This document shows, one piece after another, positions 1 through 64,000 of a DNA stretch of 64,000 nucleotides. The notes beneath the pieces are model-generated. The model had not been told where the DNA came from, searched no databases, and saw only the letters and a list, made by a program, of their open reading frames with translations. The stretch spans positions 1,922,001-1,986,000 of the forward strand of contig NZ_CP019431.1 in NCBI RefSeq assembly GCF_009866765.1, in the 5' to 3' direction. The translations under genes and the position numbers were made by a program. Position 1 is the first letter of the stretch. Each line of letters begins with the position of its first letter. This DNA is from Pseudomonas sp. S35 (GTDB lineage: Bacteria > Pseudomonadota > Gammaproteobacteria > Pseudomonadales > Pseudomonadaceae).

Positions 1-514
1 GGGTGTTGAGCTGACTGAGCAGGAAGCGGATCAGCAGTTGCGACGCGCCAAGCATCGCGAGCATCAGGATGGCCACCGCCACGGCGTAATTGGCGAAGCG
101 TTCGCCGAACACCTGGCTCAAGCTTGGCGCGTAGGCGAGTACCGCGACGTATTGCCCATCAGGACGGGCGATGACGTCGGCGCCCATCAATGGATTTTCG
201 CCAAACAGCGGCATGTGATTGAGTTCGACCCAGCCGGTGGTGGTGCTCAGGACCGACAGATCTTGATCACCCAACTGTGGGGCCTGGCCTCGCGCAAACG
301 TCAGCCATTGTACGTCCGTGGGTAGTGGTTTATCGGCCGGCCAGGCACCCAGCAATCGCCCCTGGGCCTGCGCCGAGGCCTGTGACGCCGTGCTGCGCGC
401 CTGTTGTTCGAGCTGCACGGCGTAAAGCACCAGCAGCAGAGTCGTGATGAAGGCGACCGCGTTGACGGCCCAGAATTTGTACTTCAGCGAGATATTGCTA
501 AGCCAGGCACCCAT
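1..514 (-). CDS. Membrane sensor protein, N-terminal part (cut by window edge)
   Basis: Only about 171 N-terminal residues are inside the window. They show a short cytoplasmic start (MGAWLSNISLKYKFWAVN), a first membrane segment near residues 14-34, a periplasmic stretch of about 100 residues rich in Q, A and G, and a second membrane segment near residues 143-165 (AVAVAILMLAMLGASQLLI). This two-helix layout fits the sensor half of a chemotaxis transducer or a GGDEF/EAL-type protein. By remembered gene order next to tatD and mltF a chemotaxis transducer is somewhat favoured, but the output domain lies outside the window. The start is ATG at 514. Confidence 0.6.
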   Translation of the reverse strand, partial: MGAWLSNISLKYKFWAVNAVAFITTLLLVLYAVQLEQQARSTASQASAQAQGRLLGAWPADKPLPTDVQWLTFARGQAPQLGDQDLSVLSTTTGWVELNHMPLFGENPLMGADVIARPDGQYVAVLAYAPSLSQVFGERFANYAVAVAILMLAMLGASQLLIRFLLSQLNT

Positions 515-610
515 GGAAGGTTTTCTCTGATAGCGGAAACAGCATTGGCAAGGTGCCATTATTGTGCCGCTACTCAGCAAGCCGGTTTTGACATGGGTCA
601 ATGCGCTGCA

Positions 611-1417
611 TCAATCCAAGGTCGGTAACCCAAAAAAAGCGCGGGAACAGGCGGTGCTGTGGTCGGCCAGGTCCTGCATGCTTTCGTTGCGGTGCAGGGC
701 GACTTCGCGCAGTACGTCTGTGAGGTAAGCGGGTTCATTGCGGCCATTTTTTGGCTTGGGACGCAAGGTACGTGGTAGCAGGTAAGGCGCATCGCTCTCC
801 AGCATCAGACGGCCTCGGGGGATTTCCCTGACGAGCGGGTGCAGGTGCGTCCCACGGCGTTCGTCGCAGATCCAGCCGGTGATGCCGATGTGCAGATCGA
901 GGTCGAGGTAGCTGAACAACGCCGCTTGTTCGCCGGTAAAGCAATGCACCACGGCGGCGCTCAGGTGGTCGCGGTAGTCCTTGAGGATCTCCAGCAGGCG
1001 TTGGTTGGCGTCACGCTCATGCAAAAACACCGGAAGTTTCAGCTCGACGGCCAAGGCCAGATGTTCTTCGAGGACTTTTTCCTGCTGTGGGCGCGGTGAG
1101 AAATCCCGGTTGAAATCCAGGCCGCATTCGCCCACGGCGCGTACGCGGCTTTCGCTGAGCAGACCGCGTAAACGCTGGGCGCTATCGCTGTTCCAGTCGC
1201 TGGCGGAGTGGGGGTGGATGCCGGCGGTGCTGAACAGGCGTTGGCCGCTTTCGTCGAGGTCGATGCACAGTTCCAGGGCCTGTTCGCTGCCGTCGACGCT
1301 GGTGCCGGTGAGCACCAGTTGTTGCACACCGGCGGCGTAGGCGCGGTCGAGAACGGCCTGGTGCTTGTCGTCGAAACTGGGGTTGGTCAGGTTGACGCCG
1401 ATATCAATGAGTTGCAT
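611..1417 (-). CDS. tatD: TatD family metal-dependent DNase
   Basis: A 268-residue TIM-barrel metallohydrolase of the TatD type, a 3'-5' exonuclease linked in Escherichia coli to repair of oxidative DNA damage. It begins [15 protein letters not shown]; the DIGVNL form, instead of the DxHxH of the paralogue YcfH, marks true TatD. Further motifs are [11 protein letters not shown] (about residues 96-106), [27 protein letters not shown] and [13 protein letters not shown]. Full family length. It is read away from the mltF-like gene. The 236-base gap between their starts holds no gene and no promoter I can name with confidence. Confidence 0.93.
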
Positions 1418-1653
1418 GGTGCTATCTCCGCCTGCGGCCGGAAAGCATATCAGAGCTGTAGATTTATAAGAAAAATCAAGAACTACAATGAGTTATAGCT
1501 GTCTTTGAACGTCGCAAGTGACATCGTGTCTGGCTGAACGCCTTGCACTGTGCCACCGTTGCGCGCAAAGCCTGCGCATAAAGCGCTCTGTTTCTGACCC
1601 CCAACGCGTCGTTTTTCGCGAGTACGTTGGCCAGTATTCTTTCCGGAGAGCGG

Positions 1654-3075
1654 ATGATCCGACCCTCGGCGTTGCTTATGTTGTGCCTGACGCTACTGCT
1701 GCCCATGGCGGCGGTCGCGCGTCTGGACGGGCCGCTGGAAGTGACCAAGCCCGGTAAGGTCCGTGACCTGGCGGAGATTCGTTCCAGTCGCACCCTCAGG
1801 GTATTGGTCAACCAGAGCCGCAACAGTTCCGGCGAAGTGCAGGGCCAGGCCATTGGTGTCGAATACCACCGCCTGCGCGCCTTCGAGCAATACCTCAATG
1901 GCCACGCCCGTGATGGCCAGGAAATCAACCTCAAGATCATTCCCAAGGCCAAGGACCAACTGCTTGGCGCGCTGGCCCGTGGCGAAGGCGATCTGGTGGC
2001 TCCTGGCGAATTGCTTGATGTGAAGGCCGCCCACAAGATCAGTACCAGTGACCCGATTGCCAGCGATGTACCGTTGTGGCTGGTGGGTGTGAAGGGCGAG
2101 CGTCGGTTTACCAGGTTGGAGCAACTGTCCGGGCGCACCCTGGCCCTGACTACTGGCAGTGCGGCGGCGGATGCCATCAGCCAGCTCAATCAGAAGCTGG
2201 CGTTGCACAAGCAAGCGCCGGTGAAGGTGGAATGGGTTGACCCGACCCTGGCGGTGGAGGACGTACTGGAAATGGTCCAGGCGGGAATTTTCCATCTCAC
2301 CATTGTCGAGAAGCCGATTGCCGAACGCTGGTCGAAGATCCTGCCCAAGTTGCGCTTCGACAAACAAGTGGTCATCAGCGAACCCGGCGACGAATACTGG
2401 TTCGTGCGCCAGGACGCTTCGATGCTGCGGGCCAGTATTGATCGATTTCTCAAGACCTATCGCACGCCGTCCGACCAGGACGTGGCATTCCAACGTATCT
2501 ATCGACGCCTCTACCAGGTGCGTAATCCACTGGCCCGTGTCGACCGCCAGCGCCTTGAGAAGCTGCGCCCGGTCCTGCAAAAACACGCCCGTGAGCAGGG
2601 TATGGACTGGCTGAACCTGGCGGCGCTGGCCTTCAAGGAGTCCGCCCTCGACCCAGGCGCGCGCAACAGTGGCGGCCCTACCGGGCTGATGCAGATCACG
2701 CCCTCGGCGGCGCAACGGGTGGGTGTCAATAACATCGAAAATCTCGACAGCAATGTGCAGGCGGGCGCGCGTTATCTGGCGTTGATCCGTCGCAAGTTCT
2801 TCGCCAGCCCCAAGCTCAACGAGCGCGAGCGCATGGCATTTGTACTGGCGGCCTACAACATGGGCCCGGAGCGGGTGCAGGGCATGCGCACCGAAGCCAA
2901 GCGCCGGGGGCTGAACCCCAACCAATGGTTTTTCCAGGTGGAGCGCATTGCTATGGAGCAGGTGGGAATGGGCGGCGTCAGCTATGTTAATAGCGTCAAT
3001 AAGTACTACTTGGCGTTCGATCGGGAGCGGGATTCCCTGGAGCCGTCGGCGGCAAAGATCGCCTCACGTAAGTGA
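1654..3075 (+). CDS. Membrane-bound lytic transglycosylase, MltF type
   Basis: A 473-residue two-domain periplasmic protein. After a signal peptide (MIRPSALLMLCLTLLLPMAAVA) comes a family 3 solute-binding domain (about residues 40-280) and then a soluble lytic transglycosylase domain (about residues 300-455). The latter carries the catalytic-glutamate context ALAFKESALDP, the SGGPTGLMQITPSAA motif and AAYNMGPERV. It should cleave the MurNAc-GlcNAc bond of peptidoglycan with 1,6-anhydro product formation. An in-frame TTG at 1627 would add nine residues, but ATG 1654 preceded by CCGGAGAG and followed by a clean signal peptide is better. Pseudomonads often carry two MltF paralogues, and this neighbourhood matches the one called MltF2 in P. 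aeruginosa (from memory). Confidence 0.9.
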   Translation: MIRPSALLMLCLTLLLPMAAVARLDGPLEVTKPGKVRDLAEIRSSRTLRVLVNQSRNSSGEVQGQAIGVEYHRLRAFEQYLNGHARDGQEINLKIIPKAKDQLLGALARGEGDLVAPGELLDVKAAHKISTSDPIASDVPLWLVGVKGERRFTRLEQLSGRTLALTTGSAAADAISQLNQKLALHKQAPVKVEWVDPTLAVEDVLEMVQAGIFHLTIVEKPIAERWSKILPKLRFDKQVVISEPGDEYWFVRQDASMLRASIDRFLKTYRTPSDQDVAFQRIYRRLYQVRNPLARVDRQRLEKLRPVLQKHAREQGMDWLNLAALAFKESALDPGARNSGGPTGLMQITPSAAQRVGVNNIENLDSNVQAGARYLALIRRKFFASPKLNERERMAFVLAAYNMGPERVQGMRTEAKRRGLNPNQWFFQVERIAMEQVGMGGVSYVNSVNKYYLAFDRERDSLEPSAAKIASRK

Positions 3076-3178
3076 TCGATTTTATCGATGTTAATTAGGC
3101 ATTTTTTTGGCTTTTATCATTGTTTAAACTGATTAATATAGCGGCCAACCAACCGCTACTTCGAAAAGGATTCTCAGC

Positions 3179-3613
3179 ATGAGCCCAATGATCAAAAGCC
3201 TCCTGTCCACCCGCGCCGGTTACGGCCTGACGATTTTGCGCATCGTTGTCGGTATCATCTTCGCCGCCCACGGCTCGCAAAAACTCTTCGGCTGGTTTGG
3301 CGGTTATGGCCTGGCAGGCACTGCCCAGTGGATGGAAAGCATTGGTCTGGCGCCTGGCACGCTGATGGCCGTGCTGTCGGGCGGTACCGAGTTCTTCGCC
3401 GGACTGGCTTTGATCATCGGTTTGCTGGTACGTCCGGCGGCATTGGGTCTTACCATTCTGTCGCTGGTGGCGATCTTCTCGGTGCATATCCATAACGGTT
3501 TGTTCATGGCCAACAATGGTTATGAGTTCGCACTGGCACTGTTGGGCGGCTCCCTGGCGGTATTGTTCGAAGGTGCCGGCAAGCTGTCTGCAGACCGCGC
3601 CATCGCCAACTGA
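3179..3613 (+). CDS. DoxX family membrane protein
   Basis: A 144-residue inner-membrane protein with four predicted helices. The DoxX-type first helix reads LTILRIVVGIIFAAHGSQKLFGWFGGYG; further helices follow at about residues 55-75, 80-100 and 108-128. AAHGxQKLFG is the family hallmark. Its role is unproven; DoxX relatives have been tied to quinone or thiosulfate redox reactions and to resistance to oxidative stress. AAAAGGATT lies just before the ATG. It stands alone, with an intrinsic terminator directly downstream. Confidence 0.88.
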   Translation: MSPMIKSLLSTRAGYGLTILRIVVGIIFAAHGSQKLFGWFGGYGLAGTAQWMESIGLAPGTLMAVLSGGTEFFAGLALIIGLLVRPAALGLTILSLVAIFSVHIHNGLFMANNGYEFALALLGGSLAVLFEGAGKLSADRAIAN

Positions 3614-3632
3614 TTACGCCGCAACGCCCTCA

Positions 3633-3660
3633 AAAGGCCCGCCATGTGCGGGCCTTTTCG
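3633..3660 (+). terminator. Intrinsic terminator after the DoxX gene
   Basis: The arms AAAGGCCCGC and GCGGGCCTTT enclose a CATGT loop and are followed by TCGTTG. This is a GC-rich stem ending in a short T tract, about 20 bases after the DoxX stop codon. Confidence 0.85.
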
Positions 3661-3673
3661 TTGCTCGCAATTC

Positions 3674-3703
3674 TTGACACCGCCCCATCGGCTTCTCTAG
3701 GAT
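3674..3703 (+). promoter_or_regulatory. Strong sigma-70-type promoter
   Basis: A perfect -35 TTGACA (3674-3679) and a -10 TAGGAT (3698-3703) are separated by 18 bases. Transcription should start near 3710, about 160 bases before the start codon at 3873. The -10 box overlaps an upstream in-frame ATG at 3702, so that ATG cannot be the translation start of the transcript from this promoter. Confidence 0.75.
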
Positions 3704-3872
3704 GCCGTTCATGCGCCGATTTAAACAGCTAATTGCGGGGCGCCACCGGACTCGATGCAGTCCTACAGAAGCAAGCTCTCCCTCGATGAGACCGCTTCGA
3801 AATACCGCTAAAGCGCTGGTTCGGTGTTGCCTCTCACCTGCCCGCAGACTTTTGAGGCAGAGACACGACTCG
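3704..3872 (+). promoter_or_regulatory. Structured 5' leader with a sequestered ribosome site
   Basis: About 165 bases of untranslated leader lie between the promoter at 3674-3703 and ATG 3873. Visible pairings are GGACT/AGTCC (3748-3752 with 3759-3763), CGCT/AGCG (3806-3809 with 3812-3815), and TGCCTC (3828-3833) with GAGGCA (3854-3859). The last stem buries the only Shine-Dalgarno-like GAGG ahead of the start codon, as expected for translational control by ligand, protein or small RNA. I cannot assign it to a named riboswitch class. Confidence 0.5.
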
Positions 3873-4181
3873 ATGAATGCACTACGCCCCCTGATACGCC
3901 TGGCCCCGATCACTGCGGACCTTACTCAGCGCAATCCAAAAATCCTCTTGGGCGGTAAGCACCAGCCGACGCTGTTGCGCTACCTGGACGGTTGGCCACG
4001 TCGCACAGGGCGGCCGTCGGCATTCCTGATCCAGTTTGTTGAAGACGGCGACTCCCTAGCCCGCTTCGCCAGCAACAGTTTTGACCTCGCTGTTATCCAG
4101 GCGCCTGACGCCAGTGGCGCGCCAGAAGTGATCCGTCAATTGACGCGTATTGCGCGGCAAGGCCTGATCGCCCGTCGCTGA
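3873..4181 (+). CDS. Small protein of unknown function
   Basis: A 102-residue protein starting MNALRPLIRLAPITADL. I do not recognise it with certainty. The middle (FLIQFVEDGDSLARFASNSF) and the following DLAVIQAP, then EVIRQLTRIARQGLIARR, vaguely resemble the second half of a class I SAM-dependent methyltransferase (acidic strand, then the helix after motif IV). It is far too short for a full enzyme and has no glycine-rich SAM loop. ATG 3873 is chosen because the reading frame upstream runs through the promoter and a structured leader. It ends 8 bases from the convergent GldG-like gene. Confidence 0.6.
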   Translation: MNALRPLIRLAPITADLTQRNPKILLGGKHQPTLLRYLDGWPRRTGRPSAFLIQFVEDGDSLARFASNSFDLAVIQAPDASGAPEVIRQLTRIARQGLIARR

Positions 4182-4189
4182 AGTTTCAA

Positions 4190-5878
4190 TCAAGAGGTTG
4201 TTGACGGTGTTGGCCAGCGGCGATGACGCCATTGGTACAGGCCCCAGGCAATCAGGCAGAGCAATGTTGGCACCGGCACAATCACCAGCAGTTTGACGTT
4301 TCGCTCCAGGCGATGGACAGGCGCGTAAGCATCGACTTTCAGGGCATGCAGTTCAATCGGCAGGCGCAGGCGCTCCTTGTTGAGCGCTTGCAATTGGGTA
4401 CTGGTGTCGATCATTACGGTGCCGAGGGCGGTAATCTCTGGGTTCAGACGTCGCCACTCATTTTCGGTCAGTACCAGTTGTTGCTCCAGGTCCCTGGCTT
4501 GGTCCTGATAGGCTTGCTCGGCGGCTTCGCGCAGGTTTTGCAGTACCTGCAATGAGTGGCGCGTTACTGCATGGGGGCGAATGTTCGCGAGCGGGTCAGG
4601 CGCAGCGAGGTTATCCAGGGTGTTCAATACAAACAGCCTGTTGCCGGGTTGCATCGAGCCGCCTGGTTTCTCGCTGAGCAGATCCATGTCGGCGACCACC
4701 ACCACATGAACGTACGCAGCCTCCTGCACCCCTGGCGGCTGCCCATTGATGCCGTCAAAAAATGCCGACTCAGCGGGCCCCTCGATACGGGCTGCGATGA
4801 CATGGCGTTCACCCTGTGTGGCCGGTTTACTGTCCAGCGCGTCAAAATCTACCAAGGCAGACTTGGCGGAGCTGAGCAGCAGCGGGGTAAAGAGGGTCCG
4901 GCTATTATCGAGGGGAAAGAGCGCGCCGCTACTGGATACCGTCACTGAGTTCAGCTTCCAAGTGCTGACGTCGTCTGTATTCATGGCCTGGCGCGGTAGG
5001 GTTAACACCGATTGTGGGTGCTCCCGTGAGGCATGGATGGAGTCGACCAGCACCTTGTTGCTCGGCATGGTAATGCCCCAACTGGCAAGTAGCCCATCCA
5101 GCCCAGCGTTTGAGGGGGCAGCCTGGGGGGGCAATTCGCTCAGGGTGTCCATGAACACCAGAAGTTTGCCGCCCCCCATTACGAATTGATCAACCGCGTA
5201 GAGGGTTTGCTCCGACAGCATGCGGGGGTGGACGAGCATTAAGGTTTTGATCCTGACGGGGATATGGTCGGCATTGGACACCAGTTCCGTGAGATCAAAA
5301 TGCTTGGGTAACTCTTCCAGCAATGACGGCAGGAACTCCTGCGCCGGTAGCCCTGACAGCAGTCCGACAGCAGCCGGTTCGGGATGAAGCAGTCGGGTGA
5401 TCAAGTGGCTGATTTCGTACTCCAGAAAACTTTCCCTGTCCGGGCTGAATGACTCGATGCGTTGCGCAGCCCCGCCATCACGGGTGCCAATAAGGCCAAG
5501 GAATCCCTGTTTGTCATCGAGCCCATATAAACCTGCTTTGTAGGCGTCTTCTGAAAACGGCGCAGGGTCGATAATGTGCAGAGTGATCCTGCCCTTAGCC
5601 GCTTTTTCGAACGCCTTCAGCTTTTCTTCAACGCGCTGGCCGTAATGTTTCAGTGCGGGGTTTTTTACTGTGTGCTTGTTGGAGTTGAAATAATAAAAAA
5701 CCAGTGGGCTTTCCAAGGTGGTAAGCAACTGCAGTGTGGCCGGCGATAATGTATTGGATCTTTGTTGTGAGAAGTCCCAGCGCACATCAGGGAGTTTTAC
5801 CGCCCAGACGAGGTTGAAGGCCAGGAAAATTAACGAAATGACGCAAAGTGTCATTCCGGTGCGCAGAGCGGATCGCAT
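4190..5878 (-). CDS. GldG-like ABC transporter auxiliary protein
   Basis: A 562-residue protein with an N-terminal membrane segment (about residues 9-27, MTLCVISLIFLAFNLVWA), a long extracytoplasmic region and a C-terminal membrane helix (about residues 528-548, LLVIVPVPTLLCLIAWGLY) ending in a basic tail. DVRWDFSQQRSNTLSPAT is the typical opening of GldG/IftA-type auxiliary subunits (COG3225): a serine-threonine-rich start followed by the fold containing a VDQFVMGGGKLLVFMD segment. It is the last gene of a tight set with the permease (15-base gap) and ATPase. In Bacteroidetes this family works with GldA/GldF in gliding; here the substrate or partner is unknown. Confidence 0.8.
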   Translation of the reverse strand: MRSALRTGMTLCVISLIFLAFNLVWAVKLPDVRWDFSQQRSNTLSPATLQLLTTLESPLVFYYFNSNKHTVKNPALKHYGQRVEEKLKAFEKAAKGRITLHIIDPAPFSEDAYKAGLYGLDDKQGFLGLIGTRDGGAAQRIESFSPDRESFLEYEISHLITRLLHPEPAAVGLLSGLPAQEFLPSLLEELPKHFDLTELVSNADHIPVRIKTLMLVHPRMLSEQTLYAVDQFVMGGGKLLVFMDTLSELPPQAAPSNAGLDGLLASWGITMPSNKVLVDSIHASREHPQSVLTLPRQAMNTDDVSTWKLNSVTVSSSGALFPLDNSRTLFTPLLLSSAKSALVDFDALDSKPATQGERHVIAARIEGPAESAFFDGINGQPPGVQEAAYVHVVVVADMDLLSEKPGGSMQPGNRLFVLNTLDNLAAPDPLANIRPHAVTRHSLQVLQNLREAAEQAYQDQARDLEQQLVLTENEWRRLNPEITALGTVMIDTSTQLQALNKERLRLPIELHALKVDAYAPVHRLERNVKLLVIVPVPTLLCLIAWGLYQWRHRRWPTPSTTS

Positions 5879-5893
5879 TGTAGACGTTCCTTC

Positions 5894-6619
5894 TCAGCTA
5901 TTTTTGAAATTGATAATAACGATCGTTGCAGCGAGGAACGCAACCATCATGCTAATGAAGTATGCACTCTCACGTAGGGTGAGCAGGCCGTTGTCAATCA
6001 GTTCAAAGCGCAAGGATGGGCTCAACGACCTCAACTTATCGAAAATCCACAAGGGTTCTTGGTGTTCAAGCGCATCCAGTACGGACGACAATCCACTGGC
6101 CATTAACAGCAGGCTCAGCGTTAACATGAAAATGACGAGGCGTTGACGGGTCAATGCGCAAATCAGGCAGCCGACAGAGAGATAACTTCCCACTAATAAC
6201 CAACTGCTCAAAAATTGCGAGGCGATCAACCCGTTATCCGCTGTGCCGAGTAGGTTGACCGCTACCACAATAGGAGAACTCAGCAGTAACACCATGGCGG
6301 CGACTGCCCAGACTGCCAGAAACTTTCCTATGACCAGTTCCGCCGGTGTGATGGGCAACGTTTTCATCAGTTCACCAAAACCACTCTGGGACTCATCCAG
6401 CCAAAGTTGGGAGGACAGTGCCGGGACCAATATCAGATACAACCACGGGTGCCATGAAAAGAAGCCTTGCAGGTCGCTGCTGCCGCGTTCCAGCAGTTGG
6501 CTCGTGTGTAACCCCAGCGTTATGGACAGTATCAGGAACGCGGTGCTGCCCAGATAAGTCATAGGGGCCAATAGATAGCTGGCAAGTTGGCGTTTGAAAA
6601 CAGGGTACAACAGGTTCAA
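5894..6619 (-). CDS. ABC-2/GldF-type permease
   Basis: A 241-residue polytopic protein with about six membrane helices. MNLLYPVFKRQLASYLLAPM followed by TYLGSTAFLILSITLGLH matches the opening of GldF-like ABC-2 permeases, in which the N-terminal helix is preceded by an amphipathic F/L-rich segment. Later come WLDESQSGFGELMKTLPITPAELVIGKFLA, the conserved coupling segment of the family, and a C-terminal helix ending IIINFKNS. Its ATG overlaps the stop of the upstream ATPase gene by 4 bases, indicating translational coupling. Base composition is lower in GC than in its neighbours. Confidence 0.83.
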   Translation of the reverse strand: MNLLYPVFKRQLASYLLAPMTYLGSTAFLILSITLGLHTSQLLERGSSDLQGFFSWHPWLYLILVPALSSQLWLDESQSGFGELMKTLPITPAELVIGKFLAVWAVAAMVLLLSSPIVVAVNLLGTADNGLIASQFLSSWLLVGSYLSVGCLICALTRQRLVIFMLTLSLLLMASGLSSVLDALEHQEPLWIFDKLRSLSPSLRFELIDNGLLTLRESAYFISMMVAFLAATIVIINFKNS

Positions 6620-7542
6620 TTGAGTGCCTCGTTGCTCAAGTGATGAACGACATCGTTGAGACGGCCTAGTTCTAGATTCAAAGTGTCTATTGCCCAGCGG
6701 CGATTGACGATCAATGCGCTGATAGCTGGGTAGATGCTGTGCCCTGGCAACGCGAGAACGGTCACGGTGCCAGCGCCGTAGCGGTTTTCTTCGATGCCTG
6801 CAACGCCGGGCAAGACGGCGAGGGCCAAAAAATCAAGCGAAGTTTGTGTGGCCAGGGTGACGGCCTGGAAGTACCGAGAGCTGCGTTGCAACTCGCGTAT
6901 CGGAGCATCCGCCAGCAGGCGGCCCTCTACGAGAACCATGGCGCGCGTGCAGATGTTTTCCAGTGCTGCGCAATCTTGAGCAGCAACGATGACGGTCATT
7001 TCTTCGGCCAATGACTGGATCAATGTGCCGATCTTGCTTTGATGATGCGGTGCGAGACCTTCGCTCGGTTCGTCCAGCAACAGCACACCGGGGTCGTGCA
7101 GGATTGCCTGGGCAAGGGCGACATTGCGCCTCAGGCTCATAGGGAGTGTATGGATCGGGTAGTCGAGTACCTGAGACAGGTCGAGCCGAGTAGCGGCGCG
7201 CTCCACCCGGCTGCGTTTTTCCGCACCGCGAAAGCCACGAAGCGTGGCGATAAAGTCGAGCAGGCTCCTGACGGACATTGTCGGGTGATTGATGTCGGAT
7301 TCGGGTTGATAGCCAACGGCGCTGCAAGCTTGAGGACCGTGGGTTCTAGTATCAAACCCCAGAATGCTCACGTGCCCGGAAGAGGGGCGTATCGAACCGG
7401 CTATCATTTTAAGTAATGTGGTTTTACCTGCACCTTCCAGTCCAAATAATCCGATGCACTCTTGCTGCTGCGCTGAGAATGAGACGTCGTGGATGACACT
7501 CTTTTTATCTATGTACTTGGTCAGGTTGCTTGTCTCGATCAT
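6616..7542 (-). CDS. GldA-like ABC ATPase with degenerate catalytic motifs
   Basis: A 308-residue nucleotide-binding subunit. The Walker A (GLEGAGKTT, about residues 35-43), the Q-loop region (VGYQPE) and Walker B (GVLLLDEPSEGL) are intact. Three dimer-interface motifs are not. The signature loop reads LPMSLRR where GldA-type ATPases have LSKGxRQR. The D-loop reads GLAPHH instead of GLDPNQ. The switch histidine is replaced, VIVAAQD standing where a -STH- is expected. It may bind ATP but hydrolyse it poorly, or act with a second ATPase. It is the first gene of the set and is read from an AT-rich divergent region. Confidence 0.85.
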   Translation of the reverse strand: MIETSNLTKYIDKKSVIHDVSFSAQQQECIGLFGLEGAGKTTLLKMIAGSIRPSSGHVSILGFDTRTHGPQACSAVGYQPESDINHPTMSVRSLLDFIATLRGFRGAEKRSRVERAATRLDLSQVLDYPIHTLPMSLRRNVALAQAILHDPGVLLLDEPSEGLAPHHQSKIGTLIQSLAEEMTVIVAAQDCAALENICTRAMVLVEGRLLADAPIRELQRSSRYFQAVTLATQTSLDFLALAVLPGVAGIEENRYGAGTVTVLALPGHSIYPAISALIVNRRWAIDTLNLELGRLNDVVHHLSNEALN

Positions 7543-7780
7543 TATGCTTTCTGCTGAATTTATATATGAAGAGGCAGCGCCCTGATGGAGCTGTGCGGGG
7601 CTATATTATAAAAATGGTACGTTCAAAAGTGCGGATTTAAAACGTTAAAGTGTATTTATAGGATAAGTCCTACGGCCAGCCTTATGACGCGCTGAAAGAA
7701 TTGTGAGATGACTAGCAGTTACTAATGGTCAGGTGTTTATCTGGTGTTTAAATATAGTTTGCTTAATGTCGTGAGGTCTG
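7543..7780. promoter_or_regulatory. AT-rich divergent promoter region
   Basis: This 238-base gap between the ATPase and coiled-coil genes is clearly richer in A and T than the flanks. On the minus strand a perfect -10 TATAAT (plus positions 7605-7610) could serve the ATPase gene, giving a leader of about 55 bases; no good -35 is visible at the right distance. On the plus strand GTGAGG (7771-7776) lies just before the coiled-coil gene. Such AT-rich islands are typical targets of MvaT-type silencers in Pseudomonas; that part is inference. Confidence 0.5.
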
Positions 7781-8983
7781 ATGGCTATGATGCTTTTACG
7801 TACCCTTGTTCTTGAACGCGCTGGCGTGGATGCCCCGGTCAACGGTGCATTGTTGTGTGGCTTTGCCATCCCCCAAATCATGTCTAACTTTCTTGTCTAC
7901 AGCCTTGATGAGGAGGCGGAACCCGGCAGTTCCCGGGTATATGTCGCCGCATTGCGTAAGAAACTTGATCGGTACTTTTTGAGCGCCGTGGACGCTCAAG
8001 AAGAACTTCAAGTTGCGATGCGGGTATTTAAGCAAATACTGATGCTGGCAGCTTCCGGCGCCAAGCCCGGCAGTGTTACCGATAGCCAGATTCCTTATCA
8101 TTTTGTCGATTTGAAAGGCTGCAAGTTGCCGCCAGCCCGGCCTGAAGATCATCATTCTGTGGTCATCAAGAAAGCCTTGGTGATGAAGGTGATTACGCTA
8201 GGGACTTCTGCTCCCGTGTCGCCGGCTTTGGAAAGCGCTACGTTGGTCGTTCCGTCCATCCGTTTTTCCTCCCAGATGGCCTCGCCGTTCAGGGCGGCGA
8301 GTAGGCCTGAAGCGGACACGCCGCCATTGCTTGAGCAACTGGTTGAACCGCAACTGCCGCCACAACTGCCGCCACAACCGCAGACGCAACTGCAGGCTGA
8401 ACCGCAACCAGAGCCGCTGCCTCAGGTGTCCGTGGTTGTTGCACCTGCAAACGTTCCGCCCGTTGCTCCTGCTGTCGACGAAAGGCCGGCGCTGTGCGTT
8501 CAGACGGAGCAACACTCGTTGTTTGAGGTGGATAGCACACTGAACAATCTGGCACGTGTCTCCCATGAGCTGACACAGCAAAAGCTGGCTGTGCTCAAGC
8601 AGGCGGAGTCCCTTGAGCAGTGGCATGTGCAACTGCAACAGGGCCATGCTGAGCTTGATGAAAAACGCCAGGAACTGGTTGATCGGACCTTGGAAAAGGA
8701 GGCCACCCTGCAGCTAAGAGTCCAGGCGCTGGAAGGTCGTGAAGCACAGGTGGTAAGTGCTATGGCCGCTCAGCAGCACGAGCAGCATCAACTGGATGAA
8801 CGCGCCCAGGCTCTTGAAAAACGAATCAGCCATGCACAGAGTCAGGAATTGCAGGTGCTTCAGAAAAAGGAGGTGTTGGCTGCCATGCTTGCGCATTTGC
8901 CGGGCCTGCGGCAGAACCTGCAGACAATGCTCATCGAACTGGATCAGACTCTGGATAGTCTTGCCGATACCGAGCAAGCATAG
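7781..8983 (+). CDS. Unrecognised protein: N-terminal domain, Pro/Gln linker, coiled coil
   Basis: A 400-residue protein of no family I can name. Residues 1-155 look globular (MLLRTLVLERAGVDAPVNG, then PGSSRVYVAALRKKLDRYF). Residues about 185-240 are rich in proline and glutamine (repeats of PQLPPQ, QPQTQLQAEPQPEP). Residues about 250-375 form a long heptad-type coiled coil rich in Q, E, L and A. There is no signal peptide or membrane helix, so it is probably cytoplasmic. Starts at 7781, 7787 and 7790 are all possible; GAGG at 7773-7776 gives normal spacing to 7787 or 7790. It faces away from the ABC genes and shares their promoter region. Confidence 0.7.
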   Translation: MAMMLLRTLVLERAGVDAPVNGALLCGFAIPQIMSNFLVYSLDEEAEPGSSRVYVAALRKKLDRYFLSAVDAQEELQVAMRVFKQILMLAASGAKPGSVTDSQIPYHFVDLKGCKLPPARPEDHHSVVIKKALVMKVITLGTSAPVSPALESATLVVPSIRFSSQMASPFRAASRPEADTPPLLEQLVEPQLPPQLPPQPQTQLQAEPQPEPLPQVSVVVAPANVPPVAPAVDERPALCVQTEQHSLFEVDSTLNNLARVSHELTQQKLAVLKQAESLEQWHVQLQQGHAELDEKRQELVDRTLEKEATLQLRVQALEGREAQVVSAMAAQQHEQHQLDERAQALEKRISHAQSQELQVLQKKEVLAAMLAHLPGLRQNLQTMLIELDQTLDSLADTEQA

Positions 8984-9138
8984 GCTCGCGCTGATCTTTG
9001 GCGTTTCGTTTGACGCAAGGTGCCACTGGGTCTGGCTACTTTCCCGCGTTCATTTATCATCAGTTGCTATTCGTCGACGCCTGGCCTTGGTGCTGCGGTG
9101 TATTGGAACCAATGGGCATTTGCTGGGGATGTACGCGT

Positions 9139-9612
9139 TTGAGTACCAAGCTGATTACCAAAGAAGGTCATGAAGCGCTGAAGAAAGAGCTGGATTACCT
9201 GTGGCGAGAAAAACGCCCGGATACCACACGCAAGGTGACATGGGCTGCTTCTCTGGGGGATCGCAGCGAAAACGCGGATTACCAGTACAACAAGAAGCTG
9301 CTGCGTGAGATCGACCGGCGGGTGCGCTACCTGCGCAAACGCTTGGAAGACATGCGGGTAGTGGAGTACATGCCCGAGCAGGAAGGAAAGGTGTTTTTCG
9401 GGGCTTGGGTTGATATTGAAAACGAGCAGGGTGAGACCAAGCGTTTTCGCATCGTTGGCTATGACGAGATCTACGAGCGGATGGACTACATCTCCATCGA
9501 TTCACCGATGGCCCGTGCGCTGTTGCGCAAGGAAGTCGACGATGAGGCTATCGTGCAGACCCCCAACGGCGAGGTGTGCTGGTGGATCACGGCTATCGAG
9601 TACGTGAAGTAG
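9139..9612 (+). CDS. greB: Transcription elongation factor GreB
   Basis: A 157-residue transcript-cleavage factor that rescues backtracked RNA polymerase. The N-terminal coiled coil carries the acidic tip in SLGDRSENADYQYNKK, and the C-terminal globular domain reads VEYMPEQEGKVFFGAWVDIEN. The DYISIDSPMARALLRKEVDDEA end is typical for GreB. The chosen start is TTG at 9139 (STKLITKEGHEALKKELDYL), preceded by GGGGAT; this gives the standard GreB length. Upstream in-frame codons would add an unlikely cysteine- and tryptophan-rich tail of 47 residues. Confidence 0.93.
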   Translation: MSTKLITKEGHEALKKELDYLWREKRPDTTRKVTWAASLGDRSENADYQYNKKLLREIDRRVRYLRKRLEDMRVVEYMPEQEGKVFFGAWVDIENEQGETKRFRIVGYDEIYERMDYISIDSPMARALLRKEVDDEAIVQTPNGEVCWWITAIEYVK

Positions 9613-9618
9613 ACCGTG

Positions 9619-9650
9619 ATGGCCCGCATTCCATGAAGCGTGCGGGCCAT
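9619..9650. terminator. Terminator hairpin between convergent greB and ybbP-like genes
   Basis: ATGGCCCGCA (9619-9628) pairs with TGCGGGCCAT (9641-9650) as a perfect 10-base stem with a 12-base loop. Outer bases AGACC and GGTCT extend the pairing, and TTTC follows on the plus strand. It sits between the two convergent stops and can serve both genes. Confidence 0.75.
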
Positions 9651-9657
9651 TGGTCTT

Positions 9658-12171
9658 TCAGCCTTCGCGCAATACCGTCAGAGGGCTCGCATTCAGCGCT
9701 CGGCGCGTACCGAAAACCCCGGCCCCGCCGATCAATATTGCCCCGATCACCGGCAGCAGTAATAGCCACGGGTGCGGGTGCCACACCAGATCGAAGGCAT
9801 AGCGATAGAGCGCCCATGTGACCAGTTCGGTGCCCAGTGCGGCCAGTAGGCCGCTGACCGCGCCCAGCAGGCCGAACTCGATGCGCCGTGCCTTGACCAG
9901 CAATTTGCGTTCCGCGCCCAATGCTCGCAGCAGCGCGCCTTGGCGGATACGCTCATCCAGGGTGGCCTGCAAGCCGGAGAAGAGCACCGCCATCCCCGCC
10001 GCCAGCACAAACAACAGCACGTATTCCACGGCCAGGGTCACTTGGGCGAGGATGCTTCGCAACTGCTCCAGCAGCGCCTCGACCTGTAGGATTGTGACTG
10101 CCGGGAAGGCCCGGGCCAGATCGACGATCTGTTGGTCATGACCGGGTGCCAGGTAGAAGCTGGTCAGGTAGGTGGTCGGTAGGTCCTTCAGGGTGCCTGG
10201 CTGGAAGATCATGAAAAAGTTGGGCTGGAAATTATCCCAATTGATGGTGCGCAGGCTCGTCACCCGCGCCTCACGACTTTCCCCACCCACGGTGAATACC
10301 AGGTGGTCGTCCAGCTTGAGTTTGAGGCTTTGCGCAACCTTGGCCTCTACAGAGACACCTGGAGTTCCATCGGTGGGTTGTTGTGACCACCACGAGCCTG
10401 CGGTCAGGGCATTGCCCGGCGGTAGATCGGCAGCCCAGGTCAGGCTCAGGTCACGCTGCACCGCACGGTCACCACTGGAGTCCTTGCTGACAATCTCTTG
10501 CACCGGTTCGCCATTGATGCTGATCAGACGGCCAGGCACCACCGGGTACAACGGCGCGGATTGCGCCTGTACGTCCAGGAGGCGAGCACCAAAGGCGTCT
10601 TTGTCGGCCGGCAGGATATTCAGGGCGAAATAATTGGGCGCATCCTTGGGCAGTTGGTTTTGCCAGGTGTCGAGCAGTTCGCCACGCAGCAGTGCGATCA
10701 AGCCCATGGACAATAGGATCAAACCAAACGCCAGCGACTGGCCGGCAGCAGCCAAGGGGTGACGCAGCAGTTGCCCCAGGCCCAGGCGCCAAGGCAGGGA
10801 TGCACGGGCCAGCAGGCGTCGCAGGCTTTGCAACAGCAGCAGAAGCAGGCCACCCAGCACCAGCGCCGCTAACACGCCTCCCCCCAGCAGGGCGAAGGTC
10901 AGCACCAGGTCGAGGCTCAGGCGCCACATAATCAGGCCCAGGGCGAGCAGCGCTGCGCCGTAGACCATCCAGGTGCTGGACGGGATGGGCAGCAAATCGC
11001 GCCGCAGTACTCGCAGCGGCGGTACCCTGCCCAGCGCGGCCAGCGGCGGTAGGGCGAAGCCTGCGAGCGCCACCAGCCCGGTGCCGATCCCTGCAGCGGC
11101 GGGCAGCAGGCCGCCGGGCGGAACGTCCGCGGGCAGCAAATCGTGCAGGAAATAAAACAGACCAAATTGCGCGAGCCAACCGAGCAAGGCGCCGGCCAGG
11201 CTGGCCAGCAGGCCGAGTACGCTCAATTGCAGGCTGAACAGCAACATGGCTTCACGTCGCGACAACCCCAGGCAACGCAGCAGCGCACTGGCGTCGAACC
11301 GTCGGGTGGCGAAGCGGTTGGCCGACAACGCCACGGCCACACCCGCCAGCAACACGGCAACCAGGCTGGCCATGTTCAGGTAGCGCTCTGCTTTGCCGAG
11401 CGCGCCGCCGATTTGTTGGTTGCCATCCCGTGAGTCCTGCAGGCGCTGGTTGGCAGCGAGTCCTGGCTTGATGAGGTCACGATAGGTGTGCAGCACAGTG
11501 CTGTCCTGCGGCCCGCGCCACAGTTCGCGGAAACTGACGCGGCTGCCTGGCTGGACCACGCCGGTGGCGTCCAGGTCTGCCAGGTTGATCATCACTCGGG
11601 GCGTGAGGCTGTAGAAGTTGCCGGCGCGGTCGGGCTCATAGGTGAGCACGCGGGCCAGGCGCAGGGTCTTCATGCCCACATCGATGCTGTCGCCGATTTT
11701 GAGATCCAGTGCCGTCAGCAGTCTCGCCTCCACCCAGGCTTCACCGGGTTTCGGGCCGCCGCCCGCGGCTTCATCGCCAAAGGGTGCAGCAGTGCTCTTC
11801 AGTTCGCCCCGCAGTGGGTACTGCTCGTTGACTGCCTTGATGCTGGAGAGTTGGATGCCGTTATCGGTGGCAATGACGCTGGAAAACTCCACCACGCTGG
11901 CATGATCCAGGCCCAGTTCAGTCCCGGATTTGATTTGTTCGGAGCGGGCTGGCGAGCTGCCCTCAAGTACCAGGTCGGCGCCCAGGAACTCAGTGGCGCG
12001 CAACAACATGGCGCCGTTAAGGCGCGCGCCGAAGTAGCCGATGGCGGTGCTGGCCGCCACGGCCACCAGCAAGGCGAAGAACAATACGCGCAATTCGCCG
12101 GCGCGGGCGTCGCGCAGTAATTGGCGCATGGCAAGGCTGAACAGGCGTAACAGCGGCAAGCGTGCCATCAA
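9658..12171 (-). CDS. ABC transporter permease, YbbP/FtsX type
   Basis: An 837-residue inner-membrane protein with an N-terminal helix ([20 protein letters not shown] then [17 protein letters not shown]), a large periplasmic MacB-like region, two FtsX modules (about residues 255-380 and 715-830) and central helices around residues 400-500. This is the ten-helix layout of the YbbP (LolCE-superfamily) permeases. Its start overlaps the stop of the ATPase gene by 4 bases (ATGA). With YbbA it is thought to act on envelope hydrophobic substrates; the actual substrate is unsettled. Complete, no odd features. Confidence 0.9.
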
Positions 12172-12851
12172 GGCTCCAGGGGCGCGACCATCAGGCCGGC
12201 TTCAAGGCGGATCAGGCGTCGGCAACGATGGGCCAGGCGCTCGTCATGGGTAACCAGTACCAGGGTCGTGCCGCTCTCTTTATTGAGCTCGAACAGCAGG
12301 TCGCTGATGCGCTCGCCGGTATGGCTGTCGAGGTTGCCGGTGGGTTCATCGGCAAACAGCACGTCCGGTTCGGCGGCAAAGGCGCGGGCAATTGCCACAC
12401 GCTGCTGCTCACCACCGGAAAGCTGGCGCGGCGAGTGGGTCAGGCGCTGGCCGAGGCCCACGCGCTCCAGCAGATGTCTGGCGCGCTCGCGGGCGTCTTT
12501 GCGGCCATCCAACTCCAGCGGCAGCATGACGTTCTCCAGCGCGTTGAGGCTGTCGAGCAGTTGGAACGACTGGAACACAAAGCCCACGTGTTCGGCACGG
12601 ATACGTGCACGCTGGTCTTCGTCGAGGCGGCTGAGGGCTTGTCCGGCTAAGGTGACTTCGCCGCTGCTGGGCAGGTCGAGGCCGGCCAGCAGGCCGAGGA
12701 GGGTGGATTTGCCGGAGCCGGAGCTGCCGACGATAGCCAGGCTATCGCCCTTGTTCAGTTCCAGGCTCAGTTCGTGCAGGATAGTCAGTTCACCTTCCGC
12801 GCTGGGAACCACTTTGCTAAGGTTCCGCGCGGTGAGAATGCTTGCGCCCAT
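12168..12851 (-). CDS. ABC transporter ATP-binding protein, YbbA/LolD type
   Basis: A 227-residue ATPase with Walker A (GSSGSGKST), Q-loop (VFQSFQLL), signature ([14 protein letters not shown]), Walker B ([12 protein letters not shown]) and switch histidine (LVTHD), all intact. LolD-like features include the motif around residues 85-95. It starts at 12851 ([11 protein letters not shown]). The divergent tesA gene starts at 12862, only 11 bases away. The ybbP-ybbA-tesA arrangement is the same as in E. coli, where TesA sits divergent to ybbA. Confidence 0.93.
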
Positions 12852-12861
12852 GGAGAATCCG

Positions 12862-13467
12862 ATGCGAATGTGGTTTTTGAGTGCTGGCCTGGCCTTGATG
12901 TGCATGGCTCAGAGCGCAGCGGCGGGTACAGTCCTGATCGTTGGAGATAGTATCAGTGCCGGTTTCGGCCTGGATACCAGCAAAGGGTGGGTTGCCTTGC
13001 TGGAGCAACGGCTCAAGAAGGAAGGTTTCGACGATAAAGTGGTCAACGCTTCCATCAGTGGTGATACCAGTGCTGGAGGCCTTGCGCGGCTGCCTGCGGC
13101 GCTTGCAGAGCATAAACCTGAAGTGGTGATCATTGAGTTGGGCGGCAATGATGGCCTTCGTGGGCAGCCGCCTGCGCAATTGCAACAAAATCTTGCTTCG
13201 ATGATCGAGCGCTCTAAGGCGGTCGGTGCGAAGGTGCTGTTGCTCGGCATGCAATTGCCGCCTAACTACGGCCCGCGTTACACCAACGCCTTTGCGCAAG
13301 TTTACGGCACTCTGGCCCGGGAAAAAGACGTGCCTCTGGTGCCATTTTTCCTTGACGGCGTGGGCGGTCACCCAGAGCTGATGCAGGCCGACGGGCTGCA
13401 CCCAGCGGTCAGCGCCCAGGGCAAGTTGCTGGAAAATGTCTGGCCGGCGCTAAAACCACTGTTATGA
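12862..13467 (+). CDS. tesA: Arylesterase/lysophospholipase TesA
   Basis: A 201-residue SGNH hydrolase with signal peptide ([22 protein letters not shown]). Block I is [12 protein letters not shown] (catalytic Ser), block III is [10 protein letters not shown], and the C-terminal DGLHP supplies the Asp-His pair. It acts in the periplasm on thioesters and lysophospholipids. ATG 12862 is preferred over 12850 because GGAG (12852-12855) then has normal spacing. That ribosome site falls at the start codon of the divergent ybbA gene. Confidence 0.94.
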
Positions 13468-13525
13468 CGCTTTTCTAGCGGCAGGCTTTCGGCTAAGGTG
13501 GCGCCCCCCCGATCTGGAGCCCCCG

Positions 13526-13819
13526 ATGTCGCGTCCTGCCTGGTCCCTGTTTAACTACCAACTGATCGAGCCGGACGAGCAGCTGGATCTGTTCGCCTGC
13601 CAGGAAGTGCGGGTGCATCTGGTGGCGCGTCAACTGGAGTTGGGCGGCTCCATCGATCGCACGTTGTGCGGCACGTTACTGCCCGCGCAACCTCGCTGGT
13701 CGCGGGTCGACCGTTCGATTTTCCAGGACCAGCGGCTGTGCCCCTTGTGCCGGGCCATCCTTGAGTCCCAGAAGCGCGGTACGCCGCCGATCTGGCCGGA
13801 GTTGCGTTTCGAGCTATAG
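13526..13819 (+). CDS. Conserved hypothetical protein with CxxC
   Basis: A 97-residue protein (MSRPAWSLFNYQLIEPDEQL) with cysteines at LFACQEV, RTLCGTL and a LCPLC pair near residues 71-75. No known domain is recognised. The cysteine set could bind a metal or form a disulfide, but one pair plus two single cysteines is not diagnostic. GGAG about 8 bases before the ATG supports the start. It lies between tesA and the L,D-transpeptidase gene, in the same order as in P. aeruginosa as far as I remember. Confidence 0.75.
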   Translation: MSRPAWSLFNYQLIEPDEQLDLFACQEVRVHLVARQLELGGSIDRTLCGTLLPAQPRWSRVDRSIFQDQRLCPLCRAILESQKRGTPPIWPELRFEL

Positions 13820-13823
13820 AAGC

Positions 13824-13876
13824 AGCTGCAAGCTTCAAGCGATAAGCTGTAAGCTAGTGGCTGAAGGCTTGCAGCT
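13824..13876. repeat. Intergenic inverted repeat (AGCTGCAAGC type)
   Basis: AGCTGCAAGC (13824-13833) is the exact reverse complement of GCTTGCAGCT (13867-13876). Between them are further variants (AAGCGATAAGCTGTAAGC). Such AGCTGCAAGCT elements are dispersed between genes in Pseudomonas genomes. This copy sits between the stop of the CxxC protein and the L,D-transpeptidase gene, with no T tract to suggest a classic terminator. Confidence 0.6.
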
Positions 13877-13923
13877 TGCGGCTCGCCTTTAACCTACCCG
13901 TCGTTCTGCGAAGGATTTTCCGG

Positions 13924-14892
13924 ATGTTGTCGCGCCTCTCCGTCGTCACCTGCTGCCTGTCTCTTGCTGCACTCTGTGCGGCTGGTTCTGCGTCAGCCTT
14001 GCAGTTGCCCTTGCCGCCGCCGGGTGAAGATATTGTCGGCCAGGTCCAGGTGATCAAGGCCAAGTACGAAGACACCTTTGCCGACTTGGGGACCACCTAC
14101 GACCTGGGCTACTCGGAGATGGTCGCGGCCAATCCGGGCGTCGATGCCTGGCTGCCGGGGGCGGGTACCGACATCGTGCTGCCGACGCGTTTCATCCTGC
14201 CGCCAGGCCCACGCGAAGGCATCGTGATCAACCTGGCGGAGTACCGGCTCTACTACTTCCCCAAGGGGCAGAATGTCGTCTACACCTTCCCGCTAGGGAT
14301 TGGTCGTGAAGGCTGGGGCTCGCCGATTGCCCACACCAGCATCATCGCCAAGACGCCGAACCCCACCTGGACGCCGCCCGCATCGATCAAGGCCGAGCAC
14401 GCCGCCAATGGCGACCCCTTGCCCAATGTGGTGCCTGCCGGCCCGAACAACCCTTTGGGGCCGTTCAAGTTCACCCTGGGTACACCGGGTTATCTGATCC
14501 ACGGTTCCAACATGAAGTTCGGCATTGGCACGCGCACCAGTCACGGTTGCTTCCGCATGTTCAACAATAACGTGCTGGAAATGGCCGGCATGGTGCCGGT
14601 GGGCACCTCGGTGCGCATCATCAACGATGCCTATAAGTTCGGCAGCAGCGGCGGCAAGGTGTACTTGGAAGCGCATACGCCATTGAACGACGACGGTACG
14701 CCGTCCGTGGTCGACAAGCACACGGCGGTGATCAACGCTTTGCTCAAGCGTGAAGACCTAGCCAATAAACTGCGGGTCAATTGGGACCAAGTGCGTGACG
14801 TAGTGGCTGCTGAAGATGGCTTGCCCACCGAAATCGGCGTGCCCGGTTCCGCACCCATAGCCTCCAGTGCGCCAATCGATCTGCAACAGTAG
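13924..14892 (+). CDS. L,D-transpeptidase (YkuD family)
   Basis: A 322-residue periplasmic protein with signal peptide (MLSRLSVVTCCLSLAALCAAGSASA), a LysM-like peptidoglycan-binding region (about residues 40-95, VIKAKYEDTFADLGTTYDLGYSEMVAANPG) and a YkuD catalytic domain. The catalytic motif is YLIHGSN...TRTSHGCFRM (Cys near residue 217). Homologues crosslink peptidoglycan 3-3 or attach Braun-type lipoproteins. Its position beside oprI, the Lpp homologue, fits the second role, which is inference. AAGGA nine bases upstream supports ATG 13924. Confidence 0.93.
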   Translation: MLSRLSVVTCCLSLAALCAAGSASALQLPLPPPGEDIVGQVQVIKAKYEDTFADLGTTYDLGYSEMVAANPGVDAWLPGAGTDIVLPTRFILPPGPREGIVINLAEYRLYYFPKGQNVVYTFPLGIGREGWGSPIAHTSIIAKTPNPTWTPPASIKAEHAANGDPLPNVVPAGPNNPLGPFKFTLGTPGYLIHGSNMKFGIGTRTSHGCFRMFNNNVLEMAGMVPVGTSVRIINDAYKFGSSGGKVYLEAHTPLNDDGTPSVVDKHTAVINALLKREDLANKLRVNWDQVRDVVAAEDGLPTEIGVPGSAPIASSAPIDLQQ

Positions 14893-14904
14893 GCCTGTTC
14901 GATC

Positions 14905-14942
14905 AAAAGCCCGCCATGGCCTTGCGCTGCGGCGGGTTTTTT
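14905..14942 (+). terminator. Intrinsic terminator of the L,D-transpeptidase gene
   Basis: AAAAGCCCGCC pairs with GGCGGGTTTTTT across a 15-base loop; the T tract follows directly. It lies between the convergent L,D-transpeptidase and oprI genes and serves the plus strand. Confidence 0.8.
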
Positions 14943-14975
14943 ATTGCCTGGGCTTGAGCTGTGAATCGCAGGCAA

Positions 14976-15006
14976 TAAAAAAGCCGATCCATAAATGGAT
15001 CGGCTT
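14976..15006 (-). terminator. Intrinsic terminator of oprI
   Basis: AAGCCGATCC (14981-14990) pairs perfectly with GGATCGGCTT (14997-15006) around ATAAAT. On the minus strand the stem is followed by a T run (plus-strand A run from 14977), as expected for oprI, whose stop is 21 bases away. Confidence 0.9.
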
Positions 15007-15027
15007 GATAACAATCCCGAGGGATTA

Positions 15028-15279
15028 TTACTTGCGGCTAGCTTTTTCAAGCATACGCAGAGCGCGCTCGTTAGCTTCGTCAGCAGTCTGTTGTGCTTTT
15101 TGAGCAGCAGCCAGAGCTTCATCAGCTTTACGGTAGGCTTCGTCTGCACGGGCCTGGGAGCGAGCTGCTGCGTCTTCAGTTGCAGTCAGACGAGCTTCGG
15201 TTTCTTTGGAGACGCTGCTGCAACCGGTAGCCAGAACTGCGGCCAGAGCCAGAGCAGAGAATTTCAGAACGTTGTTCAT
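15028..15279 (-). CDS. oprI: Major outer membrane lipoprotein OprI
   Basis: An 83-residue Lpp-type lipoprotein. The signal peptide ends in the lipobox LATGC (Cys near residue 20), followed by an alanine-rich heptad coiled coil (residues about 27-78) and a C-terminal RK ending in Lys, the residue attached to peptidoglycan in Lpp. Family length is 83. The start is ATG 15279 ([19 protein letters not shown]); an extra upstream ATG would add MKGNT. AGGGGAA upstream gives a strong ribosome site. Expected to be among the most abundant proteins. Confidence 0.97.
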
Positions 15280-15346
15280 CGTGTTCCCCTTCAAGGACTT
15301 TCTATTAAATGGCTACTTTCTCAGAGTGAGCTAATAGCCGGCGTAC

Positions 15347-15374
15347 ATACTACCCATTACTTGTAGTAAGTAAA
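15347..15374 (-). promoter_or_regulatory. Candidate oprI promoter
   Basis: On the minus strand TTTACT (15369-15374) and TAGTAT (15347-15352) are 16 bases apart, about 70 bases before the oprI start. The match to sigma-70 consensus is moderate. Confidence 0.4.
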
Positions 15375-15383
15375 CTGACGTAG

Positions 15384-15890
15384 CGCAAGAAGCAAAAAAA
15401 AATCTCGTGCCGAATCTATTTTGGCTAATCTTTTGGAGGTTTGTATAAAAAGCGTCCATTTTTTTCATTAGGGTGAATATTGGATCCAGGCTGAAAGGGC
15501 CGGCCAGCATGTGTTGGGTCGCGAAAACAGATGAAGGTTTATATATCCGGGCCGACACTTTCGTTGCCTTTGGCGTTGCTTGGCCTGGCATCTTTTACCC
15601 ATGTAGAGGTGACTTTAAGAGCGCCTGTTCGTCTCAAGCTTCAACTGCCGGCAATGTTCAGGCTTTCGATCAGTGATGGGTCGAGGCCGTTTCTATATCC
15701 ACCAGCGGCAGGGGATGACGAGTGCGCCTTGAGCAATTGCAGGATTGGTGCCTACTATTCCCCACGTGCTGGTTGTGAGCGCTCAAGGATTTCTCGTTGT
15801 CGGAACCGGCACGGGGTGGCGTAGATGTTCCTTCGCCGGAAAAACATCGGTAAGGTAGGGGTCAGAAACCAAGACCCGCGAGGAGTAGTG
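15384..15890. other. Gene-poor interval between oprI and a GNAT gene
   Basis: About 500 bases with no convincing gene. An open frame at 15531-15824 lacks a ribosome site, has a low-complexity, arginine- and cysteine-rich end and no recognisable domain, so I do not call it. The A-rich tract at 15388-15402 and AGGAGTAG at 15881 (ribosome site of the next gene) are the only clear signals. It could hold a small RNA or the remains of a lost gene. Confidence 0.5.
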
Positions 15891-16172
15891 ATGAGCGAGG
15901 CGTTGTCCATCCACCATGACCAGGCTGGTCATCAGTTCGAGACCAATGTGGACGGTCATCGTGCCTATCTGACCTATATGGACCTCGGGAAGCAGACCCT
16001 GGATATCTATCGGACCTTCGTGCCCAATGCGTTGCGCGGTCGTGGCATTGCGGCGGCGTTGACCGAAGAGGCCCTTAAGTTTGCCGAAGAGGCGGGCTAT
16101 ACGGTGATCCCGTCCTGCTCCTACGTGGAGCGCTACATGGAGCGTCATCAGCGCCATGCCGCAAAGCTCTGA
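15891..16172 (+). CDS. GNAT family N-acetyltransferase (YidJ-like, small)
   Basis: A 93-residue minimal GCN5-type fold of the COG2388 class. YLTYMDLGKQTLDIYRTFVPNALRGRGIAAALTEEAL contains the acetyl-CoA loop RGRGIAAAL, followed by AEEAGYTVIPSCSYVERYMERH. These small proteins are common in bacteria and their substrate is unknown. The start is ATG 15891, preceded by AGGAGTAGTG; an upstream ATG at 15825 would add 22 residues without a ribosome site. Confidence 0.88.
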   Translation: MSEALSIHHDQAGHQFETNVDGHRAYLTYMDLGKQTLDIYRTFVPNALRGRGIAAALTEEALKFAEEAGYTVIPSCSYVERYMERHQRHAAKL

Positions 16173-16190
16173 GTGATCAGTAGACAATAG

Positions 16191-16217
16191 AAAACGCCGG
16201 GCTTAGCCCGGCGTTTT
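16191..16217. terminator. Bidirectional terminator between GNAT and aroF-type genes
   Basis: AAAACGCCGGGC (16191-16202) pairs perfectly with GCCCGGCGTTTT (16206-16217) around TTA. A run on one side and T run on the other allow use in both directions between convergent genes. Confidence 0.9.
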
Positions 16218-16235
16218 TGTGTGCGCAGTTCAGGT

Positions 16236-17312
16236 TCAGGTGCGTTTGCGTGTCGGCAATACGTCCTTGAGCTTGGCATGCATGCTGCGCAGGGTGTTTT
16301 CGGTGGCGGCCCAATCGATACAGGCGTCGGTGATCGACACGCCGTATTGCAAGTCAGCCAGGTCTTTTGGAATCGCCTGGCAACCCCAATTCAGGTGGCT
16401 CTCTACCATCAGGCCGATGATCGACTGGTTGCCTTCAAGGATCTGGTTGGCGACGTTTTCCATCACCAGCGGCTGCAGGGCCGGGTCCTTGTTGGAGTTG
16501 GCGTGGCTGCAGTCGACCATGATATTCGGCTTGATCTTGGCCTTGTTCAGCGCCTGCTCGCACAGTGCAACGCTGACCGAATCGTAGTTGGGCTTGCCGT
16601 TGCCGCCGCGCAACACCACATGACCATAGGCGTTGCCTTTGGTGGTGACGATGGACACGCCGCCTTCCTGGTTGATCCCCAGGAAGCGGTGAGGGCTGGA
16701 AACCGATTGCAGCGCGTTGATCGCCACGGTCAGGCCGCCGTCGGTGCCGTTCTTGAAGCCCACGGCCGAGGACAGGCCGGACGCCATTTCGCGGTGGGTC
16801 TGGGATTCGGTGGTGCGTGCACCGATGGCCGACCAACTGATCAGGTCCTGCAGGTACTGCGGAGAGATCGGGTCCAGCGCTTCAGTGGCGGTGGGCAGGC
16901 CCATCTCGGCCAGGTCCAGCAACAATTGACGACCGATGTGCAGACCGTCCTGGATCTTGAACGAGTCGTCCAGGTACGGGTCGTTGATCAAGCCTTTCCA
17001 GCCGACAGTAGTCCGTGGCTTCTCGAAATAGACGCGCATTACCAGATACAAGGTGTCGGACACTTGCGCCGCCAACACCTTGAGGCGCTCGGCGTATTCG
17101 TGGGCAGCCTTGAGGTCATGGATCGAGCAAGGGCCGATCACCACGAAGAGGCGGTGGTCGGTGCCGTCGAGAATGTCACGGATGACTTCGCGGCCCTTGG
17201 TGACGGTCTGCAGGGCAGCGTCGCTCAGGGGTATTTCGCGCTTGAGCTGGTCGGGTGTGATCAGCGTCTCGTTGGATTCGACGTTTAGGTCATTGATCGG
17301 TAAATCAGCCAT
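16236..17312 (-). CDS. DAHP synthase, class I (AroF/AroG type)
   Basis: A 358-residue 3-deoxy-D-arabino-heptulosonate-7-phosphate synthase, joining phosphoenolpyruvate and erythrose 4-phosphate in the first step of aromatic amino acid synthesis. Motifs: VVIGPCSIHD (metal Cys), MRVYFEKPRTTVGWKGLINDP (substrate loops), GFKNGTDG, VMVDCSHANSNKD-like segment. The start is ATG 17312 (MADLPINDLNVESNE). Feedback specificity (Tyr, Phe or Trp) cannot be read with certainty. The window also holds a class II DAHP synthase at 31110-32456. Confidence 0.94.
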   Translation of the reverse strand: MADLPINDLNVESNETLITPDQLKREIPLSDAALQTVTKGREVIRDILDGTDHRLFVVIGPCSIHDLKAAHEYAERLKVLAAQVSDTLYLVMRVYFEKPRTTVGWKGLINDPYLDDSFKIQDGLHIGRQLLLDLAEMGLPTATEALDPISPQYLQDLISWSAIGARTTESQTHREMASGLSSAVGFKNGTDGGLTVAINALQSVSSPHRFLGINQEGGVSIVTTKGNAYGHVVLRGGNGKPNYDSVSVALCEQALNKAKIKPNIMVDCSHANSNKDPALQPLVMENVANQILEGNQSIIGLMVESHLNWGCQAIPKDLADLQYGVSITDACIDWAATENTLRSMHAKLKDVLPTRKRT

Positions 17313-17443
17313 CGTGTTACTCGTCAGGGTCACGGGTGCCGGCCGCCAGCCATCCCCGTGCGGCGGAGCACAGCATGATTTGGATGCAGGGGGGAGGAAC
17401 CTTAGCGCGTAACACGGGCCCGCGACAATGGGCAAAGCCCGCT

Positions 17444-17878
17444 TTAATCCAGCGCTGGCCGCACAAACGCCTCATGGGAGAACTCGCCAGCATGCCGTGA
17501 CACCCACTCTCGGGCCAAGGCTTCGAGTTGTGCAGGCGTCGGCTCAGCATTTTCATGCTGGCGGCAATAGCGCTCTATCCTGCATGCTTGCTCACCCATT
17601 CGCGCACCGAACAAGGCGTGTTCGTCGGTAAACGAGATGCCGACGCGGTAGCCGTTTTCCACCTTGCGGCACCACGCCACATAGCCTGGATAACGGGCGC
17701 TGGGGCCCAGGGTGGGGATATGCAGGTCGACAGCGGTGCCGTTGCGCCAGGCGCGCGGGCATTTGCAGGCGATGCCGCCCAGGCCGCTAGTGTGCAGGCG
17801 TTGGCGTGGGATGGCAGGAGAGGGACGTTGGATTAACTCGACAGCGATATCATCAGGGTGAGGTAAAAAACGACCCAT
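17444..17878 (-). CDS. PilZ domain protein
   Basis: A 144-residue protein starting MGRFLPHPDDIAVELIQRPS. The region LHTSGLGGIACKCPRAW...GTAVDLHIP...YPGYVAWCRKVENGYRVGISFTDE follows the PilZ beta-barrel pattern: D/N-xSxxG-like LHTSGLGG, then the hydrophobic strand ending GISF. The usual c-di-GMP RxxxR is partly present (QRPSPAIPRQR). It may bind c-di-GMP in the cytoplasm. It is divergent from, and at its start overlaps, the thioredoxin-like gene. Confidence 0.75.
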   Translation of the reverse strand: MGRFLPHPDDIAVELIQRPSPAIPRQRLHTSGLGGIACKCPRAWRNGTAVDLHIPTLGPSARYPGYVAWCRKVENGYRVGISFTDEHALFGARMGEQACRIERYCRQHENAEPTPAQLEALAREWVSRHAGEFSHEAFVRPALD

Positions 17879-18263
17879 GTACACGGACTCCGAGCACCGT
17901 CCAGTCGACGGCGGTGGCAGCAGTATAGTGAAGGAACTTGAATTGACCGACCTGGATATTGACCAGCAATTGCTGGGGTTTCCAGGTATTTCGCTCGTGG
18001 TGTTCACCAGCGTAGGATGTTCCAGTTGCCGTTGGGCGCGCCAGCAAATACCAGGCTGGTGCTTGCCGGTGGACCGGGTGTGCTGGGTGGATGCCGGGCA
18101 CAACGGCGGCGCCATCGAACGCTATCAGATCTTTCATTTGCCAGCGTTGTTCGTGGTGCGCGAGGGGCAATTTCTCGGGCAGTTACAGACACGCCTTACG
18201 GCTTCCCACCTTACCGACGCGATCAATCAAGCGTTTACCCGTACCCCAGAGGATCTGCCATGA
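17877..18263 (+). CDS. Thioredoxin-family protein
   Basis: A 128-residue protein with FTSVGCSSCRWARQQIP giving a CxxC active site (CSSC) and a cis-proline region (IFHLPALFVVREG), so a thioredoxin fold is likely. Cytoplasmic, partner unknown. The start is uncertain: ATG 17877 overlaps the start codon of the divergent PilZ gene and has a distant GAGG; GTG 17928 (before KELELTDLDIDQQLLG) would shorten the poorly conserved N-terminus. Its stop overlaps the start of the next gene, indicating coupling. Confidence 0.78.
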   Translation: MYTDSEHRPVDGGGSSIVKELELTDLDIDQQLLGFPGISLVVFTSVGCSSCRWARQQIPGWCLPVDRVCWVDAGHNGGAIERYQIFHLPALFVVREGQFLGQLQTRLTASHLTDAINQAFTRTPEDLP

Positions 18264-19213
18264 CTGCACACTCACCCCGCATTGGCATCATCGGTACTGG
18301 CGCCATCGGCGGTTTCTACGGTGTGATGCTGGCGCGCGCCGGGTTCGATGTGCATTTCCTGTTGCGCAGCGAATACGCGGCGGTCAGCGAACATGGCTTA
18401 CATCTCAACAGCACCGTGCATGGCAACCTGCACCTGCATCCGGTGCAGGCCTATGCGCGTGCCGCCGACATGCCGGCCTGCGACTGGTTGCTGGTGGGCA
18501 CCAAGTCCACGGGTAATGTCGACCTGGCGCCGACGATTGCCCAAGTCGCGGCACCCGATGCAAAAGTGGTGTTGTTGCAAAACGGCCTGGACGTGGAAGA
18601 CAGCCTGCGCGAGCACTTGCCGGCATCGCTGCACCTGCTTGGCGGGCTGTGCTACATCGGCGTGCACCGCTCCGGCCCCGGTGTGGTCGAGCATCAGGCG
18701 CTGGGTCGGGTCAACCTGGGTTATCACAGTGGGACGGCGGGCAACGATGAGGCGCGCCAGAAGGCGATTGTCGAAGCCGGTGCTGCGTTGTTCCATAAGG
18801 CCGGCATCGAGTCCCAGGCCATGGCTAACGTGCATCAGGCGCGCTGGCACAAGTTGGTGTGGAACGTACCTTATAACGGCCTCTCGGTATTGTTGGGTAC
18901 GGGCACCACGGCCATGATGGCGGATGAATCCAGTCGCGAGTTGATCCAGGCCTTGATGGCCGAAGTGGTGCAGGGCGCCCATGCGTGTGGCCATGAAATC
19001 CCACACAGTTATGCCGAACAGATGTTCGCCATGACCGAAACAATGGATGATTACCTGCCGAGCATGTACCACGACCACGTACACAAGCGCCCAATGGAGC
19101 TGGCCGCGATCTACGCTCGCCCGCTGGCCGCTGCCAAGGCCGCCGGTTGCGAGTTACCGCGGATGCAGGCGCTTTACCAGGCCTTGAGTTTTATTGATCG
19201 GCATAACCGCTGA
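18260..19213 (+). CDS. 2-dehydropantoate 2-reductase (ketopantoate reductase family)
   Basis: A 317-residue NADPH-dependent reductase. The Rossmann loop is IGIIGTGAIGGFYG, then GTKSTGNVDL, LLQNGLDVEDSL, and the C-terminal catalytic Lys region HQARWHKLVWNVPYNGLSVLLG. It would reduce ketopantoate to pantoate in coenzyme A synthesis, but pseudomonads carry several paralogues, so the physiological substrate may differ. The ATG overlaps the previous stop (CCATGA), with AGAGGA upstream. Probably one operon with the thioredoxin-like gene and the nucleotidase. Confidence 0.88.
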   Translation: MTAHSPRIGIIGTGAIGGFYGVMLARAGFDVHFLLRSEYAAVSEHGLHLNSTVHGNLHLHPVQAYARAADMPACDWLLVGTKSTGNVDLAPTIAQVAAPDAKVVLLQNGLDVEDSLREHLPASLHLLGGLCYIGVHRSGPGVVEHQALGRVNLGYHSGTAGNDEARQKAIVEAGAALFHKAGIESQAMANVHQARWHKLVWNVPYNGLSVLLGTGTTAMMADESSRELIQALMAEVVQGAHACGHEIPHSYAEQMFAMTETMDDYLPSMYHDHVHKRPMELAAIYARPLAAAKAAGCELPRMQALYQALSFIDRHNR

Positions 19214-19228
19214 TTCGGGGGACACATC

Positions 19229-20146
19229 ATGGCAAACGGATTGGGCGACAAGTTGGTACTGGCGATCTCGTCACGAGCGCTGTTCGACCTGAGCGACAGT
19301 CACAAGGTCTATCTGGCCCATGGGGTGGAGGCGTACCGCAAGTACCAGATCGAGCACGAGGAGGAAATCCTCGAACCCGGCGATGCCTTCCCGCTGGTCA
19401 AGAAGCTGCTGAGCTTCAATGCCAGCCTCGGCCGTGCCCGGGTCGAGGTGGTGTTGGTGTCGCGCAACAGCGCAGACACCGGCCTGCGTGTGTTCAACTC
19501 GATCCAGCATTATGGCCTGGATATTTCTCGCGCCGCTTTCGTAGGAGGGCGTAGTCCTTATCCTTATTTGGCGGCGTTTGGTTGCCATCTGTTTCTTTCG
19601 ACCCATGCTGAAGACGTGCGCAATGCCCTTGAGGCGGGTTTCGCCGCCGCGACGATTCTGTCGGGCGGTTTGCGCCGGGCATCCAGCGAAGAATTGCGGA
19701 TTGCCTTTGACGGTGATGCCGTGTTGTTTTCCGACGAGTCTGAACGTGTGTACCAGGCCGGCGGGTTGGCAGCGTTCCAGGCCAGCGAGCGCGAATCGGC
19801 GCGCCAGCCTCTGCATGGCGGCCCATTCAAAGGTTTCCTGGCGGCGCTCAACTTGTTGCAGCGCGAGTTTGCGGACGAAGCCTGCCCGATCCGCACAGCG
19901 CTGGTCACCGCCCGCTCGGCGCCGTCCCACGAGCGGGTGATTCGCACACTGCGCGAGTGGGATATCCGCTTGGACGAGTCGTTGTTTCTGGGTGGCCTTG
20001 AGAAGTCTGCGTTCCTGGAAGCGTTTGCCGCTGACGTCTTTTTCGATGACCAGGCCGGTCACTGCGAGAAAGCCAGGGAGGTGGTCGCCACCGGGCACGT
20101 GCCCCATGGCATCAGTAACGAGGTAAGGATCCAGGCCGAGAGTTAG
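19229..20146 (+). CDS. 5'-nucleotidase (NT5C1 type)
   Basis: A 305-residue cytosolic nucleotidase of the NT5C1/HAD type. Recognisable parts are KLVLAISSRALFDLSDSHKVY, VVLVSRNSADTGLRVFNSIQHYGLDISRAAFVGG, FLSTHAEDV, GPFKGFLAALNLLQ and the C-terminal DVFFDDQAGHC. The HAD motif II is in SRNSAD. It probably dephosphorylates nucleoside monophosphates. The start is ATG 19229 with a GGGGGA ribosome site. Confidence 0.85.
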   Translation: MANGLGDKLVLAISSRALFDLSDSHKVYLAHGVEAYRKYQIEHEEEILEPGDAFPLVKKLLSFNASLGRARVEVVLVSRNSADTGLRVFNSIQHYGLDISRAAFVGGRSPYPYLAAFGCHLFLSTHAEDVRNALEAGFAAATILSGGLRRASSEELRIAFDGDAVLFSDESERVYQAGGLAAFQASERESARQPLHGGPFKGFLAALNLLQREFADEACPIRTALVTARSAPSHERVIRTLREWDIRLDESLFLGGLEKSAFLEAFAADVFFDDQAGHCEKAREVVATGHVPHGISNEVRIQAES

Positions 20147-20199
20147 GGGCGCTGCTAAGCTCATTCAATCTCCTCCATCCTGGCAGTCCGGGAGGTTTT

Positions 20200-20700
20200 A
20201 TGATTCGTTCGATGCTGTACGCCACGGACCTTGGCCTGTATGCGCCGTATGTGATGCAACACGCACTGGCGCTGGCGCGAACGTTCAAGGCTGACCTGTA
20301 TGTGATCCACGTTGTCGAGCCGATCGGGCTGTTCGCCGAATCGGTGTTGCAGAGCTACCTTGATGAAAAGGCCTTGAGTGAATGGCAGCGCCAGGGGATG
20401 ACTACGGTGATGGCGACTATCGAGCAGCGGGTGCTCGACAGTTTTCGCGAGGAGTTGGGGGAGGGCGAGCAGGACCTGAAGTTGATCCGCTCGGTACGGG
20501 TGATCCAGGGGGACCCGTGCGAGGTGATTCTCGACCAACTGCGTAAACTTTCCATCGACTTGTTGATCGTAGGAAGTCACAGCGATGCAACGGCGGCGGC
20601 CACGCCGCTTGGGCGCACCGCTGCACGGGTGTTGCAGCTGTCTACGGTGCCGGTTTACATGGTGCCGTCGTTACAACGTCGACGCAGTGATGACGCGTGA
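20200..20700 (+). CDS. Universal stress protein family
   Basis: A 166-residue UspA-fold protein: MIRSMLYATDLGLYAPYVMQHALALAR, then IHVVEPIGLF, and DLLIVGSHSDATAAATPLGRTAARVLQLSTVPVYMVP. The ATP-binding loop of the family (GxxGxxxxxxxxxGS/T) is only partly kept, so binding of ATP is uncertain. GGGAGG precedes the ATG. It precedes cysB in the same orientation, as in P. aeruginosa (from memory). Confidence 0.86.
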   Translation: MIRSMLYATDLGLYAPYVMQHALALARTFKADLYVIHVVEPIGLFAESVLQSYLDEKALSEWQRQGMTTVMATIEQRVLDSFREELGEGEQDLKLIRSVRVIQGDPCEVILDQLRKLSIDLLIVGSHSDATAAATPLGRTAARVLQLSTVPVYMVPSLQRRRSDDA

Positions 20701-20794
20701 ATGGTAAAAACGATAAAAAGTTCTAGATTTATAAGTCTAACCTTTAATATAGTTATATACCGTCGCTGATACCCGTGGCGTCTATCTGCTTTGA

Positions 20795-21778
<984 letters not shown>

Positions 21779-21783
21779 GTGGC

Positions 21784-22266
21784 TTATCGGGCCTCGGTAA
21801 CCGTGAACAGTTGCCGGGCGCCTGCCACCAGAATCTCTACCTCATCACCTTCGAACTTGCCCAGCAGGCTTTTGCCCAGGGGCGAGCGCGGGGTGATGAC
21901 GGTCACCGGTTGCCCGACCACATCCACCTTCAAGCCGGCTGCATCAGGCGCCAGGAACAGCCATCGCTGGCGACCGCTCTCGTCTTCCAGGCCCAATAAT
22001 GCGCCGATTTCTATCCCTCGCTGATCATCGTAGGCGCGCAACTGCAGGTTCTGGCACAGCACCAGCGACTGCTTGATTTCCTCGACCCGCTTGGCCTGGC
22101 CGGCCGCGAGATACGAAGCCTCCAACCCCAGGGTGTCGTACTTGTTTTGCGCAATGTTCTCTTCGTGAGTCGCAGTTTCATAGGCGGTCTGCGCGGCGCG
22201 TTGGGCGACATCGAGATCGGCGCAGAGCTTTTCCAGAATCAACTGGAGGACGGCATGCTTATTCAT
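21784..22266 (-). CDS. Gre-domain protein (GreA/GreB paralogue)
   Basis: A 160-residue protein with an N-terminal coiled coil (residues 1-75, including THEENIAQNKYDTLGLEASYLAAGQ) and a C-terminal Gre-type FKBP-like domain (VDVVGQPVTVITPRSPLGKSLLGKFEGDEVEI). The tip of the coiled coil has a HEEN motif where GreA has the acidic pair, so cleavage activity is possible but unproven. It is probably a Gfh/Rnk-type modulator that enters the RNA polymerase channel. It lies directly downstream of the membrane protein gene at 22279, with 12 bases between stop and start. Confidence 0.78.
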   Translation of the reverse strand: MNKHAVLQLILEKLCADLDVAQRAAQTAYETATHEENIAQNKYDTLGLEASYLAAGQAKRVEEIKQSLVLCQNLQLRAYDDQRGIEIGALLGLEDESGRQRWLFLAPDAAGLKVDVVGQPVTVITPRSPLGKSLLGKFEGDEVEILVAGARQLFTVTEAR

Positions 22267-22278
22267 GGTTGTGCTTGA

Positions 22279-22647
22279 TCATTCGCAAAATTGCAGGACA
22301 TTCGCCCGGCTCTTTTCATTGGGCGCGTTCTGGTCCTGTTGCAGCCAGAACTGGCATTTGGGGTTGGACAGGTTACGGGCGTTACTGCGCGCCTGGTCCA
22401 GGGTTTGTTGCTGTTCCTGCTTTTGCAGGTTCTGTTGGTACTGCTCGAACATACGGTTGGGCGGTTCCGGGGCGACAACGACCGGTTTGCCCAATTGCTG
22501 GACCGCTTGGGCCACCGGCGCAAGACTCTGCGGGAACAGGTAGCGCGAGGCCAGCCAAGTGGTCAGCGCAATGGCGATAAACCCCAGCCACACACCCAAG
22601 GCGATAGCGACGCACAGCTTGAGCAGCGATAACGATTGATTCGACAT
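22279..22647 (-). CDS. Small membrane protein of unknown function
   Basis: A 122-residue protein. One N-terminal membrane helix (LLKLCVAIALGVWLGFIAIALTTWLA, residues 7-32) is followed by a proline-rich segment and a Q-rich, probably helical region (MFEQYQQNLQKQEQQQTLD), ending with NPKCQFWLQQDQNAP and a C-terminal cysteine. The two cysteines could form a periplasmic disulfide. Start ATG 22647 (MSNQSLSLLK) with GGAGG upstream. No family recognised. Confidence 0.75.
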   Translation of the reverse strand: MSNQSLSLLKLCVAIALGVWLGFIAIALTTWLASRYLFPQSLAPVAQAVQQLGKPVVVAPEPPNRMFEQYQQNLQKQEQQQTLDQARSNARNLSNPKCQFWLQQDQNAPNEKSRANVLQFCE

Positions 22648-22779
22648 GATGGCCTCCTGGCGGGCATTTGCGGCATAACGGCGATTGTCGCACAGCCTCC
22701 GTGCAGAATAATCGCGATCAAGCCTTCTGCATCGGCGCATTTATGCGGACAATCGAGCCTTTGAGTGTTGGAGCCCGGA

Positions 22780-23913
22780 ATGAAAGCCCGCTGGGATATT
22801 TTTTGCAGCGTCGTCGATAACTTCGGCGACATCGGCGTGACCTGGCGCCTGGCCCGGCAATTGGTGGCGGAACATGCCTGTGACGTGCGCTTGTGGGTCG
22901 ATGACCTGCGGGCCTTCGAGCGCATGTGTCCCGAGGTCGATGTGCAACGCGAGCAACAGTGGCAAGAGGGCGTCGATGTGCGTCACTGGCCAGCCGAATG
23001 GTTGCCAACGCCGGCGGCGGACGTGGTGATTGCCGCTTTCGCCTGCCAGTTACCGCCAGGCTATATGGAAACCATGGCCGAGCGTGAATGCACGCCACTG
23101 TGGATGAACCTGGATTACCTCAGCGCCGAGGACTGGGTGGTGGGCTGCCACCGCCTGCCGTCGGTGAAGTTCAAAGGGGTGCAGAAGTACTTCTTTTTCC
23201 CTGGATTCCGACCCGGTACCGGCGGTCTGCTCCGTGAAGCGAAGTTGTTGGAGCAGCGTCGGGCTTTTCAGGAGGATGCCCCTGCGCGGCGACAATTCCT
23301 GCAAAGCCTGGGTGTGTTTCCGGCTGAGGATGCGCGGCTGTTCTCACTCTTTGCCTATGAAAATGCCGGTCTCGCCGGTTGGCTGGACAGTTTGTCGACG
23401 GACGGGCGTGCCACTCATCTGTTGGTGCCGCAAGGGCGCATCCTCGGTGACGTAGAGCGCTGGCTGGGTGTCGGGGGGCTCGTCGCGGGGGATGTGCATC
23501 AGCGCGAGGCCCTGGTCATTCAGGTGCTGGCGTTTGTGCGCCAGGAGCAATATGACCGCCTGCTGTGGTGCTGCGACTTCAACGCAGTGCGTGGAGAAGA
23601 CTCATTCGTCCGCGCTCAATGGGCCGGGCGCCCGTTGTTGTGGCACATCTATCGCCAGGACGAAGACATCCACCTGGATAAGCTCGATGCCTTTCTGGAG
23701 CTGTACACCGACGCCTTGTCACCCGCTGCAAAGATCGCGTTGGTCGGGCTCTGGCAAGCCTGGAACACGGAGGGGGATATGGCACAGCCTTGGAAAAGGC
23801 TGCTGGAGCACTGGCCGGAAGTTAGCCAGCACGCCGAAACGTGGTGTCTGGAACAGGCCTTGCAGGCCGATCTTGCGACGGCGCTGGTACAGTTTTATGA
23901 AAGTTGGATATGA
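22780..23913 (+). CDS. earP: EF-P arginine rhamnosyltransferase EarP
   Basis: A 377-residue GT-B glycosyltransferase that moves rhamnose from dTDP-rhamnose to Arg32 of EF-P. From ATG 22780 the N-terminal WDIFCSVVDNFGDIGVTWRLA puts aspartates at residues 13 and 17, the catalytic pair reported for this family. Further motifs are QKYFFFPGFRPGTGGL, the C-terminal FVRAQWAGRPLLWHIYRQDEDIH (nucleotide-sugar site) and HLDKLDAFLELY. A TTG at 22765 is a weaker start and would shift that numbering. It directly precedes efp. Confidence 0.95.
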   Translation: MKARWDIFCSVVDNFGDIGVTWRLARQLVAEHACDVRLWVDDLRAFERMCPEVDVQREQQWQEGVDVRHWPAEWLPTPAADVVIAAFACQLPPGYMETMAERECTPLWMNLDYLSAEDWVVGCHRLPSVKFKGVQKYFFFPGFRPGTGGLLREAKLLEQRRAFQEDAPARRQFLQSLGVFPAEDARLFSLFAYENAGLAGWLDSLSTDGRATHLLVPQGRILGDVERWLGVGGLVAGDVHQREALVIQVLAFVRQEQYDRLLWCCDFNAVRGEDSFVRAQWAGRPLLWHIYRQDEDIHLDKLDAFLELYTDALSPAAKIALVGLWQAWNTEGDMAQPWKRLLEHWPEVSQHAETWCLEQALQADLATALVQFYESWI

Positions 23914-23962
23914 TACGCCACCTTGATTTTTGTAAATCCCATCCAAATTTCGGATATATGCA

Positions 23963-24535
23963 ATGAAAACTGGTAAAGAACTGAAACCCGGTACAGTGAT
24001 CCGTCTCGAAAACGACCCTTGGCTGGTTCAGAAAGCTGAGTTCACCAAGTCTGGTCGTAACAGCGCAATCATGAAGACCAAGCTGAAGAACCTGCTGACC
24101 GGTTACAAGACCGAGATCGTCTACAGCGCCGACGACAAACTGGACGACGTGATCCTCGACCGCAAAGAAGCGACCCTGTCCTTCATCAGCGGCGACACCT
24201 ACACGTTCATGGACACCACCGACTACACCATGTACGAGCTGAACGCTGAAGATATCGAAGCCGTTCTGCCGTTCGTGGAAGAAGGCATGGAAGACATCTG
24301 CGAAGCTATCTTCTTTGAAGACCGCCTGGTTTCCGTAGAGCTGCCGACCACCATCGTGCGTCAGGTTGACTACACCGAAGGTTCCGCTCGCGGTGACACT
24401 TCGGGCAAGGTGATGAAGCCTGCCAAACTGAAAAACGGTACCGAACTGGCTGTTGCAGATTTCATCGAAATCGGCGACATGATCGAGATCGACACCCGTG
24501 AAGGTGGTTCGTACAAAGGTCGCGCCAAGAAGTAA
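23963..24535 (+). CDS. efp: Elongation factor P
   Basis: A 190-residue factor that relieves ribosome stalling at polyproline. The loop of domain I reads [18 protein letters not shown] with arginine at residue 32, the site rhamnosylated by EarP, in place of the lysine modified by the EpmA pathway. Domains II and III end in [18 protein letters not shown]. It lies 49 bases after earP, so a shared transcript is likely; no strong ribosome site is visible before the ATG apart from GGA. Confidence 0.98.
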
Positions 24536-24560
24536 TTCTGGCCCTACCGTACGAAATAGA

Positions 24561-24587
24561 AAGCCCGACCATGAGTCGGGCTTTTTT
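24561..24587 (+). terminator. Intrinsic terminator of efp
   Basis: AAGCCCGAC (24561-24569) pairs with GTCGGGCTT (24575-24583) across CATGA, followed by a T run. It ends the earP-efp unit before the convergent hydrolase gene. Confidence 0.92.
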
Positions 24588-24600
24588 GTGCGCGCTGGGG

Positions 24601-25617
24601 TTACTTCAGGTGTTGCTTGAGCTCCTCGGATGCCTGCAGCAGGGCCGAGCGCACCGCCGGCACTTGGCTCACCACGTTCAACAAACCGTAGTCGTGGATC
24701 ATGCCGTTGTAGCGCACGGCGGTTACCGGCACACCGGCTTCATCCAGTTTGCGGGCATAGGCTTCACCCTCATCACGCAGTACGTCGGCGCTCGCGGTCT
24801 GCACCATCGCGGGCGGCAGGCCCTTGAGTTGCGCGGCCGTGGCCCGCAGCGGCGAAGCGTAGATGTCGGCGCGCTGGTTGGCGTCGGTGGTGTAGTTGTC
24901 CCAGAACCACTTCATCATGTTCTTGGTGAGGAAGTGCCCTTCGGCGTACTGGTTGTAGGACGCTGTCTCAAAGTTGGCGTCAGTCACCGGCCACAGCAGC
25001 AGTTGGAACTTGATCGCCGGGGTGCCCTTGTCCTTGGCCATCAGGCTCACCACGGCGGCCATGTTGCCGCCGACACTGTTACCCGCTACCGCCAGGCGTG
25101 AGCCGTCAACATTGATTTCCTTGCCATGCTCGGCCACCCATTTGGTGGCGGCATACGCCTGGTTGATCGCCACCGGGTAACGGGCCTCAGGTGAGGGTGT
25201 GTAGTCGACGAAGACCGCCGCAGCGCCCGAGCCCACCACCAGATCCCGCACCAAGCGTTCATGAGTCGGGTAGTCACCAAGTACCCAGCCGCCGCCGTGG
25301 AAGAACATGAACACCGGCAACGTGCCCTTGAGCCCGGCCGGACGCACGATAACCAGGTTCAGCGGCTTGCCATCGACCTGAATGGTCTTGCGGCTGACTT
25401 CGGCCTCAGGCAGGGTCAGTTTCACACCGGCCTGGGCACCGGCCAGTACTGCACGGGCGTCCTTGGGCGTCATTTGTTCTATCGGTTTGCCGGTGCCGGC
25501 ATTCAACACGTCCAGAAAGGCTTGGGTGTTGTGTTCAACTTCACCACCAGCCGCGTAGGCATGGGTGATGGACAGGGCAAGCAAGGTGCCGGCGAGTGCT
25601 TTTCCAACTAGATTCAT
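24601..25617 (-). CDS. Secreted alpha/beta hydrolase (HSL-type esterase)
   Basis: A 338-residue protein with signal peptide (MNLVGKALAGTLLALSITHAYA). Catalytic signs are the oxyanion motif FFHGGGWVLGD, the nucleophile elbow VAGNSVGGN (Ser), the acid Asp in SADVLRDEGE and the His in MIHDYG. These mark a hormone-sensitive-lipase-type esterase exported to the periplasm. AAGGAGAAGATC precedes the ATG. Its stop lies beyond the efp terminator. It is followed upstream, in the same orientation, by ohr, 27 bases from its start; a shared transcript is possible. Confidence 0.88.
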   Translation of the reverse strand: MNLVGKALAGTLLALSITHAYAAGGEVEHNTQAFLDVLNAGTGKPIEQMTPKDARAVLAGAQAGVKLTLPEAEVSRKTIQVDGKPLNLVIVRPAGLKGTLPVFMFFHGGGWVLGDYPTHERLVRDLVVGSGAAAVFVDYTPSPEARYPVAINQAYAATKWVAEHGKEINVDGSRLAVAGNSVGGNMAAVVSLMAKDKGTPAIKFQLLLWPVTDANFETASYNQYAEGHFLTKNMMKWFWDNYTTDANQRADIYASPLRATAAQLKGLPPAMVQTASADVLRDEGEAYARKLDEAGVPVTAVRYNGMIHDYGLLNVVSQVPAVRSALLQASEELKQHLK

Positions 25618-25644
25618 GATCTTCTCCTTGAGCAGCAGCGGGGG

Positions 25645-26064
25645 TTAGACGATTACTTGCAGGCGTACGTCGACGTTGCCGCGGGTGGCGTTGGAGTACG
25701 GGCAGACTTGGTGAGCGGCGTCGACCAGGCTGTGCGCCTCATCCAGGGACAGGCCCGGCAGAGTGACGAGCAGGTCGATGTCCAGGCCAAAACCGCCAGG
25801 GATCTGGCCGATGCCAACGTGCGCAGTGACCAAGGCGTTGTCCGGGATTTTGCGTTGGGTCTGGCTGGCGACAAATTTCAACGCGCCGATAAAGCAGGCC
25901 GAATAGCCGGCGGCGAACAGTTGTTCCGGGTTGGTGGCCTGGCCGCCTGCGCCGCCCAATTCCTTAGGCGTGGAGAGTTTGACGTCAAGGATATTGTCGC
26001 TGGACACAGCGCGACCATCACGGCCGCCGGTGGCGGTGGCTACTGCGGTATAGAGCGTTTGCAT
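25645..26064 (-). CDS. ohr: Organic hydroperoxide resistance protein Ohr
   Basis: A 139-residue thiol peroxidase of the Ohr/OsmC family that reduces organic hydroperoxides using lipoylated partners. The two active cysteines are in AAGYSACFIGAL and AHQVCPYSNATRGN; the catalytic Arg and Glu are in the N-terminal half (GGAGGQATNPEQLFAAGY). The start is ATG 26064 (MQTLYTAVATATGG) with GAGGGG eight bases upstream. Palindromic operators lie between its start and ohrR. Confidence 0.96.
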   Translation of the reverse strand: MQTLYTAVATATGGRDGRAVSSDNILDVKLSTPKELGGAGGQATNPEQLFAAGYSACFIGALKFVASQTQRKIPDNALVTAHVGIGQIPGGFGLDIDLLVTLPGLSLDEAHSLVDAAHQVCPYSNATRGNVDVRLQVIV

Positions 26065-26089
26065 GGTACGTTCCCCTCTCTCTTTGCGC

Positions 26090-26160
26090 AAATTATTAGC
26101 GCGTTAAATAGTTAGTGGTAAGAATATATCGCGCAAATAGTTAGCGCGCAATATATTTGC
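26090..26160. promoter_or_regulatory. Putative OhrR operator boxes upstream of ohr
   Basis: Two degenerate palindromes centred on GCGC. The first is 26133-26160, with left half GCAAATAGTTAGCG and right half CGCAATATATTTGC (11 of 14 positions match). The second is 26090-26113 (AAATTATTAGCG and CGTTAAATAGTT, 8 of 12). Both share the GCGCGCAA core with the box before gpx at 41035-41060. They lie within 100 bases of the ohr start. Confidence 0.6.
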
Positions 26161-26309
26161 TCAGGCAAAATTCTTCTCCAGTTGTGTGAGGCGACCGTAA
26201 GAAGAGATTGCTTTATGAGGTAGGTAGGCAGACTCGGGCTATCAGCTAAATCTGAGTCTGACGCTTGAGAGAGCAGGGGCGGCGAATGCGTGCCCTGAGT
26301 GCAGCAGGT

Positions 26310-26762
26310 TTACAGGCTGTTTTGAAGATTTCCCCGTAGCGTCAGCAAGTCACTTTGCAGCTTGCGCAATTGTTCAATGTCCAGGCCACTGGCACCCAGA
26401 ATGCACTGGGGGACGCCCATAGCGTTTTCTTGCAGGGCGCGGCCTGCCTCGGTCAGTTCCACCACCACCACCCGCTCATCTTCACGGCTGCGGGTGCGGC
26501 TGAGCAGGCCTTCGGCTTCCAGGCGCTTGAGCAGTGGGGTCAGGGAGCCCGGATCGGTCAACAACCGGCTGCTGATTTCACCTACGGTCAGACTGTCCTC
26601 CTCCCACAACACCATCATCGCCAGGTACTGCGGATAGGTCAGGCCGAGGGCTTGCAACAAGGGCTTATAGACCTTGGTCATCAACAGCGACGTGGAGTGC
26701 AGCGCAAAACACAGCTGATTGTTCAGCATCAGGGATTCGCAGGGGTCAGGATTTTTGCTCAT
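26310..26762 (-). CDS. ohrR: MarR-family organic hydroperoxide sensor OhrR
   Basis: A 150-residue MarR repressor. The reactive cysteine is in NQLCFALHSTS (residue 19), followed by YPQYLAMMVLW and the winged helix [44 protein letters not shown] second Cys (PQCILGAS) may allow an intersubunit disulfide. Start ATG 26762 (MSKNPDPCESLM). It represses ohr and probably itself; the operator boxes lie between the two starts. Confidence 0.93.
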   Translation of the reverse strand: MSKNPDPCESLMLNNQLCFALHSTSLLMTKVYKPLLQALGLTYPQYLAMMVLWEEDSLTVGEISSRLLTDPGSLTPLLKRLEAEGLLSRTRSREDERVVVVELTEAGRALQENAMGVPQCILGASGLDIEQLRKLQSDLLTLRGNLQNSL

Positions 26763-26842
26763 GATGGCGCCTCGAGAAAGCATATCTGGCTTGAAATTTA
26801 TCGGGCAAATGTTTAATGCGCCAGATAATTCTACATGAGCGG

Positions 26843-27793
26843 TCAGACCAAGCTGCTTTGTAGTGCCAGATCCCAGGGCGGCACCGGGCTGAAACGGGAT
26901 TTAAGGTATTCCAGTAACAGACGGCTGCGCGCGTTGGGCTGTTGTTCCAGGCGCAATGCATAGATCCCGCTGGTTTCCGGGCTGGGCAGGCCTTCTTCGC
27001 AAAACAGCGGGAGTAACTCGCCACGCACCAAGTATTCACTGGCCAGCCAAGTGGGTAGATGGGCGATACCCAAGCCGGCCAAGGCGCCTGAGAGCAGGGC
27101 TTCGGCATTGTTGGCACTCATGCGGATACGTTGCGGGCGATAGGCGGTACGGCGCCCATCCAGTTCGAAGCGCCATGCGAACATCGGTGCAAGGCCATCC
27201 CAGTCCAAGCCGTCGTGTTCGCTCAGCTCGCGGGGATGGGTCGGCGTGCCCCGGCTTTTCAGGTAGGCCGGGCTGGCGCAGGCGATACGTACGATGCTCG
27301 CCAGGGGCGTGGCAATCAGCCGGGTGTCGACGATATGCCCGGCACGCAGCACCAGGTCGACTTTGCCCAGGTGTGCGCCCTGCATGTCGACAAAACTGTC
27401 GATCAGGTGCAAGTGCACATCCAGGCCGGGGTACACATTCAGGAAGTCTGCAATCACCGGCGCCAGGTGCCGCCGGCCAAAGGCTGCCGGCGCATCCACC
27501 CGAATCAGCCCCTCCGGTGCATGGCTCAGGGACACGGCTTCGGCCCGCGCCAGTTGCAACTCGCTGACAATCCGCCGTGCGCGCTCGGCAAACGCCAGCC
27601 CTGAAGGTGTCGGCACCACTGCGTGGGTGCTGCGCTGGAACAGGCGGCTGCCCACCGAGCTTTCCAGGCTGTCGATACGTCGCGCCACTGCCGAGGGTGT
27701 CAGAGGATGGCGGCGGGCGGCGGCGGAGAAGCTGCCGGTTTCCAGCACATCAAGAAACAGGCTCAGTTGGTCGGTGAGGGCGTTGGGATTCAT
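26843..27793 (-). CDS. LysR-type transcriptional regulator
   Basis: A 316-residue regulator. HTH: LFLDVLETGSFSAAARRHPLTPSAVARRIDSLESSVGSRLFQRSTH. Effector domain with HLAPVIADFLNVYPGLDVHLHLIDSFVDM and GALAGLGIAHLPTWLASE. Start ATG 27793 (MNPNALTDQLSL); longer forms run into the divergent region. It is divergent from the TauE-family permease, with 108 bases between starts, and probably controls it. Confidence 0.87.
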   Translation of the reverse strand: MNPNALTDQLSLFLDVLETGSFSAAARRHPLTPSAVARRIDSLESSVGSRLFQRSTHAVVPTPSGLAFAERARRIVSELQLARAEAVSLSHAPEGLIRVDAPAAFGRRHLAPVIADFLNVYPGLDVHLHLIDSFVDMQGAHLGKVDLVLRAGHIVDTRLIATPLASIVRIACASPAYLKSRGTPTHPRELSEHDGLDWDGLAPMFAWRFELDGRRTAYRPQRIRMSANNAEALLSGALAGLGIAHLPTWLASEYLVRGELLPLFCEEGLPSPETSGIYALRLEQQPNARSRLLLEYLKSRFSPVPPWDLALQSSLV

Positions 27794-27901
27794 GGGCGGG
27801 CACTTATGCGAGATTGGCACAGCCATTGTGCGTTGCTGTGCGTTTCCGCGCCAGGGTCGACTGCGTAGCATGCAAGGCCTGAGAGTGTGGAGTAATGAGC
27901 G

Positions 27902-28651
27902 GTGTTGGATTTAGCGATGTACCTGGTATTGGGCGCGGCCTTGGGCACGGTGGGCGGGCTGTTTGGTATTGGCGGTGGGCTGATTGCCATCCCTGTGCTC
28001 GGGGTGTTGTTCGGCCTGGATCAGCAAATCGCCCAGGGCACGGCGTTGGTGATGGTGGTTCCTAACGTGATGCTTGCTCTTTGGCGTTATCACCAGCGCA
28101 ACCGCATCGAACTGCGCCATGCCTTGCCGCTGGGGGTCATGGGTTTCAGCTTTGCCTGGCTGGGCTCGATTTGGGCAGTGGGCCTGGATGCGGGCGCGAT
28201 GCGCATCGGTTTCATCGCCTTTCTGGTCGCCTTGTCGGCCTACAACCTGTTACGCATGTTCACCCGCAACGCACCGCCGAGCGCCCAGATGCGTTACTCC
28301 TGGCCCTGGCTGGGTGTGTTGGGCGCTGTGTCCGGTTCTATGGGCGGCTTGTTTGGCGTAGGTGGCGCAGTGGTAGCCACGCCGGTGCTGACCAGTGTCT
28401 TCGGGACCACCCAAGTGGTTGCCCAAGGCTTGTCCCTGGCCTTGGCCCTGCCCAGTACCGGCGTGACCCTGGTGACCTATGCCTGGCACCACGAAGTGGA
28501 CTGGACGATCGGCGCGCCCCTGGCGATCGGTGGCCTGCTCAGTATCAGTTGGGGCGTGAAAGTTGCCCACGCGTTGCCTGAGCGATTGCTGCGCGGTCTG
28601 TTCTGCGGCTTTCTAGTCGTCTGTGCGGTGATGCTGACTTTTAAAGTCTGA
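27902..28651 (+). CDS. TauE/SafE-family anion permease
   Basis: A 249-residue membrane protein with about eight helices. GGLFGIGGGLIAIPVLGVLFGLDQQIAQGTALVM and the second repeat GGLFGVGGAVVATPVLTSVFGTTQVVAQGLSLAL show the internal duplication typical of the family. It may export sulfite, sulfonates or related anions. The start is GTG 27902 (LDLAMYLVLG) with GGAG nine bases upstream. The 3' end overlaps that of the convergent LysR gene by 11 bases. Confidence 0.85.
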   Translation: MLDLAMYLVLGAALGTVGGLFGIGGGLIAIPVLGVLFGLDQQIAQGTALVMVVPNVMLALWRYHQRNRIELRHALPLGVMGFSFAWLGSIWAVGLDAGAMRIGFIAFLVALSAYNLLRMFTRNAPPSAQMRYSWPWLGVLGAVSGSMGGLFGVGGAVVATPVLTSVFGTTQVVAQGLSLALALPSTGVTLVTYAWHHEVDWTIGAPLAIGGLLSISWGVKVAHALPERLLRGLFCGFLVVCAVMLTFKV

Positions 28652-29531
28652 AACCTTCAAGGATATATTCGGCCAGGCACTCGGTGATGGGCGACGTCAT
28701 TTGCGGGTTGCGTAGCAAGTGCAGGTTCATCGACGGTAGCGGCGGGAAACCCTCGTCGCTGCCGAGGACGCGCAGGTCTTCAGTCACCAGGCTTTCCATG
28801 CAGATCATCGCGGCCAGGCCGGCACTGACCACCGCCTGGATCGCCGCCACGTTGGTGCTGTGGTAAGCCAGGCGGTAGTCGCGCCCGGTTGCATCCAATG
28901 CTGCGCGGGTCCATTGCGTGTACAGGCAGTCATCGCCGGACACCGCCAGGGGCACGGCGTCGTGCTCCTCTACACAAAAGCAGGGCGCGGCTGCCCAGAC
29001 CATCCGTTCGGTGCGCAACAGTTCACCGATTTCCTTGCCGGGCTCGCGACTGATCACGGTCAGCGCCAGGTCGCGTCGCTGCATCAACACCGTTGAGGAT
29101 TCGCAATGCAGTTCGATCTGGATCAACGGGTATGCCTTGGAGAACTGCTTGAGAATGCCCGGAAGGAAACGCATCACGTAGTCATCCGGTGTGCCAATGC
29201 GCACCAACCCGACCATATGGGGCTCGCGCAGGGTGTTGAACACCTCGCTGTGCAGTTTCAGGATGCGTCGCGCATACCCCAGTAACACCTGGCCCTCGGG
29301 CGTCAGCCGTACCTGCCGGCCGTCGCGCTCGAACAGCTTGCGCTGCAACACGTCTTCTTCGAGACGCTTCATCTGCATGCTTACCGCCGATTGGGTGCGA
29401 TTGACCAGTTCGCCGGCGCGGGTAAAGCCGCCCTGATCGGCGATGGCGACGAAGGTGCGCAGCACTTCAGTGTCGATACTCGGATAGCCGGACAATTGAT
29501 CAATCTCTGAGATGTATTGCATAAGAAACAT
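28641..29531 (-). CDS. LysR-type regulator, LrhA/HexA type
   Basis: A 296-residue regulator. The HTH reads EVLRTFVAIADQGGFTRAGELVNRTQSAVSMQMKRLEEDV, with the NRTQSAVSMQMKRLE block characteristic of the LrhA/HexA/PecT branch, which often controls motility or exoproducts. Starts at 29531 (MFLMQYIS) and 29522 (MQYIS) are both possible; neither has a good ribosome site. It is divergent from the DUF1127 gene. Confidence 0.85.
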   Translation of the reverse strand: MFLMQYISEIDQLSGYPSIDTEVLRTFVAIADQGGFTRAGELVNRTQSAVSMQMKRLEEDVLQRKLFERDGRQVRLTPEGQVLLGYARRILKLHSEVFNTLREPHMVGLVRIGTPDDYVMRFLPGILKQFSKAYPLIQIELHCESSTVLMQRRDLALTVISREPGKEIGELLRTERMVWAAAPCFCVEEHDAVPLAVSGDDCLYTQWTRAALDATGRDYRLAYHSTNVAAIQAVVSAGLAAMICMESLVTEDLRVLGSDEGFPPLPSMNLHLLRNPQMTSPITECLAEYILEGFRL

Positions 29532-29592
29532 TCGTTGGATTGATCATATAGCGGCGCACACACTGTCGTCATCCCCTAGGGAGGGCGAGAAG

Positions 29593-29799
29593 ATGAAAGG
29601 CCAGAAAGGTTTTGTGTTGATGGCGAAGCGGCCGTTTGTAGGGCTGTTTCAAACGATTGCCCGTTGGTACATGTTGTACCGCGAACGCCAGATGCTGGCG
29701 ACCATGAGCGATGACGCGCTCAAAGACATCGGGCTCAACCGCGCCGACGTGGCGCACGAGCGTCATCGACATTTCTGGGAAGATCCGCTGCGAAAATGA
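29593..29799 (+). CDS. DUF1127 small protein
   Basis: A 68-residue protein with the DUF1127 pattern: RWYMLYRERQMLATMSDDALKDIGLNRADVAHE. These small basic proteins bind RNA or regulate phosphate and small-RNA processes in alphaproteobacteria; the role in Pseudomonas is not settled. ATG 29593 (MKGQKGFVLMAK) has GGGAGGGCGAG upstream. It is divergent from a LrhA-type LysR gene, which may regulate it. Confidence 0.9.
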   Translation: MKGQKGFVLMAKRPFVGLFQTIARWYMLYRERQMLATMSDDALKDIGLNRADVAHERHRHFWEDPLRK

Positions 29800-29844
29800 C
29801 CCCGGATGCAGTAGGGTAGGTCGTGCGCAACCAAGGAGCTGTCC

Positions 29845-31059
29845 ATGCCCGCCGACCTGTCTTTTTCCCTCAAGCAAGCTCGACGCATGGCGCTGGCGGC
29901 CCAGGGTTTTTCCGGGCGCCAGGCGCCTGCCCAGATCAAAGCCGCGCACCTCAACCGCTTGATCGATCGCCTGGGCGTGTTGCAGATCGATTCGGTCAAT
30001 GCCGTGGTGCGCTCCCATTACCTGCCGCTGTTTTCCCGGTTGGGCAATTACTCCCCATTGATACTTGAGCAGGCGGCCTGGAGCCAGGGCCGACGGCGTT
30101 CGTTGTTCGAGTACTGGGGGCATGAGGCGTCGCTGCTGCCTATGGCGCTGTACCCGTTGATGCGTTGGCGCATGGGGCGGGCTCAGAAGGGCCAAGGCAT
30201 CTATTCGCAGATGGCGCGGTTTGGGCGCGAGCAGCAGGCCGTCATTCAGCGCGTGTTGAAGACTGTTGAACAGCAGGGCGCCTTGGGTGCCGGCAGTCTG
30301 TCCAGCCGCGAAGAACGTGCGGGTCCCTGGTGGGACTGGAGTGCTGAAAAGCACGCGTTGGAATGGTTGTTCGCCGCCGGCCTGGTCACCGTTGCTGGTC
30401 GACGTGGTTTCGAGCGCCTCTACGACTTGCCCGAACGCGTTATCCCTGGCGAGATCCTTCAGCAAACCGCGCTCACGGAGGCCGAGGCCCAACGCGGCTT
30501 GTTGTTGCACAGCGCCACCGCCTTGGGCGTGGGCACTGAAAAAGACCTGCGTGATTACTTCCGCCTGGACCCTGCCGACAGTCGCGCCCGCTTGGCCGAG
30601 CTGGTGGAGGACGGGCAATTGCTGACCTGCCAGGTGCAAGGCTGGAAGCAGTCGGCTTACTGCCTGCCGGAGCCGAAAGTGCCGCGCAAAGTGCTGGCCA
30701 GCGCCTTGTTGTCGCCCTTTGACTCTTTGGTCTGGGAGCGCGCCCGCACCGAGCGCCTGTTCGATTTTCGTTACCGCCTGGAGATCTACACCCCGCAAGA
30801 AAAACGAATTTATGGCTACTACGTGCTGCCGTTTTTGCACAACGAGCGGATCGCGGCACGCGTCGACTTGCGCGCCGAACGCGCCAATGGGCGTTTGGCG
30901 GTGCATGCGGTGCACGAGCAAGAGCTTGGGCTGGATGACGAAGGAGTGCTGGCGCTGGCGCAGCACCTGCGGCAAATGGCCGAATGGCTGGGGCTTGAGC
31001 AGGTGCAGCTCAATTGCCAACGGCCAAGTGCCGCTCGGCTGCGGCTTGCTGGGCTCTAG
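29845..31059 (+). CDS. Crosslink-repair DNA glycosylase, YcaQ family
   Basis: A 404-residue winged-helix (HTH_42) glycosylase. Opening LSFSLKQARRMALAAQGF, then the catalytic QxD context LGVLQIDSVNAVVRSHYLPLFSRLGNY, WEYWGHEASLLP-like FEYWGHEASLLP, and the C-terminal WERARTERLFDFRYRLEIYTP...YYVLPFLHNE. It unhooks interstrand crosslinks such as those from nitrogen mustards or azinomycin. AAGGAGCTGTCC precedes the ATG. Confidence 0.93.
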   Translation: MPADLSFSLKQARRMALAAQGFSGRQAPAQIKAAHLNRLIDRLGVLQIDSVNAVVRSHYLPLFSRLGNYSPLILEQAAWSQGRRRSLFEYWGHEASLLPMALYPLMRWRMGRAQKGQGIYSQMARFGREQQAVIQRVLKTVEQQGALGAGSLSSREERAGPWWDWSAEKHALEWLFAAGLVTVAGRRGFERLYDLPERVIPGEILQQTALTEAEAQRGLLLHSATALGVGTEKDLRDYFRLDPADSRARLAELVEDGQLLTCQVQGWKQSAYCLPEPKVPRKVLASALLSPFDSLVWERARTERLFDFRYRLEIYTPQEKRIYGYYVLPFLHNERIAARVDLRAERANGRLAVHAVHEQELGLDDEGVLALAQHLRQMAEWLGLEQVQLNCQRPSAARLRLAGL

Positions 31060-31062
31060 GGC

Positions 31063-31086
31063 CCATCGGGGGCAAGCCCCCGATGG
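31063..31086. repeat. REP-like hairpin
   Basis: CCATCGGGGG (31063-31072) pairs perfectly with CCCCCGATGG (31077-31086) around CAAG. The GGGGGCAAGCCCCC core is the same as in the REP at 33357-33405, so this is a variant of the genome-wide repeat family. It separates the convergent YcaQ and class II DAHP synthase genes and may act as terminator. Confidence 0.75.
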
Positions 31087-31109
31087 CTTCAGTCCTGTCA
31101 GCCAAAGCC

Positions 31110-32456
31110 TCAGCGTTTGACTTGCTTCAGCGTCTCGGCAATCAGGAACGCCAGCTCCAGCGACTGATCGGCATTCATCCGTGGATCGCAGTGGGTGTGG
31201 TAGCGGTCCGACAAGCCATCCTCGGTGATCGGCCGTGCGCCGCCGATGCATTCGGTGACGTTCTGCCCGGTCATTTCGATATGAATCCCGCCGGCATAGC
31301 TGCCCTCGGCCTGGTGCACCTGGAAGAACTCCTTCACTTCGCCAAGGATCTGCGCAAAGTCGCGGGTCTTGTAGCCGCTGCTGGCCTTGATGGTGTTGCC
31401 GTGCATCGGGTCCGAGCTCCACAGCACCTGCTTGCCTTCACGCTGCACGGCGCGGATCAGGTTGGGCAGGTGGTCGCCGACCTTGCCTGCGCCCATGCGC
31501 GCGATCAGGTTGAGACGGCCTGGGTCATTGTCCGGGTTGAGGATGTCGATCAGGCGGATCAGGTCGTCGGGGTTCATGCTCGGGCCGACCTTGACGCCGA
31601 TTGGGTTGTTGACCCCGCGCAGGAATTCGACGTGGGCACCGTCCAGCTGACGGGTGCGGTCGCCGATCCACAGCATGTGAGCCGAGCAGTCGTAGTAGTC
31701 GTTGGTCAGGCTGTCGCGGCGCACGAAGGCTTGCTCGTAGTTGAGCAGCAACGCTTCGTGGGCGGTGAAGAAGCTGGTCTCGCGCAGTTGCGGCGAGCTG
31801 TCCATGCCGCAGGCGCGCATGAAGGCCAGGGTTTCGTCGATGCGGTCCGCCAGATGGCTGTACTTCTCGGCCAGCGCGGAGTTGGCGATAAAGTCCAGGT
31901 TCCACTGGTGCACTTGGTGCAGGTCGGCAAAACCGCCCTGGGCAAACGCGCGCAGCAGATTGAGCGTGGCCGTGGACTGGTGGTAGGACTGCAGCAGGCG
32001 GTCCGGGTCCGGTACGCGGCTTTTTTCGTCGAAGCCGATGCCGTTGACGATATCGCCACGGTAGGCGGGCAGGGTGATGCCGTCGATGGTTTCATCGTTG
32101 GCCGAGCGCGGCTTGGCGAATTGGCCGGCCATGCGTCCGACTTTCACCACCGGGCAACCGGCGGCGAAGGTCATTACAATCGCCATCTGCAACAACACCT
32201 TGAAGGTGTCGCGGATTTTCGCAGCGGAAAATTCGACGAAGCTTTCGGCGCAGTCGCCGCCTTGCAACAGGAAGGCGCGACCCTGTGTCACTTCGGCAAA
32301 CTGGCGGCGCAACTCACGGGCTTCCCCGGCAAACACCAGCGGCGGGTAGCTGGCCAGGCTCTGCTCCACCTGCAACAGGTGTGCGGCGTCCGGGTACTGG
32401 GGTTGTTGCTGGATCGGCAGGGCGCGCCAGCTGTCGGGGCTCCAGGGTTGGCTCAT
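31110..32456 (-). CDS. DAHP synthase, class II
   Basis: A 448-residue class II 3-deoxy-7-phosphoheptulonate synthase, unrelated in sequence to the class I enzyme at 16236-17312. Motifs: [28 protein letters not shown] (metal Cys), [14 protein letters not shown], the [20 protein letters not shown] segment, [11 protein letters not shown] and [17 protein letters not shown]. Similar enzymes in Pseudomonas supply shikimate for primary or phenazine pathways. Two adjacent ATGs occur (32459 and 32456); the second gives [13 protein letters not shown]. Confidence 0.93.
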
Positions 32457-32580
32457 CATGAACTCGATTGGCTGATTGACGGTGGGACGCCAATGTTATC
32501 AGCAATTAGTGCGTGACCTGCTGCTGCCGGTTGGCCGACAATCGCGCCTTTGCCGTGCAGCAAACCCGTTAGGAGTAGTG

Positions 32581-33336
32581 ATGACAGAGGAGCGTGTCGA
32601 GCGTCTGTTGGCCGAGGTCCATGATGATTTCGGCATGATCCGTGTGCTCGAAGTGGCCGATTACCGTTTTCTCGAATTTGGCGACGCCATTGAGCAAAGC
32701 TGCGTGTTCACCGCCGATCCGAGTTGGCTGGAGTACGACTACACCCGCGCGATGCTGATCGGCGCGCTGTGCCATGAGCAGCCGGAGAGTGCGCTGTTTC
32801 TCGGCCTGGGCGCTGGCACGCTGACCCAGGCGTGCCTCAAGTTCCTGCTATTGGAAGACGTCGAAGCCATCGAACTGCGTCCCGACGTGCCGCGCCTGGC
32901 CATCGAGTACCTGGGGTTGGACGATGATCCGCGCCTGTACATCCGCATTGGCGACGCGCTGGAGTTGTTGGAGACGGCTGAGTCGGCCGACCTGATTTTT
33001 GTCGACCTTTATACCGATGTCGGCCCCGGCGTTGGGCACCTGGCCTGGACCTTCCTGGAAAACTGCCAGAAAAAACTCAACCCCGGCGGCTGGCTGGTGA
33101 TCAATCAGTGGGCAACTGACGACGGCAAGCCACTGGGGGCGGCTTTGCTGCGTGGGCTGTATCACCGGCATTACTGGGAACTGCCGGTGAAGGAAGGCAA
33201 TGTGATTTTGCTGGTGCCTTCGGAGTTGGATCAGGTGCTGGACCTGGATGCGCTTTCTACGCGGGCTGAAGGGTTGGCGCCGCGTCTGGGGTATTCGTTG
33301 CAGCCGTTGATCAAGGCGATTCGGCCGGCTACCTAG
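32581..33336 (+). CDS. Spermidine synthase-like protein
   Basis: A 251-residue protein of the spermidine synthase superfamily. The SAM-binding loop reads ALFLGLGAGTLTQACLKF, then VEAIELRPDVPRLAIEYLGL and ADLIFVDLYTDVGPG. It lacks the full aminopropyl-acceptor motifs of SpeE, so the substrate may differ. ATG 32581 with AGGAG five bases upstream is the start; an upstream ATG would add a tail with no ribosome site. Confidence 0.82.
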   Translation: MTEERVERLLAEVHDDFGMIRVLEVADYRFLEFGDAIEQSCVFTADPSWLEYDYTRAMLIGALCHEQPESALFLGLGAGTLTQACLKFLLLEDVEAIELRPDVPRLAIEYLGLDDDPRLYIRIGDALELLETAESADLIFVDLYTDVGPGVGHLAWTFLENCQKKLNPGGWLVINQWATDDGKPLGAALLRGLYHRHYWELPVKEGNVILLVPSELDQVLDLDALSTRAEGLAPRLGYSLQPLIKAIRPAT

Positions 33337-33356
33337 TCGCCTGTTTTGGCGCTCTC

Positions 33357-33405
33357 GGGGGCAAGCCCCCTCCCACATTGGACTGCATTCTCCTGTGGGA
33401 GGGGG
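33357..33405. repeat. REP-type palindromic repeat
   Basis: Two stems: GGGGG/CCCCC around CAAG (33357-33370), and CCCCCTCCCACA (33366-33377) with TGTGGGAGGGGG (33394-33405), 12 perfect pairs. The GGGGGCAAGCCCCCTCCCACA motif is the standard REP half-site of the P. fluorescens group. It lies between convergent genes, where REPs commonly sit. Confidence 0.88.
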
Positions 33406-33431
33406 CCCTCGATAGCGTTTTTACCACCAAC

Positions 33432-34223
33432 TCAAATCCCCTTGAACACCCCCGGCCGCTTCTCGACCATCGCCCGCACTCCTTCCTTGGCGTCCTCGCT
33501 GTTCAACAATTTATCCACCATCGGCGGCAACGCTGCCGCCGCCACCGTTTCGCCTTCCATGCGCGCCAGCCGTGCTGACATCAAAGTCGCCTGCACCCCC
33601 AGCGGCGCCTGGCGCGCAATGCGGTTGGCCAGTTCGATGGCGCGGGGCAGCAGGTCTTCGCTGGCCATCACTTCCTGCACCAACCCCAGGCGCAGCGCTT
33701 CATGGGCGTCGAACTCATCGCCGGTGAGCAGCCAGCGCATTGCATTGCCCCAGCCAGCGATTTGATGAAAGCGCAGTGTCGCGCCGCCAAACGGAAAGAT
33801 CCCACGCTGTACTTCCATCTGCGCAAAGCGCGTGTTGCTCGCACAGAGGTTGATGTCCGCTGCCAGCATCAACTCGATGCCAATGGTCAGGCAATAACCC
33901 TGAGCGGCGACGATGACCGGTTTATTCACGCGCGGGCCGGCAAACACGCCCCACGGATCGCAGCCGCCCAGCGGGGGTTGCCAGCCGCCGGCCATCACCG
34001 CACTGACACTGGCCAGGTCCAGGCCGGCGGTGAAGTGGTCGCCGTGGGCAAAGACGATGGCGACCCGTGCAGCGTCGTTTCGATCAAATTCGCCATAAGC
34101 CAGGCTTAGCTCATTGAGCAAATCCAGGTCAAAGGCATTGCGCTTGGCCACCCGGTCCAGGCCCAGCAGCAGGACATGGCCCTGGAGATCACGGCTTACG
34201 CGGCTACTGCTGGCTTGATTCAT
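33432..34223 (-). CDS. Enoyl-CoA hydratase/isomerase (crotonase family)
   Basis: A 263-residue crotonase-fold protein. The oxyanion segment reads HGDHFTAGLDLASV, followed by GYCLTIGIELMLAADINLCASNTRFAQMEVQRGIFPFGGA. The usual catalytic Glu positions of enoyl-CoA hydratase are only partly recognisable, so the exact CoA substrate is open. Between this gene and the deaD homologue it is divergent; the gap is long. Confidence 0.87.
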   Translation of the reverse strand: MNQASSSRVSRDLQGHVLLLGLDRVAKRNAFDLDLLNELSLAYGEFDRNDAARVAIVFAHGDHFTAGLDLASVSAVMAGGWQPPLGGCDPWGVFAGPRVNKPVIVAAQGYCLTIGIELMLAADINLCASNTRFAQMEVQRGIFPFGGATLRFHQIAGWGNAMRWLLTGDEFDAHEALRLGLVQEVMASEDLLPRAIELANRIARQAPLGVQATLMSARLARMEGETVAAAALPPMVDKLLNSEDAKEGVRAMVEKRPGVFKGI

Positions 34224-34420
34224 CGGGTGTGCCCTCGGGCGCGGGGAAGGGTTTCAGACCAAAGGGTCGTGGTGGTTGGGTGAAACGTTTAAGCGTCATG
34301 ACCAGCTGGGCCGGGCCTTTGCAAAATAGACCCTGGCGCGGTTATCTGCAAAGACGGTGACGCAGAGCGGTTTATCGGCGCCTTGCGATAAAAAAAGCTC
34401 CCTTTTTCAGGTATTTCCGG
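34224..34420. other. Gap upstream of the deaD promoter
   Basis: About 200 bases between the crotonase start and the deaD promoter. No gene is seen. It should contain the crotonase promoter (read leftward), but no clear match to consensus stands out. Confidence 0.45.
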
Positions 34421-34646
34421 TATAGTGCGCGCCGGCCTTTAACCGGGCCGCGTTTAGGTAGCGCAATTCCCCGAAGTCAGCTTCGGCTGCACGTCCGCAC
34501 AGCGGACTCTTCCTTGACGAATCTTTTTCATTCATTCGTTTTCGCAAATCCCCGCCGACAAAGCAGCCAGGGCGACTCTTGAGTCTCAACACGGCATGCG
34601 CAGCTTTGGAGCATGGGTCTTTGCGGATGCACTTAGAGGCAGACCC
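34421..34646 (+). promoter_or_regulatory. Promoter and long 5' leader of the DEAD-box helicase gene
   Basis: TATAGT at 34421-34426 is a good -10 box, with no convincing -35. The following ~210-base leader contains stems such as GAAG/CTTC near 34475-34487 and GTCCGC/GCGGAC (34493-34507). Long structured leaders control cold-shock DEAD-box helicase mRNAs, often through autoregulation; that role here is inference. AGAGG (34634-34638) is the ribosome site. Confidence 0.55.
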
Positions 34647-36320
34647 ATGACCCAGGAAACCGGCGGCTTCGCCGCTTTTAATCTTAACCCGAACATTCTT
34701 GCTGCCGTCATTGCGACCGGCTACGAAGAACCTTCGGCGATTCAGCAGCAATCGATCCCGATCATCATGGCCGGCCAAGACATGATTGGCCAGGCGCAAA
34801 CCGGTACCGGTAAAACCGCCGCGTTCGCCCTGCCTATCCTGCACTGCATCGATCCTGCCAAGCGCGAGCCGCAAGCCCTGATCCTGGCGCCAACCCGTGA
34901 GTTGGCGCTGCAAGTAGCAACCGCTTTTGAAACCTACGCCAAGCAAATGCCAGGCGTTACCGTTGTTGCCGTTTACGGCGGCGCGCCGATGGGCCCGCAA
35001 CTGAAAGCCATCCGTAATGGCGCTCAGATCGTTGTGGCTACCCCAGGCCGTCTGTGCGACCACCTGCGTCGTGATGAGAAAGTCCTGTCGACCGTGAACC
35101 ACTTGGTTCTGGACGAAGCTGACGAAATGTTGAAGCTGGGCTTCATGGATGACCTGGAGGTCATCTTCAAGGCGCTGCCACCGACCCGTCAGACTGTATT
35201 GTTCTCGGCCACCCTGCCACAGTCGATCCGTGCCATTGCCGAACGCCACCTGCGCGATCCGCAACATGTGAAGATCCAGACCAAGACTCAGACCGTTACC
35301 GCGATCGAACAGGCTCACCTGTTGGTTCACGCTGACCAGAAGACCTCGGCTGTATTGAGCCTGCTGGAAGTCGAAGACTTCGACGCCCTGATCATGTTCG
35401 TGCGCACCAAGCAAGCGACCCTGGACCTGGCCAGTGCCCTGGAAGCCAAAGGCTACAAAGCCGCTGCGCTGAACGGTGACATCGCCCAGAACCAACGTGA
35501 GCGCGTGATCGACTCCCTCAAGGATGGTCGTCTGGACATCGTTGTAGCGACTGACGTAGCTGCGCGTGGCCTTGACGTTCCACGTATCACCCACGTGTTC
35601 AACGTTGACATGCCTTACGATCCAGAGTCCTACGTTCACCGTATCGGCCGTACTGGCCGTGCGGGTCGCGAAGGTCGCGCACTGCTGCTGGTGACTCCAC
35701 GTGAGCGCCGCATGCTGCAAGTGATCGAGCGTGTAACCGGTCAGAAAGTTGCCGAAGTCCGCCTGCCGGATGCCCAGGCTGTTCTCGATGCCCGCATCAA
35801 GAAACTGACCAACAGCCTGTCGCCACTGGTGGCTGACGCTGAATCGACCCACGGCGACCTGTTGGACCGCCTGACCGCCGATATCGGTTGCACCCCACGT
35901 GCCCTGGCTGCTGCTCTGCTGCGCAAGGCCACCAACGGTCAGGCCCTGACCCTGGCAGCCATCGAGAAAGAGCGCCCACTGGTGCCGAACAACGCGCCAC
36001 GCGGTGATCGTCCAGAGCGTACTGGCGACCGTCCGGACCGTGGTGATCGTGAGCGTCGCGCTCCGGTTCCATTGGCTGAAGGTCGTGCTCGTTGCCGTAC
36101 CGCGCTGGGTGCGCGTGATGGTATCGCTGCCAAGAACCTGCTGGGCGCTATCCTCAACGAAGGTGGCTTGGCACGTGAGGCCATTGGCCGTATCCAGGTC
36201 CGTGACAGCTTCTCCCTGGTGGAGTTGCCGGAAGACGGTCTGGAAAAGCTGCTGACCAAGCTCAAAGACACTCGCGTTGCCGGTAAGCAGTTGAAGCTGC
36301 GTCGCTACCGCGAAGATTGA
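34647..36320 (+). CDS. deaD: DEAD-box RNA helicase, DeaD/CsdA type
   Basis: A 557-residue helicase. Motifs: Q region YEEPSAIQQQSIPIIMAGQD, I AQTGTGKTAA, Ia PTRELALQV, II VLDEADEML, III SATLPQ, VI HRIGRTGRAGREGR. The linker is arginine- and aspartate-rich (DRPERTGDRPDRGDRERR), and the C-terminal DbpA-type RNA-binding domain (about residues 480-555, IAAKNLLGAILNEGGL...SFSLVELPEDG) follows. It unwinds structured RNA at low temperature and in ribosome assembly. Start ATG 34647 (MTQETGGFAAFNL). Confidence 0.95.
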   Translation: MTQETGGFAAFNLNPNILAAVIATGYEEPSAIQQQSIPIIMAGQDMIGQAQTGTGKTAAFALPILHCIDPAKREPQALILAPTRELALQVATAFETYAKQMPGVTVVAVYGGAPMGPQLKAIRNGAQIVVATPGRLCDHLRRDEKVLSTVNHLVLDEADEMLKLGFMDDLEVIFKALPPTRQTVLFSATLPQSIRAIAERHLRDPQHVKIQTKTQTVTAIEQAHLLVHADQKTSAVLSLLEVEDFDALIMFVRTKQATLDLASALEAKGYKAAALNGDIAQNQRERVIDSLKDGRLDIVVATDVAARGLDVPRITHVFNVDMPYDPESYVHRIGRTGRAGREGRALLLVTPRERRMLQVIERVTGQKVAEVRLPDAQAVLDARIKKLTNSLSPLVADAESTHGDLLDRLTADIGCTPRALAAALLRKATNGQALTLAAIEKERPLVPNNAPRGDRPERTGDRPDRGDRERRAPVPLAEGRARCRTALGARDGIAAKNLLGAILNEGGLAREAIGRIQVRDSFSLVELPEDGLEKLLTKLKDTRVAGKQLKLRRYRED

Positions 36321-36348
36321 TCTGCCCTCGGGTTGATTGATCGCAGAT

Positions 36349-36380
36349 AAAAAATCCCCGACTGGTTCGGGGATTTTTTT
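36349..36380 (+). terminator. Intrinsic terminator of deaD
   Basis: AATCCCCGA (36353-36361) pairs with TCGGGGATT (36367-36375) around CTGGT, followed by a T run. An A run on the other side makes it usable for the convergent dioxygenase gene too. Confidence 0.92.
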
Positions 36381-36389
36381 GCTTTGGGT

Positions 36390-37157
36390 TTAGCCGAAGC
36401 GGTAGATGTCCATGCCCAGCGCGCCCAGGGTGAAGCCTTGGTGTGCAATGCTGAAGTCGCCGCCGGCGCCGCGGGCAAAGTACAACGGCAGCAAGTGTTC
36501 ATCGCTGGGGTGGCTGCGCACAGCGTGTGGGGCCTGGCGACGGTAATCGTGCAGGGCGGCTTCATCGTTGGCTGCGAGTTTATCCACCACCCAGTCGCGA
36601 AAATCCCGCGCCCACGGTTCGATGCTTTCAGGCCCGGCGTGCCAGTCCAGTTCACCGAGGTTGTGGGTGATGCTGCCAGAGCCGATCAGCAGCACGCCTT
36701 GTTCGCTCAGGCCCGCCAAGGCATGGCCGACCCGGGTTTGCAGGGCAGGGCCCATGCGGCTGGGCAAGGAGACTTGCACCACCGGGATATCTGCCTCGGG
36801 GTACATTAGCGACAGCGGCACCCAGGTGCCGTGATCGAAGGGGCGCTGGTCGTCGATGCGTGCATTCAGGCCGTCGGCGCGCAGCAGTCCGACGATTTGA
36901 CCCGCCAACTGCGGATTGCCCGGTGCAGGGTATTGCACCGCAAACAGCTCGCGGGGGAAGCCGCCGAAGTCGTGCCAGGTTTCGGGGGCAGCGCTGCCGC
37001 TGACCAGTAGTTCGTGACTTTCCCAATGTGCCGACACCACCACTATCGCCTTGGGGCGGGGTATTTCAGCGGCCAAGCGTTGCAGTGCCGGTCCGCTGGC
37101 GCCGGGTTGAAGGGCGAGCATGGGCGAACCGTGGGAAATAAACAGGCTGGGGAGCAT
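36390..37157 (-). CDS. 4,5-DOPA-type extradiol dioxygenase (YgiD/LigB family)
   Basis: A 255-residue class III extradiol dioxygenase. Metal-binding signs are SLFISHGSPMLAL (His), VVVSAHWES (His), IGSGSITHNLGEL (His) and HPSDEHLLPLYFA. Homologues open the DOPA ring or related catechols; the in vivo substrate of bacterial YgiD is unclear. Start ATG 37157 (MLPSLFISHG); an upstream ATG at 37181 would add eight residues. Confidence 0.87.
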   Translation of the reverse strand: MLPSLFISHGSPMLALQPGASGPALQRLAAEIPRPKAIVVVSAHWESHELLVSGSAAPETWHDFGGFPRELFAVQYPAPGNPQLAGQIVGLLRADGLNARIDDQRPFDHGTWVPLSLMYPEADIPVVQVSLPSRMGPALQTRVGHALAGLSEQGVLLIGSGSITHNLGELDWHAGPESIEPWARDFRDWVVDKLAANDEAALHDYRRQAPHAVRSHPSDEHLLPLYFARGAGGDFSIAHQGFTLGALGMDIYRFG

Positions 37158-37262
37158 AGGATAGGTCCTGGGCGTTAACATGAGCCCATCTTCAGTCAGA
37201 TCATTGATCTAAATCTAATATAAGTTTTAGTGCTATTTGATCGAATTTTCGGAGGTTATTCC

Positions 37263-37919
37263 ATGGAGCCCAAGTTTTGGCAGGAGCGCTGGGCGCGCAA
37301 TCAGATCGGTTTCCATTTGCCTGAGGTCAATCCTTCCCTGCAACGGCATTGGCCGTCGCTGGCCCTTGCTGAGGGGGCCAAGGTGCTGGTGCCGCTGTGT
37401 GGCAAAAGCCTGGACCTGATGTGGCTGGCGAGCCACGGTTATCGCGTGCTCGGCGTTGAGCTGTCGGAGCAGGCAGTTGAAGCCTTCTTCAGCGAGCAGA
37501 GCCTGACGCCGCGAATCACGCAGCGCGGTGTGTTCAAGGTGTACCAAGCTGATCTTATCGAAGTGTGGTGCGGCGATTTCTTTGCCCTGGATGCTGAGGC
37601 CCTGGCTGATTGCACTGCGCTCTACGACCGTGCCGCTCTGATTGCCTTGCCGCCGTTGATGCGCGCGCAGTACGCCGAGCAGTTGAACAGCCTGCTGCGT
37701 CCGGGCTGCCAGGGCCTGTTGATTACCCTTGACTACGACCAGACGCAAAAGGCCGGTCCGCCGTTTGCGGTGACGGATGATGAAGTGAAGGTGCTGCTGG
37801 GAGCGCACTGGAGCGTGCAGGTGCTCGAGGAGCAAGACATTCTGGGTGAGAGCTGGAAGTTCGTGCAGGACGGCGTCACGCGTCTGGACGAGCGGGTGTA
37901 CAGAATCGCGCGGGAATAA
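37263..37919 (+). CDS. tpm: Thiopurine S-methyltransferase
   Basis: A 218-residue SAM-dependent methyltransferase of the bacterial Tpm type, acting on thiopurines and on selenium or tellurium oxyanions. The SAM loop is [33 protein letters not shown]; also [12 protein letters not shown] and the C-terminal HHTPLE-like region [13 protein letters not shown]. Full length. ATG 37263 ([11 protein letters not shown]) has CGGAGGTT upstream. Confidence 0.95.
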
Positions 37920-37931
37920 ATGGTTTTCCAC

Positions 37932-37956
37932 AAAAAAGGGGCGATCCAATCGCCCC
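37932..37956 (-). terminator. Intrinsic terminator of htpX
   Basis: GGGGCGAT (37938-37945) pairs with ATCGCCCC (37949-37956) around CCA. The plus-strand A run (37932-37937) gives the T tract for the minus-strand htpX gene. Confidence 0.85.
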
Positions 37957-37976
37957 TCTTCAGCTTGCCAGTGCTA

Positions 37977-38864
37977 TCAGCCCCGGCGACGCAGTGCGTC
38001 AATACGCTCTTCCAGCGGCGGGTGACTCATGAACATGCGAGCCAGACCCTGCTTGATGCCACCGTTGATGCCAAACGCCGTCAGGCTGTCCGGCATATGC
38101 ACCGGCAGGCCTTGCTCGGAACGCAGGCGTTGCAGCGCGCCGATCATCGCGTTGGTGCCCGCCAGGCGTGCACCGGCTTCGTCTGCGCGGAACTCACGTT
38201 TACGCGAGAACCACATCACGATCGCGCTGGCCAGGAAGCCCAGTACCACTTCCGCAAAGATGGTCGCCACGAAGTAGGCAATACCGCGTCCGCCTTCGTT
38301 CTTGAAGATCACCTTGTCGACGAAGTTGCCGATGATCCGTGCGAAGAACATCACGAATGTGTTCACCACACCCTGCACCAGCGCGAGGGTGACCATGTCG
38401 CCGTTGGCCACGTGGCCAATCTCGTGCGCCAGCACTGCCTTGACTTCGTCGGGCGAAAAACGCTCCAGAAGCCCCTGGCTGACAGCCACGAGGGCGTCGT
38501 TCTTGTTCCAGCCCGTGGCGAAGGCGTTGGCCTCGTAAGCAGGGAAAATCCCCACTTCGGGCATTTTGATACCTGCTTCTTGGGACAGCTGCTCCACGGT
38601 TTGCATCAGCCATTGTTCATGGCGAGTGCGTGGTTGGGTGATGATCTGGGTACTGGTGCTCATCTTCGCCATCCACTTGGAGATGAACAGCGAGAACAGC
38701 GAGCCGGCAAAACCAAACACCGCACAGAAAATCAGCAGCTGATTGAGGTTCAGATCAACCCCGTTGGCCGCCATGAACCCGTTGAAGCCGAAAAGGCTCA
38801 GCGTAACGCTGGCAATCAGCACGACCGCCAGGTTAGTGGCCAAGAACAGCAGGATGCGCATCAT
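37977..38864 (-). CDS. htpX: Heat-shock membrane protease HtpX
   Basis: A 295-residue inner-membrane zinc metalloprotease of the M48 family, with the zinc motif [14 protein letters not shown]-terminal helices around residues 5-25 and 35-60, and later hydrophobic segments near 155-180 and 195-215. It degrades misfolded membrane proteins. Start ATG 38864 ([19 protein letters not shown]) with AGGAG 11 bases upstream. A good promoter lies about 45 bases before the start. Confidence 0.95.
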
Positions 38865-38909
38865 GGTTGTAGGGTTCTCCTCATGCTTAATATGTCGCTT
38901 ACTGCGGGG

Positions 38910-38938
38910 TATATAAGGTGCTGCATGGGGCGATTCAA
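38910..38938 (-). promoter_or_regulatory. htpX promoter
   Basis: On the minus strand -35 TTGAAT (38933-38938) and -10 TATATA (38910-38915) are spaced by 17 bases, placing a start about 40 bases before htpX. A CCCCAT lies in the spacer, but the spacing to any CTTGAA is wrong, so heat-shock sigma control is not supported. The rest of the 305-base gap up to 39169 holds no gene. Confidence 0.6.
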
Positions 38939-39130
38939 CCGAGCGACTATTTCAAACTGTGTCCTACAGCCTGAATGTAGAGCCTTGAAGGGATTTTCCG
39001 ATGATTATCGCACTCCGTGCTCAGCCCCTACACCGTCCTGAAACCCTTTGGTTAAAGGGGGATCGCCGCTGGCGAGCGGCAAGTGCGGTGCGGGGAAGGG
39101 GGATGATCAGAGAAGTGTTGCCGGATACTC

Positions 39131-39159
39131 GCTGTACAGCAGGATGCCAGCTGTACAGC
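39131..39159. repeat. Two copies of the palindrome GCTGTACAGC
   Basis: GCTGTACAGC occurs at 39131-39140 and again at 39150-39159, 19 bases apart (about two helical turns). Each copy is a perfect palindrome. They sit just after the aminotransferase stop, about 195 bases before the htpX promoter. No T tract makes a terminator. A protein-binding site is possible. Confidence 0.6.
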
Positions 39160-39169
39160 ACTATTTTTG

Positions 39170-40381
39170 TTACTGGCGGTACGACTTGAGGAAATTGCCG
39201 ATACGACCAATCGCCATGTCCAGGTCATCCACTCGCGGCAACGTCACCACTCGGAAGTGATCCGGCCATGGCCAGTTGAACGCCGTGCCTTGGACCACCA
39301 GCAGCTTTTCCGACAGTAGCAGGTCGAGCACGAACTTTTCGTCGTTGAGGATAGGGCAGACTTTCGGGTCGATCCGTGGGAAGGCGTACAGCGCGCCCAT
39401 GGGTTTCACGCAACTCACGCCCGGGATCGCGTTGAGCAGTTCCCAGGTACGGTTGCGCTGTTCCAGCAGGCGGCCTTGGGGCAATACCAGGTCATTGATG
39501 CTTTGGTAGCCGCCCAGGGCGGTCTGGATGGCGTGCTGGCTCGGCACGTTGGCGCACAGGCGCATGTTGGCCAGCATGTCGATGCCTTCGATGTAGCTCT
39601 GTGCGTTGTGCTTAGGGCCAGAGATGGCGATCCAGCCGGAGCGGAAACCCGCCACGCGGTAGGACTTGGACAGGCCATTGAAGGTCAGGCACAGCAGGTC
39701 CGGCGCCAGGGAACCGGTGCAGATATGCACCGCATCGTCGTAGAGGATTTTGTCGTAGATCTCATCGGAGAACACCACCAGGTTGTGCTGGCGGGCCAGT
39801 TCAAGCATACCCAGCAACACGTCCTTGGAATACACGGCACCGGTCGGGTTGTTCGGGTTGATGATCACCAGGGCCTTGGTGTTCGGCGTGATCTTGGCCT
39901 TGATGTCGGCCAGGTCCGGAAACCAGTCGGCGCCTTCGTCGCACAGGTAGTGCACCGGGTGGCCACCGGCCAGGGTCACGGCAGCGGTCCACAGTGGGTA
40001 GTCCGGTGCAGGCACCAATACTTCGTCGCCGTTGTTCAGCAGCGCCTGCATGGACATCACGATCAGTTCGGACACGCCATTACCCAGGTAGATGTCCTCG
40101 ATGCCGACACCTTCAACCTGCTTCTGCTGGTAGTACTGCATCACGGCCTTGCGCGCACTGAACAGGCCTTTGGAGTCACTGTAGCCCTGGGCGGTAGGCA
40201 GGTTGCGGATCACGTCCTGGAGGATTTCGTCCGGCGCTTCGAAACCAAAGGGCGCCGGGTTGCCAATGTTCAGCTTGAGGATGCGATGGCCTTCCTCTTC
40301 CAGGCGTTTGGCGTGCTTGAGCACTGGGCCGCGAATGTCGTAGCAGACGTTGGCGAGCTTGTTCGATTTGCTGACCTGCAT
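39170..40381 (-). CDS. Alanine-type aminotransferase (AlaA/YfbQ family)
   Basis: A 403-residue PLP enzyme of fold type I. LNIGNPAPFGFEAPDEIL at the start, PDYPLWTAAVTLAGG, INPNNPTGAVYS, VFSDEIYDKILYD and FNGLSKSYRVAGFRSGW (catalytic Lys) identify an AlaA-type glutamate-pyruvate transaminase. Start ATG 40381 (MQVSKSNKLANVCYDIRG); the longer open frame has no ribosome site. The upstream gene msrB is divergent. Confidence 0.93.
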   Translation of the reverse strand: MQVSKSNKLANVCYDIRGPVLKHAKRLEEEGHRILKLNIGNPAPFGFEAPDEILQDVIRNLPTAQGYSDSKGLFSARKAVMQYYQQKQVEGVGIEDIYLGNGVSELIVMSMQALLNNGDEVLVPAPDYPLWTAAVTLAGGHPVHYLCDEGADWFPDLADIKAKITPNTKALVIINPNNPTGAVYSKDVLLGMLELARQHNLVVFSDEIYDKILYDDAVHICTGSLAPDLLCLTFNGLSKSYRVAGFRSGWIAISGPKHNAQSYIEGIDMLANMRLCANVPSQHAIQTALGGYQSINDLVLPQGRLLEQRNRTWELLNAIPGVSCVKPMGALYAFPRIDPKVCPILNDEKFVLDLLLSEKLLVVQGTAFNWPWPDHFRVVTLPRVDDLDMAIGRIGNFLKSYRQ

Positions 40382-40583
40382 GGCGATGTGATCCTGAAAA
40401 TGAACGATCCAGTCGGTGTGGGCACTACCGTACTGTGAATCCTGCGAGGCCCGCACCCATAAATACGTTTGAATGCCGATAGCGCGGGTGCCAGACTGGC
40501 GTTTTGAAGAGGCGCAATCATACGTGCCGCCTGATCCATGGAAAAGACACAGATCAGGCTTTTTCAGTTGCCGAGGTGTACCG

Positions 40584-40976
40584 ATGGACAAGTTGCAGAA
40601 AACCGTTGAAGAGTGGAAGGCCATGCTCGATCCCGAGCAGTACAACGTGTGCCGGCTCAAAGGTACCGAGCGACCTTTCAGCGGCAAGTACAACGGCACG
40701 AAGACAGATGGCGTGTATCACTGTATCTGCTGCAATGAGCCGTTGTTCGATTCAAACACCAAATTCGATTCCGGCTGCGGCTGGCCTAGCTTTTATGCAC
40801 CGATTGCCGACAGCGCGATGATCGAGATCCGTGACGTCAGCCACGGCATGATCCGCACCGAAGTCACCTGCGCCAAGTGTGATGCCCACCTGGGCCATGT
40901 GTTCCCGGATGGCCCACCGCCGACAGGCCTGCGTTATTGCATCAATTCCGTGTGCCTGGATCTAGTGCCGCGCTGA
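40584..40976 (+). CDS. msrB: Peptide methionine-R-sulfoxide reductase MsrB
   Basis: A 130-residue MsrB. Zinc-binding cysteine pairs are [10 protein letters not shown] and [22 protein letters not shown] and the catalytic Cys in [11 protein letters not shown] are present. It reduces methionine-R-sulfoxide in damaged proteins with thioredoxin. ATG 40584 with GAGGTG upstream. It is followed by gpx and ospR on the same strand, together an oxidative stress cluster. Confidence 0.96.
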
Positions 40977-41010
40977 ATTCAGCGTGGCCTCGCTATCATG
41001 GCGGGGCCGG

Positions 41011-41028
41011 CTGATAGTGCGCTATCAG
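41011..41028. promoter_or_regulatory. Perfect 18-base palindrome between msrB and gpx
   Basis: CTGATAGTGCGCTATCAG is an exact palindrome with 7-base arms around TGCG. It lacks a T tract, so it is not an obvious terminator. It adjoins the OspR-like box at 41035, so it may be a second regulator's site. Confidence 0.45.
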
Positions 41029-41034
41029 TCTGAT

Positions 41035-41060
41035 CAATTAGATTGCGCGCAATTTAATTG
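41035..41060. promoter_or_regulatory. Putative OspR operator before gpx
   Basis: CAATTAGATTGCG (41035-41047) and CGCAATTTAATTG (41048-41060) form a 26-base palindrome with a single mismatch per half. It lies 44 bases before gpx and shares the GCGCGCAA core with the ohr boxes at 26090-26160. OspR downstream in the same operon is the expected ligand. Confidence 0.7.
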
Positions 41061-41103
41061 AACGCTATGTTTTACCTCTTTGCGCACTTATCGAGGCATT
41101 GCC

Positions 41104-41589
41104 ATGAGCGACAACCTGCTGAGCATCCCTTGCACCACCATCAAGGGTGAGCAAAAGACCTTGGCCGATTTCGCCGGCAAGGCCGTCCTGGTGGTCAATA
41201 CCGCCAGCAAGTGCGGCTTCACCCCGCAGTACAAGGGGTTGGAGCAACTCTGGCAGCAATATAAAGATCAGGGCCTGGTGGTCCTGGGCTTTCCCTGCAA
41301 CCAGTTCGGCAAGCAGGAACCCGGTGACGAAGTCGCGATTTCCGAGTTCTGCGAACTGAACTTCGGCGTCAGTTTTCCGCTGTTCAAGAAGATCGACGTC
41401 AATGGCAGCGAGGCCCATCCGCTGTTTGTACAGCTCAAAAAACAGGCGCCGGGCCTGTTGGGCTCCAAGGGCATCAAGTGGAACTTCACCAAATTCCTTA
41501 TCGGCCGTGACGGCCAAGTGGTCAAGCGCTTCGGCCCGACCACCAAGCCCCAGGACTTGACCCACGAGATCGAAGCCCTGCTCAAATGA
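41104..41589 (+). CDS. gpx: Glutathione peroxidase family, Cys type
   Basis: A 161-residue peroxidase. Active-site Cys is in NTASKCGFTPQYKGLEQLW, Gln in FPCNQFGKQEPG and Trp in KWNFTKFLI. The Cys form usually works with thioredoxin. ATG 41104 (MSDNLLSIPCTTIKGEQ) with GAGG upstream. The 3' end overlaps ospR by 4 bases, so it is an operon with the regulator. Confidence 0.95.
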   Translation: MSDNLLSIPCTTIKGEQKTLADFAGKAVLVVNTASKCGFTPQYKGLEQLWQQYKDQGLVVLGFPCNQFGKQEPGDEVAISEFCELNFGVSFPLFKKIDVNGSEAHPLFVQLKKQAPGLLGSKGIKWNFTKFLIGRDGQVVKRFGPTTKPQDLTHEIEALLK

Positions 41590-42062
41590 CCGACTTGGCC
41601 CTGGACAACCAGCTGTGCTTCAAGCTCTACGCTGCCTCACGTGCCGTAACCCGGGCCTACAAGCCGATGCTCGATCAATTGGGCCTGACGTACCCGCAAT
41701 ACCTGGCGATGCTGGTGTTGTGGGAGTGGCACGTCGCAACGCCGACGCAACCCACCGTCAAGGCATTGGGCGAACGCCTGATGCTCGATTCGGGTACGTT
41801 GACGCCTTTGCTCAAACGTCTTGAGCAACTTGGCTGGGTGATGCGCCGACGCGGTACCCAGGATGAGCGCGAAATGCACCTGAGCCTGAGTGACAGCGGC
41901 GTGCAACTGCGTGATCAGGCTCTCGCGCTGAAGACCCGGCTGCTGTGCGACAGCGGTGTCGACCTGAATCAGGCCGACGCCTTGCGCGACGGCTTGGATC
42001 AACTGCTGGCACAGATCAGAGTGTTGTCGTCGTCGGCACCCACAGGTCCAACAGGGCGTTGA
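41586..42062 (+). CDS. ospR: MarR-family oxidative stress regulator OspR
   Basis: A 158-residue MarR protein, sister to ohrR at 26310: [41 protein letters not shown] contains the reactive Cys (residue 11). The winged helix is [44 protein letters not shown] second Cys (LLCDSGVD) is near residue 120. It should repress gpx and respond to peroxides. The 3' end overlaps the convergent sagS by 47 bases. Confidence 0.92.
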
Positions 42063-44325
42063 GTTCTTCACGGCGGAACGGCTTGGCCAGGTAATCACTC
42101 ATCCCGGCTGCACGGCAACGCTCGCGTTCTTCGGACATCGCGTTGGCAGTCAAAGCCACGATAGGCAGGTCCGGCCAGCGCCCGCTGCGGCGAATCTGTC
42201 GACTGGCTTCGTAGCCATCCATCACTGGCATATTGCAGTCCATGAGGACCATATCGAAGCGTTGTTCTTCAAGAAATTTGAGCGCTTCGCCACCATGGGC
42301 GGCCACGATCACTTCGCAACCCAATTTGCCGAGCATGCCTTTGGCCACCAGTTGGTTGACCGGATTATCCTCCACCAACAGGATGCGTGCCCGGTGCGCA
42401 AGGGGTGCGGCATCCAGTTGGATCGGGTCAAGGATCAACTGCGTGCCACTGATCAAGTTGCGCTGCAGGATCTGATACAGCGCGTTGCGGCTCAAGGGAC
42501 GTGCTTGTTGATGCAGCGGCGACAGCGCCGCGACTTCTTCGCTGGGCATGAAGTTGCCATAAGCCGTCACCAGCAGAATGGGCGCAGTAATGCCCGGCCG
42601 TATGCGGAACAGGCACTCCGGGCAGTCGGTGATCAGCAGGTCGGGTGTTTGCCCGCTCAAGTCGTCATCCATGGTGAAGCAGCGCGGTGTGAGCCCCCAG
42701 CTCGGTAATAGGGTGCTGAGCAGCTCTGTCAGGCCGCTGCCAGCGTTGGTGATGGCGATGACCTGGCCTTTGAGGGGCGGCGGTTTCACGGCGGGCAAAT
42801 GGGGTGGAAGTGGCAGGTCTGCGCAGAACTGGCTGCCAAACCCTGCCTCGGAGCTGATACTCAAGCGTCCCTTCATCGCTTCGCAGAGGTTGTAGGTCAG
42901 TGCCAGGCCCAGGCCCGTGCCGCCAAACTGGCGAGTGATACCGGCGCCGGCCTGGGTGAACGGTTGGAATATTTTCACCTGGGCCTCCTGCGCAATACCG
43001 ATGCCGGTGTCGCAGACTTCAATGCGTACCCCACCGTCGTGAGCGCTGAGGCGCACATCCACCCGGCCGAAACGTGTGAACTTCAAGGCATTGGACAGCA
43101 GGTTACTGACGATCTGGCGCACACGGGTCGGGTCGCCGAGTACCTGGGCCGGAAACAGCGGGTCGATCAGGCAGGTCAGTTCCACGCTGGGCGCGGCGTT
43201 CTGCGACAACAGGTTGGCAGTGTCTTCCACCTGTGAGCCCAGGTCGAACGGGATGCGCTCAAGCTCCAATTGGCCGGCATCGAACTTGGACAGGTCAAGG
43301 ATATCGTTGAGCAGTTCCACCAGTACCTTGCCGGAGTCATGGGCAATGGACAATTGTTGGCGCTGCTCAGCGTTCAGTGGGCTGTCCAGCGACAGGGCGA
43401 TCATGCCTAGCAGGCCATTGAGCGGGGTGCGGATTTCGTGGCTCATGTTTGCCAGGAACGCCGCCCGGGCCTGGGCCATCGCCAATGCGTTCATCTTCGC
43501 CGCTTCCAGCTCGTCGTTGGACCGGGTCAGACGCTGGTTGCTGGCCTTGAGCTCAAGGGTGCGCGCGGAGACGATGTCCTCCAGTTGCCCCAGGTATTCG
43601 GTCAATCGGTCTTCGGCATGGCGACGTTGTTGGATTTCGGTTTCCATGTTTTCGAATTGCTGGTTGGCAACGTTGACCAGCACACCAATTTCATCGTTTT
43701 CATGCCCCGCTGGGCAATCCAGGCGAGCCTGCTTGCGTGTGCTCAGCTCGCGAATGATCCACACCAGCGGTTGGGTCAGCATTACGTAGAACAGGCCCAG
43801 CAGGATGCCCGTCAGCAGCAGGCTGCGGGCGAAGCCGTTGAGCAGCGTAATCTCGGCGCGGCGCAGGAAGCGGCTGCCAAAGGCATAGGTGTCGACATCC
43901 AGGCGCAGCACTCCGAGGGATTCGTTAGGCATGTGGCTCAGGAATAGCCGGTCCTCGAATTGGCGGGTGGCACCAAACATCATGTCACTCAATCGTCGAT
44001 AAGGGCTTTCCTTGCGTGGCCGGTCGACATCGGCCAACACCACGCCATTGTTATCGATCAACTGCGCACGAACGATGGCCGGGGAGTGCAGCAGGCCAAG
44101 CGTCAACTCCTGGGCCAGTTCGGCATCGATGTTGTAGGCGATACGTGATGCAGGGTTGTGGCTGATTTCGATCAGCGAGCGTATTTCACGGTTGATGGAT
44201 GCGTCTTCGCTGGCATAATCGATGCCGATTTGAATCAAACTGAGCAAGGTTCCTAAGACAAAACCGACTAGCACAGTCAATCGAGCTTGTTTATAAGACA
44301 AGCGGTGGGCGAACTTGATATCCAT
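42016..44325 (-). CDS. sagS: Hybrid histidine kinase, SagS-like
   Basis: A 769-residue hybrid kinase. The order is: TM1 (about residues 15-37, LTVLVGFVLGTLLSLIQIG), a periplasmic HmsP-type sensor region to about 165, TM2 (about 170-190), a HAMP-like linker, HisKA with FLANMSHEIRTPLNG, HATPase (QIVSNLLSNALKFT, CDTGIGIA, GGTGLGLALTYNL) and a C-terminal receiver (ILLVEDN, LMDCNMPVMDG). There is no HPt domain, as in SagS, which uses HptB. It controls the switch to biofilm in P. aeruginosa. Start ATG 44325 (MDIKFAHRLSYKQAR). Confidence 0.9.
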   Translation of the reverse strand: MDIKFAHRLSYKQARLTVLVGFVLGTLLSLIQIGIDYASEDASINREIRSLIEISHNPASRIAYNIDAELAQELTLGLLHSPAIVRAQLIDNNGVVLADVDRPRKESPYRRLSDMMFGATRQFEDRLFLSHMPNESLGVLRLDVDTYAFGSRFLRRAEITLLNGFARSLLLTGILLGLFYVMLTQPLVWIIRELSTRKQARLDCPAGHENDEIGVLVNVANQQFENMETEIQQRRHAEDRLTEYLGQLEDIVSARTLELKASNQRLTRSNDELEAAKMNALAMAQARAAFLANMSHEIRTPLNGLLGMIALSLDSPLNAEQRQQLSIAHDSGKVLVELLNDILDLSKFDAGQLELERIPFDLGSQVEDTANLLSQNAAPSVELTCLIDPLFPAQVLGDPTRVRQIVSNLLSNALKFTRFGRVDVRLSAHDGGVRIEVCDTGIGIAQEAQVKIFQPFTQAGAGITRQFGGTGLGLALTYNLCEAMKGRLSISSEAGFGSQFCADLPLPPHLPAVKPPPLKGQVIAITNAGSGLTELLSTLLPSWGLTPRCFTMDDDLSGQTPDLLITDCPECLFRIRPGITAPILLVTAYGNFMPSEEVAALSPLHQQARPLSRNALYQILQRNLISGTQLILDPIQLDAAPLAHRARILLVEDNPVNQLVAKGMLGKLGCEVIVAAHGGEALKFLEEQRFDMVLMDCNMPVMDGYEASRQIRRSGRWPDLPIVALTANAMSEERERCRAAGMSDYLAKPFRREELNALLDLWVPTTTTL

Positions 44326-44487
44326 CGAGTGTTGAACCACTTCACGTTTCCCTTCGCCCGGCAAGCATAGCTGAATATCAACAGACGTTGACTTGCCCGG
44401 CATGAATCGTTTTTACGCAGCCCCGTGCGGCCTGTCGCAGGGTTGTCAATACGCCATCTTTTGCAATAACTTGCCAGAGGAATAATT

Positions 44488-45378
44488 GTGGATTCTCGAT
44501 TGAATGCCTTTCTTGAGCGGGCCGACGCTGTGCTCGCCCGCCTGGAACCTTTGTTGCCCGCACCACGCCACGCCGTCGACTGGAACCAATGCCTGGCCGC
44601 CCGTTGGCAGCGTGAAGGCCGCAGCGGCTTCCTGTTGCCCCTGGAAGTCAGTCTCGATATGCGCCTTTGCGACCTGATTGGCGTGGACAAGCAGCGCGAA
44701 ACGCTGGCGCGCAACACCCAGCAATTCCTCGACGGCCTGCCCGCCAACCACGCGTTGTTGTGGGGTTCTCGTGGTACCGGAAAATCATCCATGGTCCGCG
44801 CTTTGCTGGCACAGCATGCCCAGGCGGGATTGCGCTTGATCGAAATTGAGCGTGATCACCTGGCGGACCTGCCGCGAGTAGTTGAGCAACTGCTCAAGCT
44901 GCCGCAGCGTTTTATTCTGTTTTGTGACGACCTGTCGTTCGAAGCCGGCGAAGGCGACTACCGTGTGCTCAAGAGCGTGCTGGATGGTTCCCTGGAGCAG
45001 GCGCCGGAAAACGTGCTGCTGTATGCCACGTCCAATCGCCGCCACCTGGTACCGGAAAACCAGAGCGACAACGACAACTGGAAGCGTGTCGACGGAGAGC
45101 TGCACCCAAGCGAGGCAGTGGAGGACAAGATCGCCTTGTCCGATCGTTTCGGTTTGTGGCTGTCATTCTATCCCTTCACCCAGGAGCATTTTCTGGAAGT
45201 GGTGGAGCACTGGATTGGCGAGCTGGCACGTAAGGCCGGCCTACAGTGGCAGCGTGATGAAGCACTCGATATTCTCGCCGTGCGCTGGGCGACCGGACGC
45301 GGCAACCGCAATGGCCGTTGTGCCTATCAATTCGCCCGTTACTGGGTAGGTCTCAAACTGCTGGAGCGTCAACCATGA
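44488..45378 (+). CDS. AAA ATPase, DUF815 family
   Basis: A 296-residue ATPase. Walker A reads LWGSRGTGKSSMVRALLAQ (about residues 90-108); the Walker B acidic cluster is in RFILFCDDLSFEAGE. The arginine finger region is NVLLYATSNRRHLVPENQ. The protein class is defined only by sequence. The start is GTG 44488 with AGAGG upstream. Its stop overlaps the ATG of the GAF-type reductase gene, so the two are coupled. Confidence 0.85.
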   Translation: MDSRLNAFLERADAVLARLEPLLPAPRHAVDWNQCLAARWQREGRSGFLLPLEVSLDMRLCDLIGVDKQRETLARNTQQFLDGLPANHALLWGSRGTGKSSMVRALLAQHAQAGLRLIEIERDHLADLPRVVEQLLKLPQRFILFCDDLSFEAGEGDYRVLKSVLDGSLEQAPENVLLYATSNRRHLVPENQSDNDNWKRVDGELHPSEAVEDKIALSDRFGLWLSFYPFTQEHFLEVVEHWIGELARKAGLQWQRDEALDILAVRWATGRGNRNGRCAYQFARYWVGLKLLERQP

Positions 45379-45857
45379 TCGATTTGCAACAAGCTGGTAC
45401 CGGCCTGGATGGCTACGCCATGCTTTGTGCACAACTGGAGTCGTTGTTGGCCGATGAGCGCGATTTCATTGCCAACAGTGCGCAGTTTTCTGCGTTCCTG
45501 TTCAATCAGCTCGACGATTTGAACTGGGCCGGCTTTTACCTCAACCGCAATGAAGAACTGGTGCTTGGCCCGTTCCAGGGCCAGATAGCCTGTGTGCGTA
45601 TCCCGTTTGGTCGTGGCGTATGCGGTGCGGCTGCGGCCTCACGGCAAACCCAGCGTGTAGAGGATGTGCACGCGTTTGCGGGGCATATCGCCTGTGACAG
45701 TGCATCCAACAGTGAGCTTGTAGTGCCGCTGGTCAAGGACGGCCGTTTGGTTGGCGTCCTGGACCTTGATAGTCCGTTACTTGCCCGCTTTACCCCGCGG
45801 GACCAGGCCGGTATCGAACAGCTCGCGGCGATTTTCCTGCGCTTGACCGACTGCTGA
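45375..45857 (+). CDS. GAF-domain free methionine-(R)-sulfoxide reductase
   Basis: A 160-residue GAF-fold protein of the fRMsr (MsrC) type. WAGFYLNRNEELVLGPFQGQIACVRIPFGRGVCGAAA and VHAFAGHIACDSASNSELVVPLVKDGRLVGVLDLDSPL carry the three conserved cysteines used for free methionine-R-sulfoxide. ATG 45375 overlaps the stop of the ATPase gene (ATGA). It complements MsrB at 40584. Confidence 0.92.
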   Translation: MIDLQQAGTGLDGYAMLCAQLESLLADERDFIANSAQFSAFLFNQLDDLNWAGFYLNRNEELVLGPFQGQIACVRIPFGRGVCGAAAASRQTQRVEDVHAFAGHIACDSASNSELVVPLVKDGRLVGVLDLDSPLLARFTPRDQAGIEQLAAIFLRLTDC

Positions 45858-45893
45858 TAGAACCAGGGGGAGGCGCGCGAGCTCCTTCCCCTG

Positions 45894-48800
45894 TTAGCTG
45901 TCCAGCTCTCGAAGTTGCACTTGCAGCATCCTTTCCAGTTCCAGCATCAGCTTTTCCAGGGATTTCACACTGGCCTCGATCAGTGGCCGGTCATCGTCTC
46001 GGGCGCATGCCTGCTCAAGGGCTTCGCACTGCGCTGCCAGCGAGTGCGCTTGAACGATGCGCGCAGCGCCTTTGATCTTGTGGGCCTGCTCGATGATGTG
46101 CTGGGACGTAGCCTGCGCAGCCATCAGCGCGAGCAGCTCCTGGCGATCATGGCGGCTGCTGCTCAACAGCTCCTCCAGCAGGCGTCGACTCATTTGTGGG
46201 TCTCCGCCGGTAAGGGCTTGGAAGTTGCCAAGGTCCAAAATCAGCTCACTGGGTTGAGGGCTGATCTTGGCCAGTTGGCGCTCCAGCGCTGTGAGACTGA
46301 TGGGTTTGAACAGGCAGTCATTCATGCCCGCCAGGGCGCAGCGCTGCTTCTCTTCGGGCTGTGCATTGGCGGTGAAACCCAGCACCACGCACGGTGTCAG
46401 TTGCTCGCGCTGCTCGTATTCGCGGATCGAGCGACTCAACTCGTAGCCATTCATGATGGGCATGTTGCAGTCGGCGATCACCAGGTCGAAGTGCTCCTGG
46501 CGCCAGGCCTGAAAGCCCGTTGCACCGTTCTGGGCGGCGGTGAACTGGTGGCCCAGATAGCCAAGCTGCTGGCACATCAATAGACGGTTTGCGGGGTGAT
46601 CGTCGACCACCAGTACATTGAGCACGGGGGCGGCCGTGGGCGCCTGGGTCTTGAGCTCGTCCACGGGCAGTAGCGGTTGCAGACGAGTCATCTTCAGGTT
46701 CACATGCACTTGGGTGCCGACCATTGGTACGCTGCTCAGGCTGAGCTGTCCGCCCATCATTGCGCAGAGGCTGCGGCAAATCACTAGCCCAAGGCCCGCG
46801 CCAGTCCTGGCCAACTGCCCGGAGTTGTCGGCCTGGGCAAAGGGCTCGAAAAGACGCCGCTGGTCATCCCGGCTGATGCCGATGCCCGTGTCTTCCACCA
46901 CCAGTTTCATTTCGGTCTGTTGCTCCAGTTGGGTGGGCAATACTTCCACTTTGATTTTTACCTCGCCGCGCTCGGTGAACTTGATGGCATTGCTGACCAG
47001 GTTGGACAGCACCTGCTTGAAACGCAGTGGGTCGATCAGCACTTCGGTGTTATCGAGGTCGGGCTTGAACTCCAGCGACAGGCTAAGGGTTTTCTGTCGG
47101 GCCAGGCCGTCGAAGACCCGTACCACTGACTCAATCACTTCGCGCAGATTTACCCGTTCCGGTGCCAGGCTCAGGCGGCCGGACTCAATGCGGGCGATAT
47201 CCAGGATATCGCCGATCAGTTCCAGCAGATCCTTGGCCGAGTTGTAGGCCACTTCGATGGCCGGGCGATCGAGATGGCCCTGGTCCGCGCGCTTGAGGGT
47301 CAGTTCCAGCATGCCAATCACGGCGTTCATCGGCGTGCGGATCTCGTGGCTCATGGTGGCCAGGAACGTACTTTTGGCCCGGTTGGCTTCGTCAGCCCGC
47401 TCCTTGGCAGCGCGAAGCTCGTCGAACAACTGGCGTCGCTCGCTGATATCGATCCAACCCCCGATGATGCCCTGGACCTCACCGACAGAGTCGCGATACG
47501 GCAGGATCCAGTGGTAGATCGTGAGTTTTTTTCCGCGAATGTGCAGGGTTCGGTCCAGGATCAGCGGATTGCCCTCGGCCACCACACGTTGATAATCGGC
47601 ATGGTATTGCGCCGCTTCCGTGGCGAGGGCGGTGTTCACCTGCATCACCGTTTTGCCGATCACGTCCTCACGCTTGACGTCAAACACCTGCAGGTAGCTG
47701 TCGTTGCAGGTCTGCAGCAAGCCCTTGTGATCACGTACGTAGATAGGATGCGGGGTTTCATTGACCAGGGCGCGCATGAACTCGAACTGATCGTTGAGGG
47801 CTCGCTCCGCCATTTTGCGGTGCTTGATCTGGCGGCGCATGTAGGCGTTCCAGGTCAGGGAGACCAGCAGCAGTAGCCCGGTGCCGATGACTATTCGGGC
47901 AATCAGTTGGTGATAGTCGCGCCAGTAGCTGTCGGATGCGGCGGTGTAGCCTCGCCAGCGACTGTTGATCACCCCTAGTTCATCCGGGGCGATGCTGAGC
48001 AGGGCCTTGTCGAGAATCGAGCTGAGTTCGGTGGCGCTGCGTGAGGTGGCCAACGTGAAGGCCGCGGGCGTCGTGCCAATGCTGAAGCTGATTTGAACGT
48101 TATCCTGGAACACCTGCGATGACAGGAAGTAGTTGGCGACGACCAGGGTATTGACTGCACCCTCCACGCGCCCCTGTGCGAGCAATTCGGTGGCCTTGAA
48201 CGTATCGCCTGCTTCCACCAGATGAATCTTCGGAAAATTATCGCGCAGGAATTTCGCAGGCGGGCTGCCTTGAGTGACCGCCAGGCGCTTGCCTTCCATC
48301 TCTTCCAGGCTGGTGGGGGCTTGGTTCTCCTTGCGCGTCAACATCACATAGGAGTTTTCCAGGTAGGGCCGGGTGAAGTTCAACTGGGATTCGCGTTCGA
48401 GGCTGGGGACGATCGCGCCGATGATGTCTGCTTTGCCGGTCTCGACATGTTCGATCATCGTATTCACATCACGCCCGCGCTGGATTTCGAAACGCAACCC
48501 GGTACGCAGGCGAATCAGTTCCAGCAGGTCGGCGGTGATGCCGCGAAAGTTGCCATCCCCATCGAAGAATGTGAGCGGCGCGAAGGTTTCATTCACGAGC
48601 ACCTTGACCGTCGGGTGCTCCTTCAACCAGCGCGCCTCGCGCTGAGTCAGTTGCAGCTTCTGGTCCGTCAACAAAATATCGCTGCCGGCGCTCCAGCGCT
48701 TGGCGATCGCTTCCCGTTCAGTGCCAGGCACGGCCTCCAGGACTGCGTCGACGATGCTCTGCAGGATGAGCTGCTGCTGGGGCATGGCAAAGCTGAAGCC

Positions 48801-49538
48801 ATAAGCTTCGTGCTTGCCGAAATTGGCCATGCGAATGTTCTTCAGGTAGCCCTTGTTGATCATGTAATGGGTGGAGATGGTGTCGCCGAGAAACACGTCT
48901 GCCTTGTCGAATGCCACCGCATTCAACGCATTTTGATAAGACGGGTAGGCGCGGATAATCGCCTTGGGGTAGAGCTTTTCGACCTCTCCCAGTGGCAGGT
49001 AATGGTAGACCAGGGCCAGGCGCATTCCTGCCAGGCCATCATTCAGGCTACGGGTTTCCCCTTCGCGTGTGACCAGAACGGGCTGGTCCACGGCATAGGG
49101 CGCCGACAGGATCAGGTTGGGGCGTGCTGCCTCAAAGCCGTTGGCGGAGCCCAACAGATCGATTTCACCTGTTTCGAGCGCGCTGATGGCAGCTTCTCTG
49201 GAGGGGTAGCGCAGGACCTTCACGGGCAAGGCCAGTGCCTTGGCCAGCAAACCCGCATAGTCGGCGGTGAGTCCTTCGTAATCACGCCCGCTGGAAGTGA
49301 GATCGAAGGGCGGGTAGTCAGGGGACGCAGTACCCAGCAGCAGTTCGCGTTTGTTTCGCAACCACTGGCGTTGGGTCTTGTTCAGGTGGGTTTCCAGTTG
49401 TATTGAGCCTGCACGACTCAGTAAGTTGAAATGTTCCGCGCCCGTTTGAGGCGTTGCAGGCACGGCAGTGCTGAAGCACAAGCCGGCACTCAATATGATC
49501 AGATAGTCCTTTATACACCTGGGCATCCGCTTTCTCAC
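45894..49538 (-). CDS. BvgS-type hybrid sensor kinase, RocS2-like
   Basis: A 1214-residue unorthodox kinase. Domains: signal peptide near residues 8-30; two periplasmic Venus-flytrap (SBP_bac_3) domains (about 55-290 and 310-540); one TM near 553-573; PAS (about 595-715); HisKA (FLATMSHEIRTPMNAVIG); HATPase; receiver (VLVVDDHPANR, IADCNMPIMNG); and C-terminal HPt (EQAHKIKGAARIV). It is the layout of RocS1/RocS2, which control fimbriae and biofilm genes. Start GTG 49538 overlaps the rocA2-like stop (GTGA); ATG 49526 is an alternative. Next to a dGTPase gene, as with RocS2 of P. aeruginosa (from memory). Confidence 0.88.
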   Translation of the reverse strand: MRKRMPRCIKDYLIILSAGLCFSTAVPATPQTGAEHFNLLSRAGSIQLETHLNKTQRQWLRNKRELLLGTASPDYPPFDLTSSGRDYEGLTADYAGLLAKALALPVKVLRYPSREAAISALETGEIDLLGSANGFEAARPNLILSAPYAVDQPVLVTREGETRSLNDGLAGMRLALVYHYLPLGEVEKLYPKAIIRAYPSYQNALNAVAFDKADVFLGDTISTHYMINKGYLKNIRMANFGKHEAYGFSFAMPQQQLILQSIVDAVLEAVPGTEREAIAKRWSAGSDILLTDQKLQLTQREARWLKEHPTVKVLVNETFAPLTFFDGDGNFRGITADLLELIRLRTGLRFEIQRGRDVNTMIEHVETGKADIIGAIVPSLERESQLNFTRPYLENSYVMLTRKENQAPTSLEEMEGKRLAVTQGSPPAKFLRDNFPKIHLVEAGDTFKATELLAQGRVEGAVNTLVVANYFLSSQVFQDNVQISFSIGTTPAAFTLATSRSATELSSILDKALLSIAPDELGVINSRWRGYTAASDSYWRDYHQLIARIVIGTGLLLLVSLTWNAYMRRQIKHRKMAERALNDQFEFMRALVNETPHPIYVRDHKGLLQTCNDSYLQVFDVKREDVIGKTVMQVNTALATEAAQYHADYQRVVAEGNPLILDRTLHIRGKKLTIYHWILPYRDSVGEVQGIIGGWIDISERRQLFDELRAAKERADEANRAKSTFLATMSHEIRTPMNAVIGMLELTLKRADQGHLDRPAIEVAYNSAKDLLELIGDILDIARIESGRLSLAPERVNLREVIESVVRVFDGLARQKTLSLSLEFKPDLDNTEVLIDPLRFKQVLSNLVSNAIKFTERGEVKIKVEVLPTQLEQQTEMKLVVEDTGIGISRDDQRRLFEPFAQADNSGQLARTGAGLGLVICRSLCAMMGGQLSLSSVPMVGTQVHVNLKMTRLQPLLPVDELKTQAPTAAPVLNVLVVDDHPANRLLMCQQLGYLGHQFTAAQNGATGFQAWRQEHFDLVIADCNMPIMNGYELSRSIREYEQREQLTPCVVLGFTANAQPEEKQRCALAGMNDCLFKPISLTALERQLAKISPQPSELILDLGNFQALTGGDPQMSRRLLEELLSSSRHDRQELLALMAAQATSQHIIEQAHKIKGAARIVQAHSLAAQCEALEQACARDDDRPLIEASVKSLEKLMLELERMLQVQLRELDS

Positions 49539-50161
49539 ACTAGCGCGTTTCGTTTTGCCATCTCGATAAGTTCTACCAAGGACTTGGCTTGAAGTTTCTG
49601 CATGAGCCTCTTTTTATAAGTGCTGACTGTTTTGTTACTTAAAAACATGCCTTTGGCTATTTCTTTGTTGGTGCGGCCCTGGGCAAAAAGTTGCAATACC
49701 ATTAACTCACGATCATTAACGGCCTTGAAGAGTTCTAGTTCCTTGAAGTCCACGCCGTCTGCACCGTTGGTGTTCAATGCCTGGCTGGGGAAATAGTTGT
49801 AGCCGGACAGCACTGCACGGATGGCACTCAGCAGTTCACTCAGGTCACCTTCCTTGCAGACGTAGCCGTCGGCGCCCGAGCGCATGCAGCGAGTGGCAAA
49901 CAACGTCGGCGACTGGGCCGTCAGAACCAGGGTTTTCATCGGGGTGTTCATGGCGTTGAATCGGCAGAGTACTTCCAGTCCGTCGAGTTTCGGGATGCTG
50001 ATATCCAGAATGATCAGATCTGGCAGGCATTCGCGGACCATTTGTATTGCGTCGCATCCGTTATCCGTTTCGCCAATGACTTTGTAACCTTCGTGTTCCA
50101 GCAACATTCGGATGGCGAGCCTTATAACCGGATGGTCATCGATAATAAAAACTGTGTTCAT
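49535..50161 (-). CDS. NarL/LuxR-type response regulator, RocA2-like
   Basis: A 208-residue regulator: receiver (VFIIDDHPVIRLAIRMLLEHEGYKVIGETDNG, DLIILDISIPKLDGLEV, TLVLTAQS, GYVCKEGDLSELLSAI) and LuxR HTH (NDRELMVLQLFAQGRTNKEIAKGMFLSNKTVSTYKKRLMQKL). Partner of the BvgS-type kinase downstream, with 4-base overlap. Start ATG 50161 (MNTVFIIDDHPVIR). Confidence 0.9.
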   Translation of the reverse strand: MNTVFIIDDHPVIRLAIRMLLEHEGYKVIGETDNGCDAIQMVRECLPDLIILDISIPKLDGLEVLCRFNAMNTPMKTLVLTAQSPTLFATRCMRSGADGYVCKEGDLSELLSAIRAVLSGYNYFPSQALNTNGADGVDFKELELFKAVNDRELMVLQLFAQGRTNKEIAKGMFLSNKTVSTYKKRLMQKLQAKSLVELIEMAKRNALV

Positions 50162-50252
50162 GATCACGTTCCATACAAGTGCAAATAAAGCGGGCACATT
50201 AGCTCAGAAGAGGAGGGAGGAGCATGAAGGCAAGGGGGGGCAGATATAAAAC

Positions 50253-50264
50253 AGGAAACTTCCT
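50253..50264. promoter_or_regulatory. Possible RocA2-type operator
   Basis: AGGAAACTTCCT is an inverted repeat (AGGAA/TTCCT, 2-base gap), about 90 bases upstream of rocA2, followed by TTCCTACA, a half-site reported for the EvgA relatives of BvgA. The resemblance is to BvgA-like heptads (TTTCCTA), so autoregulation is plausible. Confidence 0.4.
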
Positions 50265-50416
50265 ACACTAAAAAAGGTAAATGCCTACCAGCTGATAAGG
50301 TCGTGTGAGGGGGACGTATGCGCTTTGCTGGCGAGCAGAAAAAATCATGAGGCCTGGAGGCGGGCGGTGATCGTGCGGGCACTTTTCGGCGGTTGGAAAC
50401 GTTTAAAGTCCTACGC

Positions 50417-50812
50417 TTATAGCGTGGAGGGTGTTTGAATCAACTGTATAAGTTCATCTTTGTTCAGTGGCTTTGACAAGTAGCCGAGCAACGGCAGGTC
50501 ACGTTTCATAGCCTGTTTTTTCAGGGCTGACAGTTCAACTGGGGCAAGCCCGCTGAGCAAGATGGCTGCGGTGACAAAGCGCCGGCGGCTGGCGATTTCA
50601 ATCAACTCAAGCCCCGGAAGGTCGGGTAGGCATTGGTCGCACAAGAGAATGTCGAAGGGGGTTTCGGCCAGCGTCATTAGATGGATGGCCTGCGCAGCGT
50701 TTTCGGCAGCTGTCAGGTGCTCGAAGCCGAAACTTCTAAGCAGGTATTGGGTGGCGAGCAGTTGAAAGGGATGGTCCTCCACCAACAGGATGCGAAGGGG
50801 GTATCTGGGCAT
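50417..50812 (-). CDS. Receiver-only protein beside the Roc-like genes
   Basis: A 131-residue single receiver: LRILLVEDHPFQLLATQYLLRSFGFEHLTAAENAAQAIHL, phosphoacceptor Asp in FDILLCDQCLPDLPGLELIE, and the Lys in GYLSKPLNKDELIQLI. The opening VEDHPFQ and end match the receiver of RocR, which in P. aeruginosa is joined to an EAL domain; no EAL follows here. Start ATG 50812 (MPRYPLRILL); another ATG at 50833 adds seven residues. The 255-base gap downstream holds no gene apart from rocA2 control sites. Confidence 0.82.
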   Translation of the reverse strand: MPRYPLRILLVEDHPFQLLATQYLLRSFGFEHLTAAENAAQAIHLMTLAETPFDILLCDQCLPDLPGLELIEIASRRRFVTAAILLSGLAPVELSALKKQAMKRDLPLLGYLSKPLNKDELIQLIQTPSTL

Positions 50813-50923
50813 AGAAAGCACACGATGAGTCAAGCGTCGATGGGGGGCATGTAGGAACGGTTCACCCAGTTTGCCCGGAGCGTGCGCGATTATTCTCCAG
50901 AGGTTTGTGCGAATTCGATCAGG

Positions 50924-50969
50924 CCGCTCTGTTCCCTTCGTAGGGGGATTCTCTTAGGGAACAGGCGGC
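50924..50969. repeat. Long hairpin after the dgt gene
   Basis: CTGTTCCCT (50929-50937) pairs perfectly with AGGGAACAG (50956-50964); outer GCCGC and GCGGC extend the stem with one bulge. No T tract follows on either strand. It sits just past the dgt stop and may be a terminator of the Rho-dependent type or an mRNA end-stabiliser. Confidence 0.5.
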
Positions 50970-50982
50970 TTGATCAATGGCA

Positions 50983-52314
50983 TTATTGCGGGCTGGAGCG
51001 TCCCGTCATCTCCCGCGCCATTTCGGTGGCGTAGCTGTCGGTCATGCCGGCGATAAAGTCGATCATGCGCAGGAACGATGCGTGCAGCGGCCATGCCGGG
51101 TCCGGAGCGTTGTTGCCGAGCAGATCGAGAATACGTCGGTTCTTGAAGGACGGTGTGCGGCCACCGTGCTGCTCCAGAGCCGCCCCACAAAAGGCGTTCA
51201 GGAGAATTTCGAGGGTGGTGTAGGCGCCGATCTCGTGCAGGGTCTTGCGCTTGTCCTGGAAGATTTTCTTGCGCGCCATGTCTTTGGCATCCAGCACGCA
51301 GCGCTTGGCCGGGCCGTGCATGTGCTCCACCAGGTCGCCGGGCAGGGTACCGGCCAGCAAGGCATCCTGCTGTTCGACGAAGGCCCGTGCGGCGGCGTTG
51401 GTCAAGTGCTCGATGGCCTTGCCGCGCAGGATCGCCAGCTTGCGTCGGCGCGAGTCCTGGGCACCGAGTTGGCGATAGGTCTGCGGCAAGTCATCGCCGA
51501 CCAGGTCGAGCAACAGCGATTCGACTTCGGCGTATTCCAGCAACTCCATTTCCAGGCCATCTTCCAGGTCGATCAAGGCGTAGCAGATGTCATCCGCCGC
51601 CTCCATCAGATAAACCAGCGGATGGCGGGCCCAGCGTTGTTCTTCGAGTTGCGGCAGACCCAACTTGTGGGCGATCTGTTCCAGGATCGGCAGCTCGCTC
51701 TGGTAACAGCCGAACTTGTGTTTTTTATAGCCCAGGGAGTCGGCGTGGCGGGCGGTCCAGGGGTATTTCAAGTAAGTGCCCAGGGTTGCGAAGGTCAGTC
51801 GCGTACCGCCGTCGAACTGGTGGTACTCCAACTGGGTCAGCACCCGGAAGCCTTGGGCGTTGCCCTCGAAATTGAGGAAGTCATTGCGCTCGGCGCTGCT
51901 CATGTCATCCAGCCAGCCGCGCCCCGCCGCCTGTTGGAACCAGTGGCGGATGGCATCTTCGCCAGAGTGGCCGAATGGCGGGTTGCCGATGTCGTGGGCC
52001 AGGCAGGCCGACTGCACCACCATGCCCAGGTCGCTCGGGTCGCACCAGTCGGGCAAGGCGCTGCGCAGGGTTTCGCCGACGCGCATACCCAGGGAGCGGC
52101 CCACGCAACTGACTTCCAGGGAGTGGGTCAGGCGCGTGTGGATATGGTCGTTACTCGACACCGGGTGCACTTGGGTCTTGCGGCCCAGGCGGCGGAACGC
52201 ACCGGAGAAGATGATGCGGTCATGGTCTTTGTGGAACGGGCTGCGGCCAAGTTCTTCCGGGCTGTGCAGGGGCTTTCCAAGACGTTCGCGGGTAAGCAGG
52301 GTGGGCCAATCCAA
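50983..52314 (-). CDS. dgt: Deoxyguanosinetriphosphate triphosphohydrolase-like protein
   Basis: A 443-residue HD-domain dNTPase (splits dGTP or other dNTPs into nucleoside and triphosphate). HD motifs: [21 protein letters not shown] and [22 protein letters not shown]. The start I choose is TTG 52314 ([20 protein letters not shown]), with GGAGAG ten bases upstream; this gives the length of Pseudomonas homologues. An ATG at 52377 would add 21 residues of low-complexity. Confidence 0.9.
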
Positions 52315-52385
52315 GGCGGGTACTCTCCGTGCGGTGAATGACCCTCCCAGCTTCCCGTTTCCGCCTTGGCGGGGCAAGCGAAAAT

Positions 52386-53549
52386 CTACAACCCGGCCGC
52401 ATCGATATCGATTAACAGCAAGCGCTGACCGTTGTCGAAGAATTGTCCGGCGGTGAGGCAGTACTGGTTAGTGGTGGCATCGCGGTAGGTCGAGGACAGG
52501 GTGAGGCGTCGTTCGTCCCAGCCCTCGGCCAGCAGGTGATAAAAATACGGGCGCCACGACCAGTTGTGGCCCAGGTAGCGGCTGTCGGCTTGCCAGGCAT
52601 CCTGGCGCCATTCGAAGTTGGGCGTGAGTTGCGTGCCATGCCGGTCGCACTGGTAGAAACGCAGCAGCCAAGGAAAGTCTGGTAGTTGTGGCAAAAGGGA
52701 CAGTGGCGCGTGGCCCAGGGCCCAGCTCTGCAGTATTTTCATCAACTCGGCCAATTGCTGGCGCAGTTGCATGATGCGTCCGCGTTCTGCCAGTTTCTGC
52801 TGGACGTACACGCTGCGCAGTTGAGCAAAACGGGGCACGAAGGCTTCGGCGGCGAACCAGTCCAACTGCGCCTGGGCAAATAGATAGCCCTGCACATACC
52901 GCGAACCGCATTCCAGGGCGAAGCTCAGTTGCGCCTCGGTTTCAACGCCTTCGGCGATAATCCAGCAACCGGTCTTTTCCGCCATCTGAGCCAGCGCGCG
53001 TACCACGTCACTGCTAGGCCCGCCTCGGGCGGCTTCCTGGAATAAACGCATGTCCAGCTTGAGAATGTCCGGCTGCAACGCCAATACCCGGTCGAGCTGG
53101 GAGTAGCCAGCGCCAAAGTCATCGATAGCGATACGCGCGCCAGCTTCGCGATAGCGTGCCACCACGTCGGCCAAGCGTTGGATATCGCCGCCCAGTTCGG
53201 TGATCTCGAACACGATGCGCTGAGGATCGACCCCGTGACTGTCTATCTGTTTCAGGCTCGGCAGCGCTTGGCCCGGGCGCAGACGGTTAATCCAGCGTGG
53301 CGAGATATTCAGGCTCAGGAACCAGTCATCGGGGGCTTCATGCAGGCGGCTCAATGCGTTGTCGCGAATCTGCCGATCAAGTCGGCGCAAAGTCACGCCC
53401 GGCGTGCGCGGGTCAGCAAACAACGGGCCCACGGACTGCAAGCGGCCGTCAGCCTGGCGCAGGCGGCCTAACGCCTCGACGCCGGCAATGCGCCCGGTGG
53501 CGGTGTCGATAAACGGCTGGAAGCAGGCAAGCGGTTGCCCGTCGATCAC
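52386..53549 (-). CDS. EAL-domain c-di-GMP phosphodiesterase with C-terminal sensory region
   Basis: A 387-residue soluble protein. The EAL domain (residues about 1-240) has the key residues: [52 protein letters not shown] and VQGYLFAQ, so activity is expected. Residues about 265-385 ([14 protein letters not shown]) resemble the PAS-like C-terminal domain of YkuI. No membrane helix. Start ATG 53549 ([13 protein letters not shown]). Separated from dgt by a short gap. Confidence 0.88.
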
Positions 53550-53572
53550 GGGGCCTCCTTAACGAGGTGGCG

Positions 53573-53608
53573 AAAAAAGGCCCGGCCTTTGAAGAAGAAG
53601 GCCGGGCC
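53573..53608 (-). terminator. Terminator of the YqjD-type operon
   Basis: GGCCCGGCCTT (53579-53589) pairs perfectly with AAGGCCGGGCC (53598-53608). The A run at 53573-53578 is a T run on the minus strand. It ends the operon of 54687-53641 before the EAL gene. Confidence 0.92.
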
Positions 53609-53640
53609 GATTCTGTTTGCAAGAATGCAGCCAGCAGGGC

Positions 53641-53982
53641 TCAGCCTTTGCGTGAAGTACCTGCCATCGCCAATTTGATCAACGGGATCAAACCCGCGCC
53701 CAGCCGTACCAGACGGGTCAGGCTGCTGATGCTGCCGCCCTTGGCACCCTTGCCGGTAAAGAAGCCCATCAGTGTCACCGCCGCCACGCCCCACAGCGGC
53801 GCGTGCTTGATGCCCAGGCTGTCCTGCCAGTTGTGGCGCATGTCGCGCACCTTGTGCAGGGGCGCCATCAACTGTTGGGACTCGTGGCGGATCTCCTGGC
53901 GGTGCATTTCCATGCGCAGGCGGATCAGCGCCTTGCGCATTTCCCGGCGTGAGGTGTTTTGCGGGATCTCAGTCAGGCTCAT
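53641..53982 (-). CDS. Small membrane-associated protein, YqjK-like
   Basis: A 113-residue protein, with a basic, charged N-terminus (RREMRKALIRLRMEMHRQEIRHESQQL) and a hydrophobic segment near residues 65-78, then LTRLVRLGAGLIPLIKLAMAG near the C-terminus. Function unknown. It is the third gene of a tight operon with a holin-type and a DUF883 gene; the start overlaps the end of the previous gene by 4 bases. Confidence 0.8.
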   Translation of the reverse strand: MSLTEIPQNTSRREMRKALIRLRMEMHRQEIRHESQQLMAPLHKVRDMRHNWQDSLGIKHAPLWGVAAVTLMGFFTGKGAKGGSISSLTRLVRLGAGLIPLIKLAMAGTSRKG

Positions 53983-54368
53983 GGCAGCAGGCGCTCCCGG
54001 TCATTGGCCAGCTCTTCAAGCGTGGCGTGGAAGGGCGTGGACTCATCGAACACCGCCGCTTTCAAGCGCACCCCGCAGAACGCGGCGGCGAGGCTGTAGA
54101 ACACGCAGAGGCAGATGATCCCCGTGAGGCGATAGCCGGTGTCCCATACCAGGATCATCACCAGTGTCGATAAACCCACCAGCAGCAACAGGGCAAACAC
54201 CAGGGCCAAACCGGCAAACAACAGCAGGCTGACGGTGCGCGCCTTCTGCTCCTGCAATTCGATGCCGAACAGTTCGACGTGGCTGTGCAACAAGCCTAGA
54301 ACGGCCGCGCCCAGGCGTCGTGAGGTTGAACTTGCGCCCGTGGCCGAGCCGCTTTCGCCGATAGACAT
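53979..54368 (-). CDS. Phage-holin-like membrane protein, YqjE type
   Basis: A 129-residue protein with two helices (FAGLALVFALLLLVGLSTLVMILVWD and GIICLCVFYSLAAAFCGVRL). The first 40 residues, LGAAVLGLLHSHVELFGIELQEQK, are a conserved amphipathic segment of the family. Such proteins accompany ribosome-associated YqjD/ElaB proteins. No lytic role is implied. Confidence 0.85.
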   Translation of the reverse strand: MSIGESGSATGASSTSRRLGAAVLGLLHSHVELFGIELQEQKARTVSLLLFAGLALVFALLLLVGLSTLVMILVWDTGYRLTGIICLCVFYSLAAAFCGVRLKAAVFDESTPFHATLEELANDRERLLP

Positions 54369-54372
54369 AGGA

Positions 54373-54687
54373 TTAGCGCCTTGTAGCCAACAGACCGATC
54401 AAAAAGCCCACGCCGGCGGCAATGCCCACCGACTGCCAGGGGTTGGCCTGCACGTAGTCTTCGGTGGCGGTGACCGCCGCCTGGCCGCGTTCGCGTAGCG
54501 AATCTTCGGTCAGTTGCAGGGTTTCACGGGCCTTGAGCAGGCTCTCATGGATCTTGCTGCGCAGTTCGTCGGCCTGGTCACCGGCCAGGATCGCGGTGTC
54601 ATCCAGTAACTTTTCGGTGTCGCTGACCAGGGTTTGAAAATCCGCCATCAGTATTTCTTGGGCGGTCTGTGCTGTTTTTCTGGCCAT
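54373..54687 (-). CDS. DUF883 family protein, ElaB/YqjD type
   Basis: A 104-residue protein: a helical charged region (DTEKLLDDTAILAGDQADELRSKIHESLLKARETLQLTEDSLRERGQ) followed by a C-terminal TM helix ending GFLIGLLATRR. In E. coli these tail-anchored proteins bind ribosomes in stationary phase and inhibit growth. First gene of the operon; GGAG six bases upstream of ATG 54687. Confidence 0.93.
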   Translation of the reverse strand: MARKTAQTAQEILMADFQTLVSDTEKLLDDTAILAGDQADELRSKIHESLLKARETLQLTEDSLRERGQAAVTATEDYVQANPWQSVGIAAGVGFLIGLLATRR

Positions 54688-55033
54688 GGTTATCTCCGTG
54701 ATGGGCTGATCTGTACGTGTGGTTTCGAGTCACCGGCATCGGTGAAGGTTCAGTGCAATTGTGTGGTACAGCTTTTGCTTTGCCTTGGTGCGCACGCCTT
54801 GGGGCTTGCGCTGAATCTGGGCGGTAAGGCCTCTGGCCATCAAAAACCTTACCCTAAATAACTCAAACTCGCGGAAAAACCCTGTCGGCATCAGCCTGTT
54901 GTGTTGATCGCTGCGCTAAAGCGGTTCACGCCCTCTGAAGAGGGGCGGTGCCGGTGGTGCCAATTTAGTGCGCGCAATCGTGGCTTGAACCGCTTTGGTG
55001 CTTTTTGCCTTGAATGCAGGCCTGCCAACCTCC
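54688..55033. other. Intergenic region between the YqjD-type operon and amt
   Basis: About 345 bases with no gene. It must hold two divergent promoters, but no clear consensus match stands out. CGGAGATAACC (54688-54698 read on the minus strand) is the ribosome site for DUF883. A GTG/TTG-based extension of the ammonium transporter into 54995-55033 is possible. Confidence 0.4.
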
Positions 55034-56242
55034 ATGGACAATTTGCAAAGTGCGGTGGACACCCTGGTCCACAGCTCCAACACCCTGTTTATCCTGATCG
55101 GTGCAGTCATGGTGCTGGCCATGCACGCCGGCTTCGCGTTCCTCGAAGTCGGCACCGTGCGCCAGAAAAACCAGGTCAACGCCTTGTCGAAGATCCTCAG
55201 TGACTTCGCCATCTCCACCTTGGCCTATTTCTTTATAGGCTATTGGATCTCCTACGGCGTGAGCTTCATGCAACCGGCGGCGGTGATCAGCGCCGACCAT
55301 GGCTATGGCCTGGTGAAGTTCTTCTTCCTGCTGACGTTTGCGGCAGCGATCCCGGCGATCATCTCCGGCGGCATTGCCGAGCGGGCCAAGTTCGCTCCGC
55401 AGTTGTGCGCCACCGCGTTGATCGTGGCGTTTATCTACCCGTTTTTCGAAGGCATGGTGTGGAACGGCAATTTCGGCCTGCAAGCCTGGTTGCTCGCCAC
55501 CTTTGGCGCCAGTTTCCATGATTTCGCCGGCTCCGTGGTGGTACACGCCATGGGCGGCTGGCTGGCGCTGGCGGCGGTGTTGCTGCTGGGCCCGCGTAAT
55601 GGCCGTTACCGGGAAGGGCGGCTGGTGGCGTTCGCGCCGTCGAGCATTCCATTTCTCGCGCTGGGTTCGTGGATCCTCATCGTCGGCTGGTTCGGTTTTA
55701 ACGTGATGAGCGCGCAAACCCTCAACGGCGTCAGCGGCCTGGTGGCGGTCAACTCGTTGATGGCCATGGTCGGCGGCACCGTTGCTGCGCTGGTGATTGG
55801 CCGCAATGATCCGGGCTTCCTGCACAACGGCCCGCTGGCCGGGCTGGTGGCGATCTGCGCTGGTTCCGACCTGATGCACCCGGTGGGCGCTCTGGTGACC
55901 GGTGTGGTCGCCGGCGGGCTGTTCGTGTGGTGCTTTATCGCGGCCCAGGATCGCTGGAAGATCGACGACGTGCTGGGTGTGTGGCCGTTGCATGGCCTGT
56001 GTGGTGTGTGGGGCGGCATCGCCTGTGGCATCTTTGGCCAAACGGCGTTGGGCGGCTTGGGCGGCGTGAGTCTGATCAGCCAGTTGATTGGCACTGGCCT
56101 CGGCGTGGCGGTGGCGTTTGGTGGTGGCCTGCTGGTGTATGGCGTGATCAAGCGCGTCGGTGGGCTGCGCCTGAGTCAGGAACAGGAGTATTACGGCGCT
56201 GACCTGTCGATCCACAAGATCGGCGCGGTCAGTCAGGATTGA
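55034..56242 (+). CDS. Ammonium transporter, Amt family
   Basis: A 402-residue transporter with about 11 helices. The Amt signature is GASFHDFAGSVVVHAMGGWLALAAVLLLGPR; the pore histidines are in VVHAMGG and WPLHGLCGVWGG. The N-terminus MDNLQSAVDTLVHSSNTLFILIGAVMVLAMHAGFAF is typical. No good ribosome site precedes ATG 55034, and the upstream frame is open to 54995. No glnK gene is adjacent, unlike the amtB-glnK pair. Confidence 0.9.
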   Translation: MDNLQSAVDTLVHSSNTLFILIGAVMVLAMHAGFAFLEVGTVRQKNQVNALSKILSDFAISTLAYFFIGYWISYGVSFMQPAAVISADHGYGLVKFFFLLTFAAAIPAIISGGIAERAKFAPQLCATALIVAFIYPFFEGMVWNGNFGLQAWLLATFGASFHDFAGSVVVHAMGGWLALAAVLLLGPRNGRYREGRLVAFAPSSIPFLALGSWILIVGWFGFNVMSAQTLNGVSGLVAVNSLMAMVGGTVAALVIGRNDPGFLHNGPLAGLVAICAGSDLMHPVGALVTGVVAGGLFVWCFIAAQDRWKIDDVLGVWPLHGLCGVWGGIACGIFGQTALGGLGGVSLISQLIGTGLGVAVAFGGGLLVYGVIKRVGGLRLSQEQEYYGADLSIHKIGAVSQD

Positions 56243-57965
56243 TCGGGGCTTCTTCGTCGTTGTTCGGTTGCGAGTAAAAACCGTGCAGCACGCGGTAGCG
56301 GTTGTGCCGCACTTCATCGACCCGTGCCTGCACCTGTTGGTCCGGCAGGCCCAGCAGGATCAGGGCATGGGAGGCGAGCATCAGGCTCGACTCCAACAGC
56401 TCGGGTACCACTTCACTGGCGCCCGCGGCTTTGAGTTCGGCCCACTGGCTATCGTCGCGCGTGCGCACCAGGATGGGCACTTCGGGGTTGATCCGGCGCG
56501 CCTCCTTCAATACCACCAAGGCGACATCGCTGTTGTCCACCGCAATCACCACCAACCGCGCGCGTTCGAGGCCCACCGCACTGAGCAGGGCGCCGCGACG
56601 ACAGTCGCCATAATGCACGCTACTGTCCTCGGTGGCGGCCTCCTGCACCCGTTCCGGGTCGTCATCCAAGGCGATAAAGGCTTGTTGCTCCCGGCGCAGA
56701 AAACGTCCGATGGACTGCCCGACACGGCCGTAGCCGCAGATCACCGCATGGCCGCGCAACTCGGCGTTGAGCGCAGTGATTTCCTCCAGTTGCACTTGCT
56801 GGTTGGGCTTGCGGTGCAGGCGCAGGGCAATCGCCGGTGCGGCGCGTAACAGCAGTGGCGTCAGCAGCATCGAGCAGAACGTGGCGGCGAGCAGCAGGCC
56901 ATTGAACTCATCCGGAATCAGCCGGCTTTGCTGCATCTGCGCCATCAGGGCAAAACAGAACTCACCGCCTTGGGCCAGGGCCAGGCCGCTGCGCCAGGCG
57001 GTTTCGCTGTCGCTGCCGCGCAGCTTGACCAGCACCGCCACCACGCAGCCTTTGACCAGCATCAGCGTGAGGGTCAGGCCGAGGATCAGCAGGCTGTGGC
57101 TGATGAACAACTGCAGGTCGATCAACATGCCGATGCTGACAAAAAACAGCCCCAGCAGGATGTCGCGAAACGGTCGGATATCCGCTTCGATCTGATGGCG
57201 GTAGTGGCTTTCGCCCAACAGCATGCCAGCCAGGAAGGCGCCAAGGGCCGGGGACAGGCCCAACAAATGGGTCAGCCAGGCGGTCAGCAACACGATCACC
57301 AATGCCAGCAGCACAAACAACTCCGCCGAATGGGACGCGGCGACTTCACGGAACAGGCGCGGTAACAACCAGCGACTGGCCAGCAGCAGGCCGACAAACA
57401 GCACCACGGTTTTGCCCAAGGTCAACGGCAGCGCCCAGTACCAGGCCTGGTCGCTGCTGCCGGCAAACACCGGCACCAGGGTCAGCAGCAACACCGCCAC
57501 CACGTCTTGGAACAACAGCACGCCAATCGCGTTCTGGCCATGGCTGCTGAAAATTTCCCCAAGGCTGGTCAGTTCCTTGCTGACGATGGCCGTGGACGAC
57601 AACGCCAATCCCGCACCCAGCAGCAGGGCGATGCCGGGCGCCACACCAAAGCCGATCAACAAGCCACCCAGCACCACGCTGCAACCCAGCACCTGCAAAC
57701 TGCCCAGGCCAAACACGACGCGGCGCAGGGCGAGCATCTTGGTCAGGGAAAACTCCAGCCCCAGGGAAAACAGCAGGAACACCACGCCCAGTTCTGCAAG
57801 GTCGGGCAGTTCTTCGCTGTCATTCACCCAGTCGAGGGCGGTGGGCCCCACGGCCAGGCCCACACACAGGTAGCCCAGCACGGGCGGCAATCTCAGACGG
57901 CGAAAGAGGGCAATCATCACCAGGGATGAGGCCAGGATGATCAGCAGGTTGGCGAACACAAGCAT
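56229..57965 (-). CDS. Kef-type cation:proton antiporter (CPA2)
   Basis: A 578-residue protein: 12-13 membrane helices (residues 1-375; signature LGYLCVGLAVGPTAL, GAGLALSSTAIVSKEL) and a TrkA-N/RCK domain (GHAVICGYGRVGQSIGRFLRREQQAFIALDDDPERV) at about 400-530. It exports K+ or Na+ against protons. GGAG lies directly against ATG 57965, so GTG 57959 (FANLLIILA) with spacing six is possible. The 3' end overlaps amt (stop 56242) by 14 bases. Confidence 0.9.
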   Translation of the reverse strand: MLVFANLLIILASSLVMIALFRRLRLPPVLGYLCVGLAVGPTALDWVNDSEELPDLAELGVVFLLFSLGLEFSLTKMLALRRVVFGLGSLQVLGCSVVLGGLLIGFGVAPGIALLLGAGLALSSTAIVSKELTSLGEIFSSHGQNAIGVLLFQDVVAVLLLTLVPVFAGSSDQAWYWALPLTLGKTVVLFVGLLLASRWLLPRLFREVAASHSAELFVLLALVIVLLTAWLTHLLGLSPALGAFLAGMLLGESHYRHQIEADIRPFRDILLGLFFVSIGMLIDLQLFISHSLLILGLTLTLMLVKGCVVAVLVKLRGSDSETAWRSGLALAQGGEFCFALMAQMQQSRLIPDEFNGLLLAATFCSMLLTPLLLRAAPAIALRLHRKPNQQVQLEEITALNAELRGHAVICGYGRVGQSIGRFLRREQQAFIALDDDPERVQEAATEDSSVHYGDCRRGALLSAVGLERARLVVIAVDNSDVALVVLKEARRINPEVPILVRTRDDSQWAELKAAGASEVVPELLESSLMLASHALILLGLPDQQVQARVDEVRHNRYRVLHGFYSQPNNDEEAPINPD

Positions 57966-58112
57966 CTCCGTTGCAGGGTGAGCGGGCAAAAAGCCGAGAG
58001 AGTCGCTGAATCAGTTATAGAACATGCTGATCTGGGTCAGGGTTTGTCGGCTCGCCACAAGGGAAGGGCAGGCTTAGAATAACGGCCTGTTTTCTGATCA
58101 GGTCCATTTGCC

Positions 58113-58349
58113 ATGCTTGCTGAATGCCAGCTGTTCGGCACCCTGGGTTGCCATCTATGTGAGATCGCCGAAGCCGAAATCATGCCGCTCGTCGAACACG
58201 GGTTACTGGTTGAACTGGTGGATATCACCGACCCCGAGGACCTCACCGGAGCCTATGGCCTGCGGATTCCGGTGCTTCGGCGGGTAGATACCGGTGCCGA
58301 ACTGGATTGGCCCTTCGACACCGAACAGGTTGTCGCCTTCCTACGCTGA
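58113..58349 (+). CDS. Glutaredoxin-family small protein
   Basis: A 78-residue protein with CHLC redox motif (GTLGCHLCEIAEAE) and the RIPVLRRVDTG cis-proline segment, the pattern of the DUF836/glutaredoxin-like group. It may reduce disulfides or be a partner of an iron-sulfur pathway. The ATG has no strong ribosome site; ATTTGCC precedes. Confidence 0.85.
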   Translation: MLAECQLFGTLGCHLCEIAEAEIMPLVEHGLLVELVDITDPEDLTGAYGLRIPVLRRVDTGAELDWPFDTEQVVAFLR

Positions 58350-58423
58350 GGTTTCTGCGATGGCGGATTACCCGATATTGCGTTACTGTATGTTTGTACA
58401 GCGATTGAATAGAGGGAACGCCC

Positions 58424-58759
58424 GTGGTGAATGTTGAACAACTGAAAAGCAGCGTCAATCGCATGTCTGCCGACGTCGTGCGCGACGCGGTGAACGAGCT
58501 GCGCCTTGATGGCCTGGTCACGGAAGGCAAGACGCCATTTAACAAAGTGCATTTCAATACTTGCTTTGCCGAGATCGAAGCGCTGTTCCAGCGCGCCGGT
58601 TATCACAAGCAACTGGATGTGGTGGGTTACCAGGGCTTGCTCTACGCCTTGTACGATCCGGGTCGTTGGGAAGCGGTAGAGGTATTGCGCTGGCTCAAGG
58701 AGTTCACCGAAGCGGCCAGTACATCGCCGGTCCTGCGGGCGCAATTGGCCAAGGCCTGA
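58424..58759 (+). CDS. Conserved hypothetical protein
   Basis: A 111-residue soluble protein: VNVEQLKSSVNRMSADVVRDAVNELRLDGLVTEGK, then FNTCFAEIEALFQRAGYHKQLDVVGYQGLLYALYDPGRWEAVEVLRWLKEF. Mostly helical; no known function. Start GTG 58424 with GAGGG upstream. The orientation and closeness to the glutaredoxin-like and pseudouridine synthase genes suggest one transcript. Confidence 0.82.
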   Translation: MVNVEQLKSSVNRMSADVVRDAVNELRLDGLVTEGKTPFNKVHFNTCFAEIEALFQRAGYHKQLDVVGYQGLLYALYDPGRWEAVEVLRWLKEFTEAASTSPVLRAQLAKA

Positions 58760-58831
58760 GATCCGCCCTAGGCTGAGTCCCGCTTCATGCGGGATAATGC
58801 CCGTCGGTTTTTCAAGGCTTTGAGCATCGGC

Positions 58832-59722
58832 ATGTCCACTTCCGGTTTTTCCGCGTCCCAGCACCAAGCCAGCACCCTGTACTTGCCGCCCGGCGCATGG
58901 GCCACCGTCCTCGATTGCCTGTGCGACCACTTCACGGCCATCAGCCGCGAACACTGGTTGGACCGCATCGCCCGCGGGCGGGTGTTGGATATCAATGGCA
59001 GTCCGATCCGTCAGGACCTGCCGTATAAGGAAGGCCTGTGCATTTACTACTTCCGTGAAGTGCCCAACGAAAAAGTGATCCCGGTACAGGAAACCATCCT
59101 GTACGCCGATGAACACCTGGTGGTGGCTGATAAACCGCACTTCCTGCCGGTGACGCCGGCCGGCGAGTATGTCGAGCAAACCTTGTTGCGCCGCCTGATT
59201 CGCCGCCTGGACAACCCGTCGCTGGTGCCCTTGCACCGTATCGACCGACACACCGCCGGGCTGGTGCTGTTCTCGGCCAACCCAGTCAGCCGTTCGGCCT
59301 ATCAGCAACTGTTCCCGACCCGCCAGATTGACAAATTCTACGAAGCCATCGCCCCGGCCTTGCCTGGGCTGACCTTCCCGTTGGTGCACAAAAGCCGCCT
59401 GGTGGACGGCGAGCCGTTCTTCCGCATGCAGGAAGGTGAGGGCGCCAGCAACACTGAAACGGCTGTGCAGGTGCGCGAAACAAACGGCGACCTATGGCGC
59501 TACGGCCTGTTCCCCGTGACGGGCAAGAAGCACCAACTGCGCGTGCACATGACTGCGCTGGGGGCGAGTATCTGCAACGACCCGTTCTACCCGGACGTGA
59601 TCAAGGATGCCGTGGACGATTACGCCAACCCCCTCAAGCTGTTGGCCCAGGGCGTGCGGTTTATCGACCCGGTCACGGGTGAAGAACGCCGTTTTCGCAG
59701 CCAGATCACCCTCGACTGGTAA
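58832..59722 (+). CDS. RluA-family pseudouridine synthase
   Basis: A 296-residue enzyme that isomerises uridine in rRNA or tRNA. The catalytic Asp is in PLHRIDRHTAGLVLFS; also PVTPAGEYVEQTLLRRL, KHQLRVHMTALGASICNDPFYP. The N-terminus lacks the usual S4 domain pattern but has ATVLDCLCDHFTAISREHWLDRIARGRV in its place. Start ATG 58832 (MSTSGFSASQHQ); ATG 58787 would add 15 residues. Confidence 0.88.
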   Translation: MSTSGFSASQHQASTLYLPPGAWATVLDCLCDHFTAISREHWLDRIARGRVLDINGSPIRQDLPYKEGLCIYYFREVPNEKVIPVQETILYADEHLVVADKPHFLPVTPAGEYVEQTLLRRLIRRLDNPSLVPLHRIDRHTAGLVLFSANPVSRSAYQQLFPTRQIDKFYEAIAPALPGLTFPLVHKSRLVDGEPFFRMQEGEGASNTETAVQVRETNGDLWRYGLFPVTGKKHQLRVHMTALGASICNDPFYPDVIKDAVDDYANPLKLLAQGVRFIDPVTGEERRFRSQITLDW

Positions 59723-59735
59723 CCCTCGGAAACGA

Positions 59736-59760
59736 CAAGGCCCGCACGAGGCGGGCCTTG
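59736..59760. terminator. Terminator between convergent genes
   Basis: CAAGGCCCGC (59736-59745) pairs perfectly with GCGGGCCTTG (59751-59760) around ACGAG. It separates the pseudouridine synthase and YgdR-type lipoprotein genes. Confidence 0.8.
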
Positions 59761-59777
59761 GTGGCAAACGCTAAGAC

Positions 59778-59999
59778 TTACAGGTCTTTAACGGTGCGGA
59801 CCTGATCCTTGTTGATGCGGGTCTGCTTGCCGTCCAGTTGTTCGAACTCGTAGAAGCCCGAATCCTTATCGAATTTAGGGGTGTCGACGGCCTGGATTTC
59901 GCGACCGTCATTCAGGGTGATCACTGTAGGCGAAGCGCAACCGGCGAGGGTAGCGAGGCCCAGTGCAAGCATGAGAGCGGCGATGGTCCGTTGAGTCAT
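59778..59999 (-). CDS. YgdI/YgdR-family lipoprotein
   Basis: A 73-residue lipoprotein. The signal peptide ends in the lipobox LAGC (MTQRTIAALMLALGLATLAGC), followed by the SH3-like YgdI/R core: SPTVITLNDGREIQAVDTPKFDKDSGFYEFEQLDGKQTRINKDQVRTV. Function unknown, envelope-located. GGAG upstream of ATG 59999. Confidence 0.93.
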   Translation of the reverse strand: MTQRTIAALMLALGLATLAGCASPTVITLNDGREIQAVDTPKFDKDSGFYEFEQLDGKQTRINKDQVRTVKDL

Positions 60000-60077
60000 G
60001 GGTTTGTCTCCGAGAGAATACTTTTGAGTGCTGACCTTGAGACGCGTAACACGCCGTCAAAGTTCCTTGTGCGAGGT

Positions 60078-60680
60078 TCATTCTGACACGCCGGACCTTG
60101 GGTGCAACAGCTGCGGTGTATTCAGATTGTCCAGGCGTGGATCGTCCGCCGGGCATTGCACACCGATGCCGCCCAGTTGCAGGAAGATCTTGCGTGGGCT
60201 GCGTTCGCCCGCGTGCCAAGCCTGTTCTATCTCGGCTTGCAGGTAGGTCGGGATGATGCAGATCAACGGTTCCCAGAATTCGCCGTGACGCACCATGACG
60301 GGCCAGAGCGGATTGCGTTGCACGGTGTCACGCAGGGCGCTCAGCAATTGAGTGTCGATGGTGGGCACATCACACGGCAATACCAACAGATGCGCATGGC
60401 GCGCCGCCGCCAAGCCCGCGCGGATGCCGGCGAGCGGGCCAGGGAAGTCCGGGCTGTCATCGCTCACCAGGCGGTCGGCGTAGGGGGCGTAGCGATCATG
60501 GTTACGGTTGCACGAGATGATCAGGTCGTCTGTCAGCGGGCGTGTCAGGCGCTGTAAGTGGGCAATCAGAGGTTGGCCGCGCCACTCCAGCAGCCCTTTA
60601 TCCTGGCCGCCCATGCGTTGGCCGCGGCCACCGGCCAATAGCAGAATCGAACAGGGCAGGGGCGAAGAATCGAGTGACAT
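60078..60680 (-). CDS. mobA: Molybdenum cofactor guanylyltransferase MobA
   Basis: A 200-residue GTP-dependent enzyme attaching GMP to molybdopterin. Nucleotide motif [27 protein letters not shown], then [18 protein letters not shown] and VLPCDVPTI (metal Asp). Start ATG 60680 ([14 protein letters not shown]). Divergent from moaB, 76 bases apart, so the Mo-cofactor genes share a promoter region. Confidence 0.95.
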
Positions 60681-60756
60681 GGCGGTTCCGCTGCGGCAGG
60701 TAAATAGGGGCCTGTGATATAACACCGGGCTGTTCCTTCGACAACTGGACCGTGCC

Positions 60757-61296
60757 ATGAAAGCCAAGGCAGATGCGCCCTTCGTACCCCTGAATATTGC
60801 GGTATTGACCGTCAGCGACACCCGCACCCTGGACACCGACACCTCAGGCCAGGTCTTCGTCGACCGCCTGACCGCCGCCGGCCATAACCTGGCTGAACGG
60901 GTGCTGCTCAAGGATGACCTGTACAAAATCCGCGCCCAGGTTGCCCACTGGATCGCCGAGGACGTGGTGCAGGTTGTGCTGATCACCGGCGGCACCGGCT
61001 TCACCGGGCGCGACAGCACCCCCGAAGCCGTAAGCTGCCTGCTGGACAAGCAGGTCGACGGTTTTGGCGAGCTGTTCCGCCAGATATCCGTGGCCGATAT
61101 CGGCACCTCCACCGTGCAATCCCGCGCCCTGGCCGGCCTGGCCAATGGCACCTTGGTGTGCTGCCTGCCGGGCTCCACCAATGCCGTGCGCACCGGTTGG
61201 GACGGCATCCTGGCCGAGCAACTGGATAACCGCCATCGGCCGTGCAACTTCGTCCCGCACCTGAAACAGGCCGAGCCTTGTGAATCCCGTGGGTAA
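60757..61296 (+). CDS. moaB: Molybdenum cofactor biosynthesis protein MoaB
   Basis: A 179-residue MogA/MoaB-fold protein: [85 protein letters not shown]. It adenylylates or binds molybdopterin for insertion. Its last 17 bases overlap moeA, so the two are translationally coupled. Confidence 0.95.
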
Positions 61297-62506
61297 GCCA
61301 GGCAAGACCGGTGCGCTGATGCCGGTAGAGCAAGCACTGCAACAACTGCTGGCCATCGCCGAAGCTGCGCCGATCCGCGAGCCGCACGCCTTGCCCCTGG
61401 CCGAGTGTGACGGCCGGGTATTGGCGCAGGATCTGGTCTCCACCCTCGACCTGCCGCCCTGGCCCAACAGCGCCATGGACGGTTACGCCCTGCGCCTGGC
61501 GGACTGGACCGGTGAGCCGCTGGTGGTCAGCCAGCGCATTTTTGCAGGCAATGCGCCTGAGCCTTTGGCGGCGGGCACCTGTGCACGCATCTTCACTGGC
61601 GCGCCGGTACCAGATGGTGCGGACTGCGTGCAGATGCAGGAAAACGCCGTGGTCCACGCCGATGCGCGCGTAAGTTTTACCGGGCCCCTGCACGCCGGCC
61701 AGAACATCCGCCCTCAAGGCCAGGAAACTACCGCGGGTGAGCTGGTTTTATCGGCCGGAACACGCTTGGGCCCGATTGAACTGGGCCTGGCGGCGTCCCT
61801 CGGCTGTGATCGCCTGAATGTCGTGCGCCGCCCACGCGTGGCCGTATTGTCCACCGGTGACGAGTTGATCGAGCCCGGCTTGCCGCTGGGCCCTGGCCAG
61901 ATCTACAACAGCAACCGTCGCGTGCTGTGCGCGTGGCTTGCGCGCATGGGCTGCGAAGTGATCGACGCGGGGATTCTGCCCGATGACCTGGAACAGACCC
62001 GCACGCGCCTGGCGGGCCTGGGCAAGGCGGACCTGATCCTGTCAACCGGTGGCGTGTCGGTCGGCGAAGCGGACTTCCTCGGCATCGCCCTGCGTGAAGA
62101 GGGCGAGCTGGCCCTGTGGAAGCTGGCGATCAAACCTGGCAAGCCGCTGACGGTCGGGCATTTCCGTGGTGTGCCGGTGATCGGCTTACCGGGCAACCCC
62201 GCGTCGACACTGGTGACGTTCGCCCTGTTGGCGCGGCCCTACATCCTGCGCCGCCAAGGCGTGGCAGACGTGGAACCACTGCGTTTCGAAGTCCCGGTGG
62301 GGTTTGTCTGGCCCAAACCGGGCAACCGCCGCGAGTATCTGCGTGGGCGCATCGAGCAGGGCAAGGCGATCATCTACCGCAACCAGAGCTCCGGCGTGTT
62401 GCGCAGTGCGGCATGGGCCCAGGGGTTTGTGGAAGTGTTGGAAGGGACGACCTTGGAGGTGGGTGATCGGGTCAATTTCATTCCCTTGAGTGACGTCCTG
62501 AACTGA
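61280..62506 (+). CDS. moeA: Molybdopterin molybdenumtransferase MoeA
   Basis: A 408-residue enzyme inserting Mo into molybdopterin. Motifs: [69 protein letters not shown] and [14 protein letters not shown] 61280 inside moaB is the preferred start because [12 protein letters not shown] is conserved before the later ATG at 61319. A C-terminal MoeA domain IV follows at about 330-405. Confidence 0.94.
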
Positions 62507-62512
62507 CCACAA

Positions 62513-62554
62513 ATCCAACGGTGGGAGGCGGCTTGCCCCCTCCCACCGTTGGAT
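62513..62554. repeat. Long REP-like hairpin between moeA and the FlhB-like gene
   Basis: ATCCAACGGTGGGAGG (62513-62528) pairs perfectly with CCTCCCACCGTTGGAT (62539-62554): 16 base pairs with a 10-base loop containing GCTTGCC. It holds the GTGGGAGG half-site of the REP family and separates convergent genes. Confidence 0.85.
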
Positions 62555-62575
62555 CTGCCTCTGCCTGACGCTATT

Positions 62576-62905
62576 TCAGTAGTCGTCGCCACGCTCCGTC
62601 ACATCCCGCTCCACCGGTCCCGCATCCGGGTCATAGCCCACCGGGAACTTGCCCTTCAATGTCCAGGCAAACGCAATGATCTCGGCAACCGTGCGGTACA
62701 ACTCCTCCGGAATACTGTCGCCCAGTTCCATGCGCGCCAATAGCTTCACCAACTCGGCGTTCTCATAGATCGGTACTTCATTTTCCCGCGCCAGCTTCAG
62801 GATGGCTTCGGCCAGGGCATCGTCGCCTTTGGCGCTGAGCGTCGGCGCCTGTTGGCCGTCGTACTTGAGGGCGATTGCCTGGCGGGGTGGGGTGGCGTTT
62901 TTCAT
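62576..62905 (-). CDS. FlhB cytoplasmic-domain homologue (FhlB type)
   Basis: A 109-residue protein equivalent to the C-terminal domain of FlhB: IALKYDGQQAPTLSAKGDDALAEAILKLARENEVPIYENAELVKLLARMELGDSIPEELYRTVAEIIAFAWTLKGK. The NPTH autocleavage site of full FlhB is absent, TPPRQ standing before AIALKYD. It may replace the cleaved C-terminal half in export-substrate switching. Its ATG overlaps fliK by 4 bases, so the two are coupled. Confidence 0.9.
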   Translation of the reverse strand: MKNATPPRQAIALKYDGQQAPTLSAKGDDALAEAILKLARENEVPIYENAELVKLLARMELGDSIPEELYRTVAEIIAFAWTLKGKFPVGYDPDAGPVERDVTERGDDY

Positions 62906-64000
62906 GCGGTTTCATCCACCCAGCGTTGTTCCAGTCCGGTTTTTGGCCCGCGTGGCGGGGTGCCGAGGTGGCAGTCCAGGTCGCCGACGTTGATCCCCGA
63001 GGTCACCAGCCGCTCGCGCAGGTTGCCCAAATGGCTTTCGATCAAGCTGGCCGTGAAGGGGCGGGTTGCCCACAGCTGGCTGGACAGTTTGCCCTGGGTC
63101 AGTTGCGCCTGGACCTGCAATGGCCCCAGCGGCTCCATATCGAACGCCAGCTCAACGCGCCAGAGCATTTGCTTGGGGTCTTTCCTGTCCTTGCGTTCGG
63201 GCTGGTCCTTGTCCTGCGCCGGTTCCTCGCGCTGGAACTTGACCTGCAACGGCACGATGTCTTGCAGGGTGCGCATGGGGATTTCCAACTGCCAGGTGGT
63301 TTGCAGGCGACCATCGGCGGTGGTGCCGGTTTGTTCCAGACTCGACAGTTGGTGGCTCTGCAAACGGGAAATCGCCCCGGCGGCCAGGCGCAGCAGGTTT
63401 TCCAGGTCACCTTCGCCTTCCAGCTTGGCCATCAGCCGTTCCGGCAGCGGGAAGCCAACCGGTGCCTGTCGTGCGCTGACTTGGCCGAGCGTATTGAGCG
63501 GGCTGCGCACGAAATTCGGCAAGACCTGAGCCAGGGTGTTGGCGGCGAGGATCGCATTCAAGTTGGTGCTGGTCGGCAGGGCCGGCAGCAAGTCGGCGAC
63601 CAGGCGCAGCAGGGCGCCTTTCATGTCCAGGGGCGGCACTTGTGGGTTTTGTCCGGCAAGCAACTTGGCCTCAAGAAACGCCCCGCTGTTCTGGACCACT
63701 TGGGCCAGCACCTTGGGATTGCTCACCTGAGCCAGGTCCGGCAGGGCGGCGAGCAAGCGGTCGGCGGCGGCGCGCAGGTCAGCGGAAGTGCTGTCGCCGC
63801 GGGGCAAGTTTTGCAAGGCGGTAAACACGGCGTCCAGCGAACCCTGGCGACTGTGCTGGGTGGCGAGTTGTTGGGTGACGGCCAATTGATCCTGGCGCCC
63901 GCTCAACGGCACGAAGCTCAAGGTCTGCGCGTTCTGCACCACAGCGCTGAGCAGGCTGCCCACGCGCAGGGGTTGAGGGCTTTCCACGGTCAACGTCGCA
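62902..64000 (-). CDS. fliK: Flagellar hook-length control protein FliK, C-terminal part (cut by window edge)
   Basis: At least 365 C-terminal residues; the frame is open to the window edge. The conserved Flg_hook domain includes LQVQAQLTQGKLSSQLWATRPFTASLIESHLGNLRERLVTSGINVGDLD at the end. Upstream is glutamine-, leucine- and alanine-rich sequence, as in the N-terminal part of FliK. It measures hook length and switches export with FlhB. Coupled to the FlhB-like gene by a 4-base overlap. The start lies outside the window. Confidence 0.85.
   Translation of the reverse strand, partial: ATLTVESPQPLRVGSLLSAVVQNAQTLSFVPLSGRQDQLAVTQQLATQHSRQGSLDAVFTALQNLPRGDSTSADLRAAADRLLAALPDLAQVSNPKVLAQVVQNSGAFLEAKLLAGQNPQVPPLDMKGALLRLVADLLPALPTSTNLNAILAANTLAQVLPNFVRSPLNTLGQVSARQAPVGFPLPERLMAKLEGEGDLENLLRLAAGAISRLQSHQLSSLEQTGTTADGRLQTTWQLEIPMRTLQDIVPLQVKFQREEPAQDKDQPERKDRKDPKQMLWRVELAFDMEPLGPLQVQAQLTQGKLSSQLWATRPFTASLIESHLGNLRERLVTSGINVGDLDCHLGTPPRGPKTGLEQRWVDETA

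Follow-up and report, generated by a model that had tools for sequence, protein, structure and literature searches.

The 64,000-nucleotide stretch of Pseudomonas sp. S35 DNA analysed here (the window) carries a Gld-type ABC gene set whose ATPase has lost several catalytic residues and which is inherited together with a divergently oriented coiled-coil gene. We put at about one half the probability that the products form a Gld-type envelope complex that is impaired as an ATPase, includes the coiled-coil protein as a cytoplasmic subunit and acts as a scaffold or relay. Such a complex would probably be something other than a pump, because its motor has lost residues that ATP hydrolysis normally requires and yet selection keeps that motor intact.

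Organization of the module

The Gld-type genes occupy positions 4190-7542 on the reverse strand and diverge from the coiled-coil gene on the forward strand (7781/7787-8983) across an AT-rich promoter region. First in transcriptional order is the GldA-like ABC ATPase subunit with degenerate catalytic motifs (6616-7542, reverse strand; 308 aa), which matches Pfam ABC_tran with E=5e-23. The GldF-like ABC-2 permease follows (5894-6619, reverse strand; 241 aa, TTG start), its start overlapping the GldA stop by 4 bp; ABC2_membrane models match it just under the Pfam cut-offs, and TIGR03518 matches with E=3e-30. The GldG-like gene (4190-5878, reverse strand; 562 aa), identified from its ORF and from Pfam and NCBIfam matches, carries PF09822 (ABC_transp_aux, E=1e-38) and PF23357 (DUF7088, E=2e-14). 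Two hydrophobic segments (residues 3-32 and 526-549) give GldG the architecture of a transmembrane helix, DUF7088, the ABC_transp_aux domain and a C-terminal transmembrane helix, in which the ABC_transp_aux domain would be periplasmic. This adjacency of an ATPase, an ABC-2 permease and a PF09822 protein places the locus in the Gld-type ABC superfamily. The original prediction of three GldA/F/G-class ABC genes lying opposite a 400-residue coiled-coil gene, with an AT-rich promoter region in common, thus agrees with the ORFs, the domains and the intergenic GC.

The coiled-coil ORF spans 7781-8983 (forward strand; 400 aa), and the start used across the family, at 7787 (398 aa), is the more likely one. 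From that start, the protein comprises a predicted N-terminal alpha/beta domain (residues 1-145; 7787-8221), a low-confidence linker rich in Pro and Gln (residues 146-243; 8222-8515) and a predicted long helix or coiled coil (residues 244-397; 8516-8977), all on the forward strand. Over residues 251-370, block-mean pLDDT is 93-98 for the predicted long C-terminal helix, and the protein has no hydrophobic segments. Relatives of the protein were sought with one profile and two single proteins, and among the matches considered (in two of these searches the best 120 of 322 and the best 120 of 364), all those with an organism name came from Pseudomonas; many were nameless. The idea of a DUF1292-like pattern in the N-domain was set aside, as a Pfam scan of 16 members did not show it (E<=10, first 25 of 40 families). 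Two relatives bear the precomputed Pfam label PF27881.1; a fresh scan gave nothing at E<=0.01 for one and a weak coil match for the other.

The promoter region (7543-7780) contains the conserved blocks GGTACGTT, TCCTACG and GCTGAAA.AAT, and its median GC is 0.42 (68 loci, one a duplicate). Within it, the perfect palindrome TAGGATAAGTCCTA (7659-7672) is a candidate operator. Of 67 loci, 46 contain the pattern TARGA-N4-TCCTA, against a mean of 0.06 after shuffling, and it is also present in L066, the locus of genome G073 described below. It occurs at 9 places genome-wide (7 matches forward and 6 reverse, each palindrome counting twice), and a reversed-pattern control gives 4 and 2. No gene type common to the other 8 places was seen by eye, one of them lying inside a gene, and we propose no regulon.

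In the window, the module has SLT/DoxX at one end and greB together with an FtsX-type permease at the other. The next gene past GldG is a small ORF on the opposite strand, without a Pfam match, which keeps this order in 62 named loci. Two loci vary on the greB side: in L131, greB breaks off after about 52 residues, and the stretch fetched shows no FtsX-like gene beyond it; in L093, greB and the FtsX-like gene lie 1.4 kb apart.

Relation to known Gld systems

Gliding GldA/GldF/GldG of Bacteroidota (TIGR03522, TIGR03518, TIGR03521) are the top NCBIfam relatives of the locus GldA and GldF and the sole one of its GldG. The trio is the same (ATPase, ABC-2 permease and PF09822-bearing GldG), but the locus differs in its degenerate ATPase motifs, its coiled-coil partner and scores that reach none of the equivalog cut-offs (158 against 403 bits for GldA, 106 against 289 for GldF and 54 against 390 for GldG). 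There may also be a likeness to NosDFY.

Within the genus, 42 of 298 genomes carry GldAFG with canonical motifs. These sets share the A-F-G gene order, their GldG proteins are 38-41% identical to that of the locus, and PF09822 and PF23357 were confirmed in the GldG of one of them (L067). Unlike the locus, the 8 sets fetched all retain their ATPase motifs and lack a coiled-coil gene. A DUF4340 gene follows GldG in five of the eight (L067, L068, L070, L078 and L079; not L069, L071 or L080), whereas none adjoins GldG in the window.

A further set of paralogues (L061-L064) resembles the locus in having, near GldA and on the other strand, a coiled-coil gene with the same N-domain; the coiled-coil proteins are only 27-31% identical. 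They differ from it in their canonical ATPase motifs, their short coil (proteins of 251-282 aa), their genomic sites and their rarity, with four intact loci in 298 genomes. A degraded Gld copy in G052 also has a coiled-coil gene. As GldA is canonical in paralogues that have a coiled-coil neighbour, the coiled-coil partner does not depend on a disarmed ATPase, which counts against our main reading.

Loss of catalytic residues in GldA

The GldA of the window retains an intact Walker A motif (GLEGAGKTTL, residues 34-43; 7414-7443). Its signature reads LPMSL in place of LSKGF (residues 133-137; 7132-7146), Ala164 replaces the D-loop Asp (7051-7053), and Gln189 replaces the H-loop switch His (6976-6978; codon read directly), all on the reverse strand. 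The same positions are affected across the lineage. None of the 68 orthologues has the switch His (Arg in 66, Gln in 1 and Asn in 1); 63 have lost the D-loop Asp and 5 keep it, and the signature Ser is missing from 36 and present in 32. Canonical Pseudomonas GldA keep all three (12/12 each). Walker A glycines are changed in 24 of the 64 loci placed on the flank tree, with a minimum of 5 changes, or 3 counting starred branches only. The Walker A Lys (68/68) and the Walker B Glu (67/68) are kept.

Because the Walker A Lys and the Walker B Asp/Glu are kept, GldA of this lineage probably still binds nucleotide; it is probably impaired in hydrolysis, having lost the switch His, the D-loop Asp and a large part of the signature. 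As the locus encodes a single ATPase, both sites of the presumed GldA homodimer would be degenerate. Other transporters have lost switch His or signature residues naturally, according to reports on TAP (PMC6222333) and TM287/288 (PMC5216877), and replacement of the switch His is reported for the first site of fungal PDR pumps (PMC8124828). Unlike the locus with its one ATPase, TAP, TM287/288 and Pdr5 pair one degenerate site with a canonical site. In contrast to the degenerate locus GldA, Flavobacterium GldA is described as having Walker motifs and a signature (LSKGYRQR) that is sensitive to mutation; GldJ and GldK levels fall when point mutations are made in its putative active site and in that signature (PMC9127263).

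The foremost alternative is that the locus encodes a working ATP-driven transporter or force transmitter of Gld/Nos type, in which GldA is a slow ATPase regulated or localised by the coiled-coil protein. The retained Walker A Lys and Walker B Glu speak for this, and they count against our main reading as well, being odd for a fully dead ATPase. In 36 of 68 GldA a His lies one residue past the switch position, so a shifted switch may operate in those proteins. PMC6222333 offers the precedent of Pdr5, in which H1608A retains ATPase activity, and the paralogues with a coiled-coil neighbour retain canonical GldA. Against a working transporter stand the combined losses at the switch His, D-loop, signature and Walker A glycines. 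The Arg found at the switch position in 66 of 68 proteins is the change that, according to the same paper, leaves <2% ATPase activity in MalK and HisP; there, HlyB H662A has <0.1%, and an H/Q change is one of those that render a TAP site degenerate. We give this alternative roughly one chance in four.

Divergence and selection

The module proteins show amino-acid distances about 7x those of the flanks. In this clade, GldA averages 59% identity where the FtsX-like protein is at 92-94% (538 pairs). Canonical Pseudomonas GldA and GldF are conserved equally with or above the FtsX-like fragment, GldA being 84-95% identical where that fragment is 73-94% (10 pairs, 5 genomes). The fast protein divergence is specific to this Gld clade; the canonical Gld of the five genomes shows no acceleration. 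Neither this sevenfold divergence nor the motif loss in GldA had been picked up in the original prediction.

Median dN/dS values are 0.19 for GldG, 0.12 for GldF and 0.14 for GldA, above those of most flanks, with a pair maximum of 0.30 for whole genes and a median dS of about 0.9-1.0. Such medians (0.12-0.19) indicate that the module genes are maintained. The coiled-coil N-domain is the most constrained part of the module (median 0.07), the long helix has 0.14, and the linker is looser (0.34, single-pair maximum 1.00).

A fast arms race with phage, bacteriocins or competitors, imposing diversifying selection on a defence or surface trait, would fit the sevenfold distances, the restricted clade distribution and the loose linker. 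It is improbable in view of the low whole-gene dN/dS values, of a single fixed site with vertical inheritance in named loci, and of the PADLOC results. In PADLOC, GldA is matched by 11 ATPase models, the best of which, mad3 (E=2e-12), covers only residues 140-205, and one match falls in the coil (E=0.006); GldG and GldF have none, and no specific full-length model matches at the module. With only these partial ATPase and coil matches, a known anti-phage system was discarded as a candidate.

Less probable still is a slowly decaying remnant, a transporter under relaxed selection whose motifs erode toward loss. Catalytic motifs have eroded in several lineages, dN/dS is higher and GC3 lower than in most flanks, and a few frames are broken or short in draft assemblies (GldG in L104, the coiled coil in L135, GldF of 194 aa in L130). 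The 67 fetched main loci otherwise have full-length frames, dN/dS lies far below 1 at the dS reached, the N-domain is strongly constrained and the promoter palindrome is conserved, all of which argue against decay among loci chosen for having the coiled-coil gene.

Distribution and co-inheritance

Of the 298 genomes of the genus, 47 encode the coiled-coil N-domain: every one of the 46 that carry this Gld lineage, and G073, where the same site holds a diverged Gld set. Neither the 42 genomes with only another Gld set nor the 209 without Gld have it (0/251), and none was found among 228 other class members. One match to the coiled-coil protein in G293 (E 7e-4, coil region only) was dismissed as a chance coil match that the N-domain profile misses. 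This distribution bears out the view of the coiled-coil gene as a true, co-inherited partner. It leaves very little room for an unrelated neighbour that merely shares the promoter region, an idea suggested by the opposite strand and opposed by this complete co-occurrence and by the recurrence of the pairing elsewhere in genomes, where the coiled-coil proteins share about 30% identity.

The Gld genes keep identical order and orientation in all 62 named loci. These were found via the coiled-coil protein, so losses would be invisible in this set. Rates in the N-domain covary with those of GldA/F/G (partial r 0.57-0.64); this is weak proof of contact, because the flanking FtsX-like protein also covaries with the module (0.46-0.54).

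Neither of the outcomes that would have overturned the original prediction came about: the block is not universal in the genus (298 genomes checked), and the coiled-coil gene does co-occur with the ABC genes. Within the group, the block is inherited vertically. Low GC had been taken as a sign of acquisition. The lower GC stands: module genes range from 0.508 to 0.564 against a window-gene mean of 0.601 (sd 0.032), their GC3 is below that of most flanks, and the low GC persists in orthologues. Acquisition is weakened by the constant location and vertical inheritance of the block throughout the group (Mantel r 0.81) and by the flank gene greB, which is also low (0.549). If acquired, the module was acquired anciently, and weak codon selection explains its low GC equally well. 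Literature searches, with supplementary tables outside their reach, turned up no paper on this Pseudomonas locus, in keeping with its original designation as possibly undescribed.

Proposed architecture and significance

In the favoured reading, that of an ATPase-impaired scaffold or relay, GldG, GldF, GldA and the coiled-coil protein would associate in a single envelope complex. GldF would form its core in the inner membrane, GldG a periplasmic arm anchored in the membrane, and GldA a cytoplasmic platform. The coiled-coil protein may dock through its conserved N-domain on the cytoplasmic face of GldA/GldF, and its long helix may oligomerise or reach a cytoplasmic partner. Rather than pumping, the assembly would then serve as a scaffold or relay that spans the inner membrane and is either gated by ATP binding or independent of ATP. 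More tentatively, with a probability of about one in three, the locus could be a pseudo-ABC machine, analogous to pseudokinase complexes: an ABC system whose homodimeric ATPase is disarmed at both sites and which, joined by a coiled-coil protein specific to the lineage, has been remade into a transmembrane relay or scaffold that does not pump and that selection maintains across the P. fluorescens subgroup.

Nature seems to have run a catalytic-dead experiment across some 60 species-level genomes. In Pseudomonas, a genus open to genetic manipulation, the locus provides a compact and testable case in which a disarmed ABC ATPase has its own coiled-coil partner. Should the complex be required even when no ATP is hydrolysed, it would separate a structural from a pumping role of the Gld family.

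Organization and classification of the module

Three Gld-type ABC genes lie on the minus strand, encoding a GldG-like protein (4190-5878), a GldF-like permease (5894-6619) and a GldA-like ATPase (6616-7542) whose frame shares 4 bp with that of the permease. As originally predicted, they stand opposite a divergent gene for a coiled-coil protein of 398-400 residues (7781/7787-8983), separated by an AT-rich region of 238 bp. An SLT-domain gene, DoxX and a small ORF (ORF3702) flank one side, and greB, an FtsX-type permease gene and its neighbours flank the other.

Judged by its domains, the module is a Gld-type ABC system, although neither its scores against the NCBIfam cut-offs nor its motifs place it among the GldA/F/G equivalogs. 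Nor does it include the DUF4340 gene found after GldG in 5 of the 8 loci fetched from the canonical set, the other Pseudomonas GldAFG lineage with intact ATPase motifs. Gliding is not implied by the module, and no description of it in Pseudomonas was found among the papers listed.

Distribution and synteny

Of 298 genomes of the genus, 89 have a GldG homologue. These split into two sets, 46 genomes at 50-100% identity to the window (the main set) and 42 at 38-41%; the GldG of genome G073 is only 38% identical, yet occupies the main-set site. The module is not universal in the genus. The coiled-coil protein is matched in 48 of the 298 genomes, with one match (G293) weak and limited to the coil. 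A profile of its N-domain recovers 47, which are exactly the 46 main-set genomes and G073, and none of the 251 others (0/42 with the other Gld set, 0/209 remaining), so that the suggested co-occurrence of the coiled-coil gene with the ABC genes holds across Pseudomonas. The protein was not found in 228 other genomes of the class, and among the database matches listed every organism-named row is Pseudomonas.

The 62 named loci, which were found via the coiled-coil protein, are all assigned to Pseudomonas, and most of the names belong to the P. fluorescens group; a few labelled syringae or viridiflava are presumably misnamed. All 62 share the order ORF3702-[GldG-GldF-GldA]-[coiled coil]-greB. 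SLT and DoxX are present in 61 (L127 is cut by a contig end), and the FtsX-like gene in 60, the exceptions being L091, also cut by a contig end, and L131. In this last draft genome, greB is broken after about 52 residues where it adjoins the module (10492-10671), and the fetched stretch holds no FtsX-like gene.

Among 22 module-less genomes (16 without Gld, 6 with the other Gld set), ORF3702 directly adjoins a Gre-family gene in 14, indicating that the module site exists empty. At this site (L173-L194), the Gre-family gene is 52-55% identical to the window GreB and on the opposite strand in 11 genomes, and 74-88% identical in 6; this single site beside ORF3702 seems to be taken by either of two distinct Gre genes.

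Lower GC had been taken as a sign of acquisition. The module genes (0.508-0.564) do lie below the window-gene mean (0.601, sd 0.032), but this low GC persists over all loci (means 0.51-0.57) and extends to the neighbouring greB (0.549); it is thus old and not evidence of recent acquisition.

Paralogous and diverged Gld sets

In G017, G099, G205 and G237, second Gld sets lie at other sites, and close to them the opposite strand encodes a coiled-coil protein 27-31% identical to that of the window. This recurrence of coiled-coil genes beside second sets shows the partnership to be more than chance proximity. In G237 (L061, 3724-9395), two short coiled-coil genes lie about 4 kb apart beside a single GldAFG set, and one protein of this locus, P0134, looks like a fusion of one copy's tail to a different copy. 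G052 (L065, 3768-9661) carries a degraded, broken-up second Gld set, a coiled-coil gene and a DUF4340-like piece below the Pfam cut-off, a grouping that may be ancestral.

In a concatenated GldA-F-G tree of 30 rows, with sides assigned by midpoint, the main, short-coiled-coil (the second sets of L061-L064) and canonical sets each form one group. G073 sits on a long branch on the canonical side; what ties it to the main set is therefore its site and its partner rather than the tree. Its locus (L066, 5237-11804) holds a far diverged module at the main-set site (GldG 34%, GldA 44% identity), with a coiled-coil frame of 639 residues; ahead of ORF3702 it has gained a gene for a LuxR-type response regulator.

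Loss of ATPase motifs in GldA

The textbook motifs GPNGAGKST, LSKGF, DEPTDGLD and ISTH are found in 8 canonical-set and 4 short-coiled-coil GldA proteins. The H-loop His is lost in all 68 main-set GldA proteins (Arg in 66, Gln in the window, Asn in 1), and a His stands one residue after this switch position in 36. Of these 68 proteins, 5 retain the D-loop Asp, 32 the Ser of the signature and 53 its Gly. Altered Walker A glycines appear in 24 of 64 loci and require a minimum of 5 changes when mapped to the flank tree, or 3 when starred branches alone are counted. The Walker A Lys is kept in 68/68 and the Walker B Asp and Glu in 66 and 67. In GldA of G073, Thr replaces the switch His and Asn the D-loop Asp; the signature is altered and Walker A is intact.

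According to PMC6222333, His-to-Arg at the switch position leaves <2% ATPase in MalK and HisP, and HlyB H662A retains <0.1%; the same paper notes the H/Q of TAP1 and gives Pdr5 as a counter-example. Flavobacterium GldA is described, in PMC9127263, as sensitive to point mutations in the putative active site and signature.

Selection and divergence

The module genes are not pseudogenes. Frames across 67 fetched main loci are full-length save in L104 (GldG in two frames), L135 (coiled coil in two frames) and L130 (GldF short). Median dN/dS (Nei-Gojobori, using at most 184 close pairs out of 2145) is 0.19 for GldG, 0.12 for GldF, 0.14 for GldA and 0.16 for the coiled coil; the flanks range from 0.02 to 0.09. 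Over 63 loci, amino-acid distance is 0.385 in the module and 0.055 in the flanks, a 7.0-fold ratio, yet both share one pattern (Mantel r 0.81; 0/499 permutations as high).

This protein acceleration belongs to the main-set lineage. GldA identity there averages 59% where the FtsX-like protein is 92-94% identical (538 pairs). In the canonical set (10 pairs of 5 genomes), where an FtsX-like fragment shows 73-94% identity, the figures are 84-95% for GldA, 89-100% for GldF and 74-96% for GldG. The module genes and their orthologues also show more synonymous divergence (median dS ~0.9-1.0) than the flanks do (0.24-0.55); the cause could be weaker codon bias or interspecies replacement.

The divergent promoter region

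Conserved blocks keep a fixed spacing, with GTACG and TCCTAC 51 bp apart in 49 of 53 loci carrying both marks. Of 67 promoter regions, 46 contain TARGA-N4-TCCTA, where shuffled sequences give a mean of 0.06; because the regions are related in sequence, this comparison carries no probability. The window copy, at 7659-7672, forms a perfect palindrome. The element TAGGACCAGTCCTA is kept in G073 despite the far diverged proteins. The motif may resemble RcsB/EvgA-type half sites. The window genome encodes three response regulators of the LuxR type seen at the G073 locus, with identities of 46-50%, one of them inside the window. At 45894-50812, on the minus strand, lie genes for a BvgS/EvgS-type hybrid kinase (SBP_bac_3 in two stretches, PAS, HisKA, HATPase, receiver and Hpt), a BvgA/EvgA-type LuxR response regulator and a third, single-receiver protein. 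As a guess, a LuxR-type response regulator might bind the palindrome.

The coiled-coil protein and a proposed role

The window protein has no Pfam match at E <= 0.1. AlphaFold2, run on 32 sequences, confidently predicts an N-domain of five strands, helix, strand and helix (block-mean pLDDT 84-96 over residues 21-140, except 63 at 91-100; mean 86 when predicted alone), a low-confidence linker (146-243) and helices at 244-369 and 371-397; a structure search returned no significant match. Having no hydrophobic segment, the protein is probably cytoplasmic. Constraint across the whole module is strongest in its N-domain (median dN/dS 0.07), compared with 0.34 in the linker and 0.14 in the coil. Rate covariation of the N-domain with GldA/F/G (partial r 0.57-0.64) agrees weakly with a fourth subunit, because a flank protein reaches 0.46-0.54.

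The linkage, motif loss and selection observed in the module are best fitted by a four-subunit complex, from which we infer subunit contact, biochemistry and cellular role. GldF and GldG would form the membrane core; GldA would be a cytoplasmic subunit that binds nucleotide and scarcely hydrolyses it; and the coiled-coil protein would be the fourth subunit of a Gld complex that, as a whole, may serve as a scaffold or relay.
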